Positions 1 through 64,000 of a stretch of DNA of 64,000 nt are shown here, one piece after another. The position numbers and the translations under genes are program-made. Source of the DNA: Candidatus Roizmanbacteria bacterium (GTDB taxonomy: Bacteria; Patescibacteriota; Microgenomatia; UBA1406; GWC2-37-13); contig JACRJL010000003.1 in NCBI GenBank assembly GCA_016215445.1, positions 466,924 through 530,923 on the forward strand. Reading direction: 5' to 3'. The notes under the pieces were generated by a model. The model did no database searches. It was not told the DNA's origin and worked only from the letters and a program-made list of their open reading frames with translations. Each line of letters opens with the position of its first letter. The first letter of the stretch is position 1.

Positions 1-2
1 CC

Positions 3-647
3 CTTCCCAATGCCATTGGTATAAAACTCGCCAATCACAAGTTGCCTGTCATTGCCATCGTTGGTGACGGCGATTGTTATGGTGAGGGCGGAAATCATTT
101 TCTCCATGCTTGTCGTGGTAATCATGACCTGACTGTCATAGTTCATGATAACGGCGTTTACGGATTAACCACAGGTCAGGTGGCGCCGACTGCCACTAAA
201 GGTTTTAAGTCCAAATCTACTCCTGCAGGGATTATTGAGATTCCAATCAATCCATTGTCTTTGGCGATTACAAGTGGCGCTACATTTGTCGCTCAAAGTT
301 TTGCCGGCGACGCCAATAACACTATCGCTTTGATTAAAGCTGCCATTGCCCATAAAGGTTTTTCACTTGTTAATATTCTTCAGCCTTGTGTCACTTTCAA
401 CAAGGTCAATACCTACCAATATTACCTGCAAAGAACCTATAAATTAGCGCTTGATTACAATAAAAACGACCTAAAAACCGCCGTCGAAAAAAGTCTGGAG
501 ATAAACGCGGAAAAATTCCCTTTAGGAGTCATCTATCAGACTGAAAGACCTACCTTTACAGACAAGCTTTCACAGTTGAACGACATGACCTTATTGGAGA
601 GGGAAAGATTCTTAGACTTTGAAAAGTTGATGAAAGATTTTATATAA
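3..647 (+). CDS. 2-oxoacid:ferredoxin oxidoreductase, beta subunit (TPP-binding), truncated at the window start
   Basis: Frame is open upstream of the listed TTG start (LPNAIGIKLANHKLPVIAIVGDGD...); GDGD...GGNHFLHACRGNHDLTVIVHDNGVYGLTTGQ is the TPP-binding region of PorB/KorB-type subunits. Confidence 0.9.
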   Translation, partial: LPNAIGIKLANHKLPVIAIVGDGDCYGEGGNHFLHACRGNHDLTVIVHDNGVYGLTTGQVAPTATKGFKSKSTPAGIIEIPINPLSLAITSGATFVAQSFAGDANNTIALIKAAIAHKGFSLVNILQPCVTFNKVNTYQYYLQRTYKLALDYNKNDLKTAVEKSLEINAEKFPLGVIYQTERPTFTDKLSQLNDMTLLERERFLDFEKLMKDFI

Positions 648-725
648 AGAGTTTGAACGATAATGATTGTTTAGGAAGTCAGAGTAATCTAACAATACTA
701 TAGGTTTAGCCTATAAAAATGGGTC

Positions 726-754
726 TTGACAGTTAGCAATTAATCTGTTAGACT
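726..754 (+). promoter_or_regulatory. Putative lon promoter TTGACA-N17-TAGACT
   Basis: Perfect -35 at 726-731, 17-nt spacer, 4/6 -10 at 749-754. Confidence 0.55.
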
Positions 755-759
755 GCTAA
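733..759 (+). promoter_or_regulatory. CIRCE-like (HrcA) inverted repeat upstream of lon
   Basis: TTAGCAATT-N9-GACTGCTAA against consensus TTAGCACTC-N9-GAGTGCTAA: 15/18 with exact spacing. Confidence 0.6.
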
Positions 760-764
760 TTACC

Positions 765-3116
765 ATGGCATTTTTAATCGGAGCGTCAGAACAATCCATT
801 TTCCCAGTTTCAGCCGTACGCGACGGCATTGTCTTCCCAGGAACAGAAAATGTTCTTGTTTTCGGAAGGCCTAAAAGTGTCAGCGCCATTAACGCGGCAT
901 TGAGAAAAGACAAGAAACTAATCCTCTTGATGCAGAAAAATCCTTCAATAGATGATCCAAGCATTGACGATCTTTATCGTGTTGGTGTCTTGGTGACAAT
1001 AGACAAAACTGCTGTTGGGGAGCGAGGCGAGATAAATGCCTTAGTCAAAGGAATTGAAAAGGTTAAAGTGACTTCTTTTACAAAGGAAAAAGAATGGTTT
1101 GAAGCTAAATATCAACCCGTTAAAGACTTAGCGGAAAGCAGTGAGGAAACCGAGGCGATGATAAAGCATATTGCTTCGCAGATTAAAAGAGCTATCAATC
1201 TTGGAAAGACAGTTGACTTCGTTTTTCTAATGAATATTCTAAATACGAGTGACCCGGTAAGTTTTTCAAATCAGATTGCCGTCGTGCTCGACCTTAAGCC
1301 CGACGAAAGACAAGGTTTGCTCGAAGAAATAAAACTTAAGGAAAAATTAAAAAAGGAAGTTGAATATGTCAATCGAGAAATTAAAGTTTTGGAAATTGAA
1401 CATAGTTTGTCCTCAAAAACGCAGAAGAAATTCGAACAAGGAATGAGGGAAAACATACTACGGGAGAAGATGAAAACGATCGAAGAGGAATTGGGAGAAA
1501 AAGGCGAGGACAAAGATCTTTCCGATTATCAGGAAAAAATAAAAAAAGCCAAGATGCCTAAAGAAGTCGAAGAAAAAGCTTTTAAAGAATTAAAACGGTT
1601 AAAACAGATGTCACAGTTTAATCCAGAGTCTTCTTATGTGAGAACATATCTTGATTGGCTTGTTGAGTTACCTTGGTCAAACGTTTCCCCCAATAATGTC
1701 GATATTAAGGAGGCGGAGAAAATCCTCAACGAAGACCACTTTGGCTTAAAAAAAATCAAGGAAAGAATTCTTGAATATTTAGCCGTGATGGAAATGGGAA
1801 AAATAAAAAAGAAAAAAGGCCGACAGCCGACAATCTTGTGTTTTGTCGGACCTCCCGGCGTCGGGAAAACTTCTCTTGGTAAATCGATAGCCCGCGCCTT
1901 GGGTAGGAAGTTTGTCAAAATGTCCTTGGGTGGAATAAGGGATGAGGCAGAAATCCGCGGTCACAGAAGAACTTATGTCGGCGCTTTGCCAGGAAGAATG
2001 ATTCAGGGCATAAAACAAGCCGGAACGAAAAATCCAGTTTTCATGCTCGATGAAATTGACAAAATCGGTCGGGACTATAGAGGCGATCCTTCAGCTGCTT
2101 TGCTTGAGGCCCTTGATCCTGAACAAAACCACGCCTTTTCCGATCATTATCTCGAAGTGCCTTTTAACTTGACGGATGTTTTTTTCATCACAACCGCCAA
2201 CATTCTTGACACAATTCCTGATGCTTTGTTAGATAGGTTGGAAGTGATTCATTTTCCAGGTTATACAGAAGACGAAAAGTTCAACATCGCTGCCAGCCAT
2301 CTAGTGAAAAAGCAGTTGGAAGCACACAGCCTTTTAGGGAAAGAAGCTTCGATTACTCCTCCTGGATTGAAAACTATTATTCGTCGTTATACGAGGGAAG
2401 CGGGAGTCAGAGAGTTGGAAAGGCAGATTGCAACAATTTTCAGAAAGATCGCCCGGGAGATTATTGAAAAAAGACTCAAATCAAAATCAGTGAGCGAGGC
2501 AAATCTTTCCAAATATTTGGGGCCTTTCAAATATTCTTCTCAGATGATAGAAGAAAAAGACACGATTGGAATTTCCACAGGACTGGCTTGGACGCAGGCA
2601 GGTGGAGACATTTTATTTATTGAGGTAGCTACTATGCCTGGTAAAGGTAGTTTGACATTGACTGGACATTTGGGAGACGTGATGAAAGAATCGTGTCAGG
2701 CGGCTTTGTCTTATGTCAGGGCCCGTTTCAAAAAGTTCGGCCTTAAAGAAGATTTTTTCCACAAGATCGATATCCATGTTCATGTTCCCGAAGGAGCAGT
2801 ACCGAAAGATGGTCCTTCGGCTGGGTTGGCGATTGCGACGGCGATGATTTCTGCTTTGACGAAAACTCCGACACGGAGATCCGTTGCTATGACTGGGGAA
2901 ATTACTTTGCGCGGCCGAGCTCTTGAAATAGGCGGAGTCAAGGAAAAAGTAATTGCAGCCCACAGAGCTGGAATAAAGACAGTAATAATTCCCAAAGACA
3001 ACAAAAAAGATTTGGAAGACATTCCAGACTATGTCCTCAAAGGTTTACAGTTCGTTTATGTCGAACACATGGACCAGGTTTTGAAAGTGGTTTTGAAAGA
3101 AAAATCTTCTAACTAA
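765..3116 (+). CDS. lon: ATP-dependent protease Lon
   Basis: 783 aa; Walker A GPPGVGKTS, MLDEIDKIG Walker B, catalytic KDGPSAGLA; full-length Lon architecture. Confidence 0.97.
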   Translation: MAFLIGASEQSIFPVSAVRDGIVFPGTENVLVFGRPKSVSAINAALRKDKKLILLMQKNPSIDDPSIDDLYRVGVLVTIDKTAVGERGEINALVKGIEKVKVTSFTKEKEWFEAKYQPVKDLAESSEETEAMIKHIASQIKRAINLGKTVDFVFLMNILNTSDPVSFSNQIAVVLDLKPDERQGLLEEIKLKEKLKKEVEYVNREIKVLEIEHSLSSKTQKKFEQGMRENILREKMKTIEEELGEKGEDKDLSDYQEKIKKAKMPKEVEEKAFKELKRLKQMSQFNPESSYVRTYLDWLVELPWSNVSPNNVDIKEAEKILNEDHFGLKKIKERILEYLAVMEMGKIKKKKGRQPTILCFVGPPGVGKTSLGKSIARALGRKFVKMSLGGIRDEAEIRGHRRTYVGALPGRMIQGIKQAGTKNPVFMLDEIDKIGRDYRGDPSAALLEALDPEQNHAFSDHYLEVPFNLTDVFFITTANILDTIPDALLDRLEVIHFPGYTEDEKFNIAASHLVKKQLEAHSLLGKEASITPPGLKTIIRRYTREAGVRELERQIATIFRKIAREIIEKRLKSKSVSEANLSKYLGPFKYSSQMIEEKDTIGISTGLAWTQAGGDILFIEVATMPGKGSLTLTGHLGDVMKESCQAALSYVRARFKKFGLKEDFFHKIDIHVHVPEGAVPKDGPSAGLAIATAMISALTKTPTRRSVAMTGEITLRGRALEIGGVKEKVIAAHRAGIKTVIIPKDNKKDLEDIPDYVLKGLQFVYVEHMDQVLKVVLKEKSSN

Positions 3117-3123
3117 CTTCTTT

Positions 3124-4047
3124 TTAAGTTATCTGTCTTTTTAATTTTAGAGCAAATTCCCGGAGGACATAAATAAAGTTATATATTTTATAAAAAAAAG
3201 GATTGATTACAAGATCGTAACTGCCAACCATTTCCACAAATTTAGTGCCGTAGCCTTGTTTAAAGCGCGTGAAACCAGACCAAGCGTGACTTTGATCATA
3301 ATCCGGAGGAAGGGATCCCCACATGTCAAATTTCTTCGCCCCCAATTTTTTTCCAAGTTTGATTGCCTCCCACATCAAAAGATTGGAAGCCATTAGGTTA
3401 CGGTATTGGTTTGATGTTCCTCCATATACATAATAAAATGTTCCGTCGAGATAAAAAAGCTGGTAGGAAGCGAGGGGGATGTTTTGGTAGTAAGCGGTTA
3501 AGATGTGGGAAATTTTATTCTTTAGATTTTCCCAGATTGTTTTATGATACTTGTAGTCATGACCGAAATACTTCTGTCTCTTGGTAGTTTCAAAATAGAG
3601 CCTGGCAAAAGTTTCGAATCCTTTATTATTAGATTCTTCCTTTATGACTACACCTTTTTTTTCCGCCAGACGGATGTTGTATCTAGTTTTTGGATGAAAA
3701 CTCTTGAGAAGCTCGTCTTCGGATTTGTTTAAATCCAAAACTTGTGTCCAAGCAGGAAATAACGGATGATTTGATTGAACCAAGTATTTACTTTTGAATT
3801 GTAGTTTTGACTTTTCTTCATATGGTTCAATTTTGATAAAAATTACATGGTTTACTTCCCCAAATTCATATAATTTCTTTAGAGTTTGTTTGTTTGGCAT
3901 TTGTGATCGGGGAAGATAACCGATTTTATAGTTGATTAATGGGATTTTATGCAGGGTTAACAAAAAATCATCGATCCGTCTTGTTTCTACTCCCATCTGT
4001 TTTCTTGCTTTTTCCCATGACTCAGACTGCAATGGATGGTTGTTCAT
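3124..4047 (-). CDS. FemABX/peptidoglycan-bridge-type aminoacyltransferase (GNAT fold)
   Basis: FHPKTRYNIRLAEKKGV and YYVYGGTSNQYRNLMASNLLMWEAIKLGKKLGAKKFDMWG are FemX-like; likely start MNNHPLQSE overlaps the upstream stop (ATGA). Confidence 0.8.
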   Translation of the reverse strand: MNNHPLQSESWEKARKQMGVETRRIDDFLLTLHKIPLINYKIGYLPRSQMPNKQTLKKLYEFGEVNHVIFIKIEPYEEKSKLQFKSKYLVQSNHPLFPAWTQVLDLNKSEDELLKSFHPKTRYNIRLAEKKGVVIKEESNNKGFETFARLYFETTKRQKYFGHDYKYHKTIWENLKNKISHILTAYYQNIPLASYQLFYLDGTFYYVYGGTSNQYRNLMASNLLMWEAIKLGKKLGAKKFDMWGSLPPDYDQSHAWSGFTRFKQGYGTKFVEMVGSYDLVINPFFYKIYNFIYVLREFALKLKRQIT

Positions 4048-5138
4048 TTTGAAGCCGCTTCTTTTATAACTTCGAGCGTTTGTTGGGCGCATTTCTCCCA
4101 GGAAAATTCTTTGATTCTTTTTTTGCCTTTGACTATAAGATCTAGTCTCATAGCTGGATCGTCTTTGAGAAGTTTTATTTTCTCAACTAAATCATAAGAA
4201 TTATTTGGATCAAAATAGAGCGCTGCATCAGCTCCAATTTCCGGAAGGGAAGAGGAAAAAGAAGCGATTACAGGACATTCAAAACTCATCGCCTCAAGTA
4301 TCGGAATTCCAAAACCTTCGTAAAACGAGGGCATGACAAAACAAAAAGCGTTTTTATATAAGAACATTAATTGATTGTCAGTAACAAAATCTGCAAAGTA
4401 GACGTCATCTTCCAGGCCTAATTCTGTGACTTGGTCGAAAATTTCGTCATAGAGCCAACCCTTTTTTCCGGCAATTTTCAGTTTGAATTCCGGGTGGAGT
4501 TTTTTGAATTTATCAAAAGCTTTGATCAGACCGCTAATGTTTTTTCTTGGTTGAAGCGTCCCAACATAAAGTATATAGGGATGTTCCGTGTGTTCGTATT
4601 TGATATTCGGAATTTGATATTTGATATTTTTTTCATAACCGTTATAGACAACTTCAATTTTCCCATCGTCGGTTCCGTACGATTTGACGATATCTTTTTT
4701 AGTGGTTTTTGAGACGGCGATGATTTTTTTTGCTTTTTTGAGCGAATAATCTGTCCAATTCTTCAGTTGGAATAGATCCTTTTTTAAAAAATCACCGGGA
4801 AAGTAGAGATATGAAAGATCGTGGATAGTCACGACGGTCGGGACAGGGGAAAATCTTGGTAAGTAGTGTGCGGGTGAAAAGAAAACATCTATATTCTTTT
4901 GTTTGAAAAGTCTTAAGGGGAGGAATATTTGTGACCAAAGAAATCTTCCTGGAACAACTTCGTATTTAAAGTAAGGGGTTTCTTCGGGTAAATCTTTAGG
5001 GGGGTAACGAAGATAAACTCGAAATTGAATTTCCCGACTGGCTTTTTTCTTAAAGTATTTGAGAAGATTCAAGGCGTAGACAGAAACGCCGACTCTTCTA
5101 TCGACATTAGCTTCATTGCCGTCAACACCTATGATCAT
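4044..5138 (-). CDS. Glycosyltransferase family 4
   Basis: PSFYEGFGIPILEAMSFECPVIAS and LYVGTLQPRKNI GT-B motifs. Confidence 0.92.
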   Translation of the reverse strand: MIIGVDGNEANVDRRVGVSVYALNLLKYFKKKASREIQFRVYLRYPPKDLPEETPYFKYEVVPGRFLWSQIFLPLRLFKQKNIDVFFSPAHYLPRFSPVPTVVTIHDLSYLYFPGDFLKKDLFQLKNWTDYSLKKAKKIIAVSKTTKKDIVKSYGTDDGKIEVVYNGYEKNIKYQIPNIKYEHTEHPYILYVGTLQPRKNISGLIKAFDKFKKLHPEFKLKIAGKKGWLYDEIFDQVTELGLEDDVYFADFVTDNQLMFLYKNAFCFVMPSFYEGFGIPILEAMSFECPVIASFSSSLPEIGADAALYFDPNNSYDLVEKIKLLKDDPAMRLDLIVKGKKRIKEFSWEKCAQQTLEVIKEAASK

Positions 5139-5147
5139 ATGTCTATA

Positions 5148-6356
5148 TTATAACACGGCTGGTGGAACCAGGGTTTTATAAACAGACTCTAATTTTAGGG
5201 CAATTTTTTCCCAATTATATTTTTTCTTTATTAAAGAATAGGCGTTGGTTCTGATTTTTTGATATAAGTTTTCGTCTCTGATGATTTTTTCAATTGATTT
5301 GATGAACTCGTCAGGGCTGTTGGCTATTAAAACCTCGGAATTATTTTTTACAGTTAATCCTGTGACGCCAGTTTTAGTTGATATTACTGGAATGCCTGAT
5401 GCCATGGCAGCAAGGATCTTTAATCGAGTGCCGCCTGGTCCGAAAATCGGCGCTATGAAAATAGTTGCCTTTTGGTAGATTTTTCTTACTTCTTCATTTT
5501 GTTTTGGTCCGATATCAATAATTTCAAGATTACTGCTTTTGGCCTGACCGATTTTGTTGGCGGCGTTTTGCCCAGCTATGACAAACTTCAAATTAGGTAG
5601 TCTTTTCTTGGCAATTGGCATAATTTTATTAATCAGGTAGTTGGCGGCTTCGGTATTTTGTAACCAAAAGAAGTTTCCCTGGAAGAGAACGACTGGTTTT
5701 TTGAGATTCTTCGGTCCGAGTTTTTCTGTAATCATATCTTCGCCAGCTCCATTGGGAATTATGACTGGTTTTATATTTTCTTCTAATCGAGTAATAATTT
5801 GTTTATCGGTGTCGGAAACCGCTCCAACCATATAAGCTTTTTTCCAGTAGTTCTTTTCCCAAATTTTTAACTTTAAAATATCAAGAGAAAAAGCGGGTTT
5901 GACAAAAAAAGGCAGGGAATTGACAAAATGTTGATAGACTTGGTATTCAATCGTTTGCTCAAGCAAAAAAATTGGAATCCTTGTTTTAGGAAGATGGGGC
6001 ATGATGTAAAATGTCTCGGCGTGGATGATGTCAAACTGCTGTTTTTCAAGAATTTCTTTTAAGATGTTTTCCGCTTCCAAAGAATAATTTCTGACAATCA
6101 AAAAGGGTTTCAAGCTGAAAACCGATTTAAAAATATTTCTAATCGTCCAGGGATGGGGTGAACGCTGGCAAAAATAGACAGACTGGCAGTAAGGCTTTAG
6201 TTTATTGAGATACTTTTTTTCCTCAGGGTTTTTGTAGAGACAGATCAAAGTAATTTTATTAGTTTTGGAAAGGTGTTTTAGCAAGTTATAAGTTCTTACC
6301 TGTCCGCCTGAAGACGGGGGGTAGGGAACGTAAGGAGTGAGCATCAAAATCCTCAT
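5148..6356 (-). CDS. Glycosyltransferase family 4
   Basis: N-terminal MLTPYVPYPPSSGGQVRTYNLLKHL; C-terminal PIFGPGGTRLKILAAMASGIPVISTKTGVTGL. Confidence 0.9.
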   Translation of the reverse strand: MRILMLTPYVPYPPSSGGQVRTYNLLKHLSKTNKITLICLYKNPEEKKYLNKLKPYCQSVYFCQRSPHPWTIRNIFKSVFSLKPFLIVRNYSLEAENILKEILEKQQFDIIHAETFYIMPHLPKTRIPIFLLEQTIEYQVYQHFVNSLPFFVKPAFSLDILKLKIWEKNYWKKAYMVGAVSDTDKQIITRLEENIKPVIIPNGAGEDMITEKLGPKNLKKPVVLFQGNFFWLQNTEAANYLINKIMPIAKKRLPNLKFVIAGQNAANKIGQAKSSNLEIIDIGPKQNEEVRKIYQKATIFIAPIFGPGGTRLKILAAMASGIPVISTKTGVTGLTVKNNSEVLIANSPDEFIKSIEKIIRDENLYQKIRTNAYSLIKKKYNWEKIALKLESVYKTLVPPAVL

Positions 6357-7801
6357 AGCTTAAAAAGGGAAAATTTATCGTTTTCGAAAACTAACTTATA
6401 ATTCCTATTTTTGAGTTTTTCAATTGCTTCTTGACTTGAAGTAATGAGATATTGGTAGCCGAATTCCTGGAGTGATTCGGGTTCTCTGTAAAAAGCAGGG
6501 GCGCCGTGTCTTTGGGCAAGATAAAGCAAGGTTGTATCTCCCATCCTGTCTGTGACGATTTTATCCTCGGGCTGGGTGAGGCTTGCTAGGATCTTCGCTT
6601 CTTGGACAAGCTCTTGGGAATGGTTGTAATAATTTTTGACTTGGTAGAATGAAAAAAACCAGGAAAAAGCTAACAAAATCGGTATCATGAAAAAGGAAAA
6701 AAAAGGAGAAACAAATTTCCTATTTTCGATCAGGAATGAAATTCCGAGGGCGGAAAAAATCGCCAAACTCGGGAGGATTAAGGTTTGATAGTATTCGTGC
6801 TGGACATTTCCACCTTCAAAGACAAAAAGATAAACCAAGGATGATAATAAAATGGTTAAGAAAAGATATTTTTTTTGTTTGCTAAGTATTCCTAAAATCA
6901 AAAAGACCGTTGAGAAGCCGCCGAGAATCAAATTATTGATTCTCTCAAAAAAAACCCAGCGGAAAAATGCCGGCCTCAAAAAAATTTTCTGAAGTCCACC
7001 ACCAGTATTAACACTTGTGATTAGCCATTCATTGACAGGAATACCCTCAGGAAATGCCTTTATATAATTCCTCCACCAAAAAAGCGGGATAACGCTCAAG
7101 GCAAAATAGAAATAAAAAAAAGGTTTTTTGAGAAATTTTGTTTTGTCTGATTGAAAAAAAAGGTAAGCTAAGGGCAGGGAGAAAAATATGACGGTTGGTT
7201 TAATGAGCAAAGCTGAGGCAAAGAAAAGAAGAGAAAGCATATAGAATAAAGTATTCAGTATTGAGTATTTAGTAGGACGTAAATAAAGAAAGAAAATGGC
7301 CAAAAACGTAAAACCGAGAGCAGTTGATTCTGGCAGGACAACTCTTGAAAAAAAAACGAAAAAAGGAAAGACTGCATAAATAAATCCGGAAAAAAAAGCA
7401 GTCATACGATCTTTTTCTTTAAGAACAAGAAAATAAATGACAGAAATTGTTAGAAGGGAAAACGTAATTGATACAAGTCTACCCCACTGTTCAATAGGGA
7501 TCGAAGGAATCAATTTGTACGTGTAGGCAAAAAAGGCATTATATAAAGGAAATTCCACCATTCTGTATCCTTGAGGGTTTTCCAGGCCGGATTGGACATT
7601 ACTCAAATCATCATAACGAGGATGAGTTAGGTCAAATCCGTTTTTGACAAAATTTCTAGCAACCGCGGCCGTGTCTGCCTGACGCCAAGAATGAAGGTCA
7701 GCTAAAGGTATATTAAATTTATAAAGGCGTAATAATAGAGCAATAAATAAAATAAAAACTAAAATAAAAAAATCTATCTTTTTAAAACTACTTTGTTTCA
7801 T
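6353..7801 (-). CDS. Membrane glycosyltransferase, GT39/PMT-like
   Basis: Multi-TM protein with DLHSWRQADTAAVARNF near the N-terminus, typical of dolichyl-phosphate-mannose transferase-like proteins. Confidence 0.75.
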   Translation of the reverse strand: MKQSSFKKIDFFILVFILFIALLLRLYKFNIPLADLHSWRQADTAAVARNFVKNGFDLTHPRYDDLSNVQSGLENPQGYRMVEFPLYNAFFAYTYKLIPSIPIEQWGRLVSITFSLLTISVIYFLVLKEKDRMTAFFSGFIYAVFPFFVFFSRVVLPESTALGFTFLAIFFLYLRPTKYSILNTLFYMLSLLFFASALLIKPTVIFFSLPLAYLFFQSDKTKFLKKPFFYFYFALSVIPLFWWRNYIKAFPEGIPVNEWLITSVNTGGGLQKIFLRPAFFRWVFFERINNLILGGFSTVFLILGILSKQKKYLFLTILLSSLVYLFVFEGGNVQHEYYQTLILPSLAIFSALGISFLIENRKFVSPFFSFFMIPILLAFSWFFSFYQVKNYYNHSQELVQEAKILASLTQPEDKIVTDRMGDTTLLYLAQRHGAPAFYREPESLQEFGYQYLITSSQEAIEKLKNRNYKLVFENDKFSLFKL

Positions 7802-9317
7802 TTTTGATATGAGAATATCCTACAAAAACTCCGGCAACTGCCCAAAAAGTATAAGCGACTTTTGAAGCTTCAAAAACATCTATATAGGAAGCGTTAAAAA
7901 GAAGTGCCAACAGCCCGAACAAGAATCCTAATTCAAGAAGCTTTTCAATTTTAGTTAGTTTTTTCAAACTCATCCAAATTTTTTTCATTATTGTAAATAT
8001 AATCAAGAAAAAAAGACTCGTTCCCAAAAGGCCGAATTCACCAAGCCAGCGTAAATAATCATTGTCCGTAGCTTCTGTTATAGAAGATGGACCTGTTCCC
8101 AATAACGGATTTTTTTTGAATGCATTGATAGCTCTTGGCCATTCTATCTGGAGGCGGGTGGCAAAGGAAATGTCGGAAACAAGGGTATTAACTGGTTTAA
8201 GGTTGGCTGACAGGGAAGACGCATAAATTTCCTGCGCTTTTTGTCCGGTTATTTCGCCAGATAAGGTTGCTTCTTTAAGTTTTTCTTGAACGACCTGTTG
8301 TCTAAATACATCAAGATTGCCTCCGGTTTGGTCTTTCAGTTTGACGTAAAATGATCCGGCGGGTAGTTCTTTAGTAGTGATCTTTTGGCCGACGTAAACG
8401 GCGCCAGTTTTTTCGTCAACAAGAATTCTTCGTACCTGGAAAGTCTTCAAAAATCTTTTTGTCAGTTCTCCGGTTGTAAACATCAAAGCCGCGGTTAGAA
8501 GCACGACAAATACGGCAAACCAATAACGCCTTATAAAAATCAGGAAACCAAATGTGGCGACAACATAAGCGCCGAATGAAATTCTTGAAGAAGTATAGAT
8601 GAGAATTATCAAGGCGGCAATAAAAAGGCTAAGGTATCTTTTTTTATTCGTATAAAAATAAATTCCTAAGGTAATGGGTATGGCAAAAACCAAATAAGAG
8701 GCCAGATCATAATGGCCGGCAAAAGTTGAAGAAATTCTTGCTTCTGGAGTGAGATAAAGTAGATAACCCTTGGCATATTCAGGATTCATCGTTTGTACGG
8801 CTGGAAAATTAAAAAACTTCTGACCAAAGCCATAGGCAACGGCAAGGCAGACTGCGATCAAATAATAATTAAGAAGTTGGAAAAAATCTTTTTTGTTCTT
8901 TATAACAGAAGTAGCCATGAAGAAAACAATCATATATTCAACTCTTCTCAAAGCGTGTAGTAGGCCGAGGTGTGGAAAGACGATTGTTTTCTGGATATAG
9001 ATCCCCCAGGCGGTTGAAATTAAAACAGCACTCCAATAAGCGATAAATAGCCAGAGAAAAGTTTTATTCAAACTGACTTTTTTACGTACAAGCTGGATGA
9101 GGAAGATAAAAGCCATGGAAGCGAGATAGATATCCTCGAGCCGGACCGATATATAAGTGTAGTCGATCATTTTAATTGGAAGCTTCGGCCACAGTGGGAC
9201 TAAAAATATAAATCCGACAAGAAGGATTTTAATAAGATTGTTGTCTAGTTTTTTAAGAAATCCAAAAAGCTTGTCCATAGGTATCAACCAAATATCGGTT
9301 ACTTTTAATTTTACCAA
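7788..9317 (-). CDS. O-antigen ligase/polymerase-like membrane protein (WaaL/Wzy)
   Basis: Multi-TM; SRISFGAYVVATFGFLIF and NPLLGTGPSSI...DYLRWLGEFGLLGTSLFFLIIF O-antigen ligase motifs; listed start overlaps the upstream gene. Confidence 0.75.
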   Translation of the reverse strand: MVKLKVTDIWLIPMDKLFGFLKKLDNNLIKILLVGFIFLVPLWPKLPIKMIDYTYISVRLEDIYLASMAFIFLIQLVRKKVSLNKTFLWLFIAYWSAVLISTAWGIYIQKTIVFPHLGLLHALRRVEYMIVFFMATSVIKNKKDFFQLLNYYLIAVCLAVAYGFGQKFFNFPAVQTMNPEYAKGYLLYLTPEARISSTFAGHYDLASYLVFAIPITLGIYFYTNKKRYLSLFIAALIILIYTSSRISFGAYVVATFGFLIFIRRYWFAVFVVLLTAALMFTTGELTKRFLKTFQVRRILVDEKTGAVYVGQKITTKELPAGSFYVKLKDQTGGNLDVFRQQVVQEKLKEATLSGEITGQKAQEIYASSLSANLKPVNTLVSDISFATRLQIEWPRAINAFKKNPLLGTGPSSITEATDNDYLRWLGEFGLLGTSLFFLIIFTIMKKIWMSLKKLTKIEKLLELGFLFGLLALLFNASYIDVFEASKVAYTFWAVAGVFVGYSHIKNETK

Positions 9318-10143
9318 TTAAATAGGCGATTGCAGCTTTTAGTTTGAGAATGAGGTGAAGTCCAAAAAGAGAAAAGATCGAGTAATGCTTTTTGTAAAAA
9401 AACAGAAAGCCTTTATAAACCTGAAGAATCGGAAAAGTTTTTCCTTCGGATGAGGCACTGCCTAAGTGGATAATTTGGGATGGCGGGTAGATATAAGTAA
9501 AGTAGCCCAGTTTTCTCGCTCTGTACAATAGGTCGACTTCCTCCATATACATAAATATGTTTTTGTCAAAACCTCCAAGTCTTTGATAAAGAGATCTTTT
9601 AGTGAGGATACAGGCGCCGGAAATCCAGTCTACTTTTTTAAGTTCATTGGGTGAAGATCTGGTTAAACCCCAGTAGTCGCCTTTTAAAAGAAGGGTGGCA
9701 AAGACAACCGGTAGGGTAAAAAATCTGGCGGCCGATGGTTGAGGTGTCAAATCCTTGTTTAATAGTTTGGCGCCGAGGAAGTGAATATTTTCTTCATTAG
9801 ATACATAAAAGTCAAACAGTTTTTCAATTGACCGGTTGAGAACGACGGTGTCGGAATTAAGAAGCAATATATACTTGCCCTTGGTTTTCTTGACTCCGAA
9901 GTTATTGCCTTTGCCAAAACCCAAGTTAGCATTGGTTTGAAAGTATAAAGTGTGATTTTTTAAGTCCGAGGAGTATTTTTTCAATATCTCCTTCGATCCG
10001 TCATGGGAGTCATTGTCAACGACGATTATCTCGTAGTTGATTTTTGTCCCCGAGAGCGACCGATTGATTGAATCCAAGCAGTCTTGTGTGATTTTTTTCG
10101 TGTTGTAAGAAACGATCACAATCGAAAGATCGATTTTTACCAT
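9253..10143 (-). CDS. Glycosyltransferase family 2
   Basis: DLSIVIVSYNTKKITQDCLDSI...EIIVVDNDSHDGS; WISGACILTKRSLYQRLGGFDKNIFMYMEEVDLLYRARKLG. Confidence 0.92.
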   Translation of the reverse strand: MVKIDLSIVIVSYNTKKITQDCLDSINRSLSGTKINYEIIVVDNDSHDGSKEILKKYSSDLKNHTLYFQTNANLGFGKGNNFGVKKTKGKYILLLNSDTVVLNRSIEKLFDFYVSNEENIHFLGAKLLNKDLTPQPSAARFFTLPVVFATLLLKGDYWGLTRSSPNELKKVDWISGACILTKRSLYQRLGGFDKNIFMYMEEVDLLYRARKLGYFTYIYPPSQIIHLGSASSEGKTFPILQVYKGFLFFYKKHYSIFSLFGLHLILKLKAAIAYLIGKIKSNRYLVDTYGQAFWIS

Positions 10144-10186
10144 GAAGATTATTATATAATATAGGGGTAGGTTTAGCTATACTAGA

Positions 10187-10258
10187 GTCAGCATAGCTCA
10201 GCGGTAGAGCAATCGTTTCATAAGCGATAGGTCACAGGTTCGAATCCTGTTGCTGACA
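10187..10258 (+). tRNA. tRNA with CAU anticodon (elongator Met or Ile2)
   Basis: Acceptor GTCAGCA/TGCTGAC, anticodon loop TTCATAA, T-arm ACAGG-TTCGAAT-CCTGT; lacks initiator features. Confidence 0.93.
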
Positions 10259-10296
10259 CAAGAAAATTAAGAATTAAAAGTTTATAATTAAGAATT

Positions 10297-10848
10297 ATGA
10301 AAAAATTGACTCTCGAGGATATTATTCTCAAATTAAAAGACAAAGTATTTGTCCAGGACTATTCTAAGAAAAGGATGATTGAGGGTGTAAAAACAGTTGA
10401 AGTCAAGAGATTCGTCGGTGAAGACGGTACTTTTGAAGAATTGACCCGAATTTCCGTCGACGGCAGCCTTGATGGATTTCCAGAGTTTAAATTGAGGCAG
10501 ATTAACCGGTCAAAAATCTTACCAGGAGGGGTCAAAGCCTGGCACATTCATTTTAATCAGGAAGACGTATGGTATGTTCCGCCGGAAGACCACATGATTT
10601 TGGGTCTTTGGGACCTGCGTAACGATTCTGACAGCAAAGACCTGAAAATGAGAATTGTGATGGGAGCGGGGACTTCTAAGTTAGTTTATGTTCCTCGAGG
10701 CGTTGCTCATGGTGTTGTTAACGCCGGCAAAAAAACTGGTACAATAATCTATTTCGTGAACATGCAGTTTAACCCCAAAGAGCCTGATGAAAAGAGGCTT
10801 GCTTGGGATGCCACCGGGGCTGATTTCTGGATTCCCGAAAAAGGCTAA
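10297..10848 (+). CDS. dTDP-4-dehydrorhamnose 3,5-epimerase/RmlC-like cupin
   Basis: Cupin motifs GGVKAWHIHFNQEDVWYV and YVPRGVAHGVVN. Confidence 0.8.
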   Translation: MKKLTLEDIILKLKDKVFVQDYSKKRMIEGVKTVEVKRFVGEDGTFEELTRISVDGSLDGFPEFKLRQINRSKILPGGVKAWHIHFNQEDVWYVPPEDHMILGLWDLRNDSDSKDLKMRIVMGAGTSKLVYVPRGVAHGVVNAGKKTGTIIYFVNMQFNPKEPDEKRLAWDATGADFWIPEKG

Positions 10849-10849
10849 T

Positions 10850-11071
10850 CTATTCAAGATTAATTTCCCCAAGCGTTTTTCTAAAATCCTCAATGTCTTC
10901 TTTGAACAGAATTATTGAGTATCTTTTACTTTGTTTAGTTTCTTTATCAAATCTGGACTCAGTTATTTTGAGATAGTTGCTGTTGTTTATTGCCTTGTAA
11001 ACATCAAAGAAAATTGTTTTCCCTTTTAATTTTAATATCTGCCCGGAAATCTTTTGTTTTTGATTGTCCAT
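10850..11071 (-). CDS. Small PUR-alpha/DUF3276-like protein
   Basis: KTIFFDVYKAINNSNYLKITESRFDKETKQSKRYSIILFKEDIEDFRKTL; start MDNQKQK chosen from perfect Shine-Dalgarno AGGAGGTGAT. Confidence 0.55.
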   Translation of the reverse strand: MDNQKQKISGQILKLKGKTIFFDVYKAINNSNYLKITESRFDKETKQSKRYSIILFKEDIEDFRKTLGEINLE

Positions 11072-11249
11072 GATTATCACCTCCTTTCCATAAATTATTT
11101 TTATCTAATCAAAACCATTTAATCTGTTTGATTTTCGATGTTTGACAATCATTATGGACAGGATAATATCCCGTCCCTACCATGTCTATGGATTATGGTC
11201 TACATTAAAGGATTTTTAGCAGACTACAATAACAAATTTTTCCCGAAGT

Positions 11250-11486
11250 CTATCCTACGTCTGGTTCACCGGGAAGATTGATAAATTGATCTTGTCTCCT
11301 AATCCCAGGTTTCAAGCCATTCTTTGGATTACAAGTATCGCAAATGATTGGTAGTTTATTTTGTTTTAATCCCCGAGCTTTATTAAAATCGTCTCCCTTA
11401 AGCAAAATAAAATACCCGCATCTATTACATTTAAACCAACCCGAAGGGAACTCTTTATTGTTTATTGTTTTATTTTCTATTGACAT
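11250..11486 (-). CDS. Small zinc-ribbon protein, immediately downstream of the ammonia-lyase
   Basis: Two CxxC pairs (KCNRCGY...ICDTCNP); starts directly after the ammonia-lyase stop. Confidence 0.6.
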   Translation of the reverse strand: MSIENKTINNKEFPSGWFKCNRCGYFILLKGDDFNKARGLKQNKLPIICDTCNPKNGLKPGIRRQDQFINLPGEPDVG

Positions 11487-11487
11487 A

Positions 11488-13023
11488 TTATTTGAGTTTT
11501 CCGATGACGGATTCCGCGGTTTCTAATATCAGATAGTTACGGATTAAAGGCACCATTTTTTCTATGTCCAAGTAAAAAGCGCGGTCTTCTGTAATCTCCG
11601 GACTGACTGATCTGACCAATTTATAGACAGCCTGAAAAGTTTTTGACGGTTTTACAGGTTTTCTAAATTCATAAGCCTGACAGGTCGCCAAAAGTTGGAT
11701 AGCGACGACAGCTTCTGTATTTTTTATAATCTCCCGGGCTTTTCTGGCGGCAATGGTGCCGAATGAGACGTGGTCTTCTTGGTTTCCGGAAACAGGAATC
11801 GAATCAACACTGGCAGGACCCGCAAGAATTTTATTCTCCGAGACTAACGCCGCCTGGGTATATTGTGAAATCATTAGTCCCGAGTCCAACCCGGCGCTTT
11901 TTACCAAAAAAGCAGGTAGGTCTTTGGAACAGGCAGGATCCATCAAGTTATTTGTCTGCCTTTCGGAAATGTTTCCCAAATCAGTAATAATAATTCCCAG
12001 AAGATCCTGGGTGTAACCAATCGGTGCGCCATGAAAGTTAGCCCCTGTTCGGCAGATCTTTTCCTTTGTATAAAAAATCGGATTGTCGGCAACGGCATTC
12101 ATTTCAATCTCAGTGATTTTTCGGATATAGTCCATCGCGTCTCGGCAGGCCCCGGCCACTTGCGGTACAGATCTAAGTGAGTATGCGTTTTGGACGTTTT
12201 TTTTCGGCCTTTTCATCAATTCGCTTCCACTAAACAGTTTTCTAAGATTGGCAGCAGAATCGTTTTGTCCCTTAAAAGGTCTGACTTCGTTATATTCCTT
12301 GCTGTAGGGAGTTTCTACACAGTTCAAAACATCAATAGTCATACTACAGACAATTTCTGTCTGTTTTATTAGTCTTTCTGTATCGTAAATATTGAAGGCG
12401 GCGATTGCGGTCATGAATTGAGACCCATTCATAATTGCCAGTCCTTCCCGGTAGGCAAGAGGTACCGGTTTTATACCGGCTTTTTTCATGGCAATATCGC
12501 CGGGCAGAATCTTTCCTTGGAAATAAGCCTTGCCTTCTCCTATCACAACCAGCCCCATTTGTGACAATGGAGCCAGATCGCCTGATGTTCCGACAGAACC
12601 TTTTTCATAGAATGCCGGAGTGACTCCTTTATTTAACATTTCAACAAAAGTGTTAAAAAGAATTGTTCTGACTCCGGAATAACCTTTGGCAAAGACGTTT
12701 AATCTAAGTAATAAAGTGGCCTTGGCAATTTCCTCTTCGACAATTTTTCCATAACCCGAAGAGTGGGCGCGAAGCATCCTTGTGGAAAGCTCTCCGGCTT
12801 TTTCTTTGGAAATAGTGACATTTCCGAATCCGCCGATGCCCGTATTTAAGCCATACATGACGTCGCCCCGCTCCAGCATTTCCGCGATGGCGTTCCAGTT
12901 GTCATTAATTTTTTTTATAACTTGGGGAGGAATAATTACTTTGGCATTATCGCGGGCGACAGCCACTACCTGTTCAACTGTTAAATCGTTGCCCGTCAAG
13001 AAAACTTTATCTATTTTTTTCAT
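11488..13023 (-). CDS. hutH: Histidine/aromatic amino acid ammonia-lyase (MIO family)
   Basis: 511 aa; YGLNTGIGGFG, GSVGTSGDLAPLSQMGLVVIGEG, LNGSQ-type MNGSQFM, QDxxS-type NQEDHVSFG; substrate specificity not established. Confidence 0.88.
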   Translation of the reverse strand: MKKIDKVFLTGNDLTVEQVVAVARDNAKVIIPPQVIKKINDNWNAIAEMLERGDVMYGLNTGIGGFGNVTISKEKAGELSTRMLRAHSSGYGKIVEEEIAKATLLLRLNVFAKGYSGVRTILFNTFVEMLNKGVTPAFYEKGSVGTSGDLAPLSQMGLVVIGEGKAYFQGKILPGDIAMKKAGIKPVPLAYREGLAIMNGSQFMTAIAAFNIYDTERLIKQTEIVCSMTIDVLNCVETPYSKEYNEVRPFKGQNDSAANLRKLFSGSELMKRPKKNVQNAYSLRSVPQVAGACRDAMDYIRKITEIEMNAVADNPIFYTKEKICRTGANFHGAPIGYTQDLLGIIITDLGNISERQTNNLMDPACSKDLPAFLVKSAGLDSGLMISQYTQAALVSENKILAGPASVDSIPVSGNQEDHVSFGTIAARKAREIIKNTEAVVAIQLLATCQAYEFRKPVKPSKTFQAVYKLVRSVSPEITEDRAFYLDIEKMVPLIRNYLILETAESVIGKLK

Positions 13024-13047
13024 AAGTTTTTAATAATTTATAACCAC

Positions 13048-13071
13048 AAAAAAACCCGCCTCGTCGACGGG
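13048..13071 (-). terminator. Leader terminator (attenuator) upstream of hutH
   Basis: Minus-strand CCCGTC-GACGA-GGCGGG hairpin (6 bp, one G-U) followed by T7. Confidence 0.7.
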
Positions 13072-13096
13072 GTAGAGAATTAATGTTAAATATTAA

Positions 13097-13168
13097 TTAC
13101 ATAAAAGCTGACCCCGCCTGAGGCAGGGAATGATGCGAATTTAAGTTCGTCAAGTTTATCAAGTTCAT
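13097..13168 (-). CDS. Putative leader peptide MNLINLTNLNSHHSLPQAGSAFM upstream of hutH
   Basis: 24-codon ORF with tandem His codons directly before hairpin CCTGCC-TCA-GGCGGG; stop precedes an AT hairpin. Confidence 0.45.
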   Translation of the reverse strand: MNLINLTNLNSHHSLPQAGSAFM

Positions 13169-13186
13169 AAATTTATAAAGACATTT

Positions 13187-13204
13187 ATATTAACGTGTTA
13201 ATAT
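13187..13204. promoter_or_regulatory. 18-bp palindrome, putative TrpR-family operator between hutH and the first yerC/trpR-like gene
   Basis: ATATTAACGTGTTAATAT; overlaps the predicted hutH start site; 13/18 identical to the palindrome at 19265-19282. Confidence 0.5.
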
Positions 13205-13231
13205 GATAATATACAATTATTTATTTGTCAA
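13203..13231 (-). promoter_or_regulatory. Putative hutH promoter TTGACA-N17-TATCAT
   Basis: Minus strand -35 at 13226-13231, -10 at 13203-13208. Confidence 0.6.
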
Positions 13232-13247
13232 GTGATATAATTTATAT

Positions 13248-13535
13248 ATGAATAAATTTATTTCCTATAAACCGAAAAACGACAAAGAGAAGTTTTTAGC
13301 AAAGTCATTTTTGAAGTTAAAAACAGAACAGGAAGTGGCTAATTTTTTGAGAGATTTATTGACGATAAAAGAAATAGAAGAATTTTCGAATAGACTCGAA
13401 ATGGCGAGGCTTCTTAAAAAGGGATTATCTTACAAAGCAATCGCTAAAAAGCTCAAAGTTTCGACGACGACAGTTACCCGTACGGCTCACTGGTTGTTTA
13501 GAGGTTGTGGAGGTTATGAAAAGGTTTTGAAATAA
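13248..13535 (+). CDS. TrpR/YerC-YecD family transcriptional regulator (copy 1)
   Basis: EVANFLRDLLTIKEIEEFSNRLEMARLLKKGLSYKAIAKKLKVSTTTVTRTAHWL: TrpR-superfamily helix-turn-helix. Confidence 0.88.
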   Translation: MNKFISYKPKNDKEKFLAKSFLKLKTEQEVANFLRDLLTIKEIEEFSNRLEMARLLKKGLSYKAIAKKLKVSTTTVTRTAHWLFRGCGGYEKVLK

Positions 13536-13536
13536 A

Positions 13537-14745
13537 TTACTTCCAATCCGGTTTATAATATTTTCTTCCCCTTAAATTTTTTGGTAGGTACTCTTGTTCT
13601 ATTTTTCTTCCGGTTTCGCGCTCCACTTTCCACGGATAGCGGATATGACCTTGGCCGTAACCCAAAGATTTCATCACTTTATTTGGTGCGTTTCTCAAAT
13701 GGAGAGGGATCGGGTCGAGATTTTCCTCGTCTATATCATAGAGCGCTTGTGAGATTCCGTTGACAACAGAGGTAGATTTTTTTGCAGTAGCGAGATACGA
13801 TGCCGTTTGAGCCAAGATCAACGAAGCTTCCGGCCAGCCGATCATATGGCAGGCTTGCATGGCTGAAGTAGCCACGACTAAAGCGGTCGGCTGGGCATTG
13901 CCGATGTCTTCACTGGCAAAGATTACCATCCGTCTGGCGATAAAAAGAGGATCTTCTCCGGCTTTTATCATACGGGCAAGATAGTGTAATGTGGCGTCTG
14001 GATCCGAACCCCTCATCGATTTTATAAAAGCGGAAATCGTATCATAGTGCCAGTCGCCTTTTTTGTCGTAGTAGATGGCTTTTCTTTGGACAGCCTCTTC
14101 GGCGACTTTCAGAGTAATCTTTTTGGACAATGAAGCCGCCAATTCAATGGCGTTTATGGCTGTTCGGGCGTCGCCGTTGGCGGTTTTGACGAAATGAATT
14201 AAAGCCTCTTTGTTCCAGTCGTGTTTAGGATAAAGCTTGATCGCCCTTTTGACAATTGTTTCTATTTCTTTTTCAGCCAATGCATATAAAACATAAATTT
14301 GACTTCGGGAAACTAGGGGAGCAATGACTTCGAAGCCCGGATTTTCGGTTGTTGCTCCGATTAAAGTGATCGTGCCATCTTCAACATAAGGGAGAAAAGC
14401 ATCTTGTTGAGCTTTATTGAATCTGTGGATTTCATCTACAAAAAGGACAGTTGTCTTTTGAAATAATCCGTAGTTTTTTTTGGCTTCGGCAATAATTCTT
14501 CTGACTTCAGCGACTCCGCCTCCGGCGACTGCTGAAAAAGGGACAAAATTCGCTTCAATATAGTTGGCAATAATTCTTGCTAAGGTAGTTTTTCCAGTTC
14601 CGGGCGGTCCCCAGAAAACCATGGAGACGACTTTTTTATTTTCAATCATTCTTCTTACAGGTTTTCCTTTGCCGACCAAGTGTTCCTGCCCGACGAACTG
14701 ATCTAAAGTTTTCGGTCGCATCCTGTCTGCCAGTGGAGTGTCCAT
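13537..14745 (-). CDS. rarA: Replication-associated recombination protein A (MgsA/RarA AAA+ ATPase)
   Basis: DTPLADRMRPKTLDQFVGQEHLVG, GPPGTGKTTLARIIA, VLFVDEIHRFNKAQQDAFLPYVE. Confidence 0.95.
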   Translation of the reverse strand: MDTPLADRMRPKTLDQFVGQEHLVGKGKPVRRMIENKKVVSMVFWGPPGTGKTTLARIIANYIEANFVPFSAVAGGGVAEVRRIIAEAKKNYGLFQKTTVLFVDEIHRFNKAQQDAFLPYVEDGTITLIGATTENPGFEVIAPLVSRSQIYVLYALAEKEIETIVKRAIKLYPKHDWNKEALIHFVKTANGDARTAINAIELAASLSKKITLKVAEEAVQRKAIYYDKKGDWHYDTISAFIKSMRGSDPDATLHYLARMIKAGEDPLFIARRMVIFASEDIGNAQPTALVVATSAMQACHMIGWPEASLILAQTASYLATAKKSTSVVNGISQALYDIDEENLDPIPLHLRNAPNKVMKSLGYGQGHIRYPWKVERETGRKIEQEYLPKNLRGRKYYKPDWK

Positions 14746-14972
14746 ATTATTGAACTATTGTTCACCATTATGATAGAGGAGTGGTTTTTGAAAATCAAGA
14801 GGATATCGTTCGGAGTCAAATTTTTTATTCGAACGTATTCACTTACCTCAGAAACTATAATTTACTCAAAGTCTATTTTATTTGGTATTTTTTGGATGGT
14901 GGTTGTACTTGAGGGGCGCTCAGACGTTCTCAAAAAAATTTAATTCCTCACTTGCTATAATTAATAATTATA

Positions 14973-15500
14973 ATGAAAATAATTGATCTTTCGCAGATTC
15001 TTTATGATCACATGCCGGTTTATCCGGGAGATCCCGATGTAATTATTAAAAAAGTATTTTCTTTTGAAAAGAATGGGTGGAACATGAACAGGATTGAGAT
15101 AAATTCCCACGACGGAACACACGTCAATATTCCTATTCATGGGACAAAGAATGGCAGGAATCTTGATACTTATTCAATAGATGATTTTATCGGAGAGTCA
15201 CATCTTTACAGTAATGAAAAAGATATCCAAAAAGATTGCGGTTTGATATTTTACAGTGTTCCATTAGACTGGAAAATAGCTAGAAAAATTGCTGTAATTA
15301 AACCAAAGTTTATCGGCTTATCAGATAAATTTGAATTTGATATAGAAATAGAGAAATTTCTATTAGATAAAGAAATAATTTCTTACGAAAGACTGGAAAA
15401 CTGTCAAAAACTTCCTAAAAAATTTATATTTTATGGAGTTCCTCTTAAAATAAAAGAAGCCGATGGTTCACCAGTTCGTGCTTTTGCCACTTATGAATAA
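14973..15500 (+). CDS. Cyclase/arylformamidase (KynB-like) family protein
   Basis: DLSQILYDHMPVYPGDP and NSHDGTHVNIPIH metal-binding motif (HxGTHxDxP family; here N replaces D). Confidence 0.75.
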   Translation: MKIIDLSQILYDHMPVYPGDPDVIIKKVFSFEKNGWNMNRIEINSHDGTHVNIPIHGTKNGRNLDTYSIDDFIGESHLYSNEKDIQKDCGLIFYSVPLDWKIARKIAVIKPKFIGLSDKFEFDIEIEKFLLDKEIISYERLENCQKLPKKFIFYGVPLKIKEADGSPVRAFATYE

Positions 15501-16095
15501 AATAAAATTTATCTATTTTGACATCGGCGGGGTGATGAATGATTGGAGCGATTATTTTAAAAGTGCCGCAAAAAAACACGGAATTACTGTCGAAGATATA
15601 AACAGCGTTTGGGGAGAAATGGACGATGATATTACTCGAGGAAAAAAAGGACCTAAAGATTATTGGCAAAGAGTGGTTAAAAAATTTAATTTAATAGATG
15701 CCGATGATTTTGATTTTTTGGAAAGCTGGATAAGCGACTACAGACCAAGACTTGAAATTCACGAATTAGCCCGGAAAGTTTCTAAGAAATATGAGATTGG
15801 ATTAATATCTAATTTATATAATGGCATGTTTCCCAGGTTATTAGAGTTAGGAATCGTCGCCGATTTAGATTACTCCGTGGTAATTCTTTCGAATGAAATA
15901 GGTCTTAATAAAAAAGATAAAGAGATTTTTAAAATCGCTACAAAAAAAGCCGGCGTCAAACCAAGTGAAATTCTTTTAATCGATGACAGGAAAGACTTTC
16001 TTGAAAACGCCAAAAGTCTCGGTTGGCATACCTTTTGGTTGGACGGAAAGGACGTGAAAGGTTCTGTTAAAAAACTAGAGAAACTTCTACTTTAA
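15493..16095 (+). CDS. HAD-superfamily hydrolase
   Basis: FIYFDIGGVMNDW, VVILSNEIGLNKKDKEIFKIATKKAGVKPSEILLIDDRKDFLENAKSLGW; start inside the end of the cyclase ORF. Confidence 0.88.
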   Translation: MNKIKFIYFDIGGVMNDWSDYFKSAAKKHGITVEDINSVWGEMDDDITRGKKGPKDYWQRVVKKFNLIDADDFDFLESWISDYRPRLEIHELARKVSKKYEIGLISNLYNGMFPRLLELGIVADLDYSVVILSNEIGLNKKDKEIFKIATKKAGVKPSEILLIDDRKDFLENAKSLGWHTFWLDGKDVKGSVKKLEKLLL

Positions 16096-16099
16096 TTAA

Positions 16100-17563
16100 T
16101 TAAAGTAAGCCCATTTTATGTTTAACTTCTTTGACTGTTTCTCTAGCAATTCTGTGAGCTCGTTCTGCGCCGTCCCTTATCACCTCGTCAACGTATTTCT
16201 GATCAGCGGATATCTTTGCTCTTCTTTCCTGGAAAGGCTTGAGTTCCTTGTAAATCGCTTCGGCAATCCTGTCTTTTAACTCCACAAATTGGAGAGATTT
16301 ATCTTGATATGATTTTTTGAATCCCTCAACTTCGCTCGGAATAAATAGTTGAGCGAATATAAAAAGCGTTTTAAGTCCTGGTGACATTTCGCCTCCGGCC
16401 GCAGTTGCCGTCGGAACCGAACGGATTTTTTTCCTTATTTTTTCGAGCGAATCGGTTAAATTTATAAAACTATTGACGACTGTTTTGCTCATTTTTCCCT
16501 CTCCAGTCAAAGAAGGAATATATTCTCCTTTAGTGGCAAAACGTACTGGTTCGGGAAAATCTGTGCCATAAAGCTGGTTCATTTTGCGAGCTATTTCTCT
16601 AGCCACTTCCAAATGCGGTTCTTGGTCGATTCCGACAGGGACAAGTCCTGCCTTATAAATGAGAATGTCTGATGCCATAAGAACAGGGTAGTTTAATAAT
16701 GCCATTGTATTTGCATCAGGATGTTGTTTCACTTTATCTTTATAAGTAGGTAAGTGTTGCATTCTGGCGATTGTGACTACCGAGGAAAAGTAAAACGCCA
16801 ATTCAATGTGTTCGGGAACTTCTGACTGATAGATGATGATGCTTTTTTTTGGATCAAGTCCGGCTGCCAGATAATCGATAATAATTTCCCGTTTATTTTT
16901 GGCCAAGGCATTTTTGTCATAAGGCGTAGTGATCGAGTGGACGTCGACAACACAGTAGACGGTTTCATACTCGCCTGATTTCTCAAGCTCGAGAAACCCC
17001 TTGACTGCACCCAAATAATTTCCCAAATGCAGTCTGCCCGTGGCCCTGATTCCCGAAAAAACTCTTTTTACAGAAGTTGAATGGGATTTTTCCTGTTCAA
17101 TAGGCACTGTGACGTCGACAACTTCTACACCTGGCAGTTTCTTAAGATCTTCGGAAAGGCATTGAAAGGTATAGTTCAGACTACCTGTACCGCCCAAAAT
17201 ATATTTCTTGCCAAAAACTTCTTTGTCTATATAGGTTTTGAGATTTGGGACATAAAATCGGGCTGTTCCGATTTCAAGTCCGGTCACTTTAGAAAATTCT
17301 TCTGGGGTAGCGATTCTTAAAGATTCAATTCCCAATAATTTTTTTATTTTTTTGAAGGATATTTTTGTGACATCTCTTCTCAAAACAGCTATGAAATCAT
17401 CGTCGGCCTTCATGATCAACGTCGCCACACTGTCGTCAAGAGTATAACCAAGATGATTGACAACCTGAGCGGCTTCGACAAGAGGCGGGTGTTCAAGAAC
17501 CTTATTTTTTATTCCCAGCTCCTCCATTTTTTTACAATAGTCCAAAACAATTTTGTCTGTCAT
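16100..17563 (-). CDS. trpS: Tryptophanyl-tRNA synthetase with N-terminal YbaK/prolyl-tRNA-deacylase-like domain
   Basis: YbaK-like N-terminus (VLEHPPLVEAAQVVNHLGYTLDDSVATLIMKADDDFIAVLRRDV...GTGSLNYTF), then TrpRS: FSGIRATGRLHLGNYLGAV, VPVGIDQEPHLEVARE, GEGKMSKT. Confidence 0.9.
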   Translation of the reverse strand: MTDKIVLDYCKKMEELGIKNKVLEHPPLVEAAQVVNHLGYTLDDSVATLIMKADDDFIAVLRRDVTKISFKKIKKLLGIESLRIATPEEFSKVTGLEIGTARFYVPNLKTYIDKEVFGKKYILGGTGSLNYTFQCLSEDLKKLPGVEVVDVTVPIEQEKSHSTSVKRVFSGIRATGRLHLGNYLGAVKGFLELEKSGEYETVYCVVDVHSITTPYDKNALAKNKREIIIDYLAAGLDPKKSIIIYQSEVPEHIELAFYFSSVVTIARMQHLPTYKDKVKQHPDANTMALLNYPVLMASDILIYKAGLVPVGIDQEPHLEVAREIARKMNQLYGTDFPEPVRFATKGEYIPSLTGEGKMSKTVVNSFINLTDSLEKIRKKIRSVPTATAAGGEMSPGLKTLFIFAQLFIPSEVEGFKKSYQDKSLQFVELKDRIAEAIYKELKPFQERRAKISADQKYVDEVIRDGAERAHRIARETVKEVKHKMGLL

Positions 17564-17571
17564 ATTTTTAA

Positions 17572-18879
17572 TTATAACTTATGGTGTAAAAATTTGTCAT
17601 AGCCGTTGAGGTCCAAAAGTCCGTGGCCGGAAAGATTGAAAAGAATCACTTTTTTCTTTCCCTCATTGCGGGCTTTGACTGCCTCGTCCATGACTGCTTT
17701 AATGGCGTGACTTGATTCGGGCGCGGGAACAATGCCTTCGGTTCGGGCAAAGTCGATTCCTGCCTGAAAGACCGGTTTTTGATCATGAGCAACAGTTTCC
17801 ATTAACTTCTCGTTATAAATAAACGAGATCAAAGGCGCCATGCCGTGATACCTTAATCCTCCGGCGTGGATCGGTGAAGGGACAAAACCGCTGCCCAAGG
17901 TATACATTTTCAAAAGGGGCGTCATCTGGGCAGTGTCGCCAAAGTCGTATTCGTATTTTCCCTTGGTCAGGGTCGGACAGGAAGCCGGTTCAACTCCGAC
18001 AAACCTGATTTTCCTTTTTTCTCTCAGTTTGTCAACCAGGAAAGGAAAAGCAATGCCGGCAAAGTTGCTGCCTCCGCCGACACAGCCTATGATGATATCA
18101 GGATATTCTCCAGCCTTTTTCATCTGTTTTTTCGCCTCCAGTCCTACTATAGTTTGATGTAGTAAGACATGATTTAATACACTTCCTAAGGAATATTTAT
18201 AGCCCTTATTTTTGACAACAGTTTCCAAAGCCTCGCTGATCGCAATCCCCAATGATCCTGGATGTTTTTCATCTGTTTTCAATACTTTTTTTCCGAATTC
18301 CGTTTTATCAGACGGGCTGGCAAAGACTTCGGCGCCGTATGTTTCCATGACGGTTTTACGAAACGGTTTTTGGTCGAAACTGACTCTCACCATGTAAACA
18401 ACCAGTCTCATTTCAAAAAAGTTGGTTGCCAGGGCAAGAGCCGATCCCCACTGGCCGGCTCCGGTTTCCGTCGCCAAAGTTTTCACGCCCTCTTTTTTGT
18501 TATAGTAAGCCTGAGCGATTGCTGTATTTAATTTATGAGCTCCGGTTGGAGATGCGCCTTCATATTTATAATAAATATGAGCCGGCGTGTCCAAAAACTT
18601 TTCCAGACGATGTGCCCGGATAAGGGGAGTCGGCCGATAGAGTTTATAAAGTTCCCTGACTTCTTCGGGAATTTTAATTTTTTCCTCAAGTGACACTTCC
18701 TGTTTGATCAATTCCATTGGAAAAATTGCGGATAAATCTGCCGGTCCGATAGGCTGTTTGGTGACAGGATTTAAAGGCGGATCTGGAAGTTTCTTCAGGT
18801 ACTTGTTTAGATAATAAGAAATATTAAGATAATACTCAGGTATTTCTGAGTCTGATAATGTGATTTTTGTGTTTTTCAT
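17572..18879 (-). CDS. trpB: Tryptophan synthase beta chain, TrpB2-like
   Basis: [61 protein letters not shown]; start [10 protein letters not shown] chosen because the longer ORF start lies in the leader terminator. Confidence 0.92.
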
Positions 18880-18907
18880 AAAATTTATTAAATAATTTAT
18901 AACCATT

Positions 18908-18931
18908 AAAAAAGCCGCCCATGCGGACGGC
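18908..18931 (-). terminator. Leader terminator (attenuator) upstream of trpB
   Basis: Minus-strand GCCGTCC-GCAT-GGGCGGC hairpin (7 bp, one G-U) followed by T6. Confidence 0.75.
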
Positions 18932-18951
18932 ATTTGAATGACTTTAATTAA

Positions 18952-19017
18952 TTAAAGTAGCCACCCGCTTCGCGGATATGTTTTCTGCCAGCAATTTTTA
19001 TTTGAATAGTTTTTCAT
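18952..19017 (-). CDS. Putative trp leader peptide MKNYSNKNCWQKTYPRSGWLL
   Basis: 22-codon ORF with two Trp codons, ATGA overlap with the upstream regulator stop, followed by a three-segment attenuator-like structure. Confidence 0.5.
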   Translation of the reverse strand: MKNYSNKNCWQKTYPRSGWLL

Positions 19018-19259
19018 ATTTTTTTAAACCTTCCCATTTTTATTTCTCTCGATCCTCTTGTCACTGTCGCCACGCCGACTTTAAGACGGCGAGCAATCTC
19101 CTGGTGGGGGAGGCCGGTTTTCAAAAGCTTGACGATTTGTAATCTCGTAATTAACTCCTCAAGTTCCCTTGGAGTTAAAATTCCTTTTAAAAACTCGAGC
19201 ATCTCGCTTCTTGTTTTATTTTTCAAAAAAGCATTGACCAACTCCCCTACTTTGTTCAT
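19014..19259 (-). CDS. TrpR/YerC-YecD family transcriptional regulator (copy 2)
   Basis: LTPRELEELITRLQIVKLLKTGLPHQEIARRLKVGVATVTRGSREIK: TrpR-superfamily helix-turn-helix. Confidence 0.9.
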   Translation of the reverse strand: MNKVGELVNAFLKNKTRSEMLEFLKGILTPRELEELITRLQIVKLLKTGLPHQEIARRLKVGVATVTRGSREIKMGRFKKI

Positions 19260-19264
19260 AACTG

Positions 19265-19282
19265 ATACTATCGTACTAGTAT
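19265..19282. promoter_or_regulatory. 18-bp imperfect palindrome, putative TrpR-like operator
   Basis: Minus strand ATACTAGTACGATAGTAT overlaps the -10; resembles the remembered E. coli trp operator and the palindrome at 13187. Confidence 0.5.
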
Positions 19283-19298
19283 GTTATTAGTTTGTCAA
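19270..19298 (-). promoter_or_regulatory. Putative promoter TTGACA-N17-TACGAT for the yerC-trpB-trpS unit
   Basis: -35 at 19293-19298, -10 at 19270-19275, exact 17-nt spacer. Confidence 0.6.
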
Positions 19299-19324
19299 GA
19301 GCATTATCAGAAAAAGTTGAAAGA

Positions 19325-19726
19325 TTAACGGGTTAACGAGTTAACGTGTTTGTGTTTTTTCATCATACAGACGTTCATGACAACAGTTAATCCTGCAGCG
19401 CGGGCTTTTTGAGCGGCAGAAGCGTCTTCGACACCTTCCTGCATCCAGACGGTTTTTGCCCTGATTTTGATTGCTTCGTCAACAATAGGAGCGACAAATT
19501 CCGACCGGCGAAAGATATCAACAACGTCAACAGATTCTTTGATCTCGGACAAAGACGCATAGCTTTTCAAACCGAAAAAAGAAGTAATATTGGGATTGAC
19601 AGGAATAATTTTAAAACCCTGATTCATAAGATATTCAGCCACTTGGTAGGAATATCGATCTTTTTTGTCAGAAAGGCCGACAACTGCGATGGTTTTGATT
19701 GTTTTAAAAAAATCAGAGTAGTTCAT
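19325..19726 (-). CDS. CoA-binding protein (YccU-like Rossmann fold)
   Basis: TIAVVGLSDKKDRYSYQVAEYLMNQGFKIIPVNPN; AKTVWMQEGVEDASAAQKARAAGLTVVMNVCMMKKH. Confidence 0.9.
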   Translation of the reverse strand: MNYSDFFKTIKTIAVVGLSDKKDRYSYQVAEYLMNQGFKIIPVNPNITSFFGLKSYASLSEIKESVDVVDIFRRSEFVAPIVDEAIKIRAKTVWMQEGVEDASAAQKARAAGLTVVMNVCMMKKHKHVNSLTR

Positions 19727-21936
19727 AGTCTGATATTCTGATAGGGTTCTTTTTCATGGGAACAGTCGACGCAGTACTGGCCGAACATGTCGCGGATGAT
19801 GGTTTTCTCCTTCATTTCAACGTCAGGAAATCCGGTCGGCGCCAGCTTGTCGTCTTTTGTGATTGGAACGGTCTGTTTGGAAATATGCGATTCTCTCGGT
19901 TCCGTGCCCTTTATAAAATATTCAAAACGCGAGCTACAGTTTTCTTTGCCGTCGTCGCCTTTGACAGCCAAGTCTCCTGAGTCCCAGCAGACTTGCCGCC
20001 CAACAATGGTTTCTGGACGTACAGGCCACAGGTCAGGTTGATTTTTTAGAACAAATCTCATTACTCGGTTCCAGATTGGGGCTGCGCCTGTTACCCCCGA
20101 TGTCAGATAAGGATTCATTGGCGTATTATCATTATTTCCAACCCAGACCGTGGTAAGAAAGTTTGGTGTATAGCCAATCGTCCAGTTGTCCCGTTTGTCA
20201 TCTGTAGTTCCGGTTTTCACAGAGACGGCGTGGCCTGGTACGACAAGAAAAGACGAATCGCCAAAAGCCGCTGATCTGGCATTATTATCCAAAAGTATGT
20301 GGGAAATCAAAAAAGAAGTCTCAGGCGAAATGGCATTTTGACCAAGGATAGAAAGAAAACTTGGCGCCTTGATGGCTTTTTTTATGTTTTGAATAAAATT
20401 TGGATTTTCAAATTTGAATATGGTCCGGCCAAGTTTGTCTTCAACCTTTAGAATCTCTACCAGTTTTTTTACTTTGCCTCGGTTGGCAAAAGCTGAAAAA
20501 GCTTGGGCCATTTCTGTCATCTTTACTTCGCCGCCGCCCAAGGTGAGTGAAAGGCCGTAATTTCTTGGATCTTTAAATGTAGTTATACCGAAAGCCGACG
20601 AGGAGGCAACAAATTCCTTGACGCCGTTGACAGCCAGCATTTTGACAGCCGGAATATTATAGGAATTTCCAAGGGAAAACCTCAAAGCCGACGGGCCGTG
20701 GAACTTGCCGTCGTAGTTTACAGGGCAGTAACCTTGGGGTTGGCCGCCGCCGACAAAGCAGGTCGGTTGGTCAATAAAAACTGTTGCCGGAGTCACCAAT
20801 TTTCTGTCGATTCCTATCGCATAGTTTATCGGTTTGATCGAGGAGCCTGGTTGCCTTAAGGCCGTTGTCACATTGAAGGCGCCCGAAGCACTGGCAAAGT
20901 AGTCGATTGATCCGACCATGGCGAGAATTTCTCCTGTTGGAGGTCTAGTCACCAAGACAGCTCCGTTTGAAACGTTAAGATCCTCGACCTTTTCCAACTC
21001 CTCTTTGAGAATTTTTTCTGATTCCTCCTGAATATCCAAATCCAAGGTGGTAGTTACTTTCAGGCCGCCTTTTTCAACTGTTTCTGCTCCGTATTTTTCT
21101 TCAAGGATTTTTTTTATATAAAAAACAAAGTGAGGCGCCTTAATTATATCTCTCGGCGGTTTGATATCGAGTTTCACCTTGATGGTTTTGTCGTAGGTTT
21201 TTTGGTCGATGAATTTTTGCTCGAGCATTTTTTTCAAAACTGTATTTTTTCTTGACAAAGAAAGTGATGGATTTAGATATGGGGAATAAAGCGAGGGTGC
21301 CTGGGGGAGGCCGGCTAGAAAAGCGGCTTCTGCCAAGGCGAGATTTTTAGCTGATTTAGCGAAATAAAGTCGACTGGCTTGCTCAATACCGTAAGCGGCT
21401 CCGCCATAAGGAACTTGGTTGAGATACATTTCCATAATCTGGTCTTTTTCATAGATTTTTTCAGTCCAGACTGCCAAAATGATTTCTCTTACTTTTCTTA
21501 TTATTGTTCTTTCTGGTGTCAAAAGGGAAGTTTTTATCAACTGTTGGGTGAGGGTTGATCCTCCCTGAACGCGCCGGGTGAGAATAGTTTCCTTGGCTGC
21601 TCTCAGCATTCCTCCCAAAAAAGAAATTCCGCCGTGTTTGTAGAAATCCTTGTCTTCTATGGCGATTGTTGCTTGGGAAACATAAGCGGGTAGATCTCTG
21701 AGCTTGATCGGAGTGCGGTTCTGTTCTTTATAAAATTCATAAAGGAGTTTGCCGTTCCTATCTAAGATCTCCGAGGAAAGGGGGGTAGCCTGGAAATTCC
21801 TTAGTTTATAAGGATTTGGTAGGTTATAAAAAATCACAAAAAAAAGGTAAAAGAATAAAGCCAAAAAAGAAAGCATATAGATATTTCTTTTCCTTTTAAT
21901 AATGATTTTTTTTAAATCGTCGACATTTTTTATCAT
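19723..21936 (-). CDS. Class A penicillin-binding protein (PBP1A-like)
   Basis: GT51 IAIEDKDFYKHGG...QGGSTLTQQLIK; transpeptidase RQPGSSIKPINYA, SLGNSYN, SVKTGTTDDKRDNW. Confidence 0.95.
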   Translation of the reverse strand: MIKNVDDLKKIIIKRKRNIYMLSFLALFFYLFFVIFYNLPNPYKLRNFQATPLSSEILDRNGKLLYEFYKEQNRTPIKLRDLPAYVSQATIAIEDKDFYKHGGISFLGGMLRAAKETILTRRVQGGSTLTQQLIKTSLLTPERTIIRKVREIILAVWTEKIYEKDQIMEMYLNQVPYGGAAYGIEQASRLYFAKSAKNLALAEAAFLAGLPQAPSLYSPYLNPSLSLSRKNTVLKKMLEQKFIDQKTYDKTIKVKLDIKPPRDIIKAPHFVFYIKKILEEKYGAETVEKGGLKVTTTLDLDIQEESEKILKEELEKVEDLNVSNGAVLVTRPPTGEILAMVGSIDYFASASGAFNVTTALRQPGSSIKPINYAIGIDRKLVTPATVFIDQPTCFVGGGQPQGYCPVNYDGKFHGPSALRFSLGNSYNIPAVKMLAVNGVKEFVASSSAFGITTFKDPRNYGLSLTLGGGEVKMTEMAQAFSAFANRGKVKKLVEILKVEDKLGRTIFKFENPNFIQNIKKAIKAPSFLSILGQNAISPETSFLISHILLDNNARSAAFGDSSFLVVPGHAVSVKTGTTDDKRDNWTIGYTPNFLTTVWVGNNDNTPMNPYLTSGVTGAAPIWNRVMRFVLKNQPDLWPVRPETIVGRQVCWDSGDLAVKGDDGKENCSSRFEYFIKGTEPRESHISKQTVPITKDDKLAPTGFPDVEMKEKTIIRDMFGQYCVDCSHEKEPYQNIRL

Positions 21937-23351
21937 TTTAGTCTGGGAAATAGAGGTTGAACTTTTTTAATCTTTCCTTGAGAAGCACTAATAATTTTTT
22001 CGGCTGTTTCAGGCAAAAACGGATGTAGTTGCCAACCGATTAATTTTAGAGTATCAATACATTCCAATAAGAAATCTTTCCTTTCTTCGAATTTTTTATT
22101 CCAAGGGGCAAAGTCATCAATTTTTTTATTGAGTTTTTTTATTTCTAACCAGATTGATTCGAGTATAAGGTTGAATTGAAAATAATTGAATTGATTTATT
22201 ATCGTATTATTGAATTTACTAGTAGTTTTATTATCAATTGTTAATCCATCTTTTTCTCCAAGATTAGTCAGTCTTGAAGCAAGGTTTCCAAGTTCGTTAG
22301 CCAGATCTGAATTATAGATTTCTTCCATCCTTGAATAAGAAAAATCGCCATCATCTGCCGCCGGGATCTCTTTTAAAAGATAGTAACGGACAGGGTCGGT
22401 TCCGTATTTCTTTACTAAATCAAAAGGATTGATGACGTTTCCGAGGCTTTTGCTCATTTTTTTGCCGTCACTCGTGATGAATCCATGTATAAATATCTGT
22501 TTCGAATTAGGAAGTCCTGCTGACATGAGCATTGCTTGCCATATAGCGGTTTGTTGACGAAGATTGTCTTTTCCGGCGACCTGAACTCCCGGCCAAAACT
22601 CGGAGAACTCCTTTTCTTTTTTTGGCCAGCCAAGGGTTGAGATATAAAAAACAAGGGCGTCAAACCAAACATACATGACGTGATCCGGATCGCCTGGGAC
22701 GTCTACTCCCCAAGGCATTTTTTCCTTGAGTCTGGAAATGCTGAAATCTTCAAGCCCTTTTTCAACAAACGTCTTTATTTCTAAAAGTCTGTTTTTTGGA
22801 ACGACAAAATCCTGGTTCTTTTCGTATAGTTCCAAGAGTTTTTTTTGATATTTAGAAAATCTGAAGAAATAGTTTTCTTCTTGATAGTTTTCAATTTCCA
22901 GATTGGGGTGGACGGGGCATCGTCCATTTTCCAGTTCTGAATCGGTTTTTTCGAGTTCGCAGCCGACGCAGTATTTAATTTGATAATTTTTTTTGTAGAT
23001 GTCCCCGTTTTTGAAACAGCGGTTCCAAAATTCTTGGGCGGCGCTGATGTGGGCAGGATCGGTCGTTCTTATAAAATGAGTCGTGTTTAGGTTAAGAGCT
23101 TTTTTCAGGTCGTCAAATTTTTTGGCAAATTCGTCGCAGTATTTTAACGGATCTTTTTTTGCCTCGAGTGCTTTTCGATAAATCTTTAAACCGTGTTCAT
23201 CGGTGCCAAAACCAAAAGCAACTTTTTTTCCGGTCAGCCCATTAAATCGTGCTACGACATCGGCTTGGACAATCTCGAGGGCAAAACCGATATGGGGATC
23301 AGCATTAACGTAAGGAGCGGTAGTTGTAATATAGAAGTATTTTTTGTCCAT
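21933..23351 (-). CDS. metG: Methionyl-tRNA synthetase
   Basis: TTAPYVNADPHIGFALEIVQADVVARF; CVGCELEKTDSELENGRCPVH; KMSKSLGN. Confidence 0.95.
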   Translation of the reverse strand: MDKKYFYITTTAPYVNADPHIGFALEIVQADVVARFNGLTGKKVAFGFGTDEHGLKIYRKALEAKKDPLKYCDEFAKKFDDLKKALNLNTTHFIRTTDPAHISAAQEFWNRCFKNGDIYKKNYQIKYCVGCELEKTDSELENGRCPVHPNLEIENYQEENYFFRFSKYQKKLLELYEKNQDFVVPKNRLLEIKTFVEKGLEDFSISRLKEKMPWGVDVPGDPDHVMYVWFDALVFYISTLGWPKKEKEFSEFWPGVQVAGKDNLRQQTAIWQAMLMSAGLPNSKQIFIHGFITSDGKKMSKSLGNVINPFDLVKKYGTDPVRYYLLKEIPAADDGDFSYSRMEEIYNSDLANELGNLASRLTNLGEKDGLTIDNKTTSKFNNTIINQFNYFQFNLILESIWLEIKKLNKKIDDFAPWNKKFEERKDFLLECIDTLKLIGWQLHPFLPETAEKIISASQGKIKKVQPLFPRLK

Positions 23352-23389
23352 ATAAGGATTATATTATAATCGAAATTTCTATGAAATTT

Positions 23390-23674
23390 TTATTTAATTA
23401 AGATTAAAATTGCTACAAATAGACTAATTGTCAAGACGACGTTTACAGGATCAAAGAGGTTGAGGGCAAGAAGGGAGAGGACGACGAAAATAAGTAAAGA
23501 GCCGAGTAATGAGTATTTTTTAGAGTGAACGGAGAGTCTTAGCAATAGGAATACTGTTAAGGCAGTCAGGGAGATAAGGGATAGGACAATCACCCAGTGA
23601 ATAGGCGGGACAAAAAAGATGATTCCAACGATAACCAGCAACAAAAAAAGTATTGCAACTAACATTATCATCAA
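23390..23674 (-). CDS. Small membrane protein, function unknown
   Basis: 94 aa, mostly hydrophobic; fills a gap between metG and rpsO. Confidence 0.45.
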   Translation of the reverse strand: MMIMLVAILFLLLVIVGIIFFVPPIHWVIVLSLISLTALTVFLLLRLSVHSKKYSLLGSLLIFVVLSLLALNLFDPVNVVLTISLFVAILILIK

Positions 23675-23689
23675 TTATAATGTTTAACT

Positions 23690-23959
23690 ATGACAAAATT
23701 ACCAGATGATAAACAAAAGATCATTGAAAAGTTTGCCCAGGGCAAAGGCGATACGGGTTCACCGGAGGTTCAAGCTGCTTTATTAAGCCATAAAATTGAC
23801 AAATTATCAGAACACCTTGGTATCAATAAAAAAGATAACCATTCTCGTCGCGGTCTTCTCAAAGTAATCGCCAAAAGAAGAAGAATTTTAAATTATCTGG
23901 AAAAATTGGACGAAAAAAGATATAAAAAATTAGTCAAAGAACTCGGCCTCAAAAAATAA
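23690..23959 (+). CDS. rpsO: 30S ribosomal protein S15
   Basis: DTGSPEVQAALLSHKIDKLSEHL...DNHSRRGLLKVIAKRRRILNYL. Confidence 0.97.
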   Translation: MTKLPDDKQKIIEKFAQGKGDTGSPEVQAALLSHKIDKLSEHLGINKKDNHSRRGLLKVIAKRRRILNYLEKLDEKRYKKLVKELGLKK

Positions 23960-26049
23960 TGAATATTACCCAAGAATCTCTCGAAATTGATGGGCAGAAG
24001 TTAAATCTTCAGTTCGGAAAGCTAGCTCAAGCAGTTGATACTTCAGTGTATGCGACATTGGGTGATACGGCAGTGTTGGTTACGGTTGCCGTCGGACCAG
24101 TAAATCCGAATATAGATTATTTTCCTCTCTCGGTCGAATATGCGGAGAAACTTTACGCAGGCGGACTTATCAAAGGATCTCGTTGGATCAAAAGAGAAGG
24201 AAGACCATCAGATGAAGCTGTTTTAACAGGGAGGCTGATTGATAGATCTATTAGACCTCTTTTCCCGAAAACCTACAAAAAACAGGTACAGGTTGTTATT
24301 ACTCTATTATCTGTTGATGGTGTCAATGACCCGGCTGTACTTTCGGCAATTGCTGTTTCGTCAGCCCTTTCTGTTTCTTCAGTTCCTTGGGATGGTCCGA
24401 TATCAACGGTCCGCATCGGTTATGTCACTTCAGGAGAAAACAAGGAAACAGGTTTTATTTTGAATCCAACCGACAGTGAGCAAGAATTTTCCAGCCTAGA
24501 TCTAATTGTCTCTTCAACAAAGGAAAAAGTTTTAATGATTGAAACTGAAGCAGAAATGGTCAAAGATGAGATTATCCAGGAGGGGATTGAAATGGCTAAA
24601 AAAGAAAATGAAAAGATAATTGAATTTATAGAAAAACTCCAGAAAAAAATCGGCAAGAAAAAAGATTTGATTCCTGAACAACCTGACTATAAGGAAATTC
24701 TTGACTTAGTCAAATCGAAATACAGTAAACCAGTTGCCGATGCCGTTAAACAAGCAGCTGCAACAGCCGGAAGCGAAGACAAAATGCTCCAAGAAATTGT
24801 TTCTTCAATCTACGAAGATCTGGAAAAGAAATTTGACGGCAAGCAGATTATGGCGGCTATTACAAAAAACAACTACGATAACATCAAGAAAAACATTATT
24901 GAGAAAAAAGCCAGGCCGGACGGAAGGAAAGTTGACCAAGTCAGAGATCTTTTTGTTGAAGTTTCCTTGCTACCTCGTACTCACGGTTCTGCTTTATTTC
25001 AAAGAGGTCAGACCCAGGTTCTTTCCATTACTACCTTGGGTTCAACTACTCTTGAACAGCTCATTGAAGGACCAGAAGGTAAAGAAGCCAAAAGGTATAT
25101 CCACCATTATTCTGACGGACCTTATTCTTATGGACAGGTTGGTCGAATAATGGGGCCTTCGAGACGAGCCATAGGCCACGGCGCCTTGGCAGAAAAAGCT
25201 ATTGAGCCAGTTTTGCCTTCGACAGAGGACTTTCCTTACGCAATCAGAGTCGTTTCCGAGATTTTGGCTGAAAACGGATCTTCATCGATGGGAAGCGTTT
25301 CCGGTTCATCATTGTCTTTGATGGACGCCGGAGTTCCTTTAAAAGAAGCTGTCGCCGGAGTAGCGATGGGAATTGTTACAAAATCAGACAGTGAATATGT
25401 AGTTTTGACCGATATTGTCGGCTTGGAAGATTTTGCCGGTGAGATGGACTTCAAAATTGCCGGGACAGTAGGAGGCGTGACTGCTATTCAGCTTGATGTA
25501 AAAAATAAGGGTTTGACTTCCAAAATGATCAAGGATATTTTTGTTCAAGGCAAAAAAGCCAGACTTGAGATTTTGACAGCGATGAATAAGGTTATATCCA
25601 AACCAAGGGAAGAGGTATCACGTTATGCTCCAAAAGTTGTCGTTTTGATTCCTCCTCCAGACAAAATCGGAGAAATTATCGGGCCGGGTGGAAAAAACAT
25701 CCGCGCTTTGATCGCCCGTACTCAGACAGAGATAAACGTCGAAGACGATGGTAAAGTGACAGTAAGTGGATTGGACCGAGCCAAAGTTGACGAAGCAGTT
25801 GCCCACATCAACAATATTACGCGCGTCATTCAGGTAGGAGAAGAGTTTGAAGGTGAAGTAACGAGAATTTTGCAGTTTGGAGCCTTTGTGGAGATGTTAC
25901 CTGGAAAAGAAGGATTAGTGCATGTTTCCAAGATGGGTAAAGGATTTGTTAAAAGTCCTTACGACGTTGTCAAAATAGGCCAGAAAGTCAAAGTCAAAGT
26001 CTACCAGATCGACCAGATGGGCCGGATAAACCTTCAGATGATTCCGTAA
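23959..26049 (+). CDS. pnp: Polyribonucleotide nucleotidyltransferase (PNPase)
   Basis: Duplicated RNase PH domains, KH (GEIIGPGGKNIRALIARTQTEINVEDDG) and S1 domain. Confidence 0.97.
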   Translation: MNITQESLEIDGQKLNLQFGKLAQAVDTSVYATLGDTAVLVTVAVGPVNPNIDYFPLSVEYAEKLYAGGLIKGSRWIKREGRPSDEAVLTGRLIDRSIRPLFPKTYKKQVQVVITLLSVDGVNDPAVLSAIAVSSALSVSSVPWDGPISTVRIGYVTSGENKETGFILNPTDSEQEFSSLDLIVSSTKEKVLMIETEAEMVKDEIIQEGIEMAKKENEKIIEFIEKLQKKIGKKKDLIPEQPDYKEILDLVKSKYSKPVADAVKQAAATAGSEDKMLQEIVSSIYEDLEKKFDGKQIMAAITKNNYDNIKKNIIEKKARPDGRKVDQVRDLFVEVSLLPRTHGSALFQRGQTQVLSITTLGSTTLEQLIEGPEGKEAKRYIHHYSDGPYSYGQVGRIMGPSRRAIGHGALAEKAIEPVLPSTEDFPYAIRVVSEILAENGSSSMGSVSGSSLSLMDAGVPLKEAVAGVAMGIVTKSDSEYVVLTDIVGLEDFAGEMDFKIAGTVGGVTAIQLDVKNKGLTSKMIKDIFVQGKKARLEILTAMNKVISKPREEVSRYAPKVVVLIPPPDKIGEIIGPGGKNIRALIARTQTEINVEDDGKVTVSGLDRAKVDEAVAHINNITRVIQVGEEFEGEVTRILQFGAFVEMLPGKEGLVHVSKMGKGFVKSPYDVVKIGQKVKVKVYQIDQMGRINLQMIP

Positions 26050-26097
26050 GCTTTCATTCTGTTGATTTCTTTTTATCCTATAAGTAGAATCATTATT

Positions 26098-28242
26098 ATG
26101 GCAAGAAGAAGGTCTTTGATCAAATTACCGTTTTTGAAATTCAAAATCAACAAACAGACGATTTTTAATATTCTTGGTTTTTTGTTGATCGGTGCTTCAT
26201 TGGTTTCACTTATCTCATTTGCCAAAAATCTCTCCAATGAAAGTTCAGGGAGACAGCTTTTCGTCTTGAATCAATTTCTAGTTAGTCGCTTTGGATGGCT
26301 TTCCATAATGCTTCCATTTATATTGATTCTTGTTTCTGCCCACTTCTTCAATACAAAAAAACTAAAGTTTATCAAACCGAACATTTCAGGTGGAATAGTC
26401 ATGGTATTCATTTCTCTCTTGGGGATCTTCCGTTCGGGAGAATTCGGCCAGGTGATATTTGACAATTTGAGTCTTGATTTTTCCCTTATCGGCGCCATCA
26501 TTATTATGGCAGTGATCTTTATCATAGGTTTGGTACTTTTTTTGGATACTTCAATCGACGTTTTTCTCATCTTTGTTTTTAATTTGGCTAAATCTTCAGT
26601 TATTTTTGTCAAGAATTATTTTTTCAGAGCTATGGACGATAAAAACTTGGTCAAAGACGCCAAGAGCGGAAATCAACTCATCCTTGATAAACGAGTTGAA
26701 GAAAAGGCAAAAGCGTCACCTTTGCCGCTTGGCCAGGCTCCTATTAGAGATTCAACAATTTCCATTAGGCCATTGCCAACCTCATCGAGGTCAACTTGGG
26801 TCTATCCGCCATTATCCCTTCTGGCTGACGTTTCCCAAAAAGAAGCCGACCGGGGCGACGTCAAACATAATGCATCTACAATCGAACAGACCTTGGATAG
26901 TTTCGGCATCAGAGCAAAAGTCGAAGAGGTTAATTTCGGCCCGGCAGTGACTCAGTATGCCATCGCAATTGCCATGGGGACAAAACTTTCCAGGATTACA
27001 GCCCTTTCCAACAATCTCGCACTCTCTTTGGCAGCGTCAACCGGCCAGGTAAGAATTGAAGCCCCTATTCCAGGAAGATCACTTGTCGGAATAGAAATTC
27101 CTAATAAAAGACCGGAAATAGTTACAGAAAAAGCCTTACTGTCATCTCCGGTTTTTACATCAAACAACGATCCTCTTCTTGTTCCTCTCGGCCTTGACGT
27201 TTCCGGACAGCCTGTGGCAGCCTCGATTGCCAAGATGCCCCACGTTTTGATTGCCGGTGCAACAGGTAGCGGTAAATCAGTTCTCCTCAATGCATGGATT
27301 TCCTCATTTCTTTTCAGAACCAGACCTGAAGACTTACGTATGATTTTGGTCGATCCTAAACGGGTTGAACTATCAATCTATAATGGTATTCCTCACCTTC
27401 TAACTGAGGTGATTGTTGAGGCTGATAAAATTATTTCTGCCTTGAAATGGACAGTCGGGGAAATGGAAGCCAGATACAAAATATTTGCCCAGGCTGGGGC
27501 GAGGAATATAGAAAGTTATAACGCCATTGAAGGAGTAGAAAAAAGACCTTATATTCTATTTGTGATAGATGAGTTGGCCGACCTGATGATTTTTGCGCCA
27601 GGAGAGGCTGAGGAATTGATCACAAGAGTGGCTCAGATGTCTCGTGCCACAGGTATTCATTTGATCTTGGCGACACAGCGGCCGTCGGTTGACGTCATCA
27701 CAGGTTTGATGAAAGCCAATATTCCCACTCGCGTTGCCTTCAATGTTTCCTCAATGATTGATTCACGTGTCATTATAGATATGCCAGGCGCAGAAAAGCT
27801 ACTCGGTCGCGGAGATATGCTTTATCTTCCTCCTGATAAAGCGAAACCAGTCCGTATTCAAGGCCCGTATGTTACTGAAAAAGAAGTCATGAGCTTGGTT
27901 AAGTTTTTGAAAAATCAAGCTCCAGAGGTCCATTATACAGAAGAAGTGACAGAGCAGGCTGTGACAGTTCGTTCAGGCGCCGGAGGAACAGTTGTTGTTA
28001 ATGGCGGTGAGAACGATCCGTTATTCAACCAGGCTTTGGAAATAATCATGCAACAAGATAAAGCCTCGGCATCTCTTTTGCAGAGGCGTCTCTCAATCGG
28101 TTATGCCAGAGCGGCCAGGATACTTGATCAGATGGAGGCGGCCGGGTATGTCGGACAAGCCGAAGGTTCAAAACCGCGTGATGTTATAAAGCGTCCATCT
28201 AATCCTGAATCGGGCGACATGCAGCCAGGAGACATTCATTAA
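26098..28242 (+). CDS. ftsK: DNA translocase FtsK/SpoIIIE
   Basis: N-terminal TM segments, PHVLIAGATGSGKSVLLNAWI, LILATQRPSVDVITGLMKANIPTRVAF, C-terminal gamma domain; start MARRRS preferred. Confidence 0.94.
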   Translation: MARRRSLIKLPFLKFKINKQTIFNILGFLLIGASLVSLISFAKNLSNESSGRQLFVLNQFLVSRFGWLSIMLPFILILVSAHFFNTKKLKFIKPNISGGIVMVFISLLGIFRSGEFGQVIFDNLSLDFSLIGAIIIMAVIFIIGLVLFLDTSIDVFLIFVFNLAKSSVIFVKNYFFRAMDDKNLVKDAKSGNQLILDKRVEEKAKASPLPLGQAPIRDSTISIRPLPTSSRSTWVYPPLSLLADVSQKEADRGDVKHNASTIEQTLDSFGIRAKVEEVNFGPAVTQYAIAIAMGTKLSRITALSNNLALSLAASTGQVRIEAPIPGRSLVGIEIPNKRPEIVTEKALLSSPVFTSNNDPLLVPLGLDVSGQPVAASIAKMPHVLIAGATGSGKSVLLNAWISSFLFRTRPEDLRMILVDPKRVELSIYNGIPHLLTEVIVEADKIISALKWTVGEMEARYKIFAQAGARNIESYNAIEGVEKRPYILFVIDELADLMIFAPGEAEELITRVAQMSRATGIHLILATQRPSVDVITGLMKANIPTRVAFNVSSMIDSRVIIDMPGAEKLLGRGDMLYLPPDKAKPVRIQGPYVTEKEVMSLVKFLKNQAPEVHYTEEVTEQAVTVRSGAGGTVVVNGGENDPLFNQALEIIMQQDKASASLLQRRLSIGYARAARILDQMEAAGYVGQAEGSKPRDVIKRPSNPESGDMQPGDIH

Positions 28243-28259
28243 AAATTAAATCAAGATAT

Positions 28260-28799
28260 ATGAAGACGTTTATCGTTGCTCTAATATTTTTCTTACTAGG
28301 TTTTGGTGCTTATTGGGGTTACGGAAAATATCAGTCTTTGCTGAAAGAGAACCAGGAGTTAAAAAAGGCAGAAAAGTCTCTTCCAGTTTCAACAGAGGAG
28401 GAATCAATTCCGACCTCGACACCAAGTCCGACTGTCGGAATTGAGACAAAAGGAAAGATAGAAGGCACATTGGGTTATCCGGCCGAGGGTATTCCCGAAT
28501 TGGAAGTTTATGCCTTTAGCGTTTCAGACAATTCAAAATACTTCATGATAAAAACTTTTGTAAATCAAAGCCAATTTACAATCAAGGATGTTGATCCAGG
28601 CAACTACTATGTAGTGGCATATCCGATAAAGTACGGAGGTCTGTCAGGCGCCTATTCCAAAGCCGTAGCCTGTGGTCTTTCTGTTGAATGTACGGATCAT
28701 TCTCTGATTTCAATTAAAGTTAGTTCAGGAGAAATTACCACTGGTGTTGAGGTCAAGGATTGGTATGCTCCGGAGGGAACTTTTCCAGCAAAGCCTTAA
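28260..28799 (+). CDS. Membrane-anchored protein with carboxypeptidase-regulatory-like beta domain
   Basis: N-terminal TM, then IEGTLGYPAEGIPELEVYAF...FTIKDVDPGNYYVVAYP. Confidence 0.55.
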   Translation: MKTFIVALIFFLLGFGAYWGYGKYQSLLKENQELKKAEKSLPVSTEEESIPTSTPSPTVGIETKGKIEGTLGYPAEGIPELEVYAFSVSDNSKYFMIKTFVNQSQFTIKDVDPGNYYVVAYPIKYGGLSGAYSKAVACGLSVECTDHSLISIKVSSGEITTGVEVKDWYAPEGTFPAKP

Positions 28800-28805
28800 T
28801 TTTTT

Positions 28806-29894
28806 TCAGCTCACCAACTGTTTTGTTAAAGGGATACTTTTTAAGAGGTTTACAGTAAAGTAAGAGAGAAAAAAAACAATAATAATCTTCAAAATAAGAA
28901 AAAACCATAAAGGTGAAAGTATTTTGTCAATCCTTAGACCGGCAAATTTATCTGCTAAATCTATGAAAATCGGATGGATAAGGTAAATTCCAAAAATTAC
29001 TGAAGAAAGATGTATTACTGCTTTTTCCGAAAATCGGTTTAATTTTCCAGCAAAATCAGTACTGACAAATATTAAGAACAAAGATACTGTCATCAAGACA
29101 ATAAAAGGGCTGAACGGGCCGAAGAAATACTGATTAAAACCTTTTGACCATAAGAAAGACACTTTTGAGTTATCGAGATCCGTTGTCAAGAAATTAAAGA
29201 TGCCGTTAGCAATCGCACTGAAGGCAAAAACGCCGACGAGTAATTTTTTTTTGTTAAAAAAAATTCTTTTTTCAACTAAAAAATACCCGGCGCAATAATA
29301 ACCGATATAAAGCAAAGACTTAGTTAAAATGTTTTCTTTGTAAGCGGAAAAAGGAAAGAACAAATTTATTAATGTAACGGTGATACTAAAAAGAAAAGTA
29401 AGCACTAAAAAGTATTTTTGATTCTGAACGGTTGATTTCTTAAAAAAACTGCTTAGAAGGGGAGTCAAAAGGCTTAATTCCAGAATTATGACCAAAAAAT
29501 ACAAATGAGTATTGGTGCTGTTTAAAAAATCCCTGAGACTCGAGACAAGATTAAGTTTGGCGCCGAAAAACCAGTAGGGCCAGAAAAAGAAAAAAACTGT
29601 CCAAAAAACAAAGGGTAGTATGAGACGAAAAAAACGTTTTGTTAAAAAAGCAAAAAGGTTGTTTTCTCTATAACGCGAAATTATCAGATAGCCGCTTATC
29701 ATCACAAAAAGCGGAACAGAGATACGAGCGGTCGAATTTATATAGTTGGCAATAAACCAAGTGATTCCGCCGAAGATGTTTTTATAACCGACAAAAGAGT
29801 CGCTGACATGAATTGAGACGACAGCCAGTCCGGCGAGAATTCTTAATATGTCAAGGCTGATAATTCTATTCGAGGTATTTTTTGATATTTTCAT
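28806..29894 (-). CDS. Acyltransferase family 3 membrane protein
   Basis: ISLDILRILAGLAVVSIHVSDSF; multi-TM; FGIYLIHPIFIDL. Confidence 0.85.
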   Translation of the reverse strand: MKISKNTSNRIISLDILRILAGLAVVSIHVSDSFVGYKNIFGGITWFIANYINSTARISVPLFVMISGYLIISRYRENNLFAFLTKRFFRLILPFVFWTVFFFFWPYWFFGAKLNLVSSLRDFLNSTNTHLYFLVIILELSLLTPLLSSFFKKSTVQNQKYFLVLTFLFSITVTLINLFFPFSAYKENILTKSLLYIGYYCAGYFLVEKRIFFNKKKLLVGVFAFSAIANGIFNFLTTDLDNSKVSFLWSKGFNQYFFGPFSPFIVLMTVSLFLIFVSTDFAGKLNRFSEKAVIHLSSVIFGIYLIHPIFIDLADKFAGLRIDKILSPLWFFLILKIIIVFFLSYFTVNLLKSIPLTKQLVS

Positions 29895-30828
29895 TGTGCT
29901 CTTCTATTGTTTTTTCGTAGTGCATATTGGTATTTTTATCAGACATATAGTACCAATAAGGCGTATTTCTATCAGCTTCAACGACTGCCGTTATAGATGT
30001 CAAGCCTGGATTGGAAATAGGGGTCGGTGGAAGGCCCTTATTTTTGTAAGAATTGAAGGGAGAATCAATCTCCAGGTCGTCAAACGAAAGTACTTTTTTC
30101 CACCAGCTTTTTTCTCCAGCTTGATAACCTAAAGCATATTGGATTGTAGCATCAACCTGTAAAGGCCAGTCTGCATCCAATCTCTTCAAAAGTATTCCTG
30201 CGACGATTTTTTTATCTGCTTCGTGTTTTGCCTCTTTTTCAACAATCGAAGCGAGAGTGAGAACTTCTTTTTCAGATAGTCCTTTGAGATTGGCTTTTTG
30301 TTTCATATCCTCTGTAAATTTTTGCTCATAATTATTTTTCAAGATTGAGATTACACTTCCGGCAGTAGCGTCTTTAGGCATCAAATAAGTATCTGGAAAA
30401 AGATATCCTTCTTCGGCATTTTGGATGAATTCTACTTCCGGTATCTCCAACCTGTTTCCTATTATCTGTGCCATTTCTTCTTTTCTCGTTCCTTCAATCA
30501 AAGTCACCCAAACGTCTAAGGTGCCATGGGTAAGATTTTTGGCAATCTCATAGGCATTCATAGAAGGAGAAAGGCGAAAATCACCAGCTTGGATGCTTCT
30601 TTCCAATCCAAGTTGTTTAACAGCCAGGTAAAAGACGAGCTTGCTCCGGATTAGGTCTTCTTTATCCAGGTTGTCGACTATTTTTTGCAAAGGGTCGCCC
30701 GGGCTTATAACAAAGATTTTTGTCGAGCTGTCTGTTTTATTAAAAGGGAGGGTTCCTTGCCTGTAAAAAAGGTAAGCAAATAACCCAAGAAATAAAAGGA
30801 TAAAAAAAGCCACAGTTTCTTTTTTCAT
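29866..30828 (-). CDS. mltG: Endolytic murein transglycosylase MltG
   Basis: EGYLFPDTYLMPKDATAGSVISIL, LASIVEKEAKHEADKKIVAGILLKRL, SPFNSYKNKGLPPTPISNPGLTSI. Confidence 0.95.
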   Translation of the reverse strand: MKKETVAFFILLFLGLFAYLFYRQGTLPFNKTDSSTKIFVISPGDPLQKIVDNLDKEDLIRSKLVFYLAVKQLGLERSIQAGDFRLSPSMNAYEIAKNLTHGTLDVWVTLIEGTRKEEMAQIIGNRLEIPEVEFIQNAEEGYLFPDTYLMPKDATAGSVISILKNNYEQKFTEDMKQKANLKGLSEKEVLTLASIVEKEAKHEADKKIVAGILLKRLDADWPLQVDATIQYALGYQAGEKSWWKKVLSFDDLEIDSPFNSYKNKGLPPTPISNPGLTSITAVVEADRNTPYWYYMSDKNTNMHYEKTIEEHNENIKKYLE

Positions 30829-32097
30829 TTATTTTTCAATTGTAAAAATTGGTAAATTCTTTAAAGTTACTTCTCCTTCTTTTAATCGATATTTATCACT
30901 TGAATAAATAATAAGCATTGCTTCTCCCTTGTCGACATTGTGATCAAGCTTTTTCAAGAGATAAATGCCGGCCTGTTTGTCTTTCGGCGCCCCCAAAACT
31001 TTGGCGACAGTATTTAAATTATAATTGTTAATATCTTTAATTCTACCAGAAACAGTTGATTCTATCTCTTTTTTGAAGTGGGCTAGTTTTAAACTACGCC
31101 AAGAGATATTTTTATCTCCTTTTTGGGCGGCAACGATTTCCCTGAATTTTTTTAAAGCCAATCCTGATTCGAGAATTTTTCTCGCCTCGTCTTCTCCGTT
31201 TTTTTTAATTTTCTTTTGTTTATAGCAAAGGTCGAGGAGCATGCCGCTCAATCGGACAGCTTTTGCTTCAAGCCGAAGCGGCCTGTCCTTGTGTTGCTCG
31301 AGAACGTATAAGACATCTCGGGCTTCAAGGATAGGTCCAATTCCCCGGCCAGCTGGTTCGAGCATCTCATTAATGTCGACAACAGATTTAATTTTAAAAT
31401 GATTTGCCAAGTCTGTAAATTTTTTGGCAACTTTTTCCGCGTCGCTGAAGTGGCGGATTTTAGCGGTTTTACCATAAGGTAAGTCGAGAGCTAAATGGGT
31501 TGTGCCGGCCGCAACTTTTTTTGCCATCACTGAAATGATTATCTTATCGAAAGACTCAAAAGACAGTGGTTCTTCAACTCTGATTATGATGTCGTCGGCC
31601 GGAGCAATTCCAAGCCTTCCATTCCAGGCGACGCAGCCGCCAACTTTATCAACTATTTTCTTGATTTCATCAGGAGTGAATTCAACCGAAGCAATCGATT
31701 CCATGACATCGGCAGTCCCGGCAGGAGTGGTGATGGCGCGGGACGAAATTTTCGGGATCTTGAAACCGGCGGCGGCAATAATGGGAACTAATATCATAGT
31801 TGTTCTTGTTCCGGCGATGCCGCCTACCGAATGTTTGTCAGCAACAATGCCTTTGAATTTGAGTTTGTTTCCTGTTTCGACCATTGCCTTAGTAAAATGA
31901 AAAAGTTCAGTAGGGCTATAGCCTTCCCGGAAAGAAGAGGCGACAAAATAGGTTGTTAAGATGTCAGTCAGTTTTTCATGGGCAATTTCATCCATGATTG
32001 CATATATTTCCCTATAAGAAAGCTGTTTTCCTAAAAGCTTTTTTTGGATGGCTTTTATAGCTAACATTTTTTCATCGTCTTCGTTTGCATTATTCAT
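30829..32097 (-). CDS. Thymidine/AMP phosphorylase family protein, AMP-phosphorylase-like and N-terminally short
   Basis: KHSVGGIAGTRTTMILVPIIAAAGFKIPKISSRAITTPAGTADVMES...GRLGIAPADDI. Confidence 0.85.
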   Translation of the reverse strand: MNNANEDDEKMLAIKAIQKKLLGKQLSYREIYAIMDEIAHEKLTDILTTYFVASSFREGYSPTELFHFTKAMVETGNKLKFKGIVADKHSVGGIAGTRTTMILVPIIAAAGFKIPKISSRAITTPAGTADVMESIASVEFTPDEIKKIVDKVGGCVAWNGRLGIAPADDIIIRVEEPLSFESFDKIIISVMAKKVAAGTTHLALDLPYGKTAKIRHFSDAEKVAKKFTDLANHFKIKSVVDINEMLEPAGRGIGPILEARDVLYVLEQHKDRPLRLEAKAVRLSGMLLDLCYKQKKIKKNGEDEARKILESGLALKKFREIVAAQKGDKNISWRSLKLAHFKKEIESTVSGRIKDINNYNLNTVAKVLGAPKDKQAGIYLLKKLDHNVDKGEAMLIIYSSDKYRLKEGEVTLKNLPIFTIEK

Positions 32098-33727
32098 ATT
32101 GGGTATAAAGTTCGGTAATTTTCTTTTGATATTCTCTTGCTTTAATCATAAGGCGGCTCACGAGATAAATCTCTTTAAGATCTATTATCCAGCCTATAAA
32201 TAAATATAGACTGATAAAGACTAAAAAAGTAACGGCGAGAAGAAAAAAGACGTTGATTGTAAATGAGGTATCAAAGATTAGGCCGTCGAGGAGTCGCATT
32301 AACGAATAAGAAAAAGCCGCAGCAATGCCTCCGGAAAATCCCATTTTAAAAAGTTCGCTTGTAAGAAAGGAAAAATTAAATCCGGATATTTTTTTCGACA
32401 AGATCATAAAGAGTAAAACACTGTTAAAGATAATAGCTACAGAAAATGAAATTGCCAATGACCAGATAGGGAAGTGAAAGTAAAAAACAAAGATAAGACT
32501 CAAAATTGTGTTAATGGCGATAGAAATAATACTAATATAAAAAGGCGTACGACTGTCCATGGCGGCATAAAAACAACGAGTGAGAAGATAGTAAACTGAA
32601 TGAAAAGGAAGAGATAAGGAAAAATAAGAAAGAGTTACAGCTGTCTGCACAGTTGCTTCCCAATCAAATTTTTGTCCTCCGAAGAAAAGTCGGATTAAAG
32701 GGGTTCTGGCAAAAACAAAAAAAACCGCCAACGGGATCGTCAGGAAAAACAGATTGAGAACAGAATCGGTAATAATTTTTTTGAATTCCTCGAAACGTTT
32801 TTCTTGATAAATTTCCGTTAAATAAGGAAGAGAGGCTTGGCCGAATGCAATTCCGATCACGGAAACAGGCAGGAGCTGTAAATGTTGGGCCAGATAGAAA
32901 ACAGTGTAGGCGCCTCCGCCCAAGAGCGTCGCCAAAGTGAGGTCTATCGTGGCATCTATTTGAGCGACAATAACAGTAAAAGCACGCGGGATGACAAGTC
33001 TAACAAATTCAAAAAGTGCTTTGGATTTTTTTAAGACAAAACGGTAAGAAAAGCCCGAATTTAACAAAAGCGGCAGTTGGATAACTAACATTAATATGGC
33101 ACCGGCGACTACTCCCCAGATAGGCGCTGTTAAAAAAAGTCCTTTATAAAAAACCACAGTGACAACAATAATTGCCAGGTTATAAATGATAGGTGCCAAA
33201 GCCGGAAGGAAAAAAGTCTTATTGGCTTGGCCGATACCGGTGAGAAAATTGCCTGCCACCAAGAAAGGAAGTTGGCCGAGAAGAAGAAGACGTGAAAAGT
33301 AAGTAATTCTTTCTATTTTTACCAGGTCATATCCAGGAGTCAAAACAGGTATAAGTCTATCAAGAAAAAAACTAATTATAATTATAAAAATAGTCAGTAT
33401 GATAAAAATGAGATTGATGATAGAGGAGATATTGACGGCAAGTTCTTCCTTATTTTCTTTAAATTTCAAATAGATTGGAATGAAAGTAGAAGTTAAAGCT
33501 CCTGTTATAAGGACTTCGAAAATGAGGTCGGGGATGCGGAAGGAGGCAAAAAAAATGTCGAGTTCCTCTTTGTTAAAATAGCCGGCCAGGATACGGTAAC
33601 GGAAAAATCCGGAAAAGCGGGCAAGAATAATCATGAAAGAAATCAAGATAGCAGAAGAAAAAATGCTTTTTTGTTTAGAAAAAATGAAATTGGAAGTTGT
33701 CTTAATAAATCGCTCCATCAGGTTCAT
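32090..33727 (-). CDS. murJ: Lipid II flippase MurJ (MviN)
   Basis: Multi-TM; FSGFFRYRILAGYFNKEELDIFFASFRIPDLIFEVLITGALTSTFIPIYLKF. Confidence 0.93.
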   Translation of the reverse strand: MNLMERFIKTTSNFIFSKQKSIFSSAILISFMIILARFSGFFRYRILAGYFNKEELDIFFASFRIPDLIFEVLITGALTSTFIPIYLKFKENKEELAVNISSIINLIFIILTIFIIIISFFLDRLIPVLTPGYDLVKIERITYFSRLLLLGQLPFLVAGNFLTGIGQANKTFFLPALAPIIYNLAIIVVTVVFYKGLFLTAPIWGVVAGAILMLVIQLPLLLNSGFSYRFVLKKSKALFEFVRLVIPRAFTVIVAQIDATIDLTLATLLGGGAYTVFYLAQHLQLLPVSVIGIAFGQASLPYLTEIYQEKRFEEFKKIITDSVLNLFFLTIPLAVFFVFARTPLIRLFFGGQKFDWEATVQTAVTLSYFSLSLPFHSVYYLLTRCFYAAMDSRTPFYISIISIAINTILSLIFVFYFHFPIWSLAISFSVAIIFNSVLLFMILSKKISGFNFSFLTSELFKMGFSGGIAAAFSYSLMRLLDGLIFDTSFTINVFFLLAVTFLVFISLYLFIGWIIDLKEIYLVSRLMIKAREYQKKITELYTQYE

Positions 33728-33746
33728 TATATATCATATTTTCCCC

Positions 33747-33775
33747 TTGACACAAGGCAAAAAATGGTGTGTAAT
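33747..33775 (+). promoter_or_regulatory. mraZ/dcw promoter TTGACA-N17-TGTAAT
   Basis: -35 at 33747-33752, -10 at 33770-33775, exact 17-nt spacer. Confidence 0.65.
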
Positions 33776-33800
33776 GGATAGTATATGGTGTTTTTTGGTG
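33765..33800 (+). promoter_or_regulatory. Putative MraZ operator: four phased TGG repeats
   Basis: TGG at 33765, 33775, 33786 and 33796 (10/11/10 spacing) over the -10 and first codons of mraZ. Confidence 0.6.
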
Positions 33801-34186
33801 AGTACCAAGTAAACTTGTCCGGCTCTGGTCGGTTTCTTCTGCCGAAAAGAATCAGGGAATTCCTTAAAGGCAATATATTTGTTCTCACAAAAGGTTTTGA
33901 CAACAGTTTAGCTGGTTATGATAAGGAAGATTGGGAAAGAAGAACGTCTGGTTTGCTCAATCCGTCGCCTTTACAACAGGCTGATTTAAAAGAAAGAAGA
34001 GAAATTTTTTCTGCCTTAAGTTATCTGGAAATTGATGAACAAGGTAGATTTGTTATACCGAAAAATTTACTGATTTATGCCAGTTTGAAAGAGGAAGCAG
34101 TTATTATAGGCGTCGGTGACCATTTTGAGATTTGGAGTCCGGAAAAATGGAAAGAATACAATAGAAAATCTAAGGCTAAAAATTAA
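33785..34186 (+). CDS. mraZ: Transcriptional regulator MraZ
   Basis: FFGEYQVNLSGSGRFLLPKRIREFL; EIDEQGRFVIPKNL: two AbrB-like half domains. Confidence 0.93.
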   Translation: MVFFGEYQVNLSGSGRFLLPKRIREFLKGNIFVLTKGFDNSLAGYDKEDWERRTSGLLNPSPLQQADLKERREIFSALSYLEIDEQGRFVIPKNLLIYASLKEEAVIIGVGDHFEIWSPEKWKEYNRKSKAKN

Positions 34187-34996
34187 ATGCATACGCCAGT
34201 ACTTTTACAACAAGCGATTGAAAGATTGAATATAAAAAAAGGCGGTTCTTACATTGATGCCACGTTCGGCGAGGGAGGCTATTCAAGAGAAATATTGCGT
34301 CTTGGTGGAAAAGTGTTGGCGATTGATTTGGACGAAGATCAGTTAAAGAGTTTCCGGGTTAACGGGTTAACGGGTTTAAAGTTGATTCAAGGTAACTTTG
34401 CCGACATAGAAAATATCGCCAAAGAAAAAAATTTTTATCCGGTTGATGGAGTAGTTTTCGATCTGGGTTTATCGATGAATCAGTTAGACCATTTGGGACG
34501 GGGGTTTTCTTTCAAAAAACTCGAAGAACCACTTGATATGAGATTGGATCCGGAAGATGAGATGACAGCCCGGGATTTGGTAAAAAAATCATCCAAGGAA
34601 GATCTGTATCAAATCCTGGCTAGAAATTCCGAAGAGCTTAATTCAAGACTGATCGCCGATCAAATTAAGTCAACAAGAAAGATGAACACGGTTGGGGATT
34701 TGATCTATGCGATTGACCGAGCTGGTTTCAAGAATCAGTCCGTTTATGCCAGGATTTTCCAAGCTTTACGAATAGAAGTAAACAATGAGTTTGATAATTT
34801 AAAAAAAGGTTTAGTAGGAGTTGTCAAGATCACAAAGAAAGAGGGGAGAATCGTTATTATTTCCTTTCATTCGCTTGAGGATAGAATTATTAAAAATTTT
34901 GTCAGGAACAATCAACTTAAATTTCTAGAAAAAAAACCAGTTAGGGGCGTCCGACCGTTTGAGCGGAGTGCCAAGTTAAGAACTATTGTTATATGA
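34187..34996 (+). CDS. rsmH: 16S rRNA (cytosine1402-N4)-methyltransferase RsmH
   Basis: HTPVLLQQAIERL, YIDATFGEGGYSREIL, DGVVFDLGLSMNQLDHLGRGFSF, IISFHSLEDRIIKNF. Confidence 0.96.
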   Translation: MHTPVLLQQAIERLNIKKGGSYIDATFGEGGYSREILRLGGKVLAIDLDEDQLKSFRVNGLTGLKLIQGNFADIENIAKEKNFYPVDGVVFDLGLSMNQLDHLGRGFSFKKLEEPLDMRLDPEDEMTARDLVKKSSKEDLYQILARNSEELNSRLIADQIKSTRKMNTVGDLIYAIDRAGFKNQSVYARIFQALRIEVNNEFDNLKKGLVGVVKITKKEGRIVIISFHSLEDRIIKNFVRNNQLKFLEKKPVRGVRPFERSAKLRTIVI

Positions 34997-35274
34997 GAAA
35001 CTTTATTAAATCGTCAATTGGGTTTGTGATGCTGGGTTTATTAGTCGCTAATATTTTTTTGTTTTACTCATCGATAAAACTGGGTACGGATATTTCGACT
35101 TTTGAAACGAAGACTCAAAAAATCCACCACGAAAATGTCAACTTGGAAAAAGAGCTATCATATCTCAGTTCCCTTCAATACGCCCAAAAATTAGCAAAAC
35201 AACTGGTTTTTACAAAAAAATCATCGCCTAGTTATTTAGAGAAATTAATTTACGCTTTTGTTCCCAATCAATGA
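34993..35274 (+). CDS. Small bitopic FtsL-like protein
   Basis: One N-terminal TM plus heptad-like region, in the ftsL position between rsmH and ftsI. Confidence 0.6.
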   Translation: MRNFIKSSIGFVMLGLLVANIFLFYSSIKLGTDISTFETKTQKIHHENVNLEKELSYLSSLQYAQKLAKQLVFTKKSSPSYLEKLIYAFVPNQ

Positions 35275-36929
35275 AGACAAAGTTGTTGTTTACAGGTTTT
35301 TTGGTTTTGTATCTATTAATAATCATCAAACTTTTTTATCTGCAGATAATCTCGCCGCTCAAGATCAACCAGGATTTGTATCTGAAATCGCAAAAACTGA
35401 ACCCCGAACGAGGTAAAATATTCGACCGAAACCTTACTCCTCTTGCTTTAAATCAAAACAGCTATCTTCTTTATCTGGAACCGAAGAAAATAAATGACAA
35501 GTTAAAACTGACCCGTTTTTTGAGCGAAAAACTTGATATGGAAGAAGCATCACTTGAGGCAAAAATTGATGAATCTAAGGATTGGATTTCGATTGTCTCG
35601 GGTATTGACGAAGACAAGAAAAAAGAAATTGAAGGCTTGAAAATTTCCGGTATAGGATTTGAGTCGCAAATGAAACGTTTTTACCCGGAAGCTTCTTTGT
35701 CTGCTCACCTTTTGGGATTTGTTGGAAAGGATAAAACAGGTGAAGGCACAGGGTATTTCGGTGTTGAAGGCTTTTATAATCAGGATTTGAACGGGCTACC
35801 CGGTCTTTTGGAATCGGAAAGAGACCTGGCTGGCCGTCCGATCTTTATCGGCGTACAAAACAAGGTCGATCCGGAAAACGGTCGGGATCTTGTTTTAACA
35901 ATAGATAAAACAGTTCAGGAAATTGCCAAAAAAAGATTATCTGAAGGGATTGAAAAATACCAAGCAAAGCAAGGTTGTGTCATTATCGCCGACCCCGGGA
36001 CAATGGCAATTTTGTCTTTGGTTTGTTTACCTGATTATGATCTAGACAAATACTTTCAGTTTTCCGAAGACTTTTTCAGAAATTCGACAGTATCAGATGT
36101 ATACGAGCCCGGCTCAATCTTTAAACCATTGATTATGGCCGCGGCAATCGAAGAAAAAAAAATAAAACCGCAGGATACCTATAATGAAACTGGACCTATC
36201 ACGGTAGGTGAATATAAGATAAAAACCTGGAATGATAAATATGAGGGAAAAATCTCGATGACGAGAATTCTGGAAAAATCTTCTAACGTAGGAATGGTTT
36301 ATATAGGAGAAAAGCTTGGAAAAGATAAAATTTATCAGTATCTTGAAAAATATGGCTTTGGAGAATCAACCGATATTGACTTGCAGGGGGAAAATTCCAG
36401 TTATTTAAAGCCTAAAGCAAATTGGTATTCTATAGATTTTTCTACTGTTACTTTTGGCCAGGGAATTGCTTTAACGCCTATACAGATGATCAGAGCTTTT
36501 GCTGCCCTTGTCAATGGAGGAAATTTAATGAAGCCTTACGTTGTTGATAAAATATTGTCGGCAAAAGAGGAAATAATAATAAAGCCAAAAATGGAAAGAA
36601 AAGTGATTTCCGATCTGACTTCCCAAATAATAAGAAAAATGCTTACCTCGACTGTGGAGAACGCCGAGGCTAAATGGGATAGGCCTCAAGGCTATAAAAT
36701 CGGCGGTAAAACCGGAACTGCCCAAGTGCCGATTCAAGGTCACTATGATCCTTCAAAAACCATTGCTTCGTTTATAGGTTTTGCTCCAGCTGATAAGCCA
36801 AAGTTTATTACCCTAGTTATGCTTAAAGAGCCGAAAACTTCGCCTTGGGGTTCAGAAACAGCCGCTCCGATCTTTTTTGAGATTGCAAAAGATCTTATAG
36901 TATACTATAGCATTACACCAAACCAATGA
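35271..36929 (+). CDS. ftsI: Class B penicillin-binding protein (FtsI/PBP2-like)
   Basis: YEPGSIFKPLIMAAAIEE (SxxK), SSNVGM (SxN), GGKTGTAQVP (KTG). Confidence 0.93.
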   Translation: MKTKLLFTGFLVLYLLIIIKLFYLQIISPLKINQDLYLKSQKLNPERGKIFDRNLTPLALNQNSYLLYLEPKKINDKLKLTRFLSEKLDMEEASLEAKIDESKDWISIVSGIDEDKKKEIEGLKISGIGFESQMKRFYPEASLSAHLLGFVGKDKTGEGTGYFGVEGFYNQDLNGLPGLLESERDLAGRPIFIGVQNKVDPENGRDLVLTIDKTVQEIAKKRLSEGIEKYQAKQGCVIIADPGTMAILSLVCLPDYDLDKYFQFSEDFFRNSTVSDVYEPGSIFKPLIMAAAIEEKKIKPQDTYNETGPITVGEYKIKTWNDKYEGKISMTRILEKSSNVGMVYIGEKLGKDKIYQYLEKYGFGESTDIDLQGENSSYLKPKANWYSIDFSTVTFGQGIALTPIQMIRAFAALVNGGNLMKPYVVDKILSAKEEIIIKPKMERKVISDLTSQIIRKMLTSTVENAEAKWDRPQGYKIGGKTGTAQVPIQGHYDPSKTIASFIGFAPADKPKFITLVMLKEPKTSPWGSETAAPIFFEIAKDLIVYYSITPNQ

Positions 36930-36967
36930 TAGTTTGTAAAGTTATAAAGTTATAAAGTTTATAAAGT

Positions 36968-38119
36968 ATGTGGCAGGATCTGAAAAATCTTTTTCATTTA
37001 GTTCAAGCAATTATTGCAAATATTTATTATCGTTTTCCGAGTAGAAGGTTAAAGGTTATAGGAGTGACCGGAACCGACGGCAAGACAACTACCACTCATT
37101 TGATCGCCCATATATTAAAAACCTTGGGTCACAAAGTATCCTATGTTTCCTCGGTTTATGCATCAATCGCCGGAAAGGAATATGACATTGGTTTTCATGT
37201 GACGACTCCTTCTCCGTTTGCGCTGCAAAAATTTCTCAAACAGTCAGCCGATAACGGAGATAGTTACTTTGTTTTGGAAACTACTTCCCATGCCCTTGAT
37301 CAAAACCGCGTCTGGGGAATCGAATTTGAAATTGGAGCCTTGACAAACGTTACTCATGAACACCTGGACTATCACAAAAATTATGAGGAATATTTTAAGG
37401 TAAAAGTAAAACTTTTGGATCGAGCCAAAGTAAGCGTTGTCAACGAAGACGATGAATCATACAACTATCTAAGTGAAAAGTTAAAAGTTAAAAGTCAAAA
37501 ATATAACTCGAAACTGAAAGCTTTAAACAAGTTGCCGTTATTGACTAAGTTCAATCAATATAACTATTCAGCCGCTTATACAGTAGGTCAAATTTTAGGC
37601 TTGGATGAAGAGTCAATGTTTAAGGCTATAAGTACATTTAAGTTACCTAAAGGTAGGTTAGAACTTGTTTACGACAAGGATTTTAAAGTTGTGATTGATT
37701 TTGCCCACACTCCAAATGCTTTTGAAAATTTACTTCCAGAAATAAGGGAAAAATATTTAAAAAAAGGTAGTCAACTGATCCATGTTTTTGGAGCGGCCGG
37801 ATTACGAGATTTTACCAAAAGGCCAATGATGGGTTTGGTGAGCAGTCTTTACGCCGACAGGATAATATTAACTGAAGAGGATTTTCGTACTGAAAAACCG
37901 GAAAAAATCTGCGAGCAGATCAGATCCGGGATCAAAAATGAAAAACCGGTCGAGGTCATCATAAATCGTGAACAGGCAATATTTAAAGCCGTGACAACAG
38001 CAAGAAAAGGGGACGTCGTGGTTTTGACAGGAAAATCTCATGAAAAAAGCCTCTGCAGAGGCAAGATAGAGTTTCCTTGGAGTGAACACGAAGCTGTGCA
38101 AAAAGCTCTAAATCTATGA
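36968..38119 (+). CDS. murE: MurE-like Mur ligase lacking most of the N-terminal domain
   Basis: GVTGTDGKTTTTHLIAHIL, ETTSHALDQNRV, TNVTHEHLDYHKNYEEYF, DFAHTPNAFENLL. Confidence 0.8.
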   Translation: MWQDLKNLFHLVQAIIANIYYRFPSRRLKVIGVTGTDGKTTTTHLIAHILKTLGHKVSYVSSVYASIAGKEYDIGFHVTTPSPFALQKFLKQSADNGDSYFVLETTSHALDQNRVWGIEFEIGALTNVTHEHLDYHKNYEEYFKVKVKLLDRAKVSVVNEDDESYNYLSEKLKVKSQKYNSKLKALNKLPLLTKFNQYNYSAAYTVGQILGLDEESMFKAISTFKLPKGRLELVYDKDFKVVIDFAHTPNAFENLLPEIREKYLKKGSQLIHVFGAAGLRDFTKRPMMGLVSSLYADRIILTEEDFRTEKPEKICEQIRSGIKNEKPVEVIINREQAIFKAVTTARKGDVVVLTGKSHEKSLCRGKIEFPWSEHEAVQKALNL

Positions 38120-38856
38120 TTACATACGATTTTGACTTAAAAATATTCACCTCATCTCTTATAAATGATGATAAGTTTTTTTCCGGCTTTTCGACTAAGT
38201 CATTGGGCGACGCTAAATACCACGTCGAGAACATCTTCAAATTCTTCGACTCAAATTCTATAAAGTACAAAAAAATAGTAATACCAGAACAGATTCATTC
38301 GATTAATGTAGAAATTTTTAGTTCGAATAAGAATGAGAACCTTGAAAAAATGGAGGAAGTTGATGGGGTAATTACAAAAGAAGAAGGAGCGGTTTTAACT
38401 GTCGTTACTGCAGATTGTTCTCCTCTAGTTTTTGTCGATAAAGAACGAGGTATTATTGCTGTTTCTCACCAGGGTTGGCGGGGCAGTGTAAAAAGGATGG
38501 CACAAAAAATAGTTGAAAAAATGATTGACAGTGGAGCTGATATAAATTCGATAAAAGTTGCTATAGGACCAGCAATAGGAGAATGCTGTTATGACATAGA
38601 CGATGACCGTTATTTTGAATTCCGGGAAGAATTCGATGGTTACACGGAGAAAATATTTCATCACAGAGGTGGTAAATGGCATCTAAACTTGAGTCTTTTA
38701 AACTATCTTCTTCTTGTGGAAAAAGGGGTGAAAAAAGAGAATATAGACTTTTTTCCTTTTTGCACCAAGTGTGATAAAGAACATTTTTTCTCATTCAGAA
38801 GAGACAAAAGATCAGACTTCGGAGAGATGTTTAGCTTCATAATAAAGACCTTATAA
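38116..38856 (+). CDS. pgeF: YfiH/PgeF polyphenol-oxidase-like (cell-wall editing) protein
   Basis: VVTADCSPLVFVDKERGIIAVSHQGWRGSVKRM; AIGPAIGECCYDID. Confidence 0.9.
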   Translation: MITYDFDLKIFTSSLINDDKFFSGFSTKSLGDAKYHVENIFKFFDSNSIKYKKIVIPEQIHSINVEIFSSNKNENLEKMEEVDGVITKEEGAVLTVVTADCSPLVFVDKERGIIAVSHQGWRGSVKRMAQKIVEKMIDSGADINSIKVAIGPAIGECCYDIDDDRYFEFREEFDGYTEKIFHHRGGKWHLNLSLLNYLLLVEKGVKKENIDFFPFCTKCDKEHFFSFRRDKRSDFGEMFSFIIKTL

Positions 38857-38874
38857 AGTATAATTGGAGGTAGA

Positions 38875-41190
38875 ATGTTGAAACAAGCTAAGAATATATT
38901 TTTCGTCGGAATAAAAGGCGTGGCAATGGCCAATCTGGCCGTGATTCTAAAAAAAATGGGAAAGAGGGTCGACGGCGCCGACATAGATGAGAAATTCATT
39001 ACAGATAGGCTTCTTAAAATCAACAAAATTGCTTGGAAAACAGGATTTACAGTTAAAAACCTTTCCAAAGATACAGACTTGGTTGTCTATTCGGCTGCCC
39101 ATGGCGGGTTAAATAATCCTTTAACGATAGAAGCTGCCAAAAGAAAGATCAAAATTATTTCCCAGGCCGATCTGTTGGGTGAACTAATGGTTGATTTTGA
39201 AACAAAAATCGCCGTTGCCGGCTGCCACGGAAAGACAACCACTTCGTCTTTATTAAGTTATGCACTGAACCGTCTCAAAGCAAATCCATCGTATATAGTT
39301 GGTGTTCCTTTTTTTACAGATTATCAAGGAGCCGATTATAAGGAGAAAAAGTATTTTGTCGTCGAGGCTGATGAATATGGAGTTAATCCTCCTTCTGACA
39401 AGACACCGAAGTTTTTCAAACTCGATCCGGACTGGATTATCGCCACAAACATCGATTTTGACCATCCCGACGTCTACAAAAATATAAAGGAAACAAAAGC
39501 GGCTTTCCTGAAGTTTTTTGGCAGTAAAAAATTAATTCTCTGTCTTGATAATAAGGAAATTATCCAGTCTCTTAAAAGATTTAATAAAGATCAGTATGTC
39601 ACGTATGGTTTTTCAGACAAAGCTGATCATCAAATAACTGATTGGAACACGAATGAAGAAGGTTCGGTCTTTTCTATAAAAGGAATAGGAGAGTTTATAA
39701 TTTCTCTTTTTGGGAAACACAATATTTCAAATGCAACAGCTGTTATAGTACAGCTTTTAAAACTTGGGTTTGAAGTAGAAAAGATTAAGGAAGCAGTCGT
39801 TGGTTTTGGAGGTGCGGAAAGAAGGTCAGAGCTTGTCTATAAAAAAGAAGGAAACTATCTTATGGATGATTATGCTCATCATCCGGTTGAGATCGAAGCG
39901 ACTATCAACTCGGCGAGAGAAAGATTTAAAGGCAAACGTTTAATTGTTGTTTTCCAACCCCATACTTTCTCGAGGACAAACTTTTTACTAAGTGAGTTCA
40001 GGGAAAGCCTGTCTTTGGCTGATATTGGTTTTGTCCTACCTATTTTTGCATCAGCCAGGGAAAATGAAAAACAGTTCAATGTCAGCTCCAAAGATATTGT
40101 CAAAGGGAAAATCAATCTTTTTTACGAAGCATCGAAAATTCAGTTAATCAAAAAGCTTGAAAAGTTGATCAATAAAGGAGACGTAATTTTTACAATGGGA
40201 GCGGGAGATGTTTATAAGTTAAAGAACAATCTAATAAAAATAATAAATAATAAATTACAAATGACAAATAAATATCAAATATCAAATATCAAATTACAAA
40301 AAAACAAAGATATATCTCACTTTCTGACTCTAAGAAATCATGTTAAAGCTGAATATTTTTTTGAGGCAAAGACAAGAGAAGACCTAATAGAAGCTAAACA
40401 ATACTCCCTGAAAAACAATCTTACTTTATTCATGTTAGGTGGCGGAAGTAATTTGGCAGTCCTTAAGCCTGAAATTTCCGGTTTAGTGGTAAAAAACAGC
40501 TATAGGGAACTAGAAATTCTCGAAGAAGAAAAGGAAAAAATAACAATTTCCGTATCGTCAGGGTACCCCGTTTCTTTGTTGATAGCTAAATCAGTTTCTT
40601 CAGGTTGGAAGGGTTTCGAATACCATCAGGGTTTGCCCGGTACGGTGGGAGGAGCCGTCTATATGAATTCGAAATGGACAAAACCGTTGATTTACTTCGG
40701 AGACGACCTTCTTTATGCCTTTTTGGTTGATAAACGCGGAAAAGTAAAAAAAGTCGAGAGAAGTTATTTTAACTTTGCTTATGACAATTCTATTTTGCAA
40801 AAAACGCACGAGATAGTTCTTAATGCAGTTTTTGAGTTAAAAAAAGCTGAGCCGAAAATATTAAAAGAAAAAGCGGCCTGGGCTCTCGATTATAGAAAAA
40901 AAACTCAACCTTTCGGTATCGCTTCTTCAGGTTGTTTCTTCAGAAATATTTCCAACAAGGAAAAAGAAAAAATGAATCTGCCAACGACATCGGCAGGTTA
41001 CCTGATTGACAGAGCTGGTTTAAAAAATTATTCGGTGGGTGACTTCTTTGTTTCACCTATCCACGCCAATTTTATTATTAACAAGGGAAAAGGTAAAAGA
41101 GAAGACTTGGTTAAACTATTAAATATAATTAAGTCAAAAGTAAGGGAGAAGTTTGGTATAGAATTGAAAGAGGAAGTTATAGTTGTTTAA
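38875..41190 (+). CDS. MurC-MurB fusion: UDP-N-acetylmuramate-alanine ligase plus UDP-N-acetylenolpyruvoylglucosamine reductase
   Basis: MurC AGCHGKTTTSSLLSYAL, DDYAHHPVEIEAT, FTMGAGDVYKL; MurB LGGGSNLAVL, GLPGTVGGAVYMNS, SSGCFFRN, SAGYLIDRAGLK; one uninterrupted 771-aa frame. Confidence 0.93.
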   Translation: MLKQAKNIFFVGIKGVAMANLAVILKKMGKRVDGADIDEKFITDRLLKINKIAWKTGFTVKNLSKDTDLVVYSAAHGGLNNPLTIEAAKRKIKIISQADLLGELMVDFETKIAVAGCHGKTTTSSLLSYALNRLKANPSYIVGVPFFTDYQGADYKEKKYFVVEADEYGVNPPSDKTPKFFKLDPDWIIATNIDFDHPDVYKNIKETKAAFLKFFGSKKLILCLDNKEIIQSLKRFNKDQYVTYGFSDKADHQITDWNTNEEGSVFSIKGIGEFIISLFGKHNISNATAVIVQLLKLGFEVEKIKEAVVGFGGAERRSELVYKKEGNYLMDDYAHHPVEIEATINSARERFKGKRLIVVFQPHTFSRTNFLLSEFRESLSLADIGFVLPIFASARENEKQFNVSSKDIVKGKINLFYEASKIQLIKKLEKLINKGDVIFTMGAGDVYKLKNNLIKIINNKLQMTNKYQISNIKLQKNKDISHFLTLRNHVKAEYFFEAKTREDLIEAKQYSLKNNLTLFMLGGGSNLAVLKPEISGLVVKNSYRELEILEEEKEKITISVSSGYPVSLLIAKSVSSGWKGFEYHQGLPGTVGGAVYMNSKWTKPLIYFGDDLLYAFLVDKRGKVKKVERSYFNFAYDNSILQKTHEIVLNAVFELKKAEPKILKEKAAWALDYRKKTQPFGIASSGCFFRNISNKEKEKMNLPTTSAGYLIDRAGLKNYSVGDFFVSPIHANFIINKGKGKREDLVKLLNIIKSKVREKFGIELKEEVIVV

Positions 41191-41191
41191 T

Positions 41192-42514
41192 ATGGAAGAT
41201 TCATACATTATTAGAGGCGGAAAAAAATTAAGCGGAGAAGTCACCTTGTCAGGGGCAAAAAATGCCGCTTTGAAGATGATTATAGCCTCTCTTTTGTTTA
41301 ATGAAAAAGTCGTTCTTGAAAACGTTCCTCGGATCAACGATGTCGTTGAACTATTGCATTTAATCAGATCTTTGGGTGCGAGCGCGGACTTTATCGATAA
41401 AAACAGGATAGAGATTGATCCGACCTCATTAAATCAAAATAAAGTCGACCTGCTTCATGCTTCCAAGATAAGGGTTTCTTTCATGTTATTTGCACCTTTG
41501 CTTTATAAATTTGGAAACTGTCTTGTTCCCAATCCAGGAGGCTGTAGGATCGGCGCCCGCCCAATCGACAGGATTGTCGATGGGATGAAAAATCTGGGAG
41601 TGGAAATAAGATATATTTCCAGAACTGGTTTTTATGAAGCAAAGCTTCCTGATAAACCAAGAGGGAGCTTCACGTTTAATAAACCTAGTCACACAGGGAC
41701 GGAACTTTTGATCATGCTTTCAGTTTTCGGCAAAGATAGAATTATTTTGGAAAATTGCGCCAATGAGCCGGAAATAGATAACCTGATTGATTTTTTAAAT
41801 CAAAGCGGAGCAAAAATAACCAAAAATAATAGTCGGATAGAAATCGACGGCGTTGCAAAGCTCAAATTTAGTCACCCCTTTAAAATCATCCCAGATCGTA
41901 ACGAAGCCATTACCTATGTTTGCTTAACACTGGCAACAGGAGGAAGTTTACTTTTAAAAGACCTGCCAATTGAAAGTATCGGTATATTTGTTGATAAACT
42001 AAGACAGGCGGGCGTTGAAGTAAAAGAGTCGCCGGAAGGACTTTTTTTCAGGAGAGGTCAACATCTCAAAGCAGTTAACATAGAAACTACTCCTCATCCG
42101 GGTTTTATGACAGACTGGCAGCCTAACTGGGCAGTCATGATGACCCAGGCAAACGGAAAATCAATCATCCATGAACGTGTTTTTGAAAATAGGTTTTCCT
42201 ATGTAGAAGAACTGAAAAAACTAGGTGCGAAAATCAAATTTATAGATGCAAAAGTTGAAAATCCAAGCGATTTCTACTTTTTTAACTACAAAAAAGGTAG
42301 AAATTACAGTCAAACGGTTGAAATAGATGGGCCAGTCAGACTTCATGGCGGCATTTTAAATATCGCCGATCTTAGAGCCGGCGCCAGCTTGGCCACAGCC
42401 GCTTTAGCTTCAGAGGGCGAATCAGCCGTCAACGGCGTCTCCATCTTAGAGCGCGGTTATGAGGACTTTGTGAAAAAGGTCGGTAATTTAGGCGGAGAGA
42501 TAAAGAAGATTTAA
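41192..42514 (+). CDS. murA: UDP-N-acetylglucosamine 1-carboxyvinyltransferase
   Basis: GGKKLSGEVTLSGAKNAALKMIIASLL; NPGGCRIGARPIDRIVDGMKNLG; HPGFMTDWQPNW; DLRAGASLATAALASEG. Confidence 0.95.
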   Translation: MEDSYIIRGGKKLSGEVTLSGAKNAALKMIIASLLFNEKVVLENVPRINDVVELLHLIRSLGASADFIDKNRIEIDPTSLNQNKVDLLHASKIRVSFMLFAPLLYKFGNCLVPNPGGCRIGARPIDRIVDGMKNLGVEIRYISRTGFYEAKLPDKPRGSFTFNKPSHTGTELLIMLSVFGKDRIILENCANEPEIDNLIDFLNQSGAKITKNNSRIEIDGVAKLKFSHPFKIIPDRNEAITYVCLTLATGGSLLLKDLPIESIGIFVDKLRQAGVEVKESPEGLFFRRGQHLKAVNIETTPHPGFMTDWQPNWAVMMTQANGKSIIHERVFENRFSYVEELKKLGAKIKFIDAKVENPSDFYFFNYKKGRNYSQTVEIDGPVRLHGGILNIADLRAGASLATAALASEGESAVNGVSILERGYEDFVKKVGNLGGEIKKI

Positions 42515-42531
42515 TTTGATAAAATTGACTT

Positions 42532-43806
42532 ATGAGAAAGATAAAAAACGCTCTTTTGTTGGCCGGAGGCGATAGCACAAGGTTTTGGCCACTTGAAAAT
42601 AAAAATCTTTATTCTTTTTTGGGAAAACCTTTGATTCTTCATCAAATTGAAAAGATTTCCTTATTTGTTGAGAATATTTTTATTGTTGTTCATAAAGAAA
42701 ACGCCGTAGCCGTGAAAAGGCTTGTAGACAACGCTAATTTACTGGTAAAAATCGAAATTGTCATTCAAAAAGACGACTTTTCCGGTCAGGCCGGTGCCGT
42801 TTTTTCAGTCAAAAATCTGGTTCGTGGCGAAACTATAATATTAAATGCTAACGATCTGGTTGACTATTCTGCAATTGAAAAAATCACACAAACACCGGCT
42901 CATAAAAACAAAGTAATCCTTTTCGGAAAAAAAGTAAACGAATATTTTCCAGGCGGATATTTCAAGTTTGATAGTAATGAAAACGTTGAGAAGATAGTTG
43001 AAAAACCAGGGAAAGATAAGATGCCTTCCAATATAACTAAACTTGTAGTCGACTACTATTCTGATATAGACAATCTAGTTAAAGCCATAGAAAAAGTTAA
43101 AACGAACGAAGACAATCATTATGAAATTGCCTTAAATCACCTGCTTGATTCGGGAGTTGAAAAAACCTACTTTATTTATGAGGGGTTTTGGGTGAGTCTT
43201 AAATATCCGTGGCACATTTTATCAATGTTAAAATTGTTTCTGGGAATGATTAAAACGAGCGACATTTCTTCAACGGCGGAAATATCGAAAAAAGCGATTA
43301 TTTCCGGACCGGTTGTTATTGGAGACAACGTCAAAATTGGCGATTTTGCCAAGATATCCGGACCAGTCTTTATTGGAGACAATAGCACAATAGGTGACTA
43401 TTCCCTTATTAGGGAAAGTCAGATTGGTGAAGACTGTTTGATCGGTTCTTATAATGAAGTAGCCCGCTCCTATATTGGTAATAAGGTATTTCTCCACCGA
43501 AATTATGTCGGTGATTCAGTTTTGGCCGATGAAGTAATTATGGGAGCTCAGGCAGTGACAGCTAATTTGAGATTTGACGGTGAGACGATTAATTCATACG
43601 TAGACGATGACAAAGTCGATACTTATCTATCGAAAATGGGTGCTGTTGTCGGTAGACAAGCCAAGATCGGTGTCAACGCGACAATCACGCCAGGCGTGAA
43701 AATCGGCAAAAAAACCTGGGTCGGCCCTGGAGAGATAGTCAGGTATGATTTGGAAGACAAAACTTATTTAAGCGACGGTGAAGAGAAAGAAAATTTATAT
43801 GAATAA
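42532..43806 (+). CDS. Sugar nucleotidyltransferase with left-handed beta-helix domain (GlmU-like)
   Basis: NALLLAGGDSTRFWPLENKNLYSFLGKPLILHQIEKI plus C-terminal hexapeptide repeats. Confidence 0.85.
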   Translation: MRKIKNALLLAGGDSTRFWPLENKNLYSFLGKPLILHQIEKISLFVENIFIVVHKENAVAVKRLVDNANLLVKIEIVIQKDDFSGQAGAVFSVKNLVRGETIILNANDLVDYSAIEKITQTPAHKNKVILFGKKVNEYFPGGYFKFDSNENVEKIVEKPGKDKMPSNITKLVVDYYSDIDNLVKAIEKVKTNEDNHYEIALNHLLDSGVEKTYFIYEGFWVSLKYPWHILSMLKLFLGMIKTSDISSTAEISKKAIISGPVVIGDNVKIGDFAKISGPVFIGDNSTIGDYSLIRESQIGEDCLIGSYNEVARSYIGNKVFLHRNYVGDSVLADEVIMGAQAVTANLRFDGETINSYVDDDKVDTYLSKMGAVVGRQAKIGVNATITPGVKIGKKTWVGPGEIVRYDLEDKTYLSDGEEKENLYE

Positions 43807-44776
43807 TAAAAAAATTACAGTAATAGGCGGAGGAACAGGAACTTTTGTTGTTTTATCAGGACTTAAAGATTACCAGTTGGATCTTTCTGTTGTTGTTTCC
43901 ATGATGGATTCTGGCGGATCAACCGGTAAACTTCGGGATCAATTGGGTGTTCTACCTCCTGGAGACCTTCGTCAGTGTTTGGTGGCTTTGTCGGACGCGC
44001 CAATTCTTTGGAGAAAACTTTTTCTATATCGATTTGAAACAGGAGATTTTAAAGGACACAACTTTGGCAATCTTTTTTTGGCCGCGCTTGAAAAAGTCAG
44101 TACATCTTACGATGAGGCAATTCAAACTGCTTCATATGTTTTAAAAACCAAAGGAAAAGTAATTCCTGTTACGCACGATAAACTCCATTTGGCAGCTGAG
44201 TATGAAAACGGAAAAATCGTTACCGGAGAAGGATTGATAGACGAAAATCATGCCGAATCTTCTAAGATTAAAAGGGCATATTTGACACCGAGTGGAGCAG
44301 CCAATGTTAAAGCGATCGAAACAATTGAAAATTCCGATTATATTATTGTTGGACCGGGCGATCTTTATACAAGCATCATTCCTGTTCTTTTGGTTGAGGG
44401 CATAGGCGAAGCAATCATGAAAAGTAAAGCAAAAATAATATTTATCATGAATCTAATGACTAAATCAGGTCAGACTACTAAATATAAAGCCTCCGATCAT
44501 TTAATGGATTTGAAAAAATATCTAGGAAAGGATCCAGATTTTATTCTAATAAATAATTCCCCGATCGTCGCGGATATTTTGAGTTCCTATAAAAAGTATA
44601 ATGAAGAAGAAGTGATAAACGATTTAAAAGATCATAATGGTTATAAAACAATTAAAGGAGACTTAATAGACAACAATCAGGTGGAAAAAAGCTCTGCCGA
44701 TGTACTATATAGAAGTATTTTGAGGCACGATTCAAAAAAGATTGCCGAAGTCTTAAACAAAATTTTTTATGCTTAA
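43799..44776 (+). CDS. YvcK/gluconeogenesis-factor (CofD-like) protein
   Basis: KITVIGGGTGTFVVLSGLK...SMMDSGGSTGKLRDQLGVLPPGDLRQCLVALSD. Confidence 0.92.
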   Translation: MNNKKITVIGGGTGTFVVLSGLKDYQLDLSVVVSMMDSGGSTGKLRDQLGVLPPGDLRQCLVALSDAPILWRKLFLYRFETGDFKGHNFGNLFLAALEKVSTSYDEAIQTASYVLKTKGKVIPVTHDKLHLAAEYENGKIVTGEGLIDENHAESSKIKRAYLTPSGAANVKAIETIENSDYIIVGPGDLYTSIIPVLLVEGIGEAIMKSKAKIIFIMNLMTKSGQTTKYKASDHLMDLKKYLGKDPDFILINNSPIVADILSSYKKYNEEEVINDLKDHNGYKTIKGDLIDNNQVEKSSADVLYRSILRHDSKKIAEVLNKIFYA

Positions 44777-45119
44777 ACGACACACAATATCTATTGGTCA
44801 TGCTGTTGATGGTTTAAGGTGGGCTTTGAAAACCCAGCCTAATTATAGAATTCATATTACTTTGTCTCTCTTGGCGATTATTTTAGGGATGCTTTTAAAG
44901 GTCTCTTATCTTGAGTTTCTAATAATAATTTTTTTAATTACGGTTGGTCTAGTTATAGAAACACTTAATACAGGTCTTGAGCAGACAACAGACGCAATAG
45001 ACCGTAAGATCAGGGAAGATATAAAAATCGCCAAGGATGTTGCTGCTGCAGCTATGCTTATTTATGCCATAGGTTCTTTTATAATCGCTTGTTTTATTTT
45101 TATCCCTAAATTTTTTTAA
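44769..45119 (+). CDS. dgkA: Diacylglycerol/undecaprenol kinase (DgkA-type)
   Basis: AVDGLRWALKTQPNYRIHITLSL; ETLNTGLEQTTDAIDRKIREDIKIAKDVAAAAML. Confidence 0.9.
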   Translation: MLKRHTISIGHAVDGLRWALKTQPNYRIHITLSLLAIILGMLLKVSYLEFLIIIFLITVGLVIETLNTGLEQTTDAIDRKIREDIKIAKDVAAAAMLIYAIGSFIIACFIFIPKFF

Positions 45120-45120
45120 T

Positions 45121-46161
45121 ATGACGTCAATTTATTTACTAGCAGTTTCGGCTTCTTTTTTTTTGAACTTTATTTTTATCATTCCTTTTATTGATTTTCT
45201 TTATAAATTAAAATTCCAGAGAGCCGCCCAAAAAACCAAAGACATTTTCAACCGTCCGACTCCCATATTTGATAAGTACAACGAACACAAAAAAGGGACT
45301 CCAGTCGGAGGTGGTATTATAGTTTTGGCAACTACTACCTTAGTTTTTTTTCTCTTTATTTTCTTATACTGGTTTTTTCGGCAAAAAATTCTTACAAACT
45401 ATCCGTCGATAGCCTCGGAGATTAAGATCATTCTTTTCGCATTCATTTCTTTCGGTCTTCTCGGGTTACTGGACGATTTAAATAAGATTTTCTTGTGGAA
45501 AAAGAACGGTTTTTTTGGATTACGGTTCAGGCATAAAGCCATATTGGAGGCGATTCTTTCCGTTATCATATCCTACTGGCTTTTTCAGGACTTGAAGATT
45601 TCTTTCATTCACGTTCCTTTTTTCGGCGTCTTTAATCTTGGTTATTTTTACATTTTGTTTTCTTCCCTTATCATCATGGCTTTTGCCAATGCAGTCAATA
45701 TAAGTGACGGTCTGGATGGTTTGGCAGGAGGAATAATTAGTTTTGCATTGATCGGATTTTGGGTCGTTTCAAGAAGCATTCTTGACGTTCCCACCTCTCT
45801 TTTCATTGCCGCTTGGTTGGGAGGTCTTCTTGCTTTTCTTTATTTCAATATCTACCCGGCGAGAATAATCATGGGTGATACAGGAGCACTTTCTTTCGGG
45901 GCTACTTTTGCCGTTATAGGTTTGATACTGGGAAAAGCCTTTGCTCTTCCAATTATGGGAGGTGTCTTTGTCATCGAGGCTGGTTCGTCTCTTATTCAAC
46001 TTATAGGCAAGAAGTTTTTGAAAAGAAAAATTTTTCCAGTGGCTCCGTTTCACCTCTATCTTCAAAATAAAGGTTGGGAGGAACCGAAAATCGTCATGCG
46101 TCTATGGTTAATCTCTATTATCTTTGTCATCTTCGGATTGATGATCGCCTTCATGAAATGA
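45121..46161 (+). CDS. mraY: Phospho-N-acetylmuramoyl-pentapeptide transferase MraY
   Basis: GTPVGGGIIVL, LLGLLDDLNKI, NAVNISDGLDGLAGG, MGDTGALSFG, APFHLYLQNKGWEEPKIVMRLW. Confidence 0.95.
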   Translation: MTSIYLLAVSASFFLNFIFIIPFIDFLYKLKFQRAAQKTKDIFNRPTPIFDKYNEHKKGTPVGGGIIVLATTTLVFFLFIFLYWFFRQKILTNYPSIASEIKIILFAFISFGLLGLLDDLNKIFLWKKNGFFGLRFRHKAILEAILSVIISYWLFQDLKISFIHVPFFGVFNLGYFYILFSSLIIMAFANAVNISDGLDGLAGGIISFALIGFWVVSRSILDVPTSLFIAAWLGGLLAFLYFNIYPARIIMGDTGALSFGATFAVIGLILGKAFALPIMGGVFVIEAGSSLIQLIGKKFLKRKIFPVAPFHLYLQNKGWEEPKIVMRLWLISIIFVIFGLMIAFMK

Positions 46162-46173
46162 TAAAATAGAAAT

Positions 46174-47487
46174 ATGGAGCAATATCAAGGCAAAAAAATA
46201 CTTGTCGTTGGACTTGGTTTGCAGGGAGGGGGAGTTGGGATAGCCAAGTTTTTTTCCGAGCTTGGAGCTAAAGTAACAGTCACTGACAAAAAAACGGAAA
46301 AAGAACTGGCTTCTTCACTTGAGGCTTTGAAGGATTATTCAATCACTTTTAGATTGGGTGGTCATAACATGAATGATTTTTTAGAAGCAGATATGATTTT
46401 TAAGGGGCCTTCGGTTCTTTGGTCGGCTCCGGAAGTTGTTGCTGCCGAAAAAAAAGGAATTCCAATTGAGATGGAGTTGAGTTTTTTTTCAGAAAATTTT
46501 CCAGGACGAATAATCGGAGTTACAGGAACAAGAGGAAAGTCCACTATCACGCGGCTCTTATTTGATCTTTTAAAACAATCGGGTTTTCCTGTTTTATTAG
46601 GTGGCGGGCTACCGGGGATTTCTACAATTAACTACTTGAAAACTTTAGGAAAAGATGATTGGATAGTAATGGAAATCTCCTCTTGGGCTTTGTCGGGATT
46701 TCATCGCAAAAAAATCAGTCCACATATTGCGGTTTTTTCGAACATCTATCCAGACCACCTGAATTACTACAAAACTATGGATGATTATTTATATGACAAA
46801 AAAGCCGTATTTATGTATCAAAATGAAAATGACTTTCTTATCGTCAACAAATCACTTTTAAATATTGTCAGCACTTCAAAATCAAAAATCTTTCCATTTG
46901 ACAGATACGGATTTCCAAGTAAATTGATTTACTTAAAAGGCGACCATAATCTGGAGAACGCGGCGGCTGCTTTGCAGGTGGCAAAAATTCTTAATATAGA
47001 TGAAAAAAAATCGATTGATTTCATTTCGAGTTATAAAGGCCTGCCATATAGACAGGAAATTATCGGTCGGAAAGAAGATATAATTTTTGTCAACGATACG
47101 ACATCGACAACACCCATTGCCACTATCAAAGCGATTGATTCTTTTAAAGACAAGAAAACAGTTTTAATTTTGGGAGGAAATTCTAAAAATCTTCCATACG
47201 AAGGTTTGTTAGCCGAACTAAACAAAGTGGAAAAAATTGTATTATTAGCTGGATCTTTTACTAACCAAATCATAGATGATCTAAGAGCTTCTATGTCGGA
47301 TAAAATTAGTTTAAGAATCTATGATGATTTGGAAGAAGCAGTAAAAGAAGCGTACAGGATTGCCAGAGAAATCAATTCAACCTGTATACTTTTTTCCCCA
47401 GCGGCAACTTCGTTCGCCATGTTCAATAATGAATTTCATCGAGGTGAGGAGTTTAATAAAATTGCTAAAAAAATAATTAAACTATGA
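46174..47487 (+). CDS. murD: UDP-N-acetylmuramoylalanine-D-glutamate ligase
   Basis: VGLGLQGGGVGIAKFFSELGAKVTVTD; GVTGTRGKSTITRLL; NIYPDHLNYY; FVNDTTSTTPIATIKAI. Confidence 0.93.
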   Translation: MEQYQGKKILVVGLGLQGGGVGIAKFFSELGAKVTVTDKKTEKELASSLEALKDYSITFRLGGHNMNDFLEADMIFKGPSVLWSAPEVVAAEKKGIPIEMELSFFSENFPGRIIGVTGTRGKSTITRLLFDLLKQSGFPVLLGGGLPGISTINYLKTLGKDDWIVMEISSWALSGFHRKKISPHIAVFSNIYPDHLNYYKTMDDYLYDKKAVFMYQNENDFLIVNKSLLNIVSTSKSKIFPFDRYGFPSKLIYLKGDHNLENAAAALQVAKILNIDEKKSIDFISSYKGLPYRQEIIGRKEDIIFVNDTTSTTPIATIKAIDSFKDKKTVLILGGNSKNLPYEGLLAELNKVEKIVLLAGSFTNQIIDDLRASMSDKISLRIYDDLEEAVKEAYRIAREINSTCILFSPAATSFAMFNNEFHRGEEFNKIAKKIIKL

Positions 47488-48305
47488 ATATAGGCGTTTT
47501 TGACTCAGGTTTGGGAGGGTTGACAATTTTTAAATCTTTATTGGAGAATTTACCTGAATATAATTACATCTATTTAGGAGACAACGCCAGGGTCCCTTAC
47601 GGAAACAGGTCACAGGAAATCATCTATCAATTTACAAAAGAGGCGATCGATTTTTTGTTCAAACAAAACTGTCAGCTAATCATTCTTGCCTGTAATACAG
47701 CCACTTCAACTTCATTACATAAGATACAGCAAGAGTATCTTCCAAAATTTTATCCCGACCGAAGAGTTTTAGGCGTAATAAAACCAGTAACTGAGAAAAT
47801 AACAGACAGAAATTTTAAAAAAATCGGGGTGATAGGAACTAAGGCCACGATAAACTCCGGAGCCTTTACTCGGGAAATCAAAAAAACACTTCCTGATGCT
47901 TTAATTCTTCAGCAGTCCTGTCCGCTTTTAGTCCCTTACATCGAAGACTCCGGAAGAAATGATAAAGTTCTTCAACTTATTTTAAAAGAGTATTTAGCTG
48001 GACTAAAGAAAGAAAATATTGACAGTTTGGTTCTGGCGTGTACTCATTATGAAATTATAAAAAAAGAAATCCAGAGGGAAATTGGCCCTCAAGTCGAAGT
48101 AATTTCCGAGGGAAAAATTGTCGCGGATAAATTGAGGAGTTATTTGACAAAACATTTGGATATAGAAAAAAAACTTGAAAAGAAAAAACAGAGAACTTAT
48201 TTTGTAACAGACTTGAGTCAGGATTTTAAAAAACTGATGCGGCTTTTTTTAGGTTCTCATGCAAACGAAGCCTCGATTAAACAAATTAAAATAGACAATG
48301 GTTAA
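47484..48305 (+). CDS. murI: Glutamate racemase
   Basis: IGVFDSGLGGLTIFKSL, YLGDNARVPYGNRS, ILACNTATSTSL, VLACTHYEII. Confidence 0.95.
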   Translation: MNIGVFDSGLGGLTIFKSLLENLPEYNYIYLGDNARVPYGNRSQEIIYQFTKEAIDFLFKQNCQLIILACNTATSTSLHKIQQEYLPKFYPDRRVLGVIKPVTEKITDRNFKKIGVIGTKATINSGAFTREIKKTLPDALILQQSCPLLVPYIEDSGRNDKVLQLILKEYLAGLKKENIDSLVLACTHYEIIKKEIQREIGPQVEVISEGKIVADKLRSYLTKHLDIEKKLEKKKQRTYFVTDLSQDFKKLMRLFLGSHANEASIKQIKIDNG

Positions 48306-49389
48306 AAGACCGCTTATCAGAAATAAGTTTTTCTTGCCTTTGGCGACCATACCTATCGTTATGTCACTGATCGGCCTTATTTTTATCTTCGAGGCGTCGG
48401 CAATCAGATCGGCAAGTAGCTTCGGCGACAGCTTTCATTATCTTAAATACCAGGCTATTTGGCTTTTTGTCGGTTTTTTTGTCATGACTTTTTTTTCTTT
48501 TTTTGATTATAAAAAACTTTATTTTTTTTCATTCATTTCTTTGGGAGTAACTATTCTTCTTTTGATGATAGTTTTGATTCCGGGAATCGGCCTTCAGGCC
48601 GGTGGAGCCAGACGTTGGATTGACTTTGGTTTTTTCAACGTCCAGCCTACTGAACTGGCCAAGTTTTCAATCATAGTCTATCTATCTTCCTGGTTTGTTA
48701 ACAAGGAAAGAAGGCGCTTTACGTCGTTTATTACTTTAGTTGGATTTTTGACTTTCCTTATAATTTTGCAACCTGATATGGGGACGGCAATCATAGTTTT
48801 TTTATTGAGTTTGATTCTTTATTATTTGGCTGGAATGAATGTTATCAATTTATTGCTTCTTATTCCTGTTTCAATAGGAGGTTTTTATTTATTGATAAAA
48901 GCAGCGCCTTATAGATTAAATCGTTTGTTGGCTTTTTTCAACCCAGCGGCCGATCCAAAAGGAATTACTTATCATATAAACCAAATATTCATTTCTTTAT
49001 CTCAGGGTGGTTTTTTCGGTCAGGGCTTAGGAGCTTCTCGTCAAAAATATCTTTTTTTACCAGAAGCCCATACTGACTCGATTTTTGCCATTATCGCCGA
49101 AGAATATGGATTTCTGGGCGCGGTAATCTTAATTTGTCTTTATTTTATTTTCATCTATAAAATCTACCATCTTATTAGAGTAGCTCCGGACAAGCTTTCA
49201 AAGCTTCTCGCTACAGGAGTTTTCGCTTTTTTCAACCTTCAGATTATCATCAACCTTGCCGGCATGGTTGGTCTGTTTCCTTTGACAGGTGTGCCTTTAC
49301 CTTTTTTGTCATATGGTGGGTCAAACCTACTGATTTCATTTGCTCTTATAGGGATATTGTTAAATATAGAAAAGAGAGTAAAGGTATAA
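48298..49389 (+). CDS. SEDS-family protein RodA/FtsW (copy 1)
   Basis: GGARRWIDFGFFNVQPTELAKFSIIVYL; QPDMGTAIIVFLLSL; GVPLPFLSYGGSNLLISFALIGILLNIEKR. Confidence 0.92.
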   Translation: MVKRPLIRNKFFLPLATIPIVMSLIGLIFIFEASAIRSASSFGDSFHYLKYQAIWLFVGFFVMTFFSFFDYKKLYFFSFISLGVTILLLMIVLIPGIGLQAGGARRWIDFGFFNVQPTELAKFSIIVYLSSWFVNKERRRFTSFITLVGFLTFLIILQPDMGTAIIVFLLSLILYYLAGMNVINLLLLIPVSIGGFYLLIKAAPYRLNRLLAFFNPAADPKGITYHINQIFISLSQGGFFGQGLGASRQKYLFLPEAHTDSIFAIIAEEYGFLGAVILICLYFIFIYKIYHLIRVAPDKLSKLLATGVFAFFNLQIIINLAGMVGLFPLTGVPLPFLSYGGSNLLISFALIGILLNIEKRVKV

Positions 49390-49518
49390 TTAAACTCAAG
49401 AATTACAAATCACAAATAACAAATTCACAAATGAATAATAAATAACAAATTTTTAATTTTTAAATATTAATTATTTGTTATTCAATTGTTATTTGAATTT
49501 TTTGTTATTTAATATTTT
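49390..49518. repeat. AT-rich 'CAAATAACAAATTACAAA' repeat with inverted arms, between RodA/FtsW copy 1 and murG
   Basis: AATAACAAAT (49441-49450) is a perfect inverted match to ATTTGTTATT (49473-49482). Confidence 0.65.
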
Positions 49519-50619
49519 ATGAAGTTATTAATCACTGGTGGTCATTTGGCTCCTGCTCTAGCAGTTATAGAGGAGCTAAAAAAAACCAAACCTAATATTG
49601 ATGTTATTTTTGTCGGACGAAAATATGCTTTGGATTCTGAAAAAACTGTTTCTCTTGAATTTAAAGAAATAAACAAAAGGAAAATTCCCTTTATTCCGCT
49701 TCAGGCCGGCAGGTTGACGCGTCTTCTTTCTCTCCGGTCCTTGAGAAGCTTGCTTCGTCTGCCTTTGGGTTTTTTTAATGCCTTATTTATTATTAGAGAT
49801 CAAAGCCCTGATATTGTTTTATCTTTTGGTGGATATCTAGCTTTGCCAATAGTGTTTTGGGGTTATGTTTTCGGCGTACCAGTATATACCCATGAACAGA
49901 CAATCAAACCAGGTTTGGCTAACAAAGTAATAGGAATCTTTTCCAAAAAAATATTTGTCGCTTTTAAAGAATCGAAAATAAATTTTGATGTTAAAAAAAC
50001 GATTGTCACTGGAAATCCTGTCAGGCAGTCCATTTTTGAAATTAAAAAAAAGCCGTTTTTAATCAATAAAGATAGGCCTGTCATTTATGTCACAGGAGGC
50101 ACTCTGGGTAGCCACAGTATCAATGAGCATATAAAAAATATACTCAAAGAACTATTAAAAAAATATATAGTCATCCATCAAATAGGGGACACAAAGGAAT
50201 ATCATGATTTCGAAAACCTGTCTGAACTAAAAAATAAACTCCCAGAAGATTTACAAAGTCGGTATTTTTTGGTGAAGCACTTTTTCGAAGACGAAATAGG
50301 TTATGTTTATTCGTTGACAGATTTGGTAGTCGGTCGATCAGGCGCTAATACTTTTTTTGAGTTGGTAAATTTGAAATTACCGGCGATTTTTATTCCATTG
50401 CCTTGGGCTTCAGGAAAAGAACAGCAGTTTCACGCTGAAATTTTCGCCAGAAACCAGACTGGTGAAATATTTCATCAAATAGAAACAAGTGACAAGCTGA
50501 TGAGAATAATTGATAAAATGATTAACAACATTGAGAGCTATAAAGATAATTTTAAATCTTTGAGCTATCTTTACCAAAAGAATGTCAGCCAGTTCATCCT
50601 TAAAGAGATATTTAAATAA
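49519..50619 (+). CDS. murG: UDP-GlcNAc:lipid I transferase MurG
   Basis: TGGHLAPALAVIEEL; HEQTIKPGLANKVIGIFSKKIFVAF; VTGGTLGSHSINEHI; VGRSGANTFFELVNLKLPAIFIPLP. Confidence 0.92.
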   Translation: MKLLITGGHLAPALAVIEELKKTKPNIDVIFVGRKYALDSEKTVSLEFKEINKRKIPFIPLQAGRLTRLLSLRSLRSLLRLPLGFFNALFIIRDQSPDIVLSFGGYLALPIVFWGYVFGVPVYTHEQTIKPGLANKVIGIFSKKIFVAFKESKINFDVKKTIVTGNPVRQSIFEIKKKPFLINKDRPVIYVTGGTLGSHSINEHIKNILKELLKKYIVIHQIGDTKEYHDFENLSELKNKLPEDLQSRYFLVKHFFEDEIGYVYSLTDLVVGRSGANTFFELVNLKLPAIFIPLPWASGKEQQFHAEIFARNQTGEIFHQIETSDKLMRIIDKMINNIESYKDNFKSLSYLYQKNVSQFILKEIFK

Positions 50620-51301
50620 AATCATTCGTTGGCTTTTTTTTGTCCTCCTTTGCGCAACAGCTTTCTCTGGTCTTTATTTTTTAAACGATTCGATCAAAAT
50701 AAAAAAGATCGAACTCATCAATAGTCGATCCAACGTTCTTGGTCTTGAAGAAATGAAGAAAACTAGCCTGATTTTTCTTAATGAAAAGGAAACAGCCGAT
50801 TTTCTAACAAAGAAAAACCCGCTCATAAGCAAAGTAACAATTGAAAAAAAATACCCTTCGACTTTAGTATTGAAGTTAACTTATGATAAGGGAACGGCTG
50901 TTCTTACTGTTAGTAATGGTTATTTTTATCTTTCAGAACAAGGGAAAATTCTTTCTAAGTCTAGAAAAATGATTGACTCAGTTCCGAAAATTAATTTTTA
51001 TCAGAAACTTAATTTCCAATCTTATAATGCCGGCGATATAATTTCTTTCAAAGACATCCAAAATGGTCTTTATTTTATAAAATCTTTAAGCGGTTTAAAT
51101 CTAAAAGTTGATAACCTTGATATTAATGGAGTCGATGTGTTACTATTTAAGTTGAACGACAAAAAAATTATTTTCAGCAGTGCTAAAGACAAGGAGTTAC
51201 AGATTTATCAATTGGAGCAAATTATCAGGCAGTTTAAAATCGAAGGGAAGTCGTTTAAAGAGATAGATTTGCGTTACGACAAACCTGTTGTCAGGTTTTA
51301 A
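50582..51301 (+). CDS. ftsQ: FtsQ-like POTRA-domain division protein
   Basis: N-terminal TM, NPLISKVTIEKKYPSTLVLKLTYDKGTAVL, position directly before ftsA. Confidence 0.75.
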   Translation: MSASSSLKRYLNKIIRWLFFVLLCATAFSGLYFLNDSIKIKKIELINSRSNVLGLEEMKKTSLIFLNEKETADFLTKKNPLISKVTIEKKYPSTLVLKLTYDKGTAVLTVSNGYFYLSEQGKILSKSRKMIDSVPKINFYQKLNFQSYNAGDIISFKDIQNGLYFIKSLSGLNLKVDNLDINGVDVLLFKLNDKKIIFSSAKDKELQIYQLEQIIRQFKIEGKSFKEIDLRYDKPVVRF

Positions 51302-51302
51302 T

Positions 51303-52562
51303 ATGGCAGATACTTTAATTTGCGGAATCGACATAGGCAGCAGCAAAATTGCTACCGTCGTTGGTGTTAAATCGGAAGAGACTGGGGAAATGAAAATAAT
51401 TGGTTTTAACACGACAGTTGCCCGTGGCATAAAAAAAGGGTTGATTGTTGACATAAAAGAGGTTACAGGCGTTATTGAGGAAAGCGTTGAAAAAGCGGAA
51501 AGAATGGCTGGTCATAAAATTAATCAAGCATTTGTTTCCGTTGGCGGCCCCCACATATCTTCTTTAAATTCGCATGGCATTGTTGCCGTTTCCAACCCGC
51601 AAGGTGAAATATCAGAAAGTGACGTTGCTCGTGTCACAGAAGCCGCTCGCGCTATTTCACTCTCGACAACAAGACAGATTATTGAGGTTATTCCCCGGGA
51701 TTTTATCGTTGACGGTCAACCTGGAATAAGGAGTCCGATTGGCATGAGTGGAGTAAGATTGGAAGTGGAGACTCATATAATTACGGCGTCATCGACCAAC
51801 TTAAAAAATATTGACCGTGTTTTGGATGATCTTGGAATTGAAAACAACGGGTTCGTTTTTTCCGGACTGGCTTCTGCCGAGGCGGTTTTGACCAATACAG
51901 AAAAAGAACTGGGAGTAGTTTTGGTTGACGTCGGCGGTGGTAAAATTGATATCACCATTTTCGTGGACGGCGCTCTATCATATTCTTCTTCAATACCAAT
52001 CGGCGCACGTCACATTACAAACGACATCGCAGTTGGATTGAGAATTTCTTTGGATTCTGCCGAGAAAATCAAGGTTTTCTTGAGTAAGAATTTAGACAAT
52101 AAAAAGAAATCCCAGCAAATAAATTTAAATGAGTTACAACTGGAAGAAAACATCAATGAAGTTTCCCTAAAAACTTTGGTCGATGGGATTATCGCACCTC
52201 GTTTAGAGGAAATTTTTAAACTGATTTTTGAAGAAATTGAAAAGAGTAATTTTGGACAAAATGTTCCTTCTGGTCTTGTCATCACAGGTGGTGGCGCATT
52301 AACGGTTGGAATGTTGCCAACAGGTAAGAGGGTCGTCGGCCTGCCCATAAGGTTGGGAGTTCCTGACAAGGTGACGGGTCTGGTTGATGAGACAGTTGAC
52401 CCTCAATATGCCTCAACGATAGGCTTGCTTTTGTATGGCTTAAAAAATATAATGACAGAAGAAAACGTCGGATTTAAAAATTTTGGGAAAGTGTTGAGAG
52501 ATTTTAAGTTAGGCGGTTCTGTTGGCAAAGTTAAAGATTTCTTTAAGCAGTTTATTCCTTAA
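51303..52562 (+). CDS. ftsA: Cell division protein FtsA
   Basis: [52 protein letters not shown]. Confidence 0.95.
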
Positions 52563-52563
52563 T

Positions 52564-53682
52564 ATGTTAATAAAACCAAGAGCGGGACAGGCAGCAAGAA
52601 TAAAGGTCGTTGGAGTTGGCGGAGGCGGAGGCAATGCCATTTCTTCGATGATCGCTGAAGGCGGAGTGGCCGGAGTGGAATTCATTACCGTCAATACAGA
52701 TGCCCAAGCTCTTCTCAATAACAAAGCTTCAATAAAGATTCAAATTGGAGAAAATTTAACCAAAGGTTTGGGTTCCGGAGGAGACCCTGAAGTCGGTCGC
52801 CAGGCAGCCGAAGAGTCAAGGGAGAGGCTAAAAGAAGAATTAAACGGAGCCGATATGATTTTCATTACTTGTGGCGAAGGCGGTGGGACAGGGACAGGCG
52901 CTTCTCCTATTATTGCCGAGATTGCCAAAGAAACCGGAGCTTTGACCGTAGCCGTAGTTACAAAGCCATTTGATTTTGAAGGAGTAAAAAGAAAGTTTAC
53001 CGCCGAAGACGGCGTCTCCAGACTCAAGGAAAAAGTCGATACACTAATAATCGTTCCAAACCAAAGAGTTCTTAATATCGTCGATAAAAAAACACCCATA
53101 CTGGACGCTTTCCGGAAGATTGACACAGTTTTGACATCAGGAGTCAAAGGGATTGCCGAATTGATTACGACTCCTGGTTTGATAAACGTTGATTTCGCCG
53201 ACGTCAAATCAATCATGAATAGTTCAGGAACAGCTTTGATGGGAATGGGAGTGGGGAGTGGTGACAAGAGGGCGATTGCCGCAATCAAACAAGCAATCTC
53301 TTCACCTCTTCTTGACGTTTCCATAGAAGGCGCCAGGGGAGTCTTATTCAATATTGTTGGCGGACCTGACCTGACTATGGCAGAGATAGACGAGGCCGCT
53401 TCTATTATTGCCAAGTCTGTCGACCCGGATGCCGATATAATTTTCGGAGCTGTTATTGATGAGCGTTTAATGGATCAGCTTAAGGTAACTATTATTGCTA
53501 CTAAGTTCGACGATAATAAATTAAAACTCTTTCGTTTCAAAAAAGGCGATGAATTAGAAGAAAAACAACCGACTCAATCCTTGGACCAAAAGGAAGATCT
53601 CGAAGAACCGATTAATGACGAAGATGAATTTTTAGACGAGACTTCAGAGCTCGATATCCCTGCTTTCTTGCGTAAAAAATAA
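52564..53682 (+). CDS. ftsZ: Cell division protein FtsZ
   Basis: [37 protein letters not shown]-terminal [10 protein letters not shown]. Confidence 0.97.
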
Positions 53683-53699
53683 TGCTATAATTTACTTCT

Positions 53700-56675
53700 A
53701 TGTTTAAACCTGTTAATCCCAATATAAATTTTCCAGAGATGGAAAAAGCTTGGTTGAAGCATTGGTACGGTAAAGGGGTAGTAAAAAAATATCTCAATAA
53801 AAACAAGAAAAGCAAGAAGTATTTTTCCTTTATGGATGGTCCAATTACCGCTAATAATCCGATGGGTGTCCACCACGCCTGGGGAAGAACTTATAAGGAT
53901 CTTTGGCCAAAATTCTATAATCTTTTGGGATATCAGGAAAGATTTCAGAACGGGTTTGACTGTCAAGGTTTGTGGGTCGAGGTCGAGGTAGAAAAAGAAT
54001 TGGGGTTGAGGACAAAAAAAGACATCGAGAATCTCGTTCCCGGAAGTCCGAAAGCCTCCATCGCTAAGTTCGTTCAGCTCTGTAAAGATAGAGTAATGAA
54101 ATTCTCGGCTGTACAAACAGAACAATCTAAACGACTTGGCTATTTTGCCGATTGGGAACATTCCTATTTTACGATGAGCGACGAAAACAACTACATGATC
54201 TGGCGTTTTTTGAAAAAATGTTATGACAATGGTTGGATTTATAAGGGGCACGAATCGGTTCCCTGGTGTCCGAGATGTGAGACAGCCATTTCCCAACATG
54301 AAATGTTGACTGAAGATTATAAGGAAGTTTTTCACCAGTCGGTTTATTTTGAACTGCCTTTGGTTGGACGGAAAAATGAAAATCTTTTAGTTTGGACAAC
54401 AACTCCTTGGACGATCCCGGCTAATATTGCTGTTGCCGTTGATGAAACTTTTGATTATTCTCTTGTTGAGGGTGGAAGCGGACAAAAGTTCTGGATTGCT
54501 AAAGATTTGGTTAAATCTGTTTTCAAAAAAGATTATAAAGTTATTAAAACTGTCAAAGGGAAAGAATTAGTCGGATTAAAATATGAAGGTCCATTTGACA
54601 CTCTTCCGGCTGTAGCTAAAGTTGCCCAAAAAAATCCAGACAAATTTCACACTGTTTTTGTTACGGATAAACTAATTCTTCCTATAACAACGACCGAGGG
54701 AACAGGAATGGTCCATACGGCAGTTTCCGCAGGTAGCGAGGACTTTAAGATGGGCAAAAAACTAGGCTTGCCGATGATTCCAGTTATTGCTGATAATGCC
54801 GACTATATAGAAGGTTTGGGATTTTTGACGGGAAAAAACGCCAAAAAACATCCGGAAATAATTTTAGACTACTTGTCGGAAAATAAAAATCGAAATGGAG
54901 AACACTGGACATTTGAAATTTTGAACTACAAACACAGATATCCGGCCTGCTGGAGATGTAAGGCTGAATTGGTTTGGAAGGTCGCCGATGAATGGTATAT
55001 TTCTATGGATAAGCCTCTCGAAGGGAAAACATTGCGTCAGAGAATGATGTCTGTTGCCAAAAAAATCAAGTGGATGCCAGAGTTTGGATTGGATCGAGAA
55101 CTTGACTGGCTGAAAAACATGCATGACTGGCTCATTTCCAAGAAAAACCGTTATTGGGGTTTGGCGTTGCCAATATATGAATGCAAAAAATGTCATGCCT
55201 TTGAAGTAATCGGTTCAAAAGAAGAGTTGAAAGAAAGAGCTGTTTCCGGATGGAATAAATTTGATGGAAAAAGTCCGCACAAACCATATATAGACGAAGT
55301 CAAAATAAAATGCTCAAATTGTGGAGAAGTAGTTGAACGAACGCCTGATGTTGGTAATCCTTGGCTTGACGCGGGAATTGTCCCCTATTCGACAATCGCG
55401 GAAAATAATCAAGGAGAACCTTTATACACAAAAAACAAAAAGGAATGGAGAAATTGGTTTCCGGTTGACTTCATCACAGAATCCTTTCCTGGTCAGTTTA
55501 AAAACTGGTTTTATGCCATGATTGCCGAATCAACCGTCTTGGAAAACGAACCGCCTTTTAAAAGAGTATTGGGTTTTGGAACATTATTAGGTGAGGACGG
55601 TAGACCGATGCACAAAAGCTGGGGTAACGCCATCGAATTCAACGAAGGCGCGGACAAAATCGGAGTTGACGTTATGCGCTGGATGTATAGCCGTCAGAAT
55701 CCTGCCGACAATATGCTTTTTGGTTATCATCACGCCGATGCCGTAAGAAGGCAGTTTTATTTGATGTTATGGAATATCTATAAATTTTTTGTTGAGTATG
55801 CAAATCTTGATAAATGGTTACCGGATCGGAAACGTAATTTTTATCACACGAGAGTCTCACCACTTCGTGGTCCCCTCGAAAGTGAAAAAATTACATTTTC
55901 CTCTCCGGTCAATAAAAACATCCTAGATCTATGGATTCTTAGCAGATTTACGAATCTAGTTTTGTTGGTGGAAAAAAATCTTAAAGAATTTAATGCCAAG
56001 GATAGTGCTTTGGAGATTGAAAAGTTTGTCAGCGATCTGTCAACCTGGTATATACGCCGAAGTCGTGACAGGGTTTGGGTTAATAGTGAGAATAAAGAGG
56101 ACAAGCAGGATTTTTATTCAACTCTTCATTATATTTTAGTCAACCTTTCAATTATTCTTTCTCCTTTTATGCCTTTTATAAGCGAAGAAATGTATGTCAA
56201 TCTGACGGGTGGGGAATCGGTCCATTTGGAAAACTGGCCAACAATAAGTCAAAATTCAAAAGTCATAAGTCAAAAGTTGGAAGAAGAAATGGAATTGGCC
56301 AGAAAAATAGTTGAATCCGGTCACGCGAAAAGAAAAGAGGAAGGAAAAAAAGTGAGAATTCCTTTGGCTAAATTAAAGTTAAATTTGGAAGGCAATTATT
56401 CAAAAATCAGTAATGACATTTGGGAAATTGTTCTTAAAGAATTGAATATAAAAAATATCACTGTCAATAAAACCACCAGTTATCCAAAAAAAGAAGTAGT
56501 AGTTTCCGATGAAGATCTGACCTATGAAGGCGAGTTGAGGGATTTCATGAGAGCAACTCAATCTAAAAGAAAAGAAATGGGGTTAAAACCAACAGACTAT
56601 CTTGAAATGGAAATACCATCTAATTTTTCCAAAGATAAGGACTTGATTAGGAAAAGACTAATGATAAAAAAATGA
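53700..56675 (+). CDS. ileS: Isoleucyl-tRNA synthetase
   Basis: DGPITANNPMGVHHAWGRTYKDLWPKF; WTTTPWTIPANIAVAV; GRPMHKSWGNAIEF. Confidence 0.94.
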   Translation: MFKPVNPNINFPEMEKAWLKHWYGKGVVKKYLNKNKKSKKYFSFMDGPITANNPMGVHHAWGRTYKDLWPKFYNLLGYQERFQNGFDCQGLWVEVEVEKELGLRTKKDIENLVPGSPKASIAKFVQLCKDRVMKFSAVQTEQSKRLGYFADWEHSYFTMSDENNYMIWRFLKKCYDNGWIYKGHESVPWCPRCETAISQHEMLTEDYKEVFHQSVYFELPLVGRKNENLLVWTTTPWTIPANIAVAVDETFDYSLVEGGSGQKFWIAKDLVKSVFKKDYKVIKTVKGKELVGLKYEGPFDTLPAVAKVAQKNPDKFHTVFVTDKLILPITTTEGTGMVHTAVSAGSEDFKMGKKLGLPMIPVIADNADYIEGLGFLTGKNAKKHPEIILDYLSENKNRNGEHWTFEILNYKHRYPACWRCKAELVWKVADEWYISMDKPLEGKTLRQRMMSVAKKIKWMPEFGLDRELDWLKNMHDWLISKKNRYWGLALPIYECKKCHAFEVIGSKEELKERAVSGWNKFDGKSPHKPYIDEVKIKCSNCGEVVERTPDVGNPWLDAGIVPYSTIAENNQGEPLYTKNKKEWRNWFPVDFITESFPGQFKNWFYAMIAESTVLENEPPFKRVLGFGTLLGEDGRPMHKSWGNAIEFNEGADKIGVDVMRWMYSRQNPADNMLFGYHHADAVRRQFYLMLWNIYKFFVEYANLDKWLPDRKRNFYHTRVSPLRGPLESEKITFSSPVNKNILDLWILSRFTNLVLLVEKNLKEFNAKDSALEIEKFVSDLSTWYIRRSRDRVWVNSENKEDKQDFYSTLHYILVNLSIILSPFMPFISEEMYVNLTGGESVHLENWPTISQNSKVISQKLEEEMELARKIVESGHAKRKEEGKKVRIPLAKLKLNLEGNYSKISNDIWEIVLKELNIKNITVNKTTSYPKKEVVVSDEDLTYEGELRDFMRATQSKRKEMGLKPTDYLEMEIPSNFSKDKDLIRKRLMIKK

Positions 56676-57703
56676 ATTTAATCGTTCCTTCTATTTTTCT
56701 TTCCGTGTTCGGACTTTTTAATCTTTTTGGACTAAATCAAAGCTTATTTTTTCGCCAGCTTATATACTGTCTAATCGGATTCGGAATATATTTCTTAGTA
56801 AAATCATTTGGAAGACATTTTTTTCAGATAAACTCCCGTTTTTTTTACTTTCTTTTTTTGATAATTTTGATTGTCACTTTTATAGTCGGTGTCGAAGTCA
56901 AAGGTTCAAGGCGATGGCTCGATTTTTATTTTTTACGTTTTCAGGCAAGTGAATTTTTCAAACCTTTTTTCATTCTTTATATGAGTGAGTATCTTTCTTC
57001 AAAGGATGTTTTTAAAAATGACCTCGACCTTTTTTTGAAAAGTTTTGTTTACTTTGTTGTTCCTTTCTTTATTATTTTTAAGCAGCCGGATTTGGCCAAC
57101 GCGGCGACATTTTTATTCATTTACCTAATGATTGTTTTTTTCTCGAGTATTCCAAAAAAATATCTGACTTCTTTTTTCGGACTGGGCGTGTTACTGATGC
57201 CTCTCGGTTGGTTTTTTCTTAAAGAGTATCAAAAGGCGAGGGTGTTGAGTTTTTTTAACCCTCATTTGGATAAACAGGGGATTGCCTATAACATGATTCA
57301 GGCCTTGATAACGATAGGCAGTGGTAGATTCTTTGGTAGGGGACTGGGTTTGGGAACGCAATCACGCCTTTATTTTTTGCCAGAAAATACGACTGATTTC
57401 GCATTTGCTTCACTTGTCGAGCAGTTCGGATTTTTTGGAGGTCTATTCGTGATAATTTTTTATGCGCTTTCTATTTATTATGTAGCCAGACGGACAGTCA
57501 AGTTTTTCTTTGACAGGAGCGCGGAGGGAAGGGGAAAGTTCCTTTTTTGTTTGGGAATGCTTGCCTATTTGACTTTTCAAGTCTTTATCAATATTGGTAT
57601 GAATCTTGGATTGTTGCCAGTGGCTGGAGTTGCTCTACCTTTTATTTCCTACGGAGGATCGTCGATCTTGGCGCTTCTCATAGGATTTGCATTGCTTCCT
57701 TGA
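56672..57703 (+). CDS. SEDS-family protein FtsW/RodA (copy 2)
   Basis: GSRRWLDFYFLRFQASEFFKPFFILYMSEYL; GVALPFISYGGSSILALLIGFALL. Confidence 0.9.
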   Translation: MNLIVPSIFLSVFGLFNLFGLNQSLFFRQLIYCLIGFGIYFLVKSFGRHFFQINSRFFYFLFLIILIVTFIVGVEVKGSRRWLDFYFLRFQASEFFKPFFILYMSEYLSSKDVFKNDLDLFLKSFVYFVVPFFIIFKQPDLANAATFLFIYLMIVFFSSIPKKYLTSFFGLGVLLMPLGWFFLKEYQKARVLSFFNPHLDKQGIAYNMIQALITIGSGRFFGRGLGLGTQSRLYFLPENTTDFAFASLVEQFGFFGGLFVIIFYALSIYYVARRTVKFFFDRSAEGRGKFLFCLGMLAYLTFQVFINIGMNLGLLPVAGVALPFISYGGSSILALLIGFALLP

Positions 57704-57804
57704 GTTGCGGGGCCTGTCTCGTGTCTTTTCCCGCCGGTGCTCGCTTCGAATAAGACCCCTCGACTGCGCGCCGTCGGGATCCCTAGACCCTAGACACCCG
57801 CAAC
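57704..57804. repeat. GC-rich 101-nt structured element upstream of rplU
   Basis: Terminal inverted repeat GTTGCGGG/CCCGCAAC plus nested TGTCT/AGACA and CCCG-GGTGC/GCGCC-CGGG pairing; begins right after the ftsW-like stop. Confidence 0.6.
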
Positions 57805-57858
57805 ATCTAAAACTTTTTATCATTGCTTATAGGCATTTTTTTTGTATAATTTATTCTT

Positions 57859-58170
57859 ATGGCAACTTTTGCAGTAGTGAAAACAGGAGGTAAACAATAC
57901 CTAGTTCAAGAAGGACAGGAAATCGTCGTTGATAGAATGGCTATCAAGGAAAAAGAAAAAGTGGAACTGGAAACTTTGATGACTTTCGATCAAGAAGGCA
58001 AGGCCGTTGAAATCGGAACTCCCCTTCTTGCCAAAAAAGTTCAAGCAGAAGTTATTACCCATTCCAAAGGAGAAAAAATAAGAATTTCTAGATTCAAGTC
58101 GAAAGTCCGCTATAGAAAAGTTAGGGGTTTTAGACCACAGTTGACTAGTTTAAAAATTGTAAAAATATAA
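57859..58170 (+). CDS. rplU: 50S ribosomal protein L21
   Basis: MATFAVVKTGGKQYLVQEGQEIVVDRM; RKVRGFRPQLTSLKI. Confidence 0.95.
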   Translation: MATFAVVKTGGKQYLVQEGQEIVVDRMAIKEKEKVELETLMTFDQEGKAVEIGTPLLAKKVQAEVITHSKGEKIRISRFKSKVRYRKVRGFRPQLTSLKIVKI

Positions 58171-58416
58171 ATGGCACATACAAAAGCTCAAAAAACAGTT
58201 AGAGGCAATCGTGATTCAAAGAGTAAAAGGCTCGGAGTCAAGGTTTTCGGCGGTGGCATGGTAATTCCAGGTAATATTATCATCCGTCAAAGAGGTACTA
58301 GAGTTAATGCCGGACCAGGAACAATGCTTTCCCGTGATTTCACAATTCTCGCCATGAAAAAAGGCACGGTTAAATTCTACCAAAGACGCGGCGAGGATTT
58401 TGTTTCTGTAGTGTAA
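58171..58416 (+). CDS. rpmA: 50S ribosomal protein L27
   Basis: MAHTKAQKTVRGNRDSKSKRLGVKVFGGGMVIPGNIIIRQRGTRVNAGPG. Confidence 0.96.
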   Translation: MAHTKAQKTVRGNRDSKSKRLGVKVFGGGMVIPGNIIIRQRGTRVNAGPGTMLSRDFTILAMKKGTVKFYQRRGEDFVSVV

Positions 58417-58425
58417 AATATCTTC

Positions 58426-58956
58426 ATGGATGACGTCGTTGAGAAAATAAAGAAAGAGCAAGACGTTTTCAGTAAAGCAAAATTAATTCGCTTTCTTCTC
58501 GTTGAAAAAGATTTTCGAGTCAAAGATTTAGCCCAAAAATTGTCAATCACCTCCTCATACTTATGCCATTTGAACAGGTTAAATAATCTTCCCGACATAA
58601 TTGTCGACGGTTATTATTCAAAACTAGTTGATATAAGTCATTTATTTTTGATTTCCCGAGTCAAAGACGAAAAAAAATTGCTGGAAATTTATGAGAAGGT
58701 TCTGGCAGATAATCTAACCATCAAGCAAACAGAAGAGCTTATAAGAGCGGCTGTCTATCAGGTAAATTCAAAAGGCAGTTTTATACTGGAGGAAGATAAA
58801 ACGAGAATGTCAAGAGAAATAGAAAGAAAATTTCCAGGTGCAAAGATTTCGATCAGTCAGACTAGGATTAAAACTAAAATTGAGTTGGAAATCAAAGGCG
58901 ACCTGGAGGATTCCTCAAAAACAGCCAAAGAAATATTGAAGAAGTTAACGGAGTGA
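58426..58956 (+). CDS. ParB/KorB HTH-like DNA-binding protein without the ParB N-terminal domain
   Basis: FRVKDLAQKLSITSSYLCHLNRLNNLPDIIVDGYYSKLVDISHLFLISRVKDEKKLLEIYEKVLADNLTIKQTEELIR resembles the ParB central HTH region. Confidence 0.6.
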   Translation: MDDVVEKIKKEQDVFSKAKLIRFLLVEKDFRVKDLAQKLSITSSYLCHLNRLNNLPDIIVDGYYSKLVDISHLFLISRVKDEKKLLEIYEKVLADNLTIKQTEELIRAAVYQVNSKGSFILEEDKTRMSREIERKFPGAKISISQTRIKTKIELEIKGDLEDSSKTAKEILKKLTE

Positions 58957-59517
58957 AGAGGGGAGAGGATTTGAGATACCTCCGATTTTATCAGCCGGGA
59001 AATAGCGGTAAAATACTTGGCCGATCAAACTTTGAATAGGGACGGAACAGAACTCTCTTGAATCAGATGACCTGGGTCGATTGTCTCCCATGACAAAAAC
59101 TTCGTCAACAGGAATTGAATAGGGAATATTGTCTTTTAAGCAGCCTCCCTCCCAAAGATTGGTTCGCGCCGCGATATATTTTTCAGTGAGTAAATTGTCA
59201 TTTATTAAAACGTCACCGTTTCTTACGATCAAAACGTCACCGGGCAGGCCGACGACTCTTTTAATATATTCAATGTCAGGATTTTTTGGAGACTTTAAAA
59301 CTACGACGTCTCCCCTTTCCAATTTTCTAAATTTATAAGTGATACGGCTCGTCAGTATATAGTCGCCTGTGTGGAAATTGGGTTCCATTGAGGCGCCTTT
59401 GACTTGGTTTGGCGTGAGAATGAAAAGATAAACGACTATAAACATGGAGCCGATGAAAACAACGGTCTCCAGAATATCCATGACGAAATCAATAACCGCT
59501 TTCGCCGTTTTAAGCAT
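58945..59517 (-). CDS. lepB: Signal peptidase I
   Basis: VKGASMEPNFHTGDYILTSRITYKF; GDVVVLKSPKNPDIEYIKRVVGLPGD; VFVMGDNRPRSSDSREFC. Confidence 0.95.
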   Translation of the reverse strand: MLKTAKAVIDFVMDILETVVFIGSMFIVVYLFILTPNQVKGASMEPNFHTGDYILTSRITYKFRKLERGDVVVLKSPKNPDIEYIKRVVGLPGDVLIVRNGDVLINDNLLTEKYIAARTNLWEGGCLKDNIPYSIPVDEVFVMGDNRPRSSDSREFCSVPIQSLIGQVFYRYFPADKIGGISNPLPSSLR

Positions 59518-59581
59518 AGTTTTTTATTTTAGGGATATTACAATCAAAAAACAAGGGATTATATATAATATACATTATAAA

Positions 59582-59658
59582 GGGCTTATAGCTCAGTTGG
59601 CTAGAGCGTTGCATTCACATTGCAAAGGTCCCTGGTTCAAGTCCAGGTAAGCCCACCA
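59582..59658 (+). tRNA. tRNA-Val (CAC), CCA encoded
   Basis: Acceptor GGGCTTA/TAAGCCC, anticodon arm TTGCA-TTCACAT-TGCAA, T-arm CTGG-TTCAAGT-CCAG, 3' ACCA. Confidence 0.95.
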
Positions 59659-59813
59659 TTTGTAGGCTTCAAAAAAGGGGGCTTCGATTTTCAAATCCTA
59701 CACGATATATTTTTAAAAAACTATGGTAAAAACAGTCACGGAAATTAGATGTAATAAATTACATGATAATATTATAGGATTGTAATTGAGAGTCTTTTTG
59801 CTATAATTAATGA

Positions 59814-60752
59814 GTGGGTAAACTTAAAGAACAAGCTAAAAAGGATTTTTGGTCCTATACTGATTTTAAACATAGTGTATTTAGTGAAGATATATTTACA
59901 GAACTTACTCACCCAGAATTAAGGATTCAAAAATTTGCTGAAACCTGCGCTTTAAATTTAAAAAAACTTCGAGGAGAACCTTCTGTTCCTCCCAAAATCA
60001 GTGTTGTAATTAATGCTTATAACGAAGCCCCATCTATTCTTGGTCTATTATATTCATTCGGAATGAATGAAAACGCTCCTACCACAGAGGTAATAGTTGT
60101 TGATAATGCATCGACAGATCAAACAGCATACATATCAACACTATCTGGGACAAGGGTAATTAGACACGAAATAAAAGGGTGTGCGGGAGCTGTTAGAGCG
60201 GGAATATTTGCTGCTAAAGGAGAAATAATTCTTCATACAGACGCTGATGGTTATTCTTCTCCCCATTTATTAAGATCTGTGGCGGATCACTTTGATAATC
60301 ATAGTAAAATCGATGCATTTTTCGGTCCGGAAAAATATGTTGGTGAAACTGGTCCTTCAGTAAAGGTAGAAGCATATAATATAGCAAAAGAAATAGGACA
60401 TACACTATTAAGTAAGCTGAGCTATAAACATAAAAAAGGAAATGGAAGAAATTTTGCTGCAAGGAGAGAAGCACTTATGGCCTTTGATGGAGCATTTGAT
60501 TCAGATATTCAAATCGCGGAGGATTTGCACGCAGCACTCCATTTTATTAATAATGGAACTATGGGTATTATTCGTGATCAAGATGCATTTATTATAACCA
60601 GCGCACGTAGACTTGAGGAAGTAGGATTTTTTGTAGTTGCATGGCAACGACTGTTTAGTATTGATCTTCCATTTATTTTAGGGAATAATTTTAAAAAGGG
60701 GTCTTTCGACAAAGTTTTTCCTGCTATAAGAGAAAATATATCTACAGATTAA
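59814..60752 (+). CDS. Glycosyltransferase family 2
   Basis: KISVVINAYNEAPSILGLLYSFG...EVIVVDNASTDQTAYI; HTDADGYSSPHLL. Confidence 0.88.
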   Translation: MGKLKEQAKKDFWSYTDFKHSVFSEDIFTELTHPELRIQKFAETCALNLKKLRGEPSVPPKISVVINAYNEAPSILGLLYSFGMNENAPTTEVIVVDNASTDQTAYISTLSGTRVIRHEIKGCAGAVRAGIFAAKGEIILHTDADGYSSPHLLRSVADHFDNHSKIDAFFGPEKYVGETGPSVKVEAYNIAKEIGHTLLSKLSYKHKKGNGRNFAARREALMAFDGAFDSDIQIAEDLHAALHFINNGTMGIIRDQDAFIITSARRLEEVGFFVVAWQRLFSIDLPFILGNNFKKGSFDKVFPAIRENISTD

Positions 60753-60765
60753 TATGATCCAAAAA

Positions 60766-61953
60766 CTATAATTTAGTACTTGCAATTCTTTTAAAAGATT
60801 TTAATTCGTGCCAGGGCCGCCCACTTTTTTCGAAATCTGCAACCATTTTTTTAGTTAATAATATAATTAAAATTTCTGCTAATAAGACTAGTTTTCCATC
60901 GGCTTCTTGTAATCTTTCCACTATAGATTTTTCTATTGCTCTAGGTATAAAATCTACAGGAAGATCATCTTTATGAAGAGCATATAATTGTGAATCATGA
61001 AAGCGCACTCTTAAAACTTCTTGGATTTGTTCTATTAATGTGCTTGGCCTTCTTTGAAAAACTAGAGCGGCTTCAGATTGCTTGAAATTCTCAATATATT
61101 TTGCACAAAATAATCTCAGCCATTTATCTTCATACATTATATCTACTGGAAAATATGGTATTGATTTTGAACTTGTTTCCATAATAAATAAACTACCAAG
61201 TAAAAATGGTACCTTTGGTAAGGTGTCATTAAGATTTAATTTGATACCGCTATGTCTCATAAAGTTTGCCCAAAGAGTTTTCTGGTCCCAATAAGGAATA
61301 TAGTTACCTGCAACAATTTGACTATTTTGTTTCACCAAGGTTCCGTAAAGCTCACCAATTGCGTATGGATGGAGTCGTACATCGCCATCAACATATATTA
61401 TTTCTGGAGTATCTGTGTGAGCTCTGATCATATTCATGGCATTATTCTTACCTTGATTTTGAGAATTAAAAATATGAACAAGCCTCACTCCATCTTCAGC
61501 CTGAACGGTTGTTTTTTCTATTGTTTTCCCAAAATCTTCTTCCGGCCAATGCTGTTTCCTATATTGACCAACAAGTTCTTCTTGAGGCCAAACAAATTGT
61601 TCTCGTTTTATAAAATCTTCTTTTCGTTTTTTGCCTCCCTCTTTCTTAGCTCTTTTTTCGGCAAATTCATTAATAATCGATTGTACTTTTTCTGGACTTC
61701 CATCAGTTGAGCCGTCGGTGGCACAAATAATCGTTATTGGTACTTCTCCAGGTAGCCTCTGCTCTAATATTTCTTCAAGGATCACTCTCCTAATACCTTT
61801 AGCTTCATTAAAAACAGGAATACCTATTGTAATGCCCGGACATTCTCTTGGCTCTTTTCCTGTTATATCGCTCCACCAATCATTAACCTTCACAAGGGCG
61901 TATTCAGGAAATTTTTGATTAAAAGCTTGCATTTCTAATATATTAGCTGCCAT
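60766..61953 (-). CDS. Glycosyltransferase family 2
   Basis: GITIGIPVFNEAKGIRRVILEEIL...ATDGSTDGSPEKV; NQGKNNAMNMIRAHTDTPEIIYVDGDVRLHP. Confidence 0.85.
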   Translation of the reverse strand: MAANILEMQAFNQKFPEYALVKVNDWWSDITGKEPRECPGITIGIPVFNEAKGIRRVILEEILEQRLPGEVPITIICATDGSTDGSPEKVQSIINEFAEKRAKKEGGKKRKEDFIKREQFVWPQEELVGQYRKQHWPEEDFGKTIEKTTVQAEDGVRLVHIFNSQNQGKNNAMNMIRAHTDTPEIIYVDGDVRLHPYAIGELYGTLVKQNSQIVAGNYIPYWDQKTLWANFMRHSGIKLNLNDTLPKVPFLLGSLFIMETSSKSIPYFPVDIMYEDKWLRLFCAKYIENFKQSEAALVFQRRPSTLIEQIQEVLRVRFHDSQLYALHKDDLPVDFIPRAIEKSIVERLQEADGKLVLLAEILIILLTKKMVADFEKSGRPWHELKSFKRIASTKL

Positions 61954-61976
61954 TTTTATAGATTGAACTAAGGAAT

Positions 61977-63029
61977 TTAGACTCTGTTACGCTTCAGTTT
62001 ATAGAGATCTACTCCTTCTATCCAATCATGAAGTTTTCCTGTTTCTGGTGCATTTGGTAATCCTTTATAAAAGGTTAATCTACAAAAACCTTTTATTTTA
62101 TCTCGGCAACGATGAGCGGGAAGCGCTTCCAATTCAGCTTCAAAGATTTTTAGTGATTGTTCTAGAGTTTGTGGTGCAAATTTTTGTATTAACAAAATAC
62201 TATTTATTGGGTCTACTAAATGTGGTATTAAAGCTTCTTTTTCCATTGGAAATTCTTCAAGTGTTGAAAGAAATAGGTTTTCAAGAGGTCTCACGAGATT
62301 ACCCTTTTTTTTTAATTGTTCATGCTCATTCCAGTCTTTTTTCCAATCAGCCATATCATCACCCCACTGCATAGCAGTATTCATTTGTCCAAATAATCGA
62401 ATTCCAACTTCATCATCTATACCTAATATTTTGAATATAATTTCTATACCTATTTCACCTAATACTCCTGTAGTTTCTCTTTTAATATCCAAACACAGAT
62501 CAAGCGGTAGAATATCAAAGTTGTTATATTTTGGATTATTAGCAACTTCTACTATTTGTTGCCTATAAAGCAATAATAGCTTAATTATTTCTTCTCTTTT
62601 TCTGACTGATGATCTGTCTTCTCCAGGAATCAATTTACTCAATGATTCTAAAGCTATTTCTTTTGCTTCTTGGCCTGTTACTTCTCGGCCCATGTATTTA
62701 TGAGACACTGGTGTCGTATCTAGTTGATCTTCGGTAACGTGACCTCCTTGTTTTTCGATAACCTCATCATAAGCTCTCCACATTAAGTTAAAAGCACTAA
62801 TATACCTGAATAGCTCTTTTTTTTCTTTAATATCCTTTTCCCTTACTCCACCTACATCTAAGGCCATTACAGAAATTAAAGATTCCATTTTCCCCGCATA
62901 TATGGGCTTTTCACTATTTTTTGAAGCAGGCAAGAAGCGTTTAAGATGGAGTTTAGCTGATCGGCCGATCAGAGATAAAGTATATATTAAAGCCTGACTT
63001 TGGTTTTGTACTTCTCCAAGAGAGTGCAT
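61977..63029 (-). CDS. Unknown alpha-helical protein, possibly class I isoprenoid-synthase fold
   Basis: 350 aa; two acidic motifs with isoprenoid-synthase-like arrangement: LMWRAYDEVIEKQGG and MNTAMQWGDDMADWKKDW. Confidence 0.35.
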   Translation of the reverse strand: MHSLGEVQNQSQALIYTLSLIGRSAKLHLKRFLPASKNSEKPIYAGKMESLISVMALDVGGVREKDIKEKKELFRYISAFNLMWRAYDEVIEKQGGHVTEDQLDTTPVSHKYMGREVTGQEAKEIALESLSKLIPGEDRSSVRKREEIIKLLLLYRQQIVEVANNPKYNNFDILPLDLCLDIKRETTGVLGEIGIEIIFKILGIDDEVGIRLFGQMNTAMQWGDDMADWKKDWNEHEQLKKKGNLVRPLENLFLSTLEEFPMEKEALIPHLVDPINSILLIQKFAPQTLEQSLKIFEAELEALPAHRCRDKIKGFCRLTFYKGLPNAPETGKLHDWIEGVDLYKLKRNRV

Positions 63030-63126
63030 AGAGCGTTATTATAGTCTAAATTCAATAAATTTTCAACATTTTTGTTTGATTACAGAATTGAAATTATTAG
63101 CTTTCTGTGATATTATAGGATAAATT

Positions 63127-64000
63127 ATGTTTGCCGAAGTAAATCAAAGAAGAATAAAAGATTTTTTACCAAAGGAATTTAAGTTTCTTATGTCTAAAAT
63201 AGGTTTTGTGGAAATCTTGCCTGAGGAAAATTCTATCGCTCAAGGCATTACGTGGTCAGCTTATTTAGGAAGAAGTCTTTTCAGGTTGGGTGAAAAGGGT
63301 AAATTTCTATATGATCCCGATGATAGTCTTAGTAATTTTTTACCTAATACTGAAACCAGTTCTTTATATCGTCAGGCCATAAACAGAAGTCTTCATGGGG
63401 ATTTTGAAGGCCTAAACAATATTTTTACTAATCCTGATGCATTGGTATTAGCCAAGGGGACTTTAAGAAGAATTTTTTCAAACAGAGATTCAAAAAAAAT
63501 ATTGATGAGAGAACTTAAAGGTAAACCGAGAAATTCACAAAAACCAGATAACATTGATAGGTTATATGCAATAATCCAGAGGGAACATGAGAGATTAATA
63601 ATTGAAGAAACTGATAACGGTAAACCAAATATCCTTTTAGTGGCTCATTCGCGTTTAAGCCCAATTTCAATGTTATATGACGGCGGTGATGCTTTGAGAC
63701 CCGGCCAAGAAGAAGTAATTAATAGTGTTCAAAAAGCATCTATAGGTATCCCTGCAGTTCTTCAACGAGCCGTGGTTGCTTCAACAGTTCCGCATTTGGC
63801 AACCGCAGTCATTGATCAAGAGTTAAGGAAAACCGATTTGGTAGGAAGAATTAAAATGGTAGATTATAGCGATGTGTTGGACGGAAGTTGGAGAGAAAAG
63901 ATTGGGCCAAATTTTGATTTTAAACAAGTGATGATGGTTGGGGCAACGAGCTTTGACACCAAAACGATAATAGATTCATGTAAAGAACTTGAAAAAGAAG
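63127..64000 (+). CDS. Hypothetical protein, 3' truncated by the window end
   Basis: Open frame from ATG 63127 (MFAEVNQRRIKDFLPKEFKFLMSKIGFVEILPEENSIAQG...) to the window end; absent from the ORF track because no stop is in the window. Confidence 0.7.
   Translation, partial: MFAEVNQRRIKDFLPKEFKFLMSKIGFVEILPEENSIAQGITWSAYLGRSLFRLGEKGKFLYDPDDSLSNFLPNTETSSLYRQAINRSLHGDFEGLNNIFTNPDALVLAKGTLRRIFSNRDSKKILMRELKGKPRNSQKPDNIDRLYAIIQREHERLIIEETDNGKPNILLVAHSRLSPISMLYDGGDALRPGQEEVINSVQKASIGIPAVLQRAVVASTVPHLATAVIDQELRKTDLVGRIKMVDYSDVLDGSWREKIGPNFDFKQVMMVGATSFDTKTIIDSCKELEKE

Follow-up and report, generated by a model that had tools for sequence, protein, structure and literature searches.

In the stretch of DNA analyzed here (the window, 64,000 nucleotides), the gene for histidine ammonia-lyase (HAL, hutH) is preceded by a leader that satisfies nearly all the testable sequence criteria for a His attenuator, the exception being a ribosome-binding site, which was not found. 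The anatomy of this leader, its conservation, the control cassette that it shares with the histidine-biosynthesis (his) operons of relatives, and the swap of genes behind that cassette are shown by sequence. It is very likely that the leader is a His attenuator that allows expression at low histidine; leader translation, ribosome stalling, and polarity are inferred from sequence alone. The full explanation that we favor combines this low-His attenuator with a TrpR-family layer of control and with HAL as a supplier of histidine; it is likely, without expression or biochemical data to support it as yet.

Anatomy of the HAL leader

The leader and HAL are preceded by a promoter, TTGACA-17-TATCAT (13231 to 13203, minus strand), which matches the consensus at 11 of 12 positions and is kept in relatives. 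An 18-bp palindrome, ATATTAACACGTTAATAT (13187 to 13204), overlaps the -10 region and is the presumed operator of a divergent TrpR-family regulator. The leader ORF (13168 to 13097, minus strand) encodes the peptide MNLINLTNLNSHHSLPQAGSAFM followed by a stop codon and has homologous leaders in relatives. Its control codons, CAT CAT for His-His (13130 to 13135, minus strand), belong to a CATCA motif that is invariant in 8 family leaders. Next comes hairpin 1:2, CCCTGCC-TCA-GGCGGGG (13128 to 13112, minus strand), with 100% of cells paired in 8 sequences. Arm 2, GGCGGGGT (13118 to 13111, minus strand), is the 5' half of an antiterminator of 8 bp, one of them G-U, and the 3' half is arm 3, ACCCCGTC (13073 to 13066, minus strand), which overlaps the 5' arm of the terminator. 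This intrinsic terminator 3:4, CCCGTC-GACGA-GGCGGG-TTTTTTT (13071 to 13048, minus strand), is conserved. Between the antiterminator arms lies an AT hairpin, AATTAAT/ATTAATT (13098 to 13078, minus strand), and most leaders have a hairpin at this position despite differing sequence (e.g., AGTTAACTAGTTAACT). The antiterminator and the terminator are mutually exclusive and stand ahead of HAL (511 amino acids; 11488 to 13023, minus strand), the first gene downstream of the leader terminator.

All the elements that the original prediction had named, i.e., the leader ORF, CATCAT, the 1:2 hairpin, the 8-bp antiterminator with one G-U, the AT hairpin, and the T7 terminator, were confirmed in place. The leader RNA folded 3.65 SD below dinucleotide shuffles, a test which also showed a fold combining 1:4 and 2:3. 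The leader ATG lacks a Shine-Dalgarno sequence. A comparison with Rfam, including the enterobacterial His_leader, gave no family match, with only a weak, subthreshold score for Trp_leader (18.2 bits versus 41).

Conservation and alternative pairing of the leader

A protein search for HAL in the family covered 73 genomes, the window genome being G000 (roughly 0.94 Mb), whose size and gene content suggest a Patescibacteria-like organism. HAL relatives were 87 to 88% identical in G028, G014, and G025 and 44 to 45% identical in G029, G003, G018, and G017, and the leader was present in all eight HAL genomes of these two lineages (G000 included). A 43% match in G071, located at a contig end, had no leader. 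The control codons were His-His in seven of the eight family leaders and His-Gln in that of G003. Homologues without the His codons or without the three pairing segments would have refuted the attenuator; it passed this test, since both are retained.

Arm 2 spans +11 to +18 past the second control codon in 8/8 family leaders. Including the leaders of G246, G400, and G390, from other families of the class, 11 leaders were tested, and in each of them the arm 2/arm 3 duplex outdid nearly all shuffles (P from 0 to 0.013). The leader stop codon lies 18 to 39 nt after the His codons, and a ribosome finishing the leader covers arm 2 in 11/11 cases. Covariation was silent within the family because arms 2 and 3 are invariant there, which makes this comparison uninformative. 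Across the class, the antiterminator pairing was preserved through changes on both sides at 3 pairs, with a covariation score matched by 1 of 500 shuffles. The alignment behind this class-wide score was made by hand and limited to the two arms, an approach biased by construction toward the structure.

The effect of a ribosome on these pairings was approximated by a crude model in which RNA is masked up to 11 to 12 nt past the A-site codon. With the A site on the first His codon and arm 4 still unmade, arm 2 was predicted to pair with arm 3 with a probability of 0.71 to 0.99. When the modeled ribosome was placed on the stop codon, it covered arm 2, leaving the terminator as the sole structure that could form. 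At equilibrium, 2:3 was more stable than 1:2 in most leaders when the RNA was untranslated, so superattenuation of the textbook kind is not guaranteed. Full-length RNA carrying a stalled ribosome still favored the terminator at equilibrium in G028, G014, and G029, and the switch would therefore depend on the order of folding, i.e., on a kinetic lead of 2:3.

As a separate observation, G+C-rich palindromic intergenic repeats (GCCCGCCGAAGTTT..AACGAAGG) lie between the terminator and the HAL start at loci L006 (1 to 166) and L007 (620 to 788).

The same cassette precedes his operons in relatives

We built a covariance model, R2, solely from the eight HAL leaders and ran it over the 73 family genomes; R2 superseded a first model, R1, in which a helix was misplaced. 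R2 recovered all HAL leaders together with regions upstream of hisG-hisD operons in G016, G027, G050, G060, G049, G062, G065, and G072, with E values of 1e-15 to 3e-3 at these his-operon leaders. Plain terminators appear among the matches at E values above about 0.01, and such matches were discarded unless hisD followed directly. The peptides of the his-operon leaders hold His-His, as in MKQFNNKTISFFSHHTSPQAGSPIM and MSQQSLNTTVSIHHLLASAG. The gene order of the his operon was fully read for G016, G027, G050, and G060.

The regulator gene divergent from the HAL leader (13248 to 13535, plus strand) encodes a HisR-like member of the TrpR/YerC family (TIGR02531, 59.3 bits versus a cut-off of 42.2; PF01371, 68.7 bits). 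This protein is 85% identical between the HAL locus of the window and the his-operon loci of G016 and G027, which belong to the same genus. Its presumed operator, the 18-bp palindrome, occurs only once in the window genome, even with up to 2 mismatches allowed, and is seen again in relatives at the leaders of both HAL and his operons. The divergent regulator with its single genomic operator would probably provide a second layer of histidine control; its role as a repressor and its ligand are inferred, and no binding data are available. The original prediction had called induction at His limitation odd for a catabolic HAL. Since this leader and this TrpR-family gene precede histidine-biosynthesis operons in relatives, HAL is wired as a histidine-supply gene.

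The gene order RarA-TrpR-leader-X-GT2 glycosyltransferase(-cl5) is common to G000, G028, G003, G018, G017, G021, and G047, and one side of it is visible at contig ends in G025, G029, and G030. The slot X is occupied by HAL in G000, G028, and G025; by HAL and a ThrC-like enzyme in G029, G003, G018, and G017; by two aminotransferases in G021 and G030; and by an unknown gene with an M20 peptidase in G047. The his operon of G016 is flanked by the same TrpR gene on one side and by cl16/RmlC/GT2 on the other, and in G027, TrpR and GT2 enclose the his operon together with additional genes. The shared cassette and the gene swap indicate that HAL takes the place of the histidine operon behind a common set of controls. 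HAL and the his operon were found in 8 and 13 of the 73 family genomes, respectively, without overlap, numbers too small to establish mutual exclusion. The factor common to the contents of the slot would be the recovery or synthesis of histidine, the roles of the aminotransferases, the peptidase, and a racemase-like protein being inferred from family names.

The aminotransferase-like proteins, of about 500 amino acids, form a pair that sits in the HAL slot in G021 and G030 and after HAL in G017 (L186, L187, and L022). The racemase-like protein is encoded behind a His leader in G051 (L201, G051:C8, 2696 to 4099, minus strand) and consists of a histidine-racemase-like domain fused to a GNAT domain (NF052224, E value of 4e-28, below the cut-off). 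A protein related to this fusion is encoded near HAL in G384 (L157:9143-10558).

Tandem-His leaders precede most HAL genes of the phylum

The family search and the class-, order-, and phylum-wide searches yielded 24 HAL loci, which we compared with a control set of 80 HutH loci of other phyla. A leader was scored when a run of two to four His codons was present in a short ORF within 330 nt upstream. Such an ORF preceded HAL at 19 of the 24 phylum loci and hutH at 5 of the 80 controls (Fisher P = 4e-12; about 3e-7 with one representative per lineage). One of the 19 leaders, that of G025, is truncated by the contig end and shows no start codon. Among the five control matches, four use non-ATG starts, and hutU adjoins half of the 80 control loci. 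Peptides encoded by the phylum leaders include MTVLQTNAAHHRPQHKVAGVVFAA, ...CLHHHHTAG, MNQTHHHFGHHCHLLPAQHLC, and MIFLQHHSHFHHHMIHHIQLGIN. Four HAL genes, those of G071, G182, G294, and G697, have no His leader.

HALs with a His leader fall in at least three separate places of the HutH protein tree, and hisS is near HAL in many class and phylum loci. In G697, HAL follows the gene order hisS-hisG-hisD-...-hisI-TrpR, some members of which are named from sequence resemblance only. G294, from the same class, carries a true hutI-hutH-hutU operon without leader and without TrpR gene. Histidinol dehydrogenase (hisD) was undetected in 22 of the 24 HAL genomes, as was urocanase in 21 of the 24. Neither histidinol dehydrogenase nor urocanase (PF01175) was detected in the window genome, the absence of his genes being judged on hisD alone.

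Two HAL genomes with a leader do encode urocanase, G003 (the His-Gln case) in the same cluster and G545 about 4 kb away. In G502, G554, and G545, which belong to another class (L153, L154, and L155), the ORF of the His leader ends at the sole terminator or extends into it, an arrangement like that of pyrBI, for which the opposite polarity is possible. It is conceivable that the two urocanase-bearing genomes and the three with terminator-reaching leaders are wired differently. The leaders of G172, G314, G302, G295, and G217 are without the same terminator layout and could act on either transcription or translation. In G295 (L041/L028), the TrpR-family protein itself carries the His run as its C-terminal tail.

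HAL and the direction of its reaction

HAL of the window scored 570.8 bits with the equivalog model TIGR01225 (hutH), above the cut-off of 539.15, and matched Pfam PF00221. It keeps the active-site residues of solved HALs, namely, Y57, H87, N199, Q278, Y281, R284, F330, and E416, which we take to be the counterparts of Tyr53, His83, Glu414, and others of the His-selective residues of the Pseudomonas putida enzyme. The presumed MIO-forming triad is Thr-Ser-Gly in the lineage of the window HAL, a departure from the usual Ala-Ser-Gly, and Ser-Ser-Gly in most of the second lineage, with Ser-Gly retained.

In textbooks, HAL catalyzes the first step in the degradation of histidine. Its reaction is reversible, with an equilibrium that favors urocanate, and reversal therefore requires urocanate and ammonium. 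No importer of urocanate was identified. A precedent for reversal comes from Fuchs and Kane (1985), cited in PMC9002059, whose title reports that a cloned HAL synthesized histidine in vivo. The supply of histidine is the most likely role of HAL in the window genome, because no histidinol dehydrogenase or urocanase was detected and because the his operon of relatives lies behind the same cassette. On balance, we lean toward an enzyme working in reverse, in which case HAL would aminate urocanate with ammonia to form histidine rather than degrade histidine; this direction is inferred and no biochemical data bear on it.

A bolder reading, to which we give slightly better than even odds, can be considered. 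Members of this reduced phylum may use reverse HAL as the histidine-forming step, in an exchangeable slot behind the His-responsive cassette of TrpR-family repressor and attenuator. The slot genes and the racemase-like gene would then be alternative routes for recovering histidine from the precursors of neighbors, as trpB2 would recover tryptophan from indole. His-starvation control in the place of a his operon would imply that the direction of HAL is misannotated by pipelines in a large group of uncultured bacteria. Reverse HAL offers a testable answer to the source of histidine in bacteria without his genes, and attenuator leaders make it possible to infer, with nothing but sequence, what salvage enzymes do in the cell.

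Two neighbors of HAL were also noted. A small zinc-ribbon-like protein is encoded directly after HAL (window 11250 to 11486, minus strand) and is conserved in both G028 and G025. In the second HAL lineage (L019 to L022 and L045 to L047), a threonine-synthase-like PLP enzyme is encoded directly 3' of HAL, with a TIGR00260 score just above the cut-off for L020.

Proposed mechanism and alternative explanations

In the mechanism that we propose, the attenuator would sense charged His-tRNA and HAL would be switched on at histidine shortage. When histidine is ample, the ribosome would pass His-His and halt at the leader stop just past arm 2; the halted ribosome would mask arm 2, the 3:4 terminator would form, and transcription would stop. 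When histidine is scarce, the ribosome would stall at His-His and mask arm 1, and the freed arm 2 would pair with arm 3 before arm 4 is made, so that transcription continues into HAL. The classical geometry with induction at His limitation, as originally predicted, is supported by sequence, with stalling and polarity remaining inferences.

Among the alternatives, we took most seriously relic control: a true low-His attenuator that came along with the cassette and is left over from a his operon formerly in that place, with HAL still degrading histidine or using another amino acid. The HAL genes of two lineages, merely 44% identical, stand behind the cassette, so genes were swapped in, the urocanase of G003 is in the same cluster as HAL, and deamination is the direction favored by HAL under standard conditions. 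Against this, tandem-His leaders of unrelated sequence are found in at least three separate HAL lineages, many beside hisS and not hut genes, and the active-site residues (Tyr, His, Asn, Gln, Tyr, Arg, Phe, and Glu) are retained. In addition, a degradative enzyme induced by shortage would be harmful and the codons should decay, yet they persist. We consider relic control unlikely. Still less likely is a reverse polarity, in which a ribosome reaching the stop codon would keep the terminator open and HAL would be induced by abundant histidine. The pyrBI-like layout of G502, G554, and G545, the last also with a urocanase, is compatible with such read-through at high histidine. However, in the window family, G246, G400, and G390, 23 to 41 nt separate the stop codon from the downstream terminator arm 3, and it is arm 2 that is masked; moreover, the same leader governs histidine biosynthesis, where induction by high histidine would be senseless.

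A TnaC-like mechanism, with a nascent peptide that senses free histidine and stalls the ribosome when histidine is high, is likewise very improbable. TnaC is a known leader-peptide solution for a catabolic operon (PMC8429421), but the residues around His-His are unconserved beyond the constraints of the RNA arms, whereas the RNA arms, the identity of the codons, and the position of the stop are conserved. Finally, the His codons and G+C-rich palindromes might coincide by chance or reflect a dispersed repeat, and G+C-rich palindromes do occur between genes in these genomes. A dispersed repeat was rejected, the hairpin sequence being present at one other genomic place only (up to 2 mismatches). 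Chance is contradicted by conservation across HAL genes that are 44 to 88% identical, by the contrast with the control set, and by the matching Trp system at trpB2, and both versions are refuted by the leader counts at HAL loci, the R2 matches at his operons, and the class-wide covariation of the antiterminator; this explanation is all but excluded.

Relation to known systems

Attenuators with His codons and TrpR-family HisR regulators have already been described for his operons (PMC9413887). Like the enterobacterial hisL (Rfam His_leader), the HAL leader has tandem His codons, an exclusive antiterminator and terminator, and a predicted induction at low histidine. It differs from hisL in its number of His codons (two, not seven), its short layout of four arms, and the absence of an Rfam match, and also in its target, histidine ammonia-lyase, and its coupling with a TrpR-family regulator. 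The candidate His attenuators of Firmicutes (PMC9413887) share with it consecutive His codons directly ahead of the attenuator hairpin; those candidates precede his operons, contain three to five His codons, belong to a different phylum, were sought in genomes without HisR, and are not on HAL.

The regulator of the window resembles HisR (PMC9413887) in its TrpR/YerC family, its palindromic operator at the promoter, and its association with his operons, and an HisR paralogue of Oscillibacter clusters with hutH and hisT (PMC9413887). Unlike HisR, the window regulator forms a divergent pair with a His attenuator, has ATATTAACACGTTAATAT as its operator consensus, and is found in a Patescibacteria-like genome. 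With the catabolic HutH of hut operons, the window HAL has in common the enzyme family and the active-site residues. In contrast to catabolic HutH, the HALs of the phylum mostly have no urocanase or hutI neighbor and are under His-starvation control, with the Thr-Ser-Gly triad in the window lineage. In the literature searched, the coverage of which was incomplete, nothing was found that described HAL under a His attenuator, the two controls combined at one promoter, or any attenuation in this phylum. The attenuator is of a known kind, whereas its target, its lineage, and its metabolic implication are apparently unreported in that literature.

A companion Trp system at trpB2

The window contains a second leader of this type ahead of trpB2, a gene for a TrpB-like enzyme (17572 to 18879, minus strand; TIGR01415, 651.3 bits; NF009057, 698.5 bits). 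The Trp leader peptide, MKNYSNKNCWQKTYPRSGWLL followed by a stop codon (18952 to 19017, minus strand), has counterparts with WW/WWW or W..W before trpB2 in most relatives. Its elements comprise an AT hairpin (18942 to 18957), the terminator GCCGTCCGCATGGGCGGC-T6 ahead of trpB2 (18908 to 18931, minus strand), and an antiterminator of 8 bp, GCGGGTGG/CCGTCCGC, read from the sequence. Upstream, a second TrpR-family gene (19014 to 19259, minus strand) has a stop codon that overlaps the start codon of the Trp leader (ATGA), and this overlap (19014 to 19020) may reflect a translational coupling of the two. Like trpL, the trpB2 leader has Trp codons, a 1:2 hairpin, and a terminator; unlike trpL, it targets a stand-alone TrpB-like enzyme and is coupled to a TrpR-family gene by the overlapping ATGA. 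TrpB2 could join indole and serine in a presumed salvage of indole, which would parallel the case of HAL.

Classical leader-peptide attenuation, for His, Trp, and apparently Phe/Tyr, is thus encoded in this phylum. In the same part of the window, a gene at 16100 to 17563 (minus strand) encodes a tryptophanyl-tRNA synthetase with a YbaK-type tRNA editing domain fused at its N terminus (PF04073 and PF00579). In another genome, the leader MTGKNKNYYFFFYPTLGGVVF (L202, G057:C95, 5431 to 5518, minus strand), with a similar hairpin and terminator, lies before a shikimate-like operon encoding transaldolase-like, DAHP-synthase-like, and other proteins, and is likely a Phe/Tyr attenuator.

Follow-up and report, generated by a model that had tools for sequence, protein, structure and literature searches.

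A probable ribosome-mediated trp attenuator between trpR and trpB in a Candidatus Roizmanbacteria genome, with candidate alternative tryptophan sensors in its relatives

Introduction

In a genome of Candidatus Roizmanbacteria (0.94 Mb, 97% complete), an uncultured member of the candidate phyla radiation, a trpB gene is preceded by a short open reading frame (ORF) with two Trp codons and by a hairpin followed by a run of T residues. Does this leader sense tryptophan and, if so, in what form, for which genes and alongside which other controls? A preliminary description, made from the sequence alone, had read it as a trp-type attenuator. Here we examine that reading by comparison with related genomes, by pairing and folding calculations and against known regulatory systems. 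The window, throughout, is the whole stretch of 64,000 nucleotides that was analysed.

Organization of the trpR-leader-trpB-trpS Operon

By sequence and by comparison with relatives, the following features were recognized, all on the minus strand and given in order of transcription:

19293..19298, minus strand: -35 box TTGACA of the trpR promoter
19266..19281, minus strand: TrpR-type operator TACTAGTACGATAGTA, overlying the -10 box (consensus of relatives TACTAGTATACTAGTA)
19270..19275, minus strand: -10 box TACGAT, within the TrpR-type operator
19014..19259, minus strand: trpR, 81-aa Trp repressor (PF01371, E 6e-19), presumably autoregulated
18952..19017, minus strand: leader peptide ORF, MKNYSNKNCWQKTYPRSGWLL and a stop codon; its ATG overlaps the trpR stop (ATGA)
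18988..18990, minus strand: control Trp codon TGG at the stall position, conserved in relatives
18965..18975, minus strand: hairpin 1:2, CCGC-GAA-GCGG
18960..18968, minus strand: segment 2, GCGGGTGGC, 5' arm of the antiterminator (pairing tests)
18961..18963, minus strand: second Trp codon, inside segment 2
18941..18958, minus strand: AT-rich hairpin or palindrome ACTTTAATTAATTAAAGT, between the antiterminator arms
18923..18931, minus strand: segment 3, GCCGTCCGC, 3' arm of the antiterminator and 5' arm of the terminator (pairing tests)
18914..18931, minus strand: predicted intrinsic terminator hairpin 3:4, GCCGTCC-GCAT-GGGCGGC (-12.3 kcal/mol, 7-bp stem)
18908..18913, minus strand: T6 run of the terminator
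17572..18885, minus strand: trpB, TrpB2 type, 437 aa (TIGR01415, 651 bits versus a cut-off of 519)
16100..17563, minus strand: trpS, tryptophanyl-tRNA synthetase, same operon (TIGR00233, 277 bits; PF04073)

The elements named in the preliminary description are all in the sequence: the leader ORF (19017-18952) exactly as described, the 1:2 hairpin (18975-18965), the 9-bp alternative pairing with two G-U pairs (18968-18960 with 18931-18923), the terminator (18931-18914) with its T6 run (18913-18908), and the AT palindrome between the antiterminator arms (18958-18941). Beyond that description, the ORF 5' of the leader proved to be trpR, whose TGA overlaps with the ATG of the leader. The leader reads ATG AAA AAC TAT TCA AAT AAA AAT TGC TGG CAG AAA ACA TAT CCG CGA AGC GGG TGG CTA CTT TAA, which gives 2 Trp codons in 21; leaders of relatives have up to 4. 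The longest trpB ORF would begin within the terminator (18933), and the start conserved among relatives is 18885. The trpS product carries an N-terminal editing-like domain (PF04073).

The 1:2, 2:3 and 3:4 pairings are mutually exclusive, and their placement fits the classical stall and release positions. Segments 1 and 2 lie 15 and 22 nt, respectively, past the start of the control codon, and hairpin 1:2, of just 4 bp, begins at the edge of the footprint of a ribosome stalled at that codon. A ribosome terminating at the leader stop codon, which is beyond segment 2, would cover that segment.

The Leader in Related Genomes

A search of 73 genomes of the family found the same trpB, preceded by trpR, Trp codons and a terminator, at 14 loci in 13 further genomes. 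Ten of these 14 loci carry tandem Trp codons at the stall position (NNWW, KNWW), which bears out the earlier remark that only the first Trp codon of the window suits that position; in the window the first codon of the would-be pair is TGC (Cys), leaving a single Trp codon at which to stall. Tandem codons at this place are customary in attenuators of the TrpL type, though not required. Trp is retained in the peptides of relatives (NNWWTSNLW, KNWWQKVYPRSGWLL, NWQNWNPCSW, IWQSWQTL) even as the sequences of the arms change. Further examples of leaders at these loci are MKNKINSNNWWTSNLW (L008), MIKNSLFGKNWWQKVYPRSGWLL (L012) and MKINLGKNWQNWNPCSWRVFI (L005), each followed by a stop codon. The terminator arms are GCCGTCC/GGGCGGC in the window, GCCACTC/GAGTGGC in L014 and CCTCTGC/GCGGAGG in L004; between L014 and the window both 3:4 arms have changed together. 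The Trp codons, the exclusive pairings and the terminator are in this way kept in relatives with differing leader sequences, and the conservation of Trp codons and alternative pairing on which the attenuator reading depended was found for both. The attenuator also occurs 5' of trpE-like genes in L152, L154 and L230, where it is read from the ORF start, and 5' of a second kind of trpB (L031) and of other genes.

These comparisons bear on whether the peptide itself might be the sensor. In a TnaC-like arrest, the leader peptide sequence would sense free tryptophan and an excess of Trp would induce trpB, a reading in keeping with the short peptide and the one stall-position Trp codon of the window. 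Conservation of the peptide is limited, however, to Trp, often with a preceding Asn; the number and spacing of the Trp codons vary (W, WW, WWW, WxxW), as do the stop codons; the 1-2-3-4 geometry is present; and it would make little sense for excess Trp to induce its own synthesis. We consider peptide-specific arrest extremely unlikely, and favor codon stalling in an attenuator.

Pairing Tests and Modelled Folding

The 2:3 duplex of the window has an energy of -16.0, compared with -10.1 when the upstream DNA is shuffled (p 0.013, z about -2.5). The window has seven further sites with a hairpin and a T-run, and none of them gave a z below -1; the mean over all such sites, including the trp site, was -0.4, and the trp site alone was below -2. 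Over 25 leaders compared with dinucleotide-shuffled upstream DNA, the 2:3 pairing had a mean z of -2.6 (Stouffer -13.2). Because the leaders of this test, like those of the folding test below, were chosen partly by eye, an automatic test was run on every trpR locus with a hairpin and T-run within 380 nt (n=34), in which segment 2 was located from pairing alone and neither ORFs nor Trp codons were used. The mean z for 2:3 was -2.4 and the Stouffer value -14.1, with the qualification that related loci are not independent. A TGG was found 11-24 nt 5' of segment 2 in 31 of the 34 loci, where other bins of equal size held one in 1 to 14 loci, and 7 of the 31 come from four other families of the class. 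The result depends on no single sublineage, as the sublineages differ enough. At L016, a locus without trpR, the 2:3 pairing test fails. In a six-sequence alignment made with formal covariation in view, terminator registers differ among sublineages (L006 and L013 versus the rest), and the shuffling tests were therefore preferred over formal pair counting.

One alternative reading of the locus is that the hairpin between trpR and trpB is an ordinary terminator or processing site, the short ORF meaningless and trpB held at a fixed low level. The terminator does exist, and the single-sequence minimum free energy fold of the whole leader is ordinary (z -1.6) and uninformative, so the case rests on comparison. 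That comparison speaks against a plain terminator: Trp codons stand at a fixed distance 5' of segment 2 in all but three of the 34 loci, the 2:3 pairing is stronger than in shuffles, and rewritten arms stay complementary in both alternative structures. We regard such a terminator as very unlikely to be the whole explanation, and an attenuator as the better account.

Linker hairpins between the antiterminator arms exceed shuffles overall (Stouffer -6.6), and the AT palindrome of the window may bring the arms together. As an essential part the palindrome was rejected: a linker hairpin is absent in about half of the relatives, and it is helpful at most.

The switch was modelled by equilibrium folding of the RNA ahead of a ribosome, a model that leaves co-transcriptional kinetics aside. 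With the ribosome at the leader stop, the modelled probability of the terminator was 0.99 in the window and at least 0.92 in 24 of 24 leaders. With the ribosome stalled at Trp, it fell in the window to between 0.54 and 0.47, and the antiterminator took 0.45 to 0.52; this partial switch compares with a nearly complete antiterminator in many relatives. In L011, L148, L152, L154, L009 and L145 the antiterminator does not win at the stall in this equilibrium model. Without a ribosome, the window was predicted to form the terminator (0.96) and many relatives the antiterminator.

Searches for a known RNA element addressed a further possibility, namely that another sensor (a T-box, TRAP or a riboswitch) occupies the trpR-trpB junction. 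One relative, L171 (G097:C140), has a T-box (RF00230; 1732-1941) between trpR and the next gene, at the equivalent position, with 41.7 bits and E 8e-7, below the gathering threshold of 93. In the window, however, the Rfam scan at gathering thresholds gave two tRNAs and nothing else, the leader matched no known leader at gathering or relaxed thresholds (Phe_leader reached 21.2 bits versus a threshold of 55), no T-box core or specifier loop was found in it, and the RNA between trpR and the terminator is too short for a T-box. The chance of such a sensor in the window seems to us negligible. T-box leaders share with the attenuator the sensing of tRNA charging and the switching of a terminator, but bind tRNA directly and have no leader peptide.

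Taken with the sequence features, which are confirmed, these results make the interpretation as a trp attenuator very probable.

The Repressor and Its Operator

When aligned with E. coli TrpR (PDB set), the trpR product has T44, R54, R84 and G85 on invariant columns, which are the residues that hold tryptophan in E. coli TrpR. Its score of 51 bits is below the strict TIGR01321 equivalog cut-off of 67 and well above Pfam's cut-off. In the promoter, TTGACA and TACGAT are separated by 17 nt, and TTGACA is kept 5' of trpR in almost all loci. The consensus TACTAGTATACTAGTA, or a near-match, is found at the trpR promoter in nearly all relatives and resembles the trp operator of E. coli, whose half-sites are CTAG. 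Since the operator in the trpR promoter is conserved, autorepression by TrpR through this site over the -10 box is likely. Other TrpR boxes were sought across the genome, where matches to the operator pattern were no commoner than matches to a reversed control pattern.

Proposed Mechanism and Physiology

We hold with high confidence, from the features and comparisons above, that the leader is a ribosome-mediated transcription attenuator which senses charged tRNA-Trp inside the operon trpR-leader-trpB-trpS, and we infer the following course of events. Transcription would start from the promoter whose -10 box lies in the TrpR operator; given that position, TrpR probably represses both its own gene and the operon in the presence of ample Trp. 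Ribosomes leaving trpR would reinitiate at the overlapping leader ATG. With sufficient Trp-tRNA, the ribosome would reach the leader stop and cover segment 2, segments 3 and 4 would pair, and transcription would stop 5' of trpB. When Trp-tRNA is scarce, the ribosome would stall at the TGG at 18990 with its front edge at about segment 1, segments 2 and 3 would pair, and trpB and trpS would be transcribed. Expression of trpB and trpS should accordingly increase as Trp-tRNA drops, and trpR, 5' of the switch, would respond to the operator only.

What would the operon be for? In this genome trpC and trpE were not found, and trpA was not found above cut-off (a 24-bit partial match versus a cut-off of 27). 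Because trpA, trpC and trpE are lacking, the most likely role of TrpB2 is to turn scavenged indole, with serine, into Trp. The trpR, trpB and trpS products together contain 1 Trp in 1005 residues, versus about 10.6 expected (P 3e-4).

A Histidine Counterpart at hutH

A His-type attenuator of the same layout lies in the window at 13168-13040 (minus strand), before hutH (11488-13023; histidine ammonia-lyase, TIGR01225). Among the hutH leaders L113-L120, HH codons occur in 7 of 8 loci and HQ in L118. That histidine starvation would switch on a His-degrading enzyme is a paradox, unless perhaps the enzyme works in the reverse direction or salvages urocanate. Divergent from hutH is a second gene of the TrpR family (13248-13535, plus strand), of the YerC/YecD type and above the TIGR02531 cut-off, and the hutH promoter contains a conserved palindrome, ATATTAACACGTTAATAT (about 13190-13220), which may be the operator of the YerC/YecD-type protein. 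Such a pair of His repressor and attenuator would mirror the trp one. Immediately 5' of the trpR promoter (19360-19320, minus strand), GTTAAC/CGTTAA repeats (acacgttaactcgttaacccgttaatc) resemble half-sites of the hutH palindrome and are not conserved in the relatives examined; cross-control of the trpR promoter by the second TrpR-like protein through these repeats is possible.

Other Candidate Tryptophan Sensors Behind trpR

Several relatives have something other than a separate leader behind trpR. In L009 (G072) and L145 (G070) the C-terminal codons of TrpR run into the antiterminator; the protein ends ...GWRPPQAGD or ...GWRASKKGG before its stop, with one Trp codon 5' of the hairpin, and the 3' end of trpR here is, as read from the sequence, the leader peptide. 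This recalls the E. coli pyrE attenuator behind rph, which is governed by translation of a full-length upstream gene and senses UTP through polymerase speed. Control by translation of a full-length upstream gene is common to both, whereas L009 and L145 would sense an amino acid through codon stalling rather than UTP.

In L221 (G136), L224 (G120) and L222 (G105) the Trp codon of trpR immediately precedes its stop (...NLKW and stop in L221 and L224). In L221 and L224, a CCTCC that follows the trpR stop could pair with a GGAGG preceding the next gene, which in L221 is trpS; this arrangement may be a translational form of the Trp sensor. Could the window, too, be controlled mainly by translational coupling from trpR through the leader to trpB, with the terminator playing a minor part, for example beside an internal promoter in an AT-rich stretch? 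The ATGA overlap of trpR and leader, the AT-rich TGGTTATAAATTATT immediately 3' of the T run, and the possible pairing over the ribosome-binding site in L221 and L224, which belong to another family, are in keeping with this. In the window, however, the terminator is strong, conserved and followed by T6, no pairing sequesters a ribosome-binding site, and the TATAAA stretch is not conserved in relatives. We judge coupling as the main control highly improbable, and retain transcription attenuation.

Another arrangement is a frameshift-like cassette, seen in ten loci (L140, L143, L167, L169, L172, L173, L177, L189, L219 and L231), of which nine have it behind trpR. At the end of an ORF 22-35 codons long stand a hairpin whose 3' arm is (A/C)GGGG, 3 nt, GTT/CTT and TGG (in L169 at G074:C26:16368-16381). 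In L173 (G254) the site follows a GGTGGCACAG core similar to that of the L171 T-box and undetected by Rfam. The prfB frameshift site consists of a Shine-Dalgarno-like element, a 3-nt spacer and CUU U; the cassettes share its layout, but UGG replaces UGA. The zero frame stops at most 7 codons past GTT/CTT, while an open +1 frame continues for 106 to at least 500 codons (in L172, for 25). The +1-frame product is TrpE in L169 (PF04715 and PF00425), TrpD-like in L143 and L189 (PF00591; above cut-off in L143 and just below in L189), PvcA-like in L140 and PPDK-like in L219. In 6 of the 10 cassettes a +1-frame stop lies 3 nt before the site, and an upstream start in that frame therefore cannot yield the product; a start further downstream is possible. 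Across a genome, matches to the simple pattern often arise by chance, and the argument for frameshifting depends on position, frames and products. No frameshift site was found in the trp genes of the window's own genome; its two pattern matches lie inside ordinary frames, neither in a trp gene, and were set aside as chance-like.

The cassettes appear to be +1 programmed frameshift sites with the Trp codon in the A site, which would give product only under Trp starvation. Our literature search found no report of a Trp-codon +1 frameshift of this kind, and a 2016 review knew of no natural product or example of starvation-induced (hungry-codon) frameshifting (PMC5009743). The cassettes are possibly the first natural hungry-codon frameshift regulator. 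Across these loci, we lean toward the view that, in the class of Patescibacteria that includes this genome, trpR is a place at which interchangeable sensors of charged tRNA-Trp dock: leader attenuators, the last codons of trpR, a T-box, and an undescribed prfB-like +1 cassette with a Trp codon in place of UGA, by which TrpE, for example, would be made only when ribosomes starve at UGG.

Relation to Known Systems

The E. coli TrpL attenuator combines a peptide with Trp codons, three exclusive pairings and a U-run terminator with the Trp repressor as a second control (PMC7755916). The short peptide with Trp codons, the exclusive pairings, the U-run terminator and the repressor are all found here. 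The window differs in that the attenuator is internal, 3' of the repressor gene, and would attenuate trpB and trpS only; in that the leader start overlaps the trpR stop; in that just one of its two Trp codons is at the stall position, the other lying in segment 2; and in that its target is a lone TrpB2 rather than trpEDCBA, with no Rfam match.

With the trpRBA operon of Chlamydia trachomatis the window shares the order trpR, intergenic region, trpB, an autoregulated TrpR (presumed here), indole-to-Trp salvage (inferred here) and a host-dependent organism. As expected of trpRBA-like salvage, trpR is followed by trpB in a genome without a complete Trp pathway, but Chlamydia has trpA and the operon of the window does not. 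The chlamydial trpL, an atypical 59-aa ORF that lacks tandem Trp codons, is doubtful, and it is the iron repressor YtgR that controls the region between trpR and trpB (PMC7755916). Conserved here, by contrast, are a compact leader and the 1-2-3-4 geometry.

Literature searches found neither an attenuator in Patescibacteria nor an earlier report of a trpR-trpB unit with a canonical Trp leader in that group; most subscription papers lay outside their scope, which makes them weak evidence of absence.

Significance

The probable attenuator between trpR and trpB provides the kind of well-formed trpR-trpB leader that was proposed, and is unproven, for chlamydial trpRBA. Its relatives point to an exchange of sensors behind one repressor and lead to a candidate for regulated hungry-codon frameshifting. 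Few regulators are known from Patescibacteria, whose genomes are tiny. Here, layered Trp control by a repressor and an attenuator would serve one salvage enzyme and its synthetase, and its retention suggests that the surrounding Trp or indole limits these cells and fluctuates.

Follow-up and report, generated by a model that had tools for sequence, protein, structure and literature searches.

In the 64,000 nucleotides of a Candidatus Roizmanbacteria genome analysed here (the window; host genome G000, ~0.94 Mb), murC and murB lie in one open reading frame and are joined by an AT-rich repeat that recurs elsewhere in the same genome. We consider it likely that this frame encodes one polypeptide, that it descends from a single ancestral fusion since broken at least twice, and that the permissive tether between its domains has been repeatedly colonised by dispersed repeats. 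The linker site would thus have received short dispersed repeats on several occasions, and in the window the occupant would be one arm of a palindromic element built of heptads. A preliminary description of this DNA had proposed a MurC–MurB fusion with a genomic AT-rich repeat as linker, which is borne out by domain scores, a lag-7 test and a 19-mer shared with another gene.

The murC-murB reading frame and its linker

The fusion comprises the following features (linker types are defined below).

38875–41190, + strand: murC-murB fusion ORF of 771 aa; no stop across both domains, and the fused frame is open in relatives
38893–40233, + strand: MurC domain, residues 7–453 (TIGR01082; Pfam Mur_ligase, Mur_ligase_M, Mur_ligase_C)
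40233–40308, + strand: repeat-derived linker, about IKIINNKLQMTNKYQISNIKLQK, a type-A heptad arm (strict lag-7 tract 40235–40303)
40261–40263, + strand: in-frame ATG within the linker, without a Shine-Dalgarno sequence upstream; absent from most fused relatives
40318–41181, + strand: MurB domain, residues 482–769 (TIGR00179; Pfam FAD_binding_4, MurB_C)

The ORF starts with an ATG preceded by GGAGG. Its MurC part scores 374.2 bits against TIGR01082 (cut-off 335.1) and carries a P-loop, GCHGKTTT, at residues 116–123 that is unchanged in 16 species. The MurB part scores 167.4 bits against TIGR00179 (cut-off 144.5) and misses the stricter NF010480 cut-off (207.7 vs 259). The position of the active-site Arg of the MurB YRxS motif, which we take to be E. 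coli Arg159, is occupied by Asp (D637, window 40783–40785), and this residue aligns opposite the active-site Arg in alignments to 4pyt and 1hsk. Asp is present at this site in most Microgenomates MurB rows, with Gly or Asn in others; the Arg is kept in all four non-CPR MurB rows compared. For the catalytic Ser and Glu, presumably E. coli Ser229 and Glu325, the fusion has Cys at the former position (SGCFF) and retains a Glu near the C-terminus (KEE). The MNAGAYG motif reads MNSKWT. Judged from its sequence, the ORF is predicted to encode a single MurC–MurB polypeptide, in which both domains may be active within one protein.

The linker is a period-7 repeat of ~70 nt (TRF periods 7/18/25/32), the coordinates of which had been given correctly in the preliminary description. 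Lag-7 matches were found at 52 of 69 positions, compared with 34.6±3.2 in 20,000 dinucleotide shuffles (max 48); the resulting p=5e-5 is the lowest value attainable with that number of shuffles. Lags 5, 6, 8 and 9 were not raised (27–33 matches). In an AlphaFold2 model, which is shallow (16 sequences, pTM 0.52), pLDDT falls below 50 at linker residues 462–471 with ordered segments on either side. The model suggests that the linker may be a permissive disordered tether, and tethering may be its sole role. Synthesis of a separate MurB from an internal start was considered and rejected, as no start codon is conserved across the fused linkers examined. In the fused locus L043 no in-frame start codon (ATG, GTG or TTG) separates the two domains, which leaves the fused chain as the only source of its MurB.

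Distribution and history of the fusion

The fused frame is open in 14 of the 19 congeners searched and in G035, which carries a different genus code, giving 16 fused among the named loci and the window; nearly all of the genomes compared are metagenome assemblies, and the species are not independent observations. The remaining five congeners (G001, G010, G011, G012 and G018) have split murC and murB. Among the genomes listed from the wider family and class no further fusion was found, the genes being separate or having a stop between them.

In a MurC+MurB tree built without the linker, the fused loci and five split loci form one clade (support 100) within which the split loci are nested. We also built a tree from 10 flanking genes (3244 columns), leaving murC-murB out. 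Here the split loci L056, L057, L054 and L065 fall inside the fused clade (support 93–99), and split L075 stands beside L055 in a 100/100 group with L050. The basal branch of the clade is fused L043, and the split locus L059 falls immediately outside it; L059 is placed differently in the two trees. An exclusive fused clade was rejected by the flanking genes (delta lnL 526, p-AU 1.7e-5), with the same ranking and the same delta lnL from the fast AU run and the full search; with MurC+MurB alone it was not rejected (p-AU 0.17). By hand-counted parsimony, one fusion and two splits require 3 steps, against ~6 independent fusions. Because split congeners nest inside the fused group, we prefer a single ancestral fusion with later splits to a recent fusion. 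A single origin in the ancestor of this Roizmanbacteria genus, followed by at least two breaks, is the most likely history. In L075 (G011, 5989–7260) murC lies in two frames, so its split state may be partly decay or assembly error.

The linkers vary far more than the frame they bridge. The distance from GAG to GGGSN ranges from 210 to 249 nt in the fused species, and the frame is kept at every length. Two linker types, A (the window, L042, L044 and L049) and B (L041, L043, L045 and L047), are heptads in two registers, with identities of 59–87% within and 33–52% between types. Others are built of ATTACGG units (L039), CTCGAAA units (L048) or GC-rich palindromes (L040 and L101), and those of L046, L051 and L055 have no clear repeat. 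The junction would tolerate such inserts because the former spacer acts as a tether. On the species tree, types A and B are interspersed; neither simple inheritance of an ancestral linker nor a simple succession of insertions accounts for this in full. Between type-A pairs the linker is more conserved than the DNA on both sides. Exchange of murC-murB between species was rejected as the cause of this pattern, since identity beside the linker is not raised.

The preliminary description had gone further, supposing that an intergenic repeat, on losing its stops, had joined two adjacent genes. The heptads in the murC-murB linker would then be the scar of that event. This is possible but unproven, and we regard it as unlikely. 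A significant heptad is present at the junction in 10 of the 16 fused species and, outside the genus, a clear one only in L071, which would allow fusion and repeat to share a branch; the four type-A linkers, from species scattered on the tree yet 78–87% identical in DNA and with the same register break, would likewise fit an ancestral linker. However, other loci of these genomes carry the type-A register break as well, so linkers this alike could have come from separate arrivals of the element, and L051, L055, L046 and L050 are fused with no significant heptad. On whether the ancestral linker was a heptad, hand-counted parsimony ties at ~8 steps either way. Relatives with separate murC and murB do exist, as the comparison that had been suggested presupposes, but the spacers of the nearest split outgroups, L059 and L067, contain no heptads, and the fusion itself is best placed, as one event, before the genus diversified. 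Wide conservation of the fusion with a linker unrelated to the repeat had been named as the outcome that would count against joining by the repeat; we find part of this, namely 16 fused species whose linkers include palindromes and stretches without any repeat.

A single ancestral fusion, with a junction at which repeats turn over, is the reading we retain, and repeats seem to have accompanied its reversal too: in the split loci L056 and L057 the murC stop is provided by the heptad repeat in the spacer. In another genus, the split relatives L052, L062, L063, L066 and L073 have a different repeat in the same spacer, of the ATCCTGAG...GGATCCC type; repeats of more than one family therefore settle at this junction. 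The L101 linker (near 7390–7480) is a composite insert, a heptad followed by a GC-rich palindrome, and a like composite lies near 1500 of L250, in a 2-oxoacid oxidoreductase alpha gene of another species; the corresponding peptides are NNKLPTFAKASAGKQN and NNKSPSFVKTSEGKQN. MurC of one species (L004 / L101) contains a further insertion of this kind, the repeat-derived peptide LPAGRQG, which also appears in an ORF of L289.

The heptad repeat as a dispersed element

Further copies of the repeat in the window are as follows.

49390–49518, no strand assigned: full-length intergenic copy, an A-rich heptad arm and a complementary T-rich arm forming an AT-rich hairpin
4593–4629, − strand: A-rich arm in a GT4 glycosyltransferase, KNIKYQIPNIKYE, in frame; has a 19-mer in common with the linker
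37468–37506, + strand: heptad in a MurE-like ligase, type-B peptide SEKLKVKSQKYNSKLK, in frame
56244–56278, + strand: heptad tract in an IleRS-like class I tRNA synthetase, peptide ISQNSKVISQK, in frame
3792–3812, − strand: type-B signature AGTCAAAACTACAATTCAAAA in ORF 3124–4092 (FemX/FmhB-like by eye), in frame
7246–7274, − strand: heptad tract TKYSILNTL in the 482-aa membrane-protein ORF 6353–7801

Across the genus, most genomes are rich in lag-7 tracts, with densities reaching 31 per 100 kb; G003, G011, G012, G018, G019, G004 and G005 have few. Tracts at lags 4–6 and 9–10 are rare, with some signal at lag 8. In 1.54 Mb, under a tenth of the genus DNA and partly chosen around the mur cluster, we counted 163 tracts, 71 within ORFs, 48 between them and 44 at their edges. 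Their density in coding DNA is ~5 per 100 kb; as 90% of the DNA is coding, coding copies are depleted yet common. Of 20 genus genomes, 9 carry the type-A signature with its register break, at 17 places that include the murC-murB junction three times, and 8 carry the type-B signature, at 18 places; reversed control patterns of both gave zero matches in the 20 genomes. The sequence CAAATNNCAAATNNCAAAT occurs 15 times in the window's own genome (control 0), and of 192 genomes sampled from the phylum 59 contain CAAAT-heptads. The idea of one repeat flavour per genome was rejected, each genome containing many heptad units.

Copies differ in form according to where they lie. Between genes the A-rich arm is usually followed by a complementary T-rich arm, giving long hairpins with folds of about −17 to −38 kcal/mol. 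The copy at 49390–49518, which occupies the spacer of ORFs 48298–49389 and 49519–50619, folds with its flanks at −30.0 kcal/mol with the arms paired; it had been recognised earlier as the same type of repeat, but instead of a plain array it forms a full AT-rich hairpin. Copies within genes are mostly a lone A-rich arm, on the sense strand and in frame. In coding tracts the sense strand is the A-rich one by 57:9 (p=1e-9), and a complementary arm is nearby for 11 of 66 coding against 29 of 42 intergenic tracts (p=5e-8), both p-values counting each tract as independent. A 7-nt unit passes through all three frames over 21 nt. CAAATNN yields a stop only if TNN is TAA, TAG or TGA, and its opposite strand reads TGA/TAA in most frames; the A-rich sense arm would survive in genes because CAAATNN and AAAAGTC units have few stops and the T-rich arm has many. 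We propose that between genes the elements would persist as full AT-rich hairpins, that within genes a sense-oriented, in-frame A-rich arm would be the usual survivor, and that elements probably arrive by insertion and selective filtering, not by slippage alone.

In-frame copies recur at fixed sites of other proteins, whose identities rest on profiles for one or two members per set and on inspection by eye for the others. The GT4 insert and the linker have the 19-mer AAATATCAAATATCAAATT in common, a sharing that had been noted before at a length of 18, and GT4 inserts occupy one inter-domain site in three species, including G015 and G017. In the MurE-like ligase a type-B peptide lies at the identical site in several congeners; outside the genus this site holds native sequence of different composition. 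Copies were also found at one loop of tRNA-guanine transglycosylase (Tgt) in two species, at one loop of 2-oxoacid:acceptor oxidoreductase alpha in four and in an O-antigen-ligase-like membrane protein in three. Further hosts are GatB, TrmD, transketolase, a GT2 enzyme and a TIGR00375-like protein.

Alternatively, the tracts could be products of local polymerase slippage on AT-rich codons, with no dispersed element involved and with the similar linkers convergent. The heptad units are indeed highly diverse within and between genomes, and there is bacterial precedent, heptamer repeats having been ascribed to slippage in work cited in PMC4679880. Slippage alone, however, does not predict a fixed register break at unrelated loci, the type-B order KSQNYNSKxK that recurs in the MurE-like ligase, MurC–MurB linkers and other proteins, or the matching opposite arm of intergenic copies, and we think it improbable as the full account. 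An origin of the fusion in sequencing or assembly error, as might be feared where nearly all records are metagenome-assembled genomes, is extremely unlikely, given that 16 separate assemblies, differing in their linkers, all keep the fused frame open and that common short reads exceed the array in length.

Comparison with known systems

A fusion of the same two peptidoglycan enzymes occurs in another phylum, the Verrucomicrobia, where, according to PMC4803751, the V. spinosum MurB/C protein complements E. coli murB and murC mutants. Like the Roizmanbacteria fusion it is lineage-specific and apparently inherited rather than transferred; the domain order differs, being MurB–MurC there and MurC–MurB here. 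We saw no linker repeat mentioned in that work.

The heptad repeat resembles the Rickettsia palindromic elements as a dispersed element, but is heptad-built. Hairpin repeats fused to ORFs have been recorded in Rickettsia and enterobacteria (PMC2229807). The palindromic or MITE-like elements of Rickettsia are likewise short dispersed hairpins, mostly intergenic, with some copies in frame within conserved and still functional protein genes (PMC2229807); both intergenic stem-loops and in-frame copies in conserved genes were found here. Unlike those elements, the Roizmanbacteria arms consist of 7-nt units and the coding copies are usually one-armed and strongly sense-biased. Borg tandem repeats (PMC9879509) are similar in being A-rich, in occupying spacers and ORFs, in giving disordered protein segments and in forming hotspots, whereas the Roizmanbacteria unit of 7 nt is no multiple of 3, its copies are imperfect and its spacer copies form hairpins. 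The heptamers of Beggiatoaceae and Cyanobacteria (TAACTGA; PMC4679880) share the 7-nt unit, the high copy number and the mostly intergenic location; theirs is a single fixed unit, whereas Roizmanbacteria has many units, hairpins and frequent in-frame coding copies. In the open-access literature searched we found no description of repeats, whether heptad or palindromic, from Patescibacteria, Microgenomates or Roizmanbacteria, and no report of repeat, fusion and in-frame copies combined in Patescibacteria.

Taken more broadly, and tentatively, the repeats could represent an undescribed family of heptad-built hairpins, patchy across Patescibacteria, that serves as a standing source of linkers and loops. 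One arm, being almost free of stops when read in sense, could enter essential enzymes in frame; the family would recolonise equivalent loops of different species and accompany both the fusion of murC and murB and, in other lineages, its reversal. Selection usually acts against repeats within essential genes; in this small-genome lineage many heptad tracts lie inside enzymes of translation and cell-wall synthesis. If correct, this would be a natural test of repeats turning into protein linkers, and of whether reading-frame geometry, through a 7-nt unit and strand-specific stops, chooses the surviving half of an element. It would also offer a replicated record among close relatives of one fusion kept, re-linked and undone.

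No target-site duplication or transposase could be tied to the heptad element. The RAYT/Y1 transposase was considered as its mover and is not supported, as tracts do not flank PF01797 genes: a heptad tract lies within 300 bp of 1 of 40 such genes, against a background of 92 of 814. Of the 20 genus genomes 15 have at least one PF01797 gene, and the number of these genes shows a loose correlation with the CAAAT-heptad count (rho 0.54, p 0.015). The window's genome carries two Y1/RAYT-family transposase genes, at G000:C3:56612-56842 and G000:C2:104168-104389.
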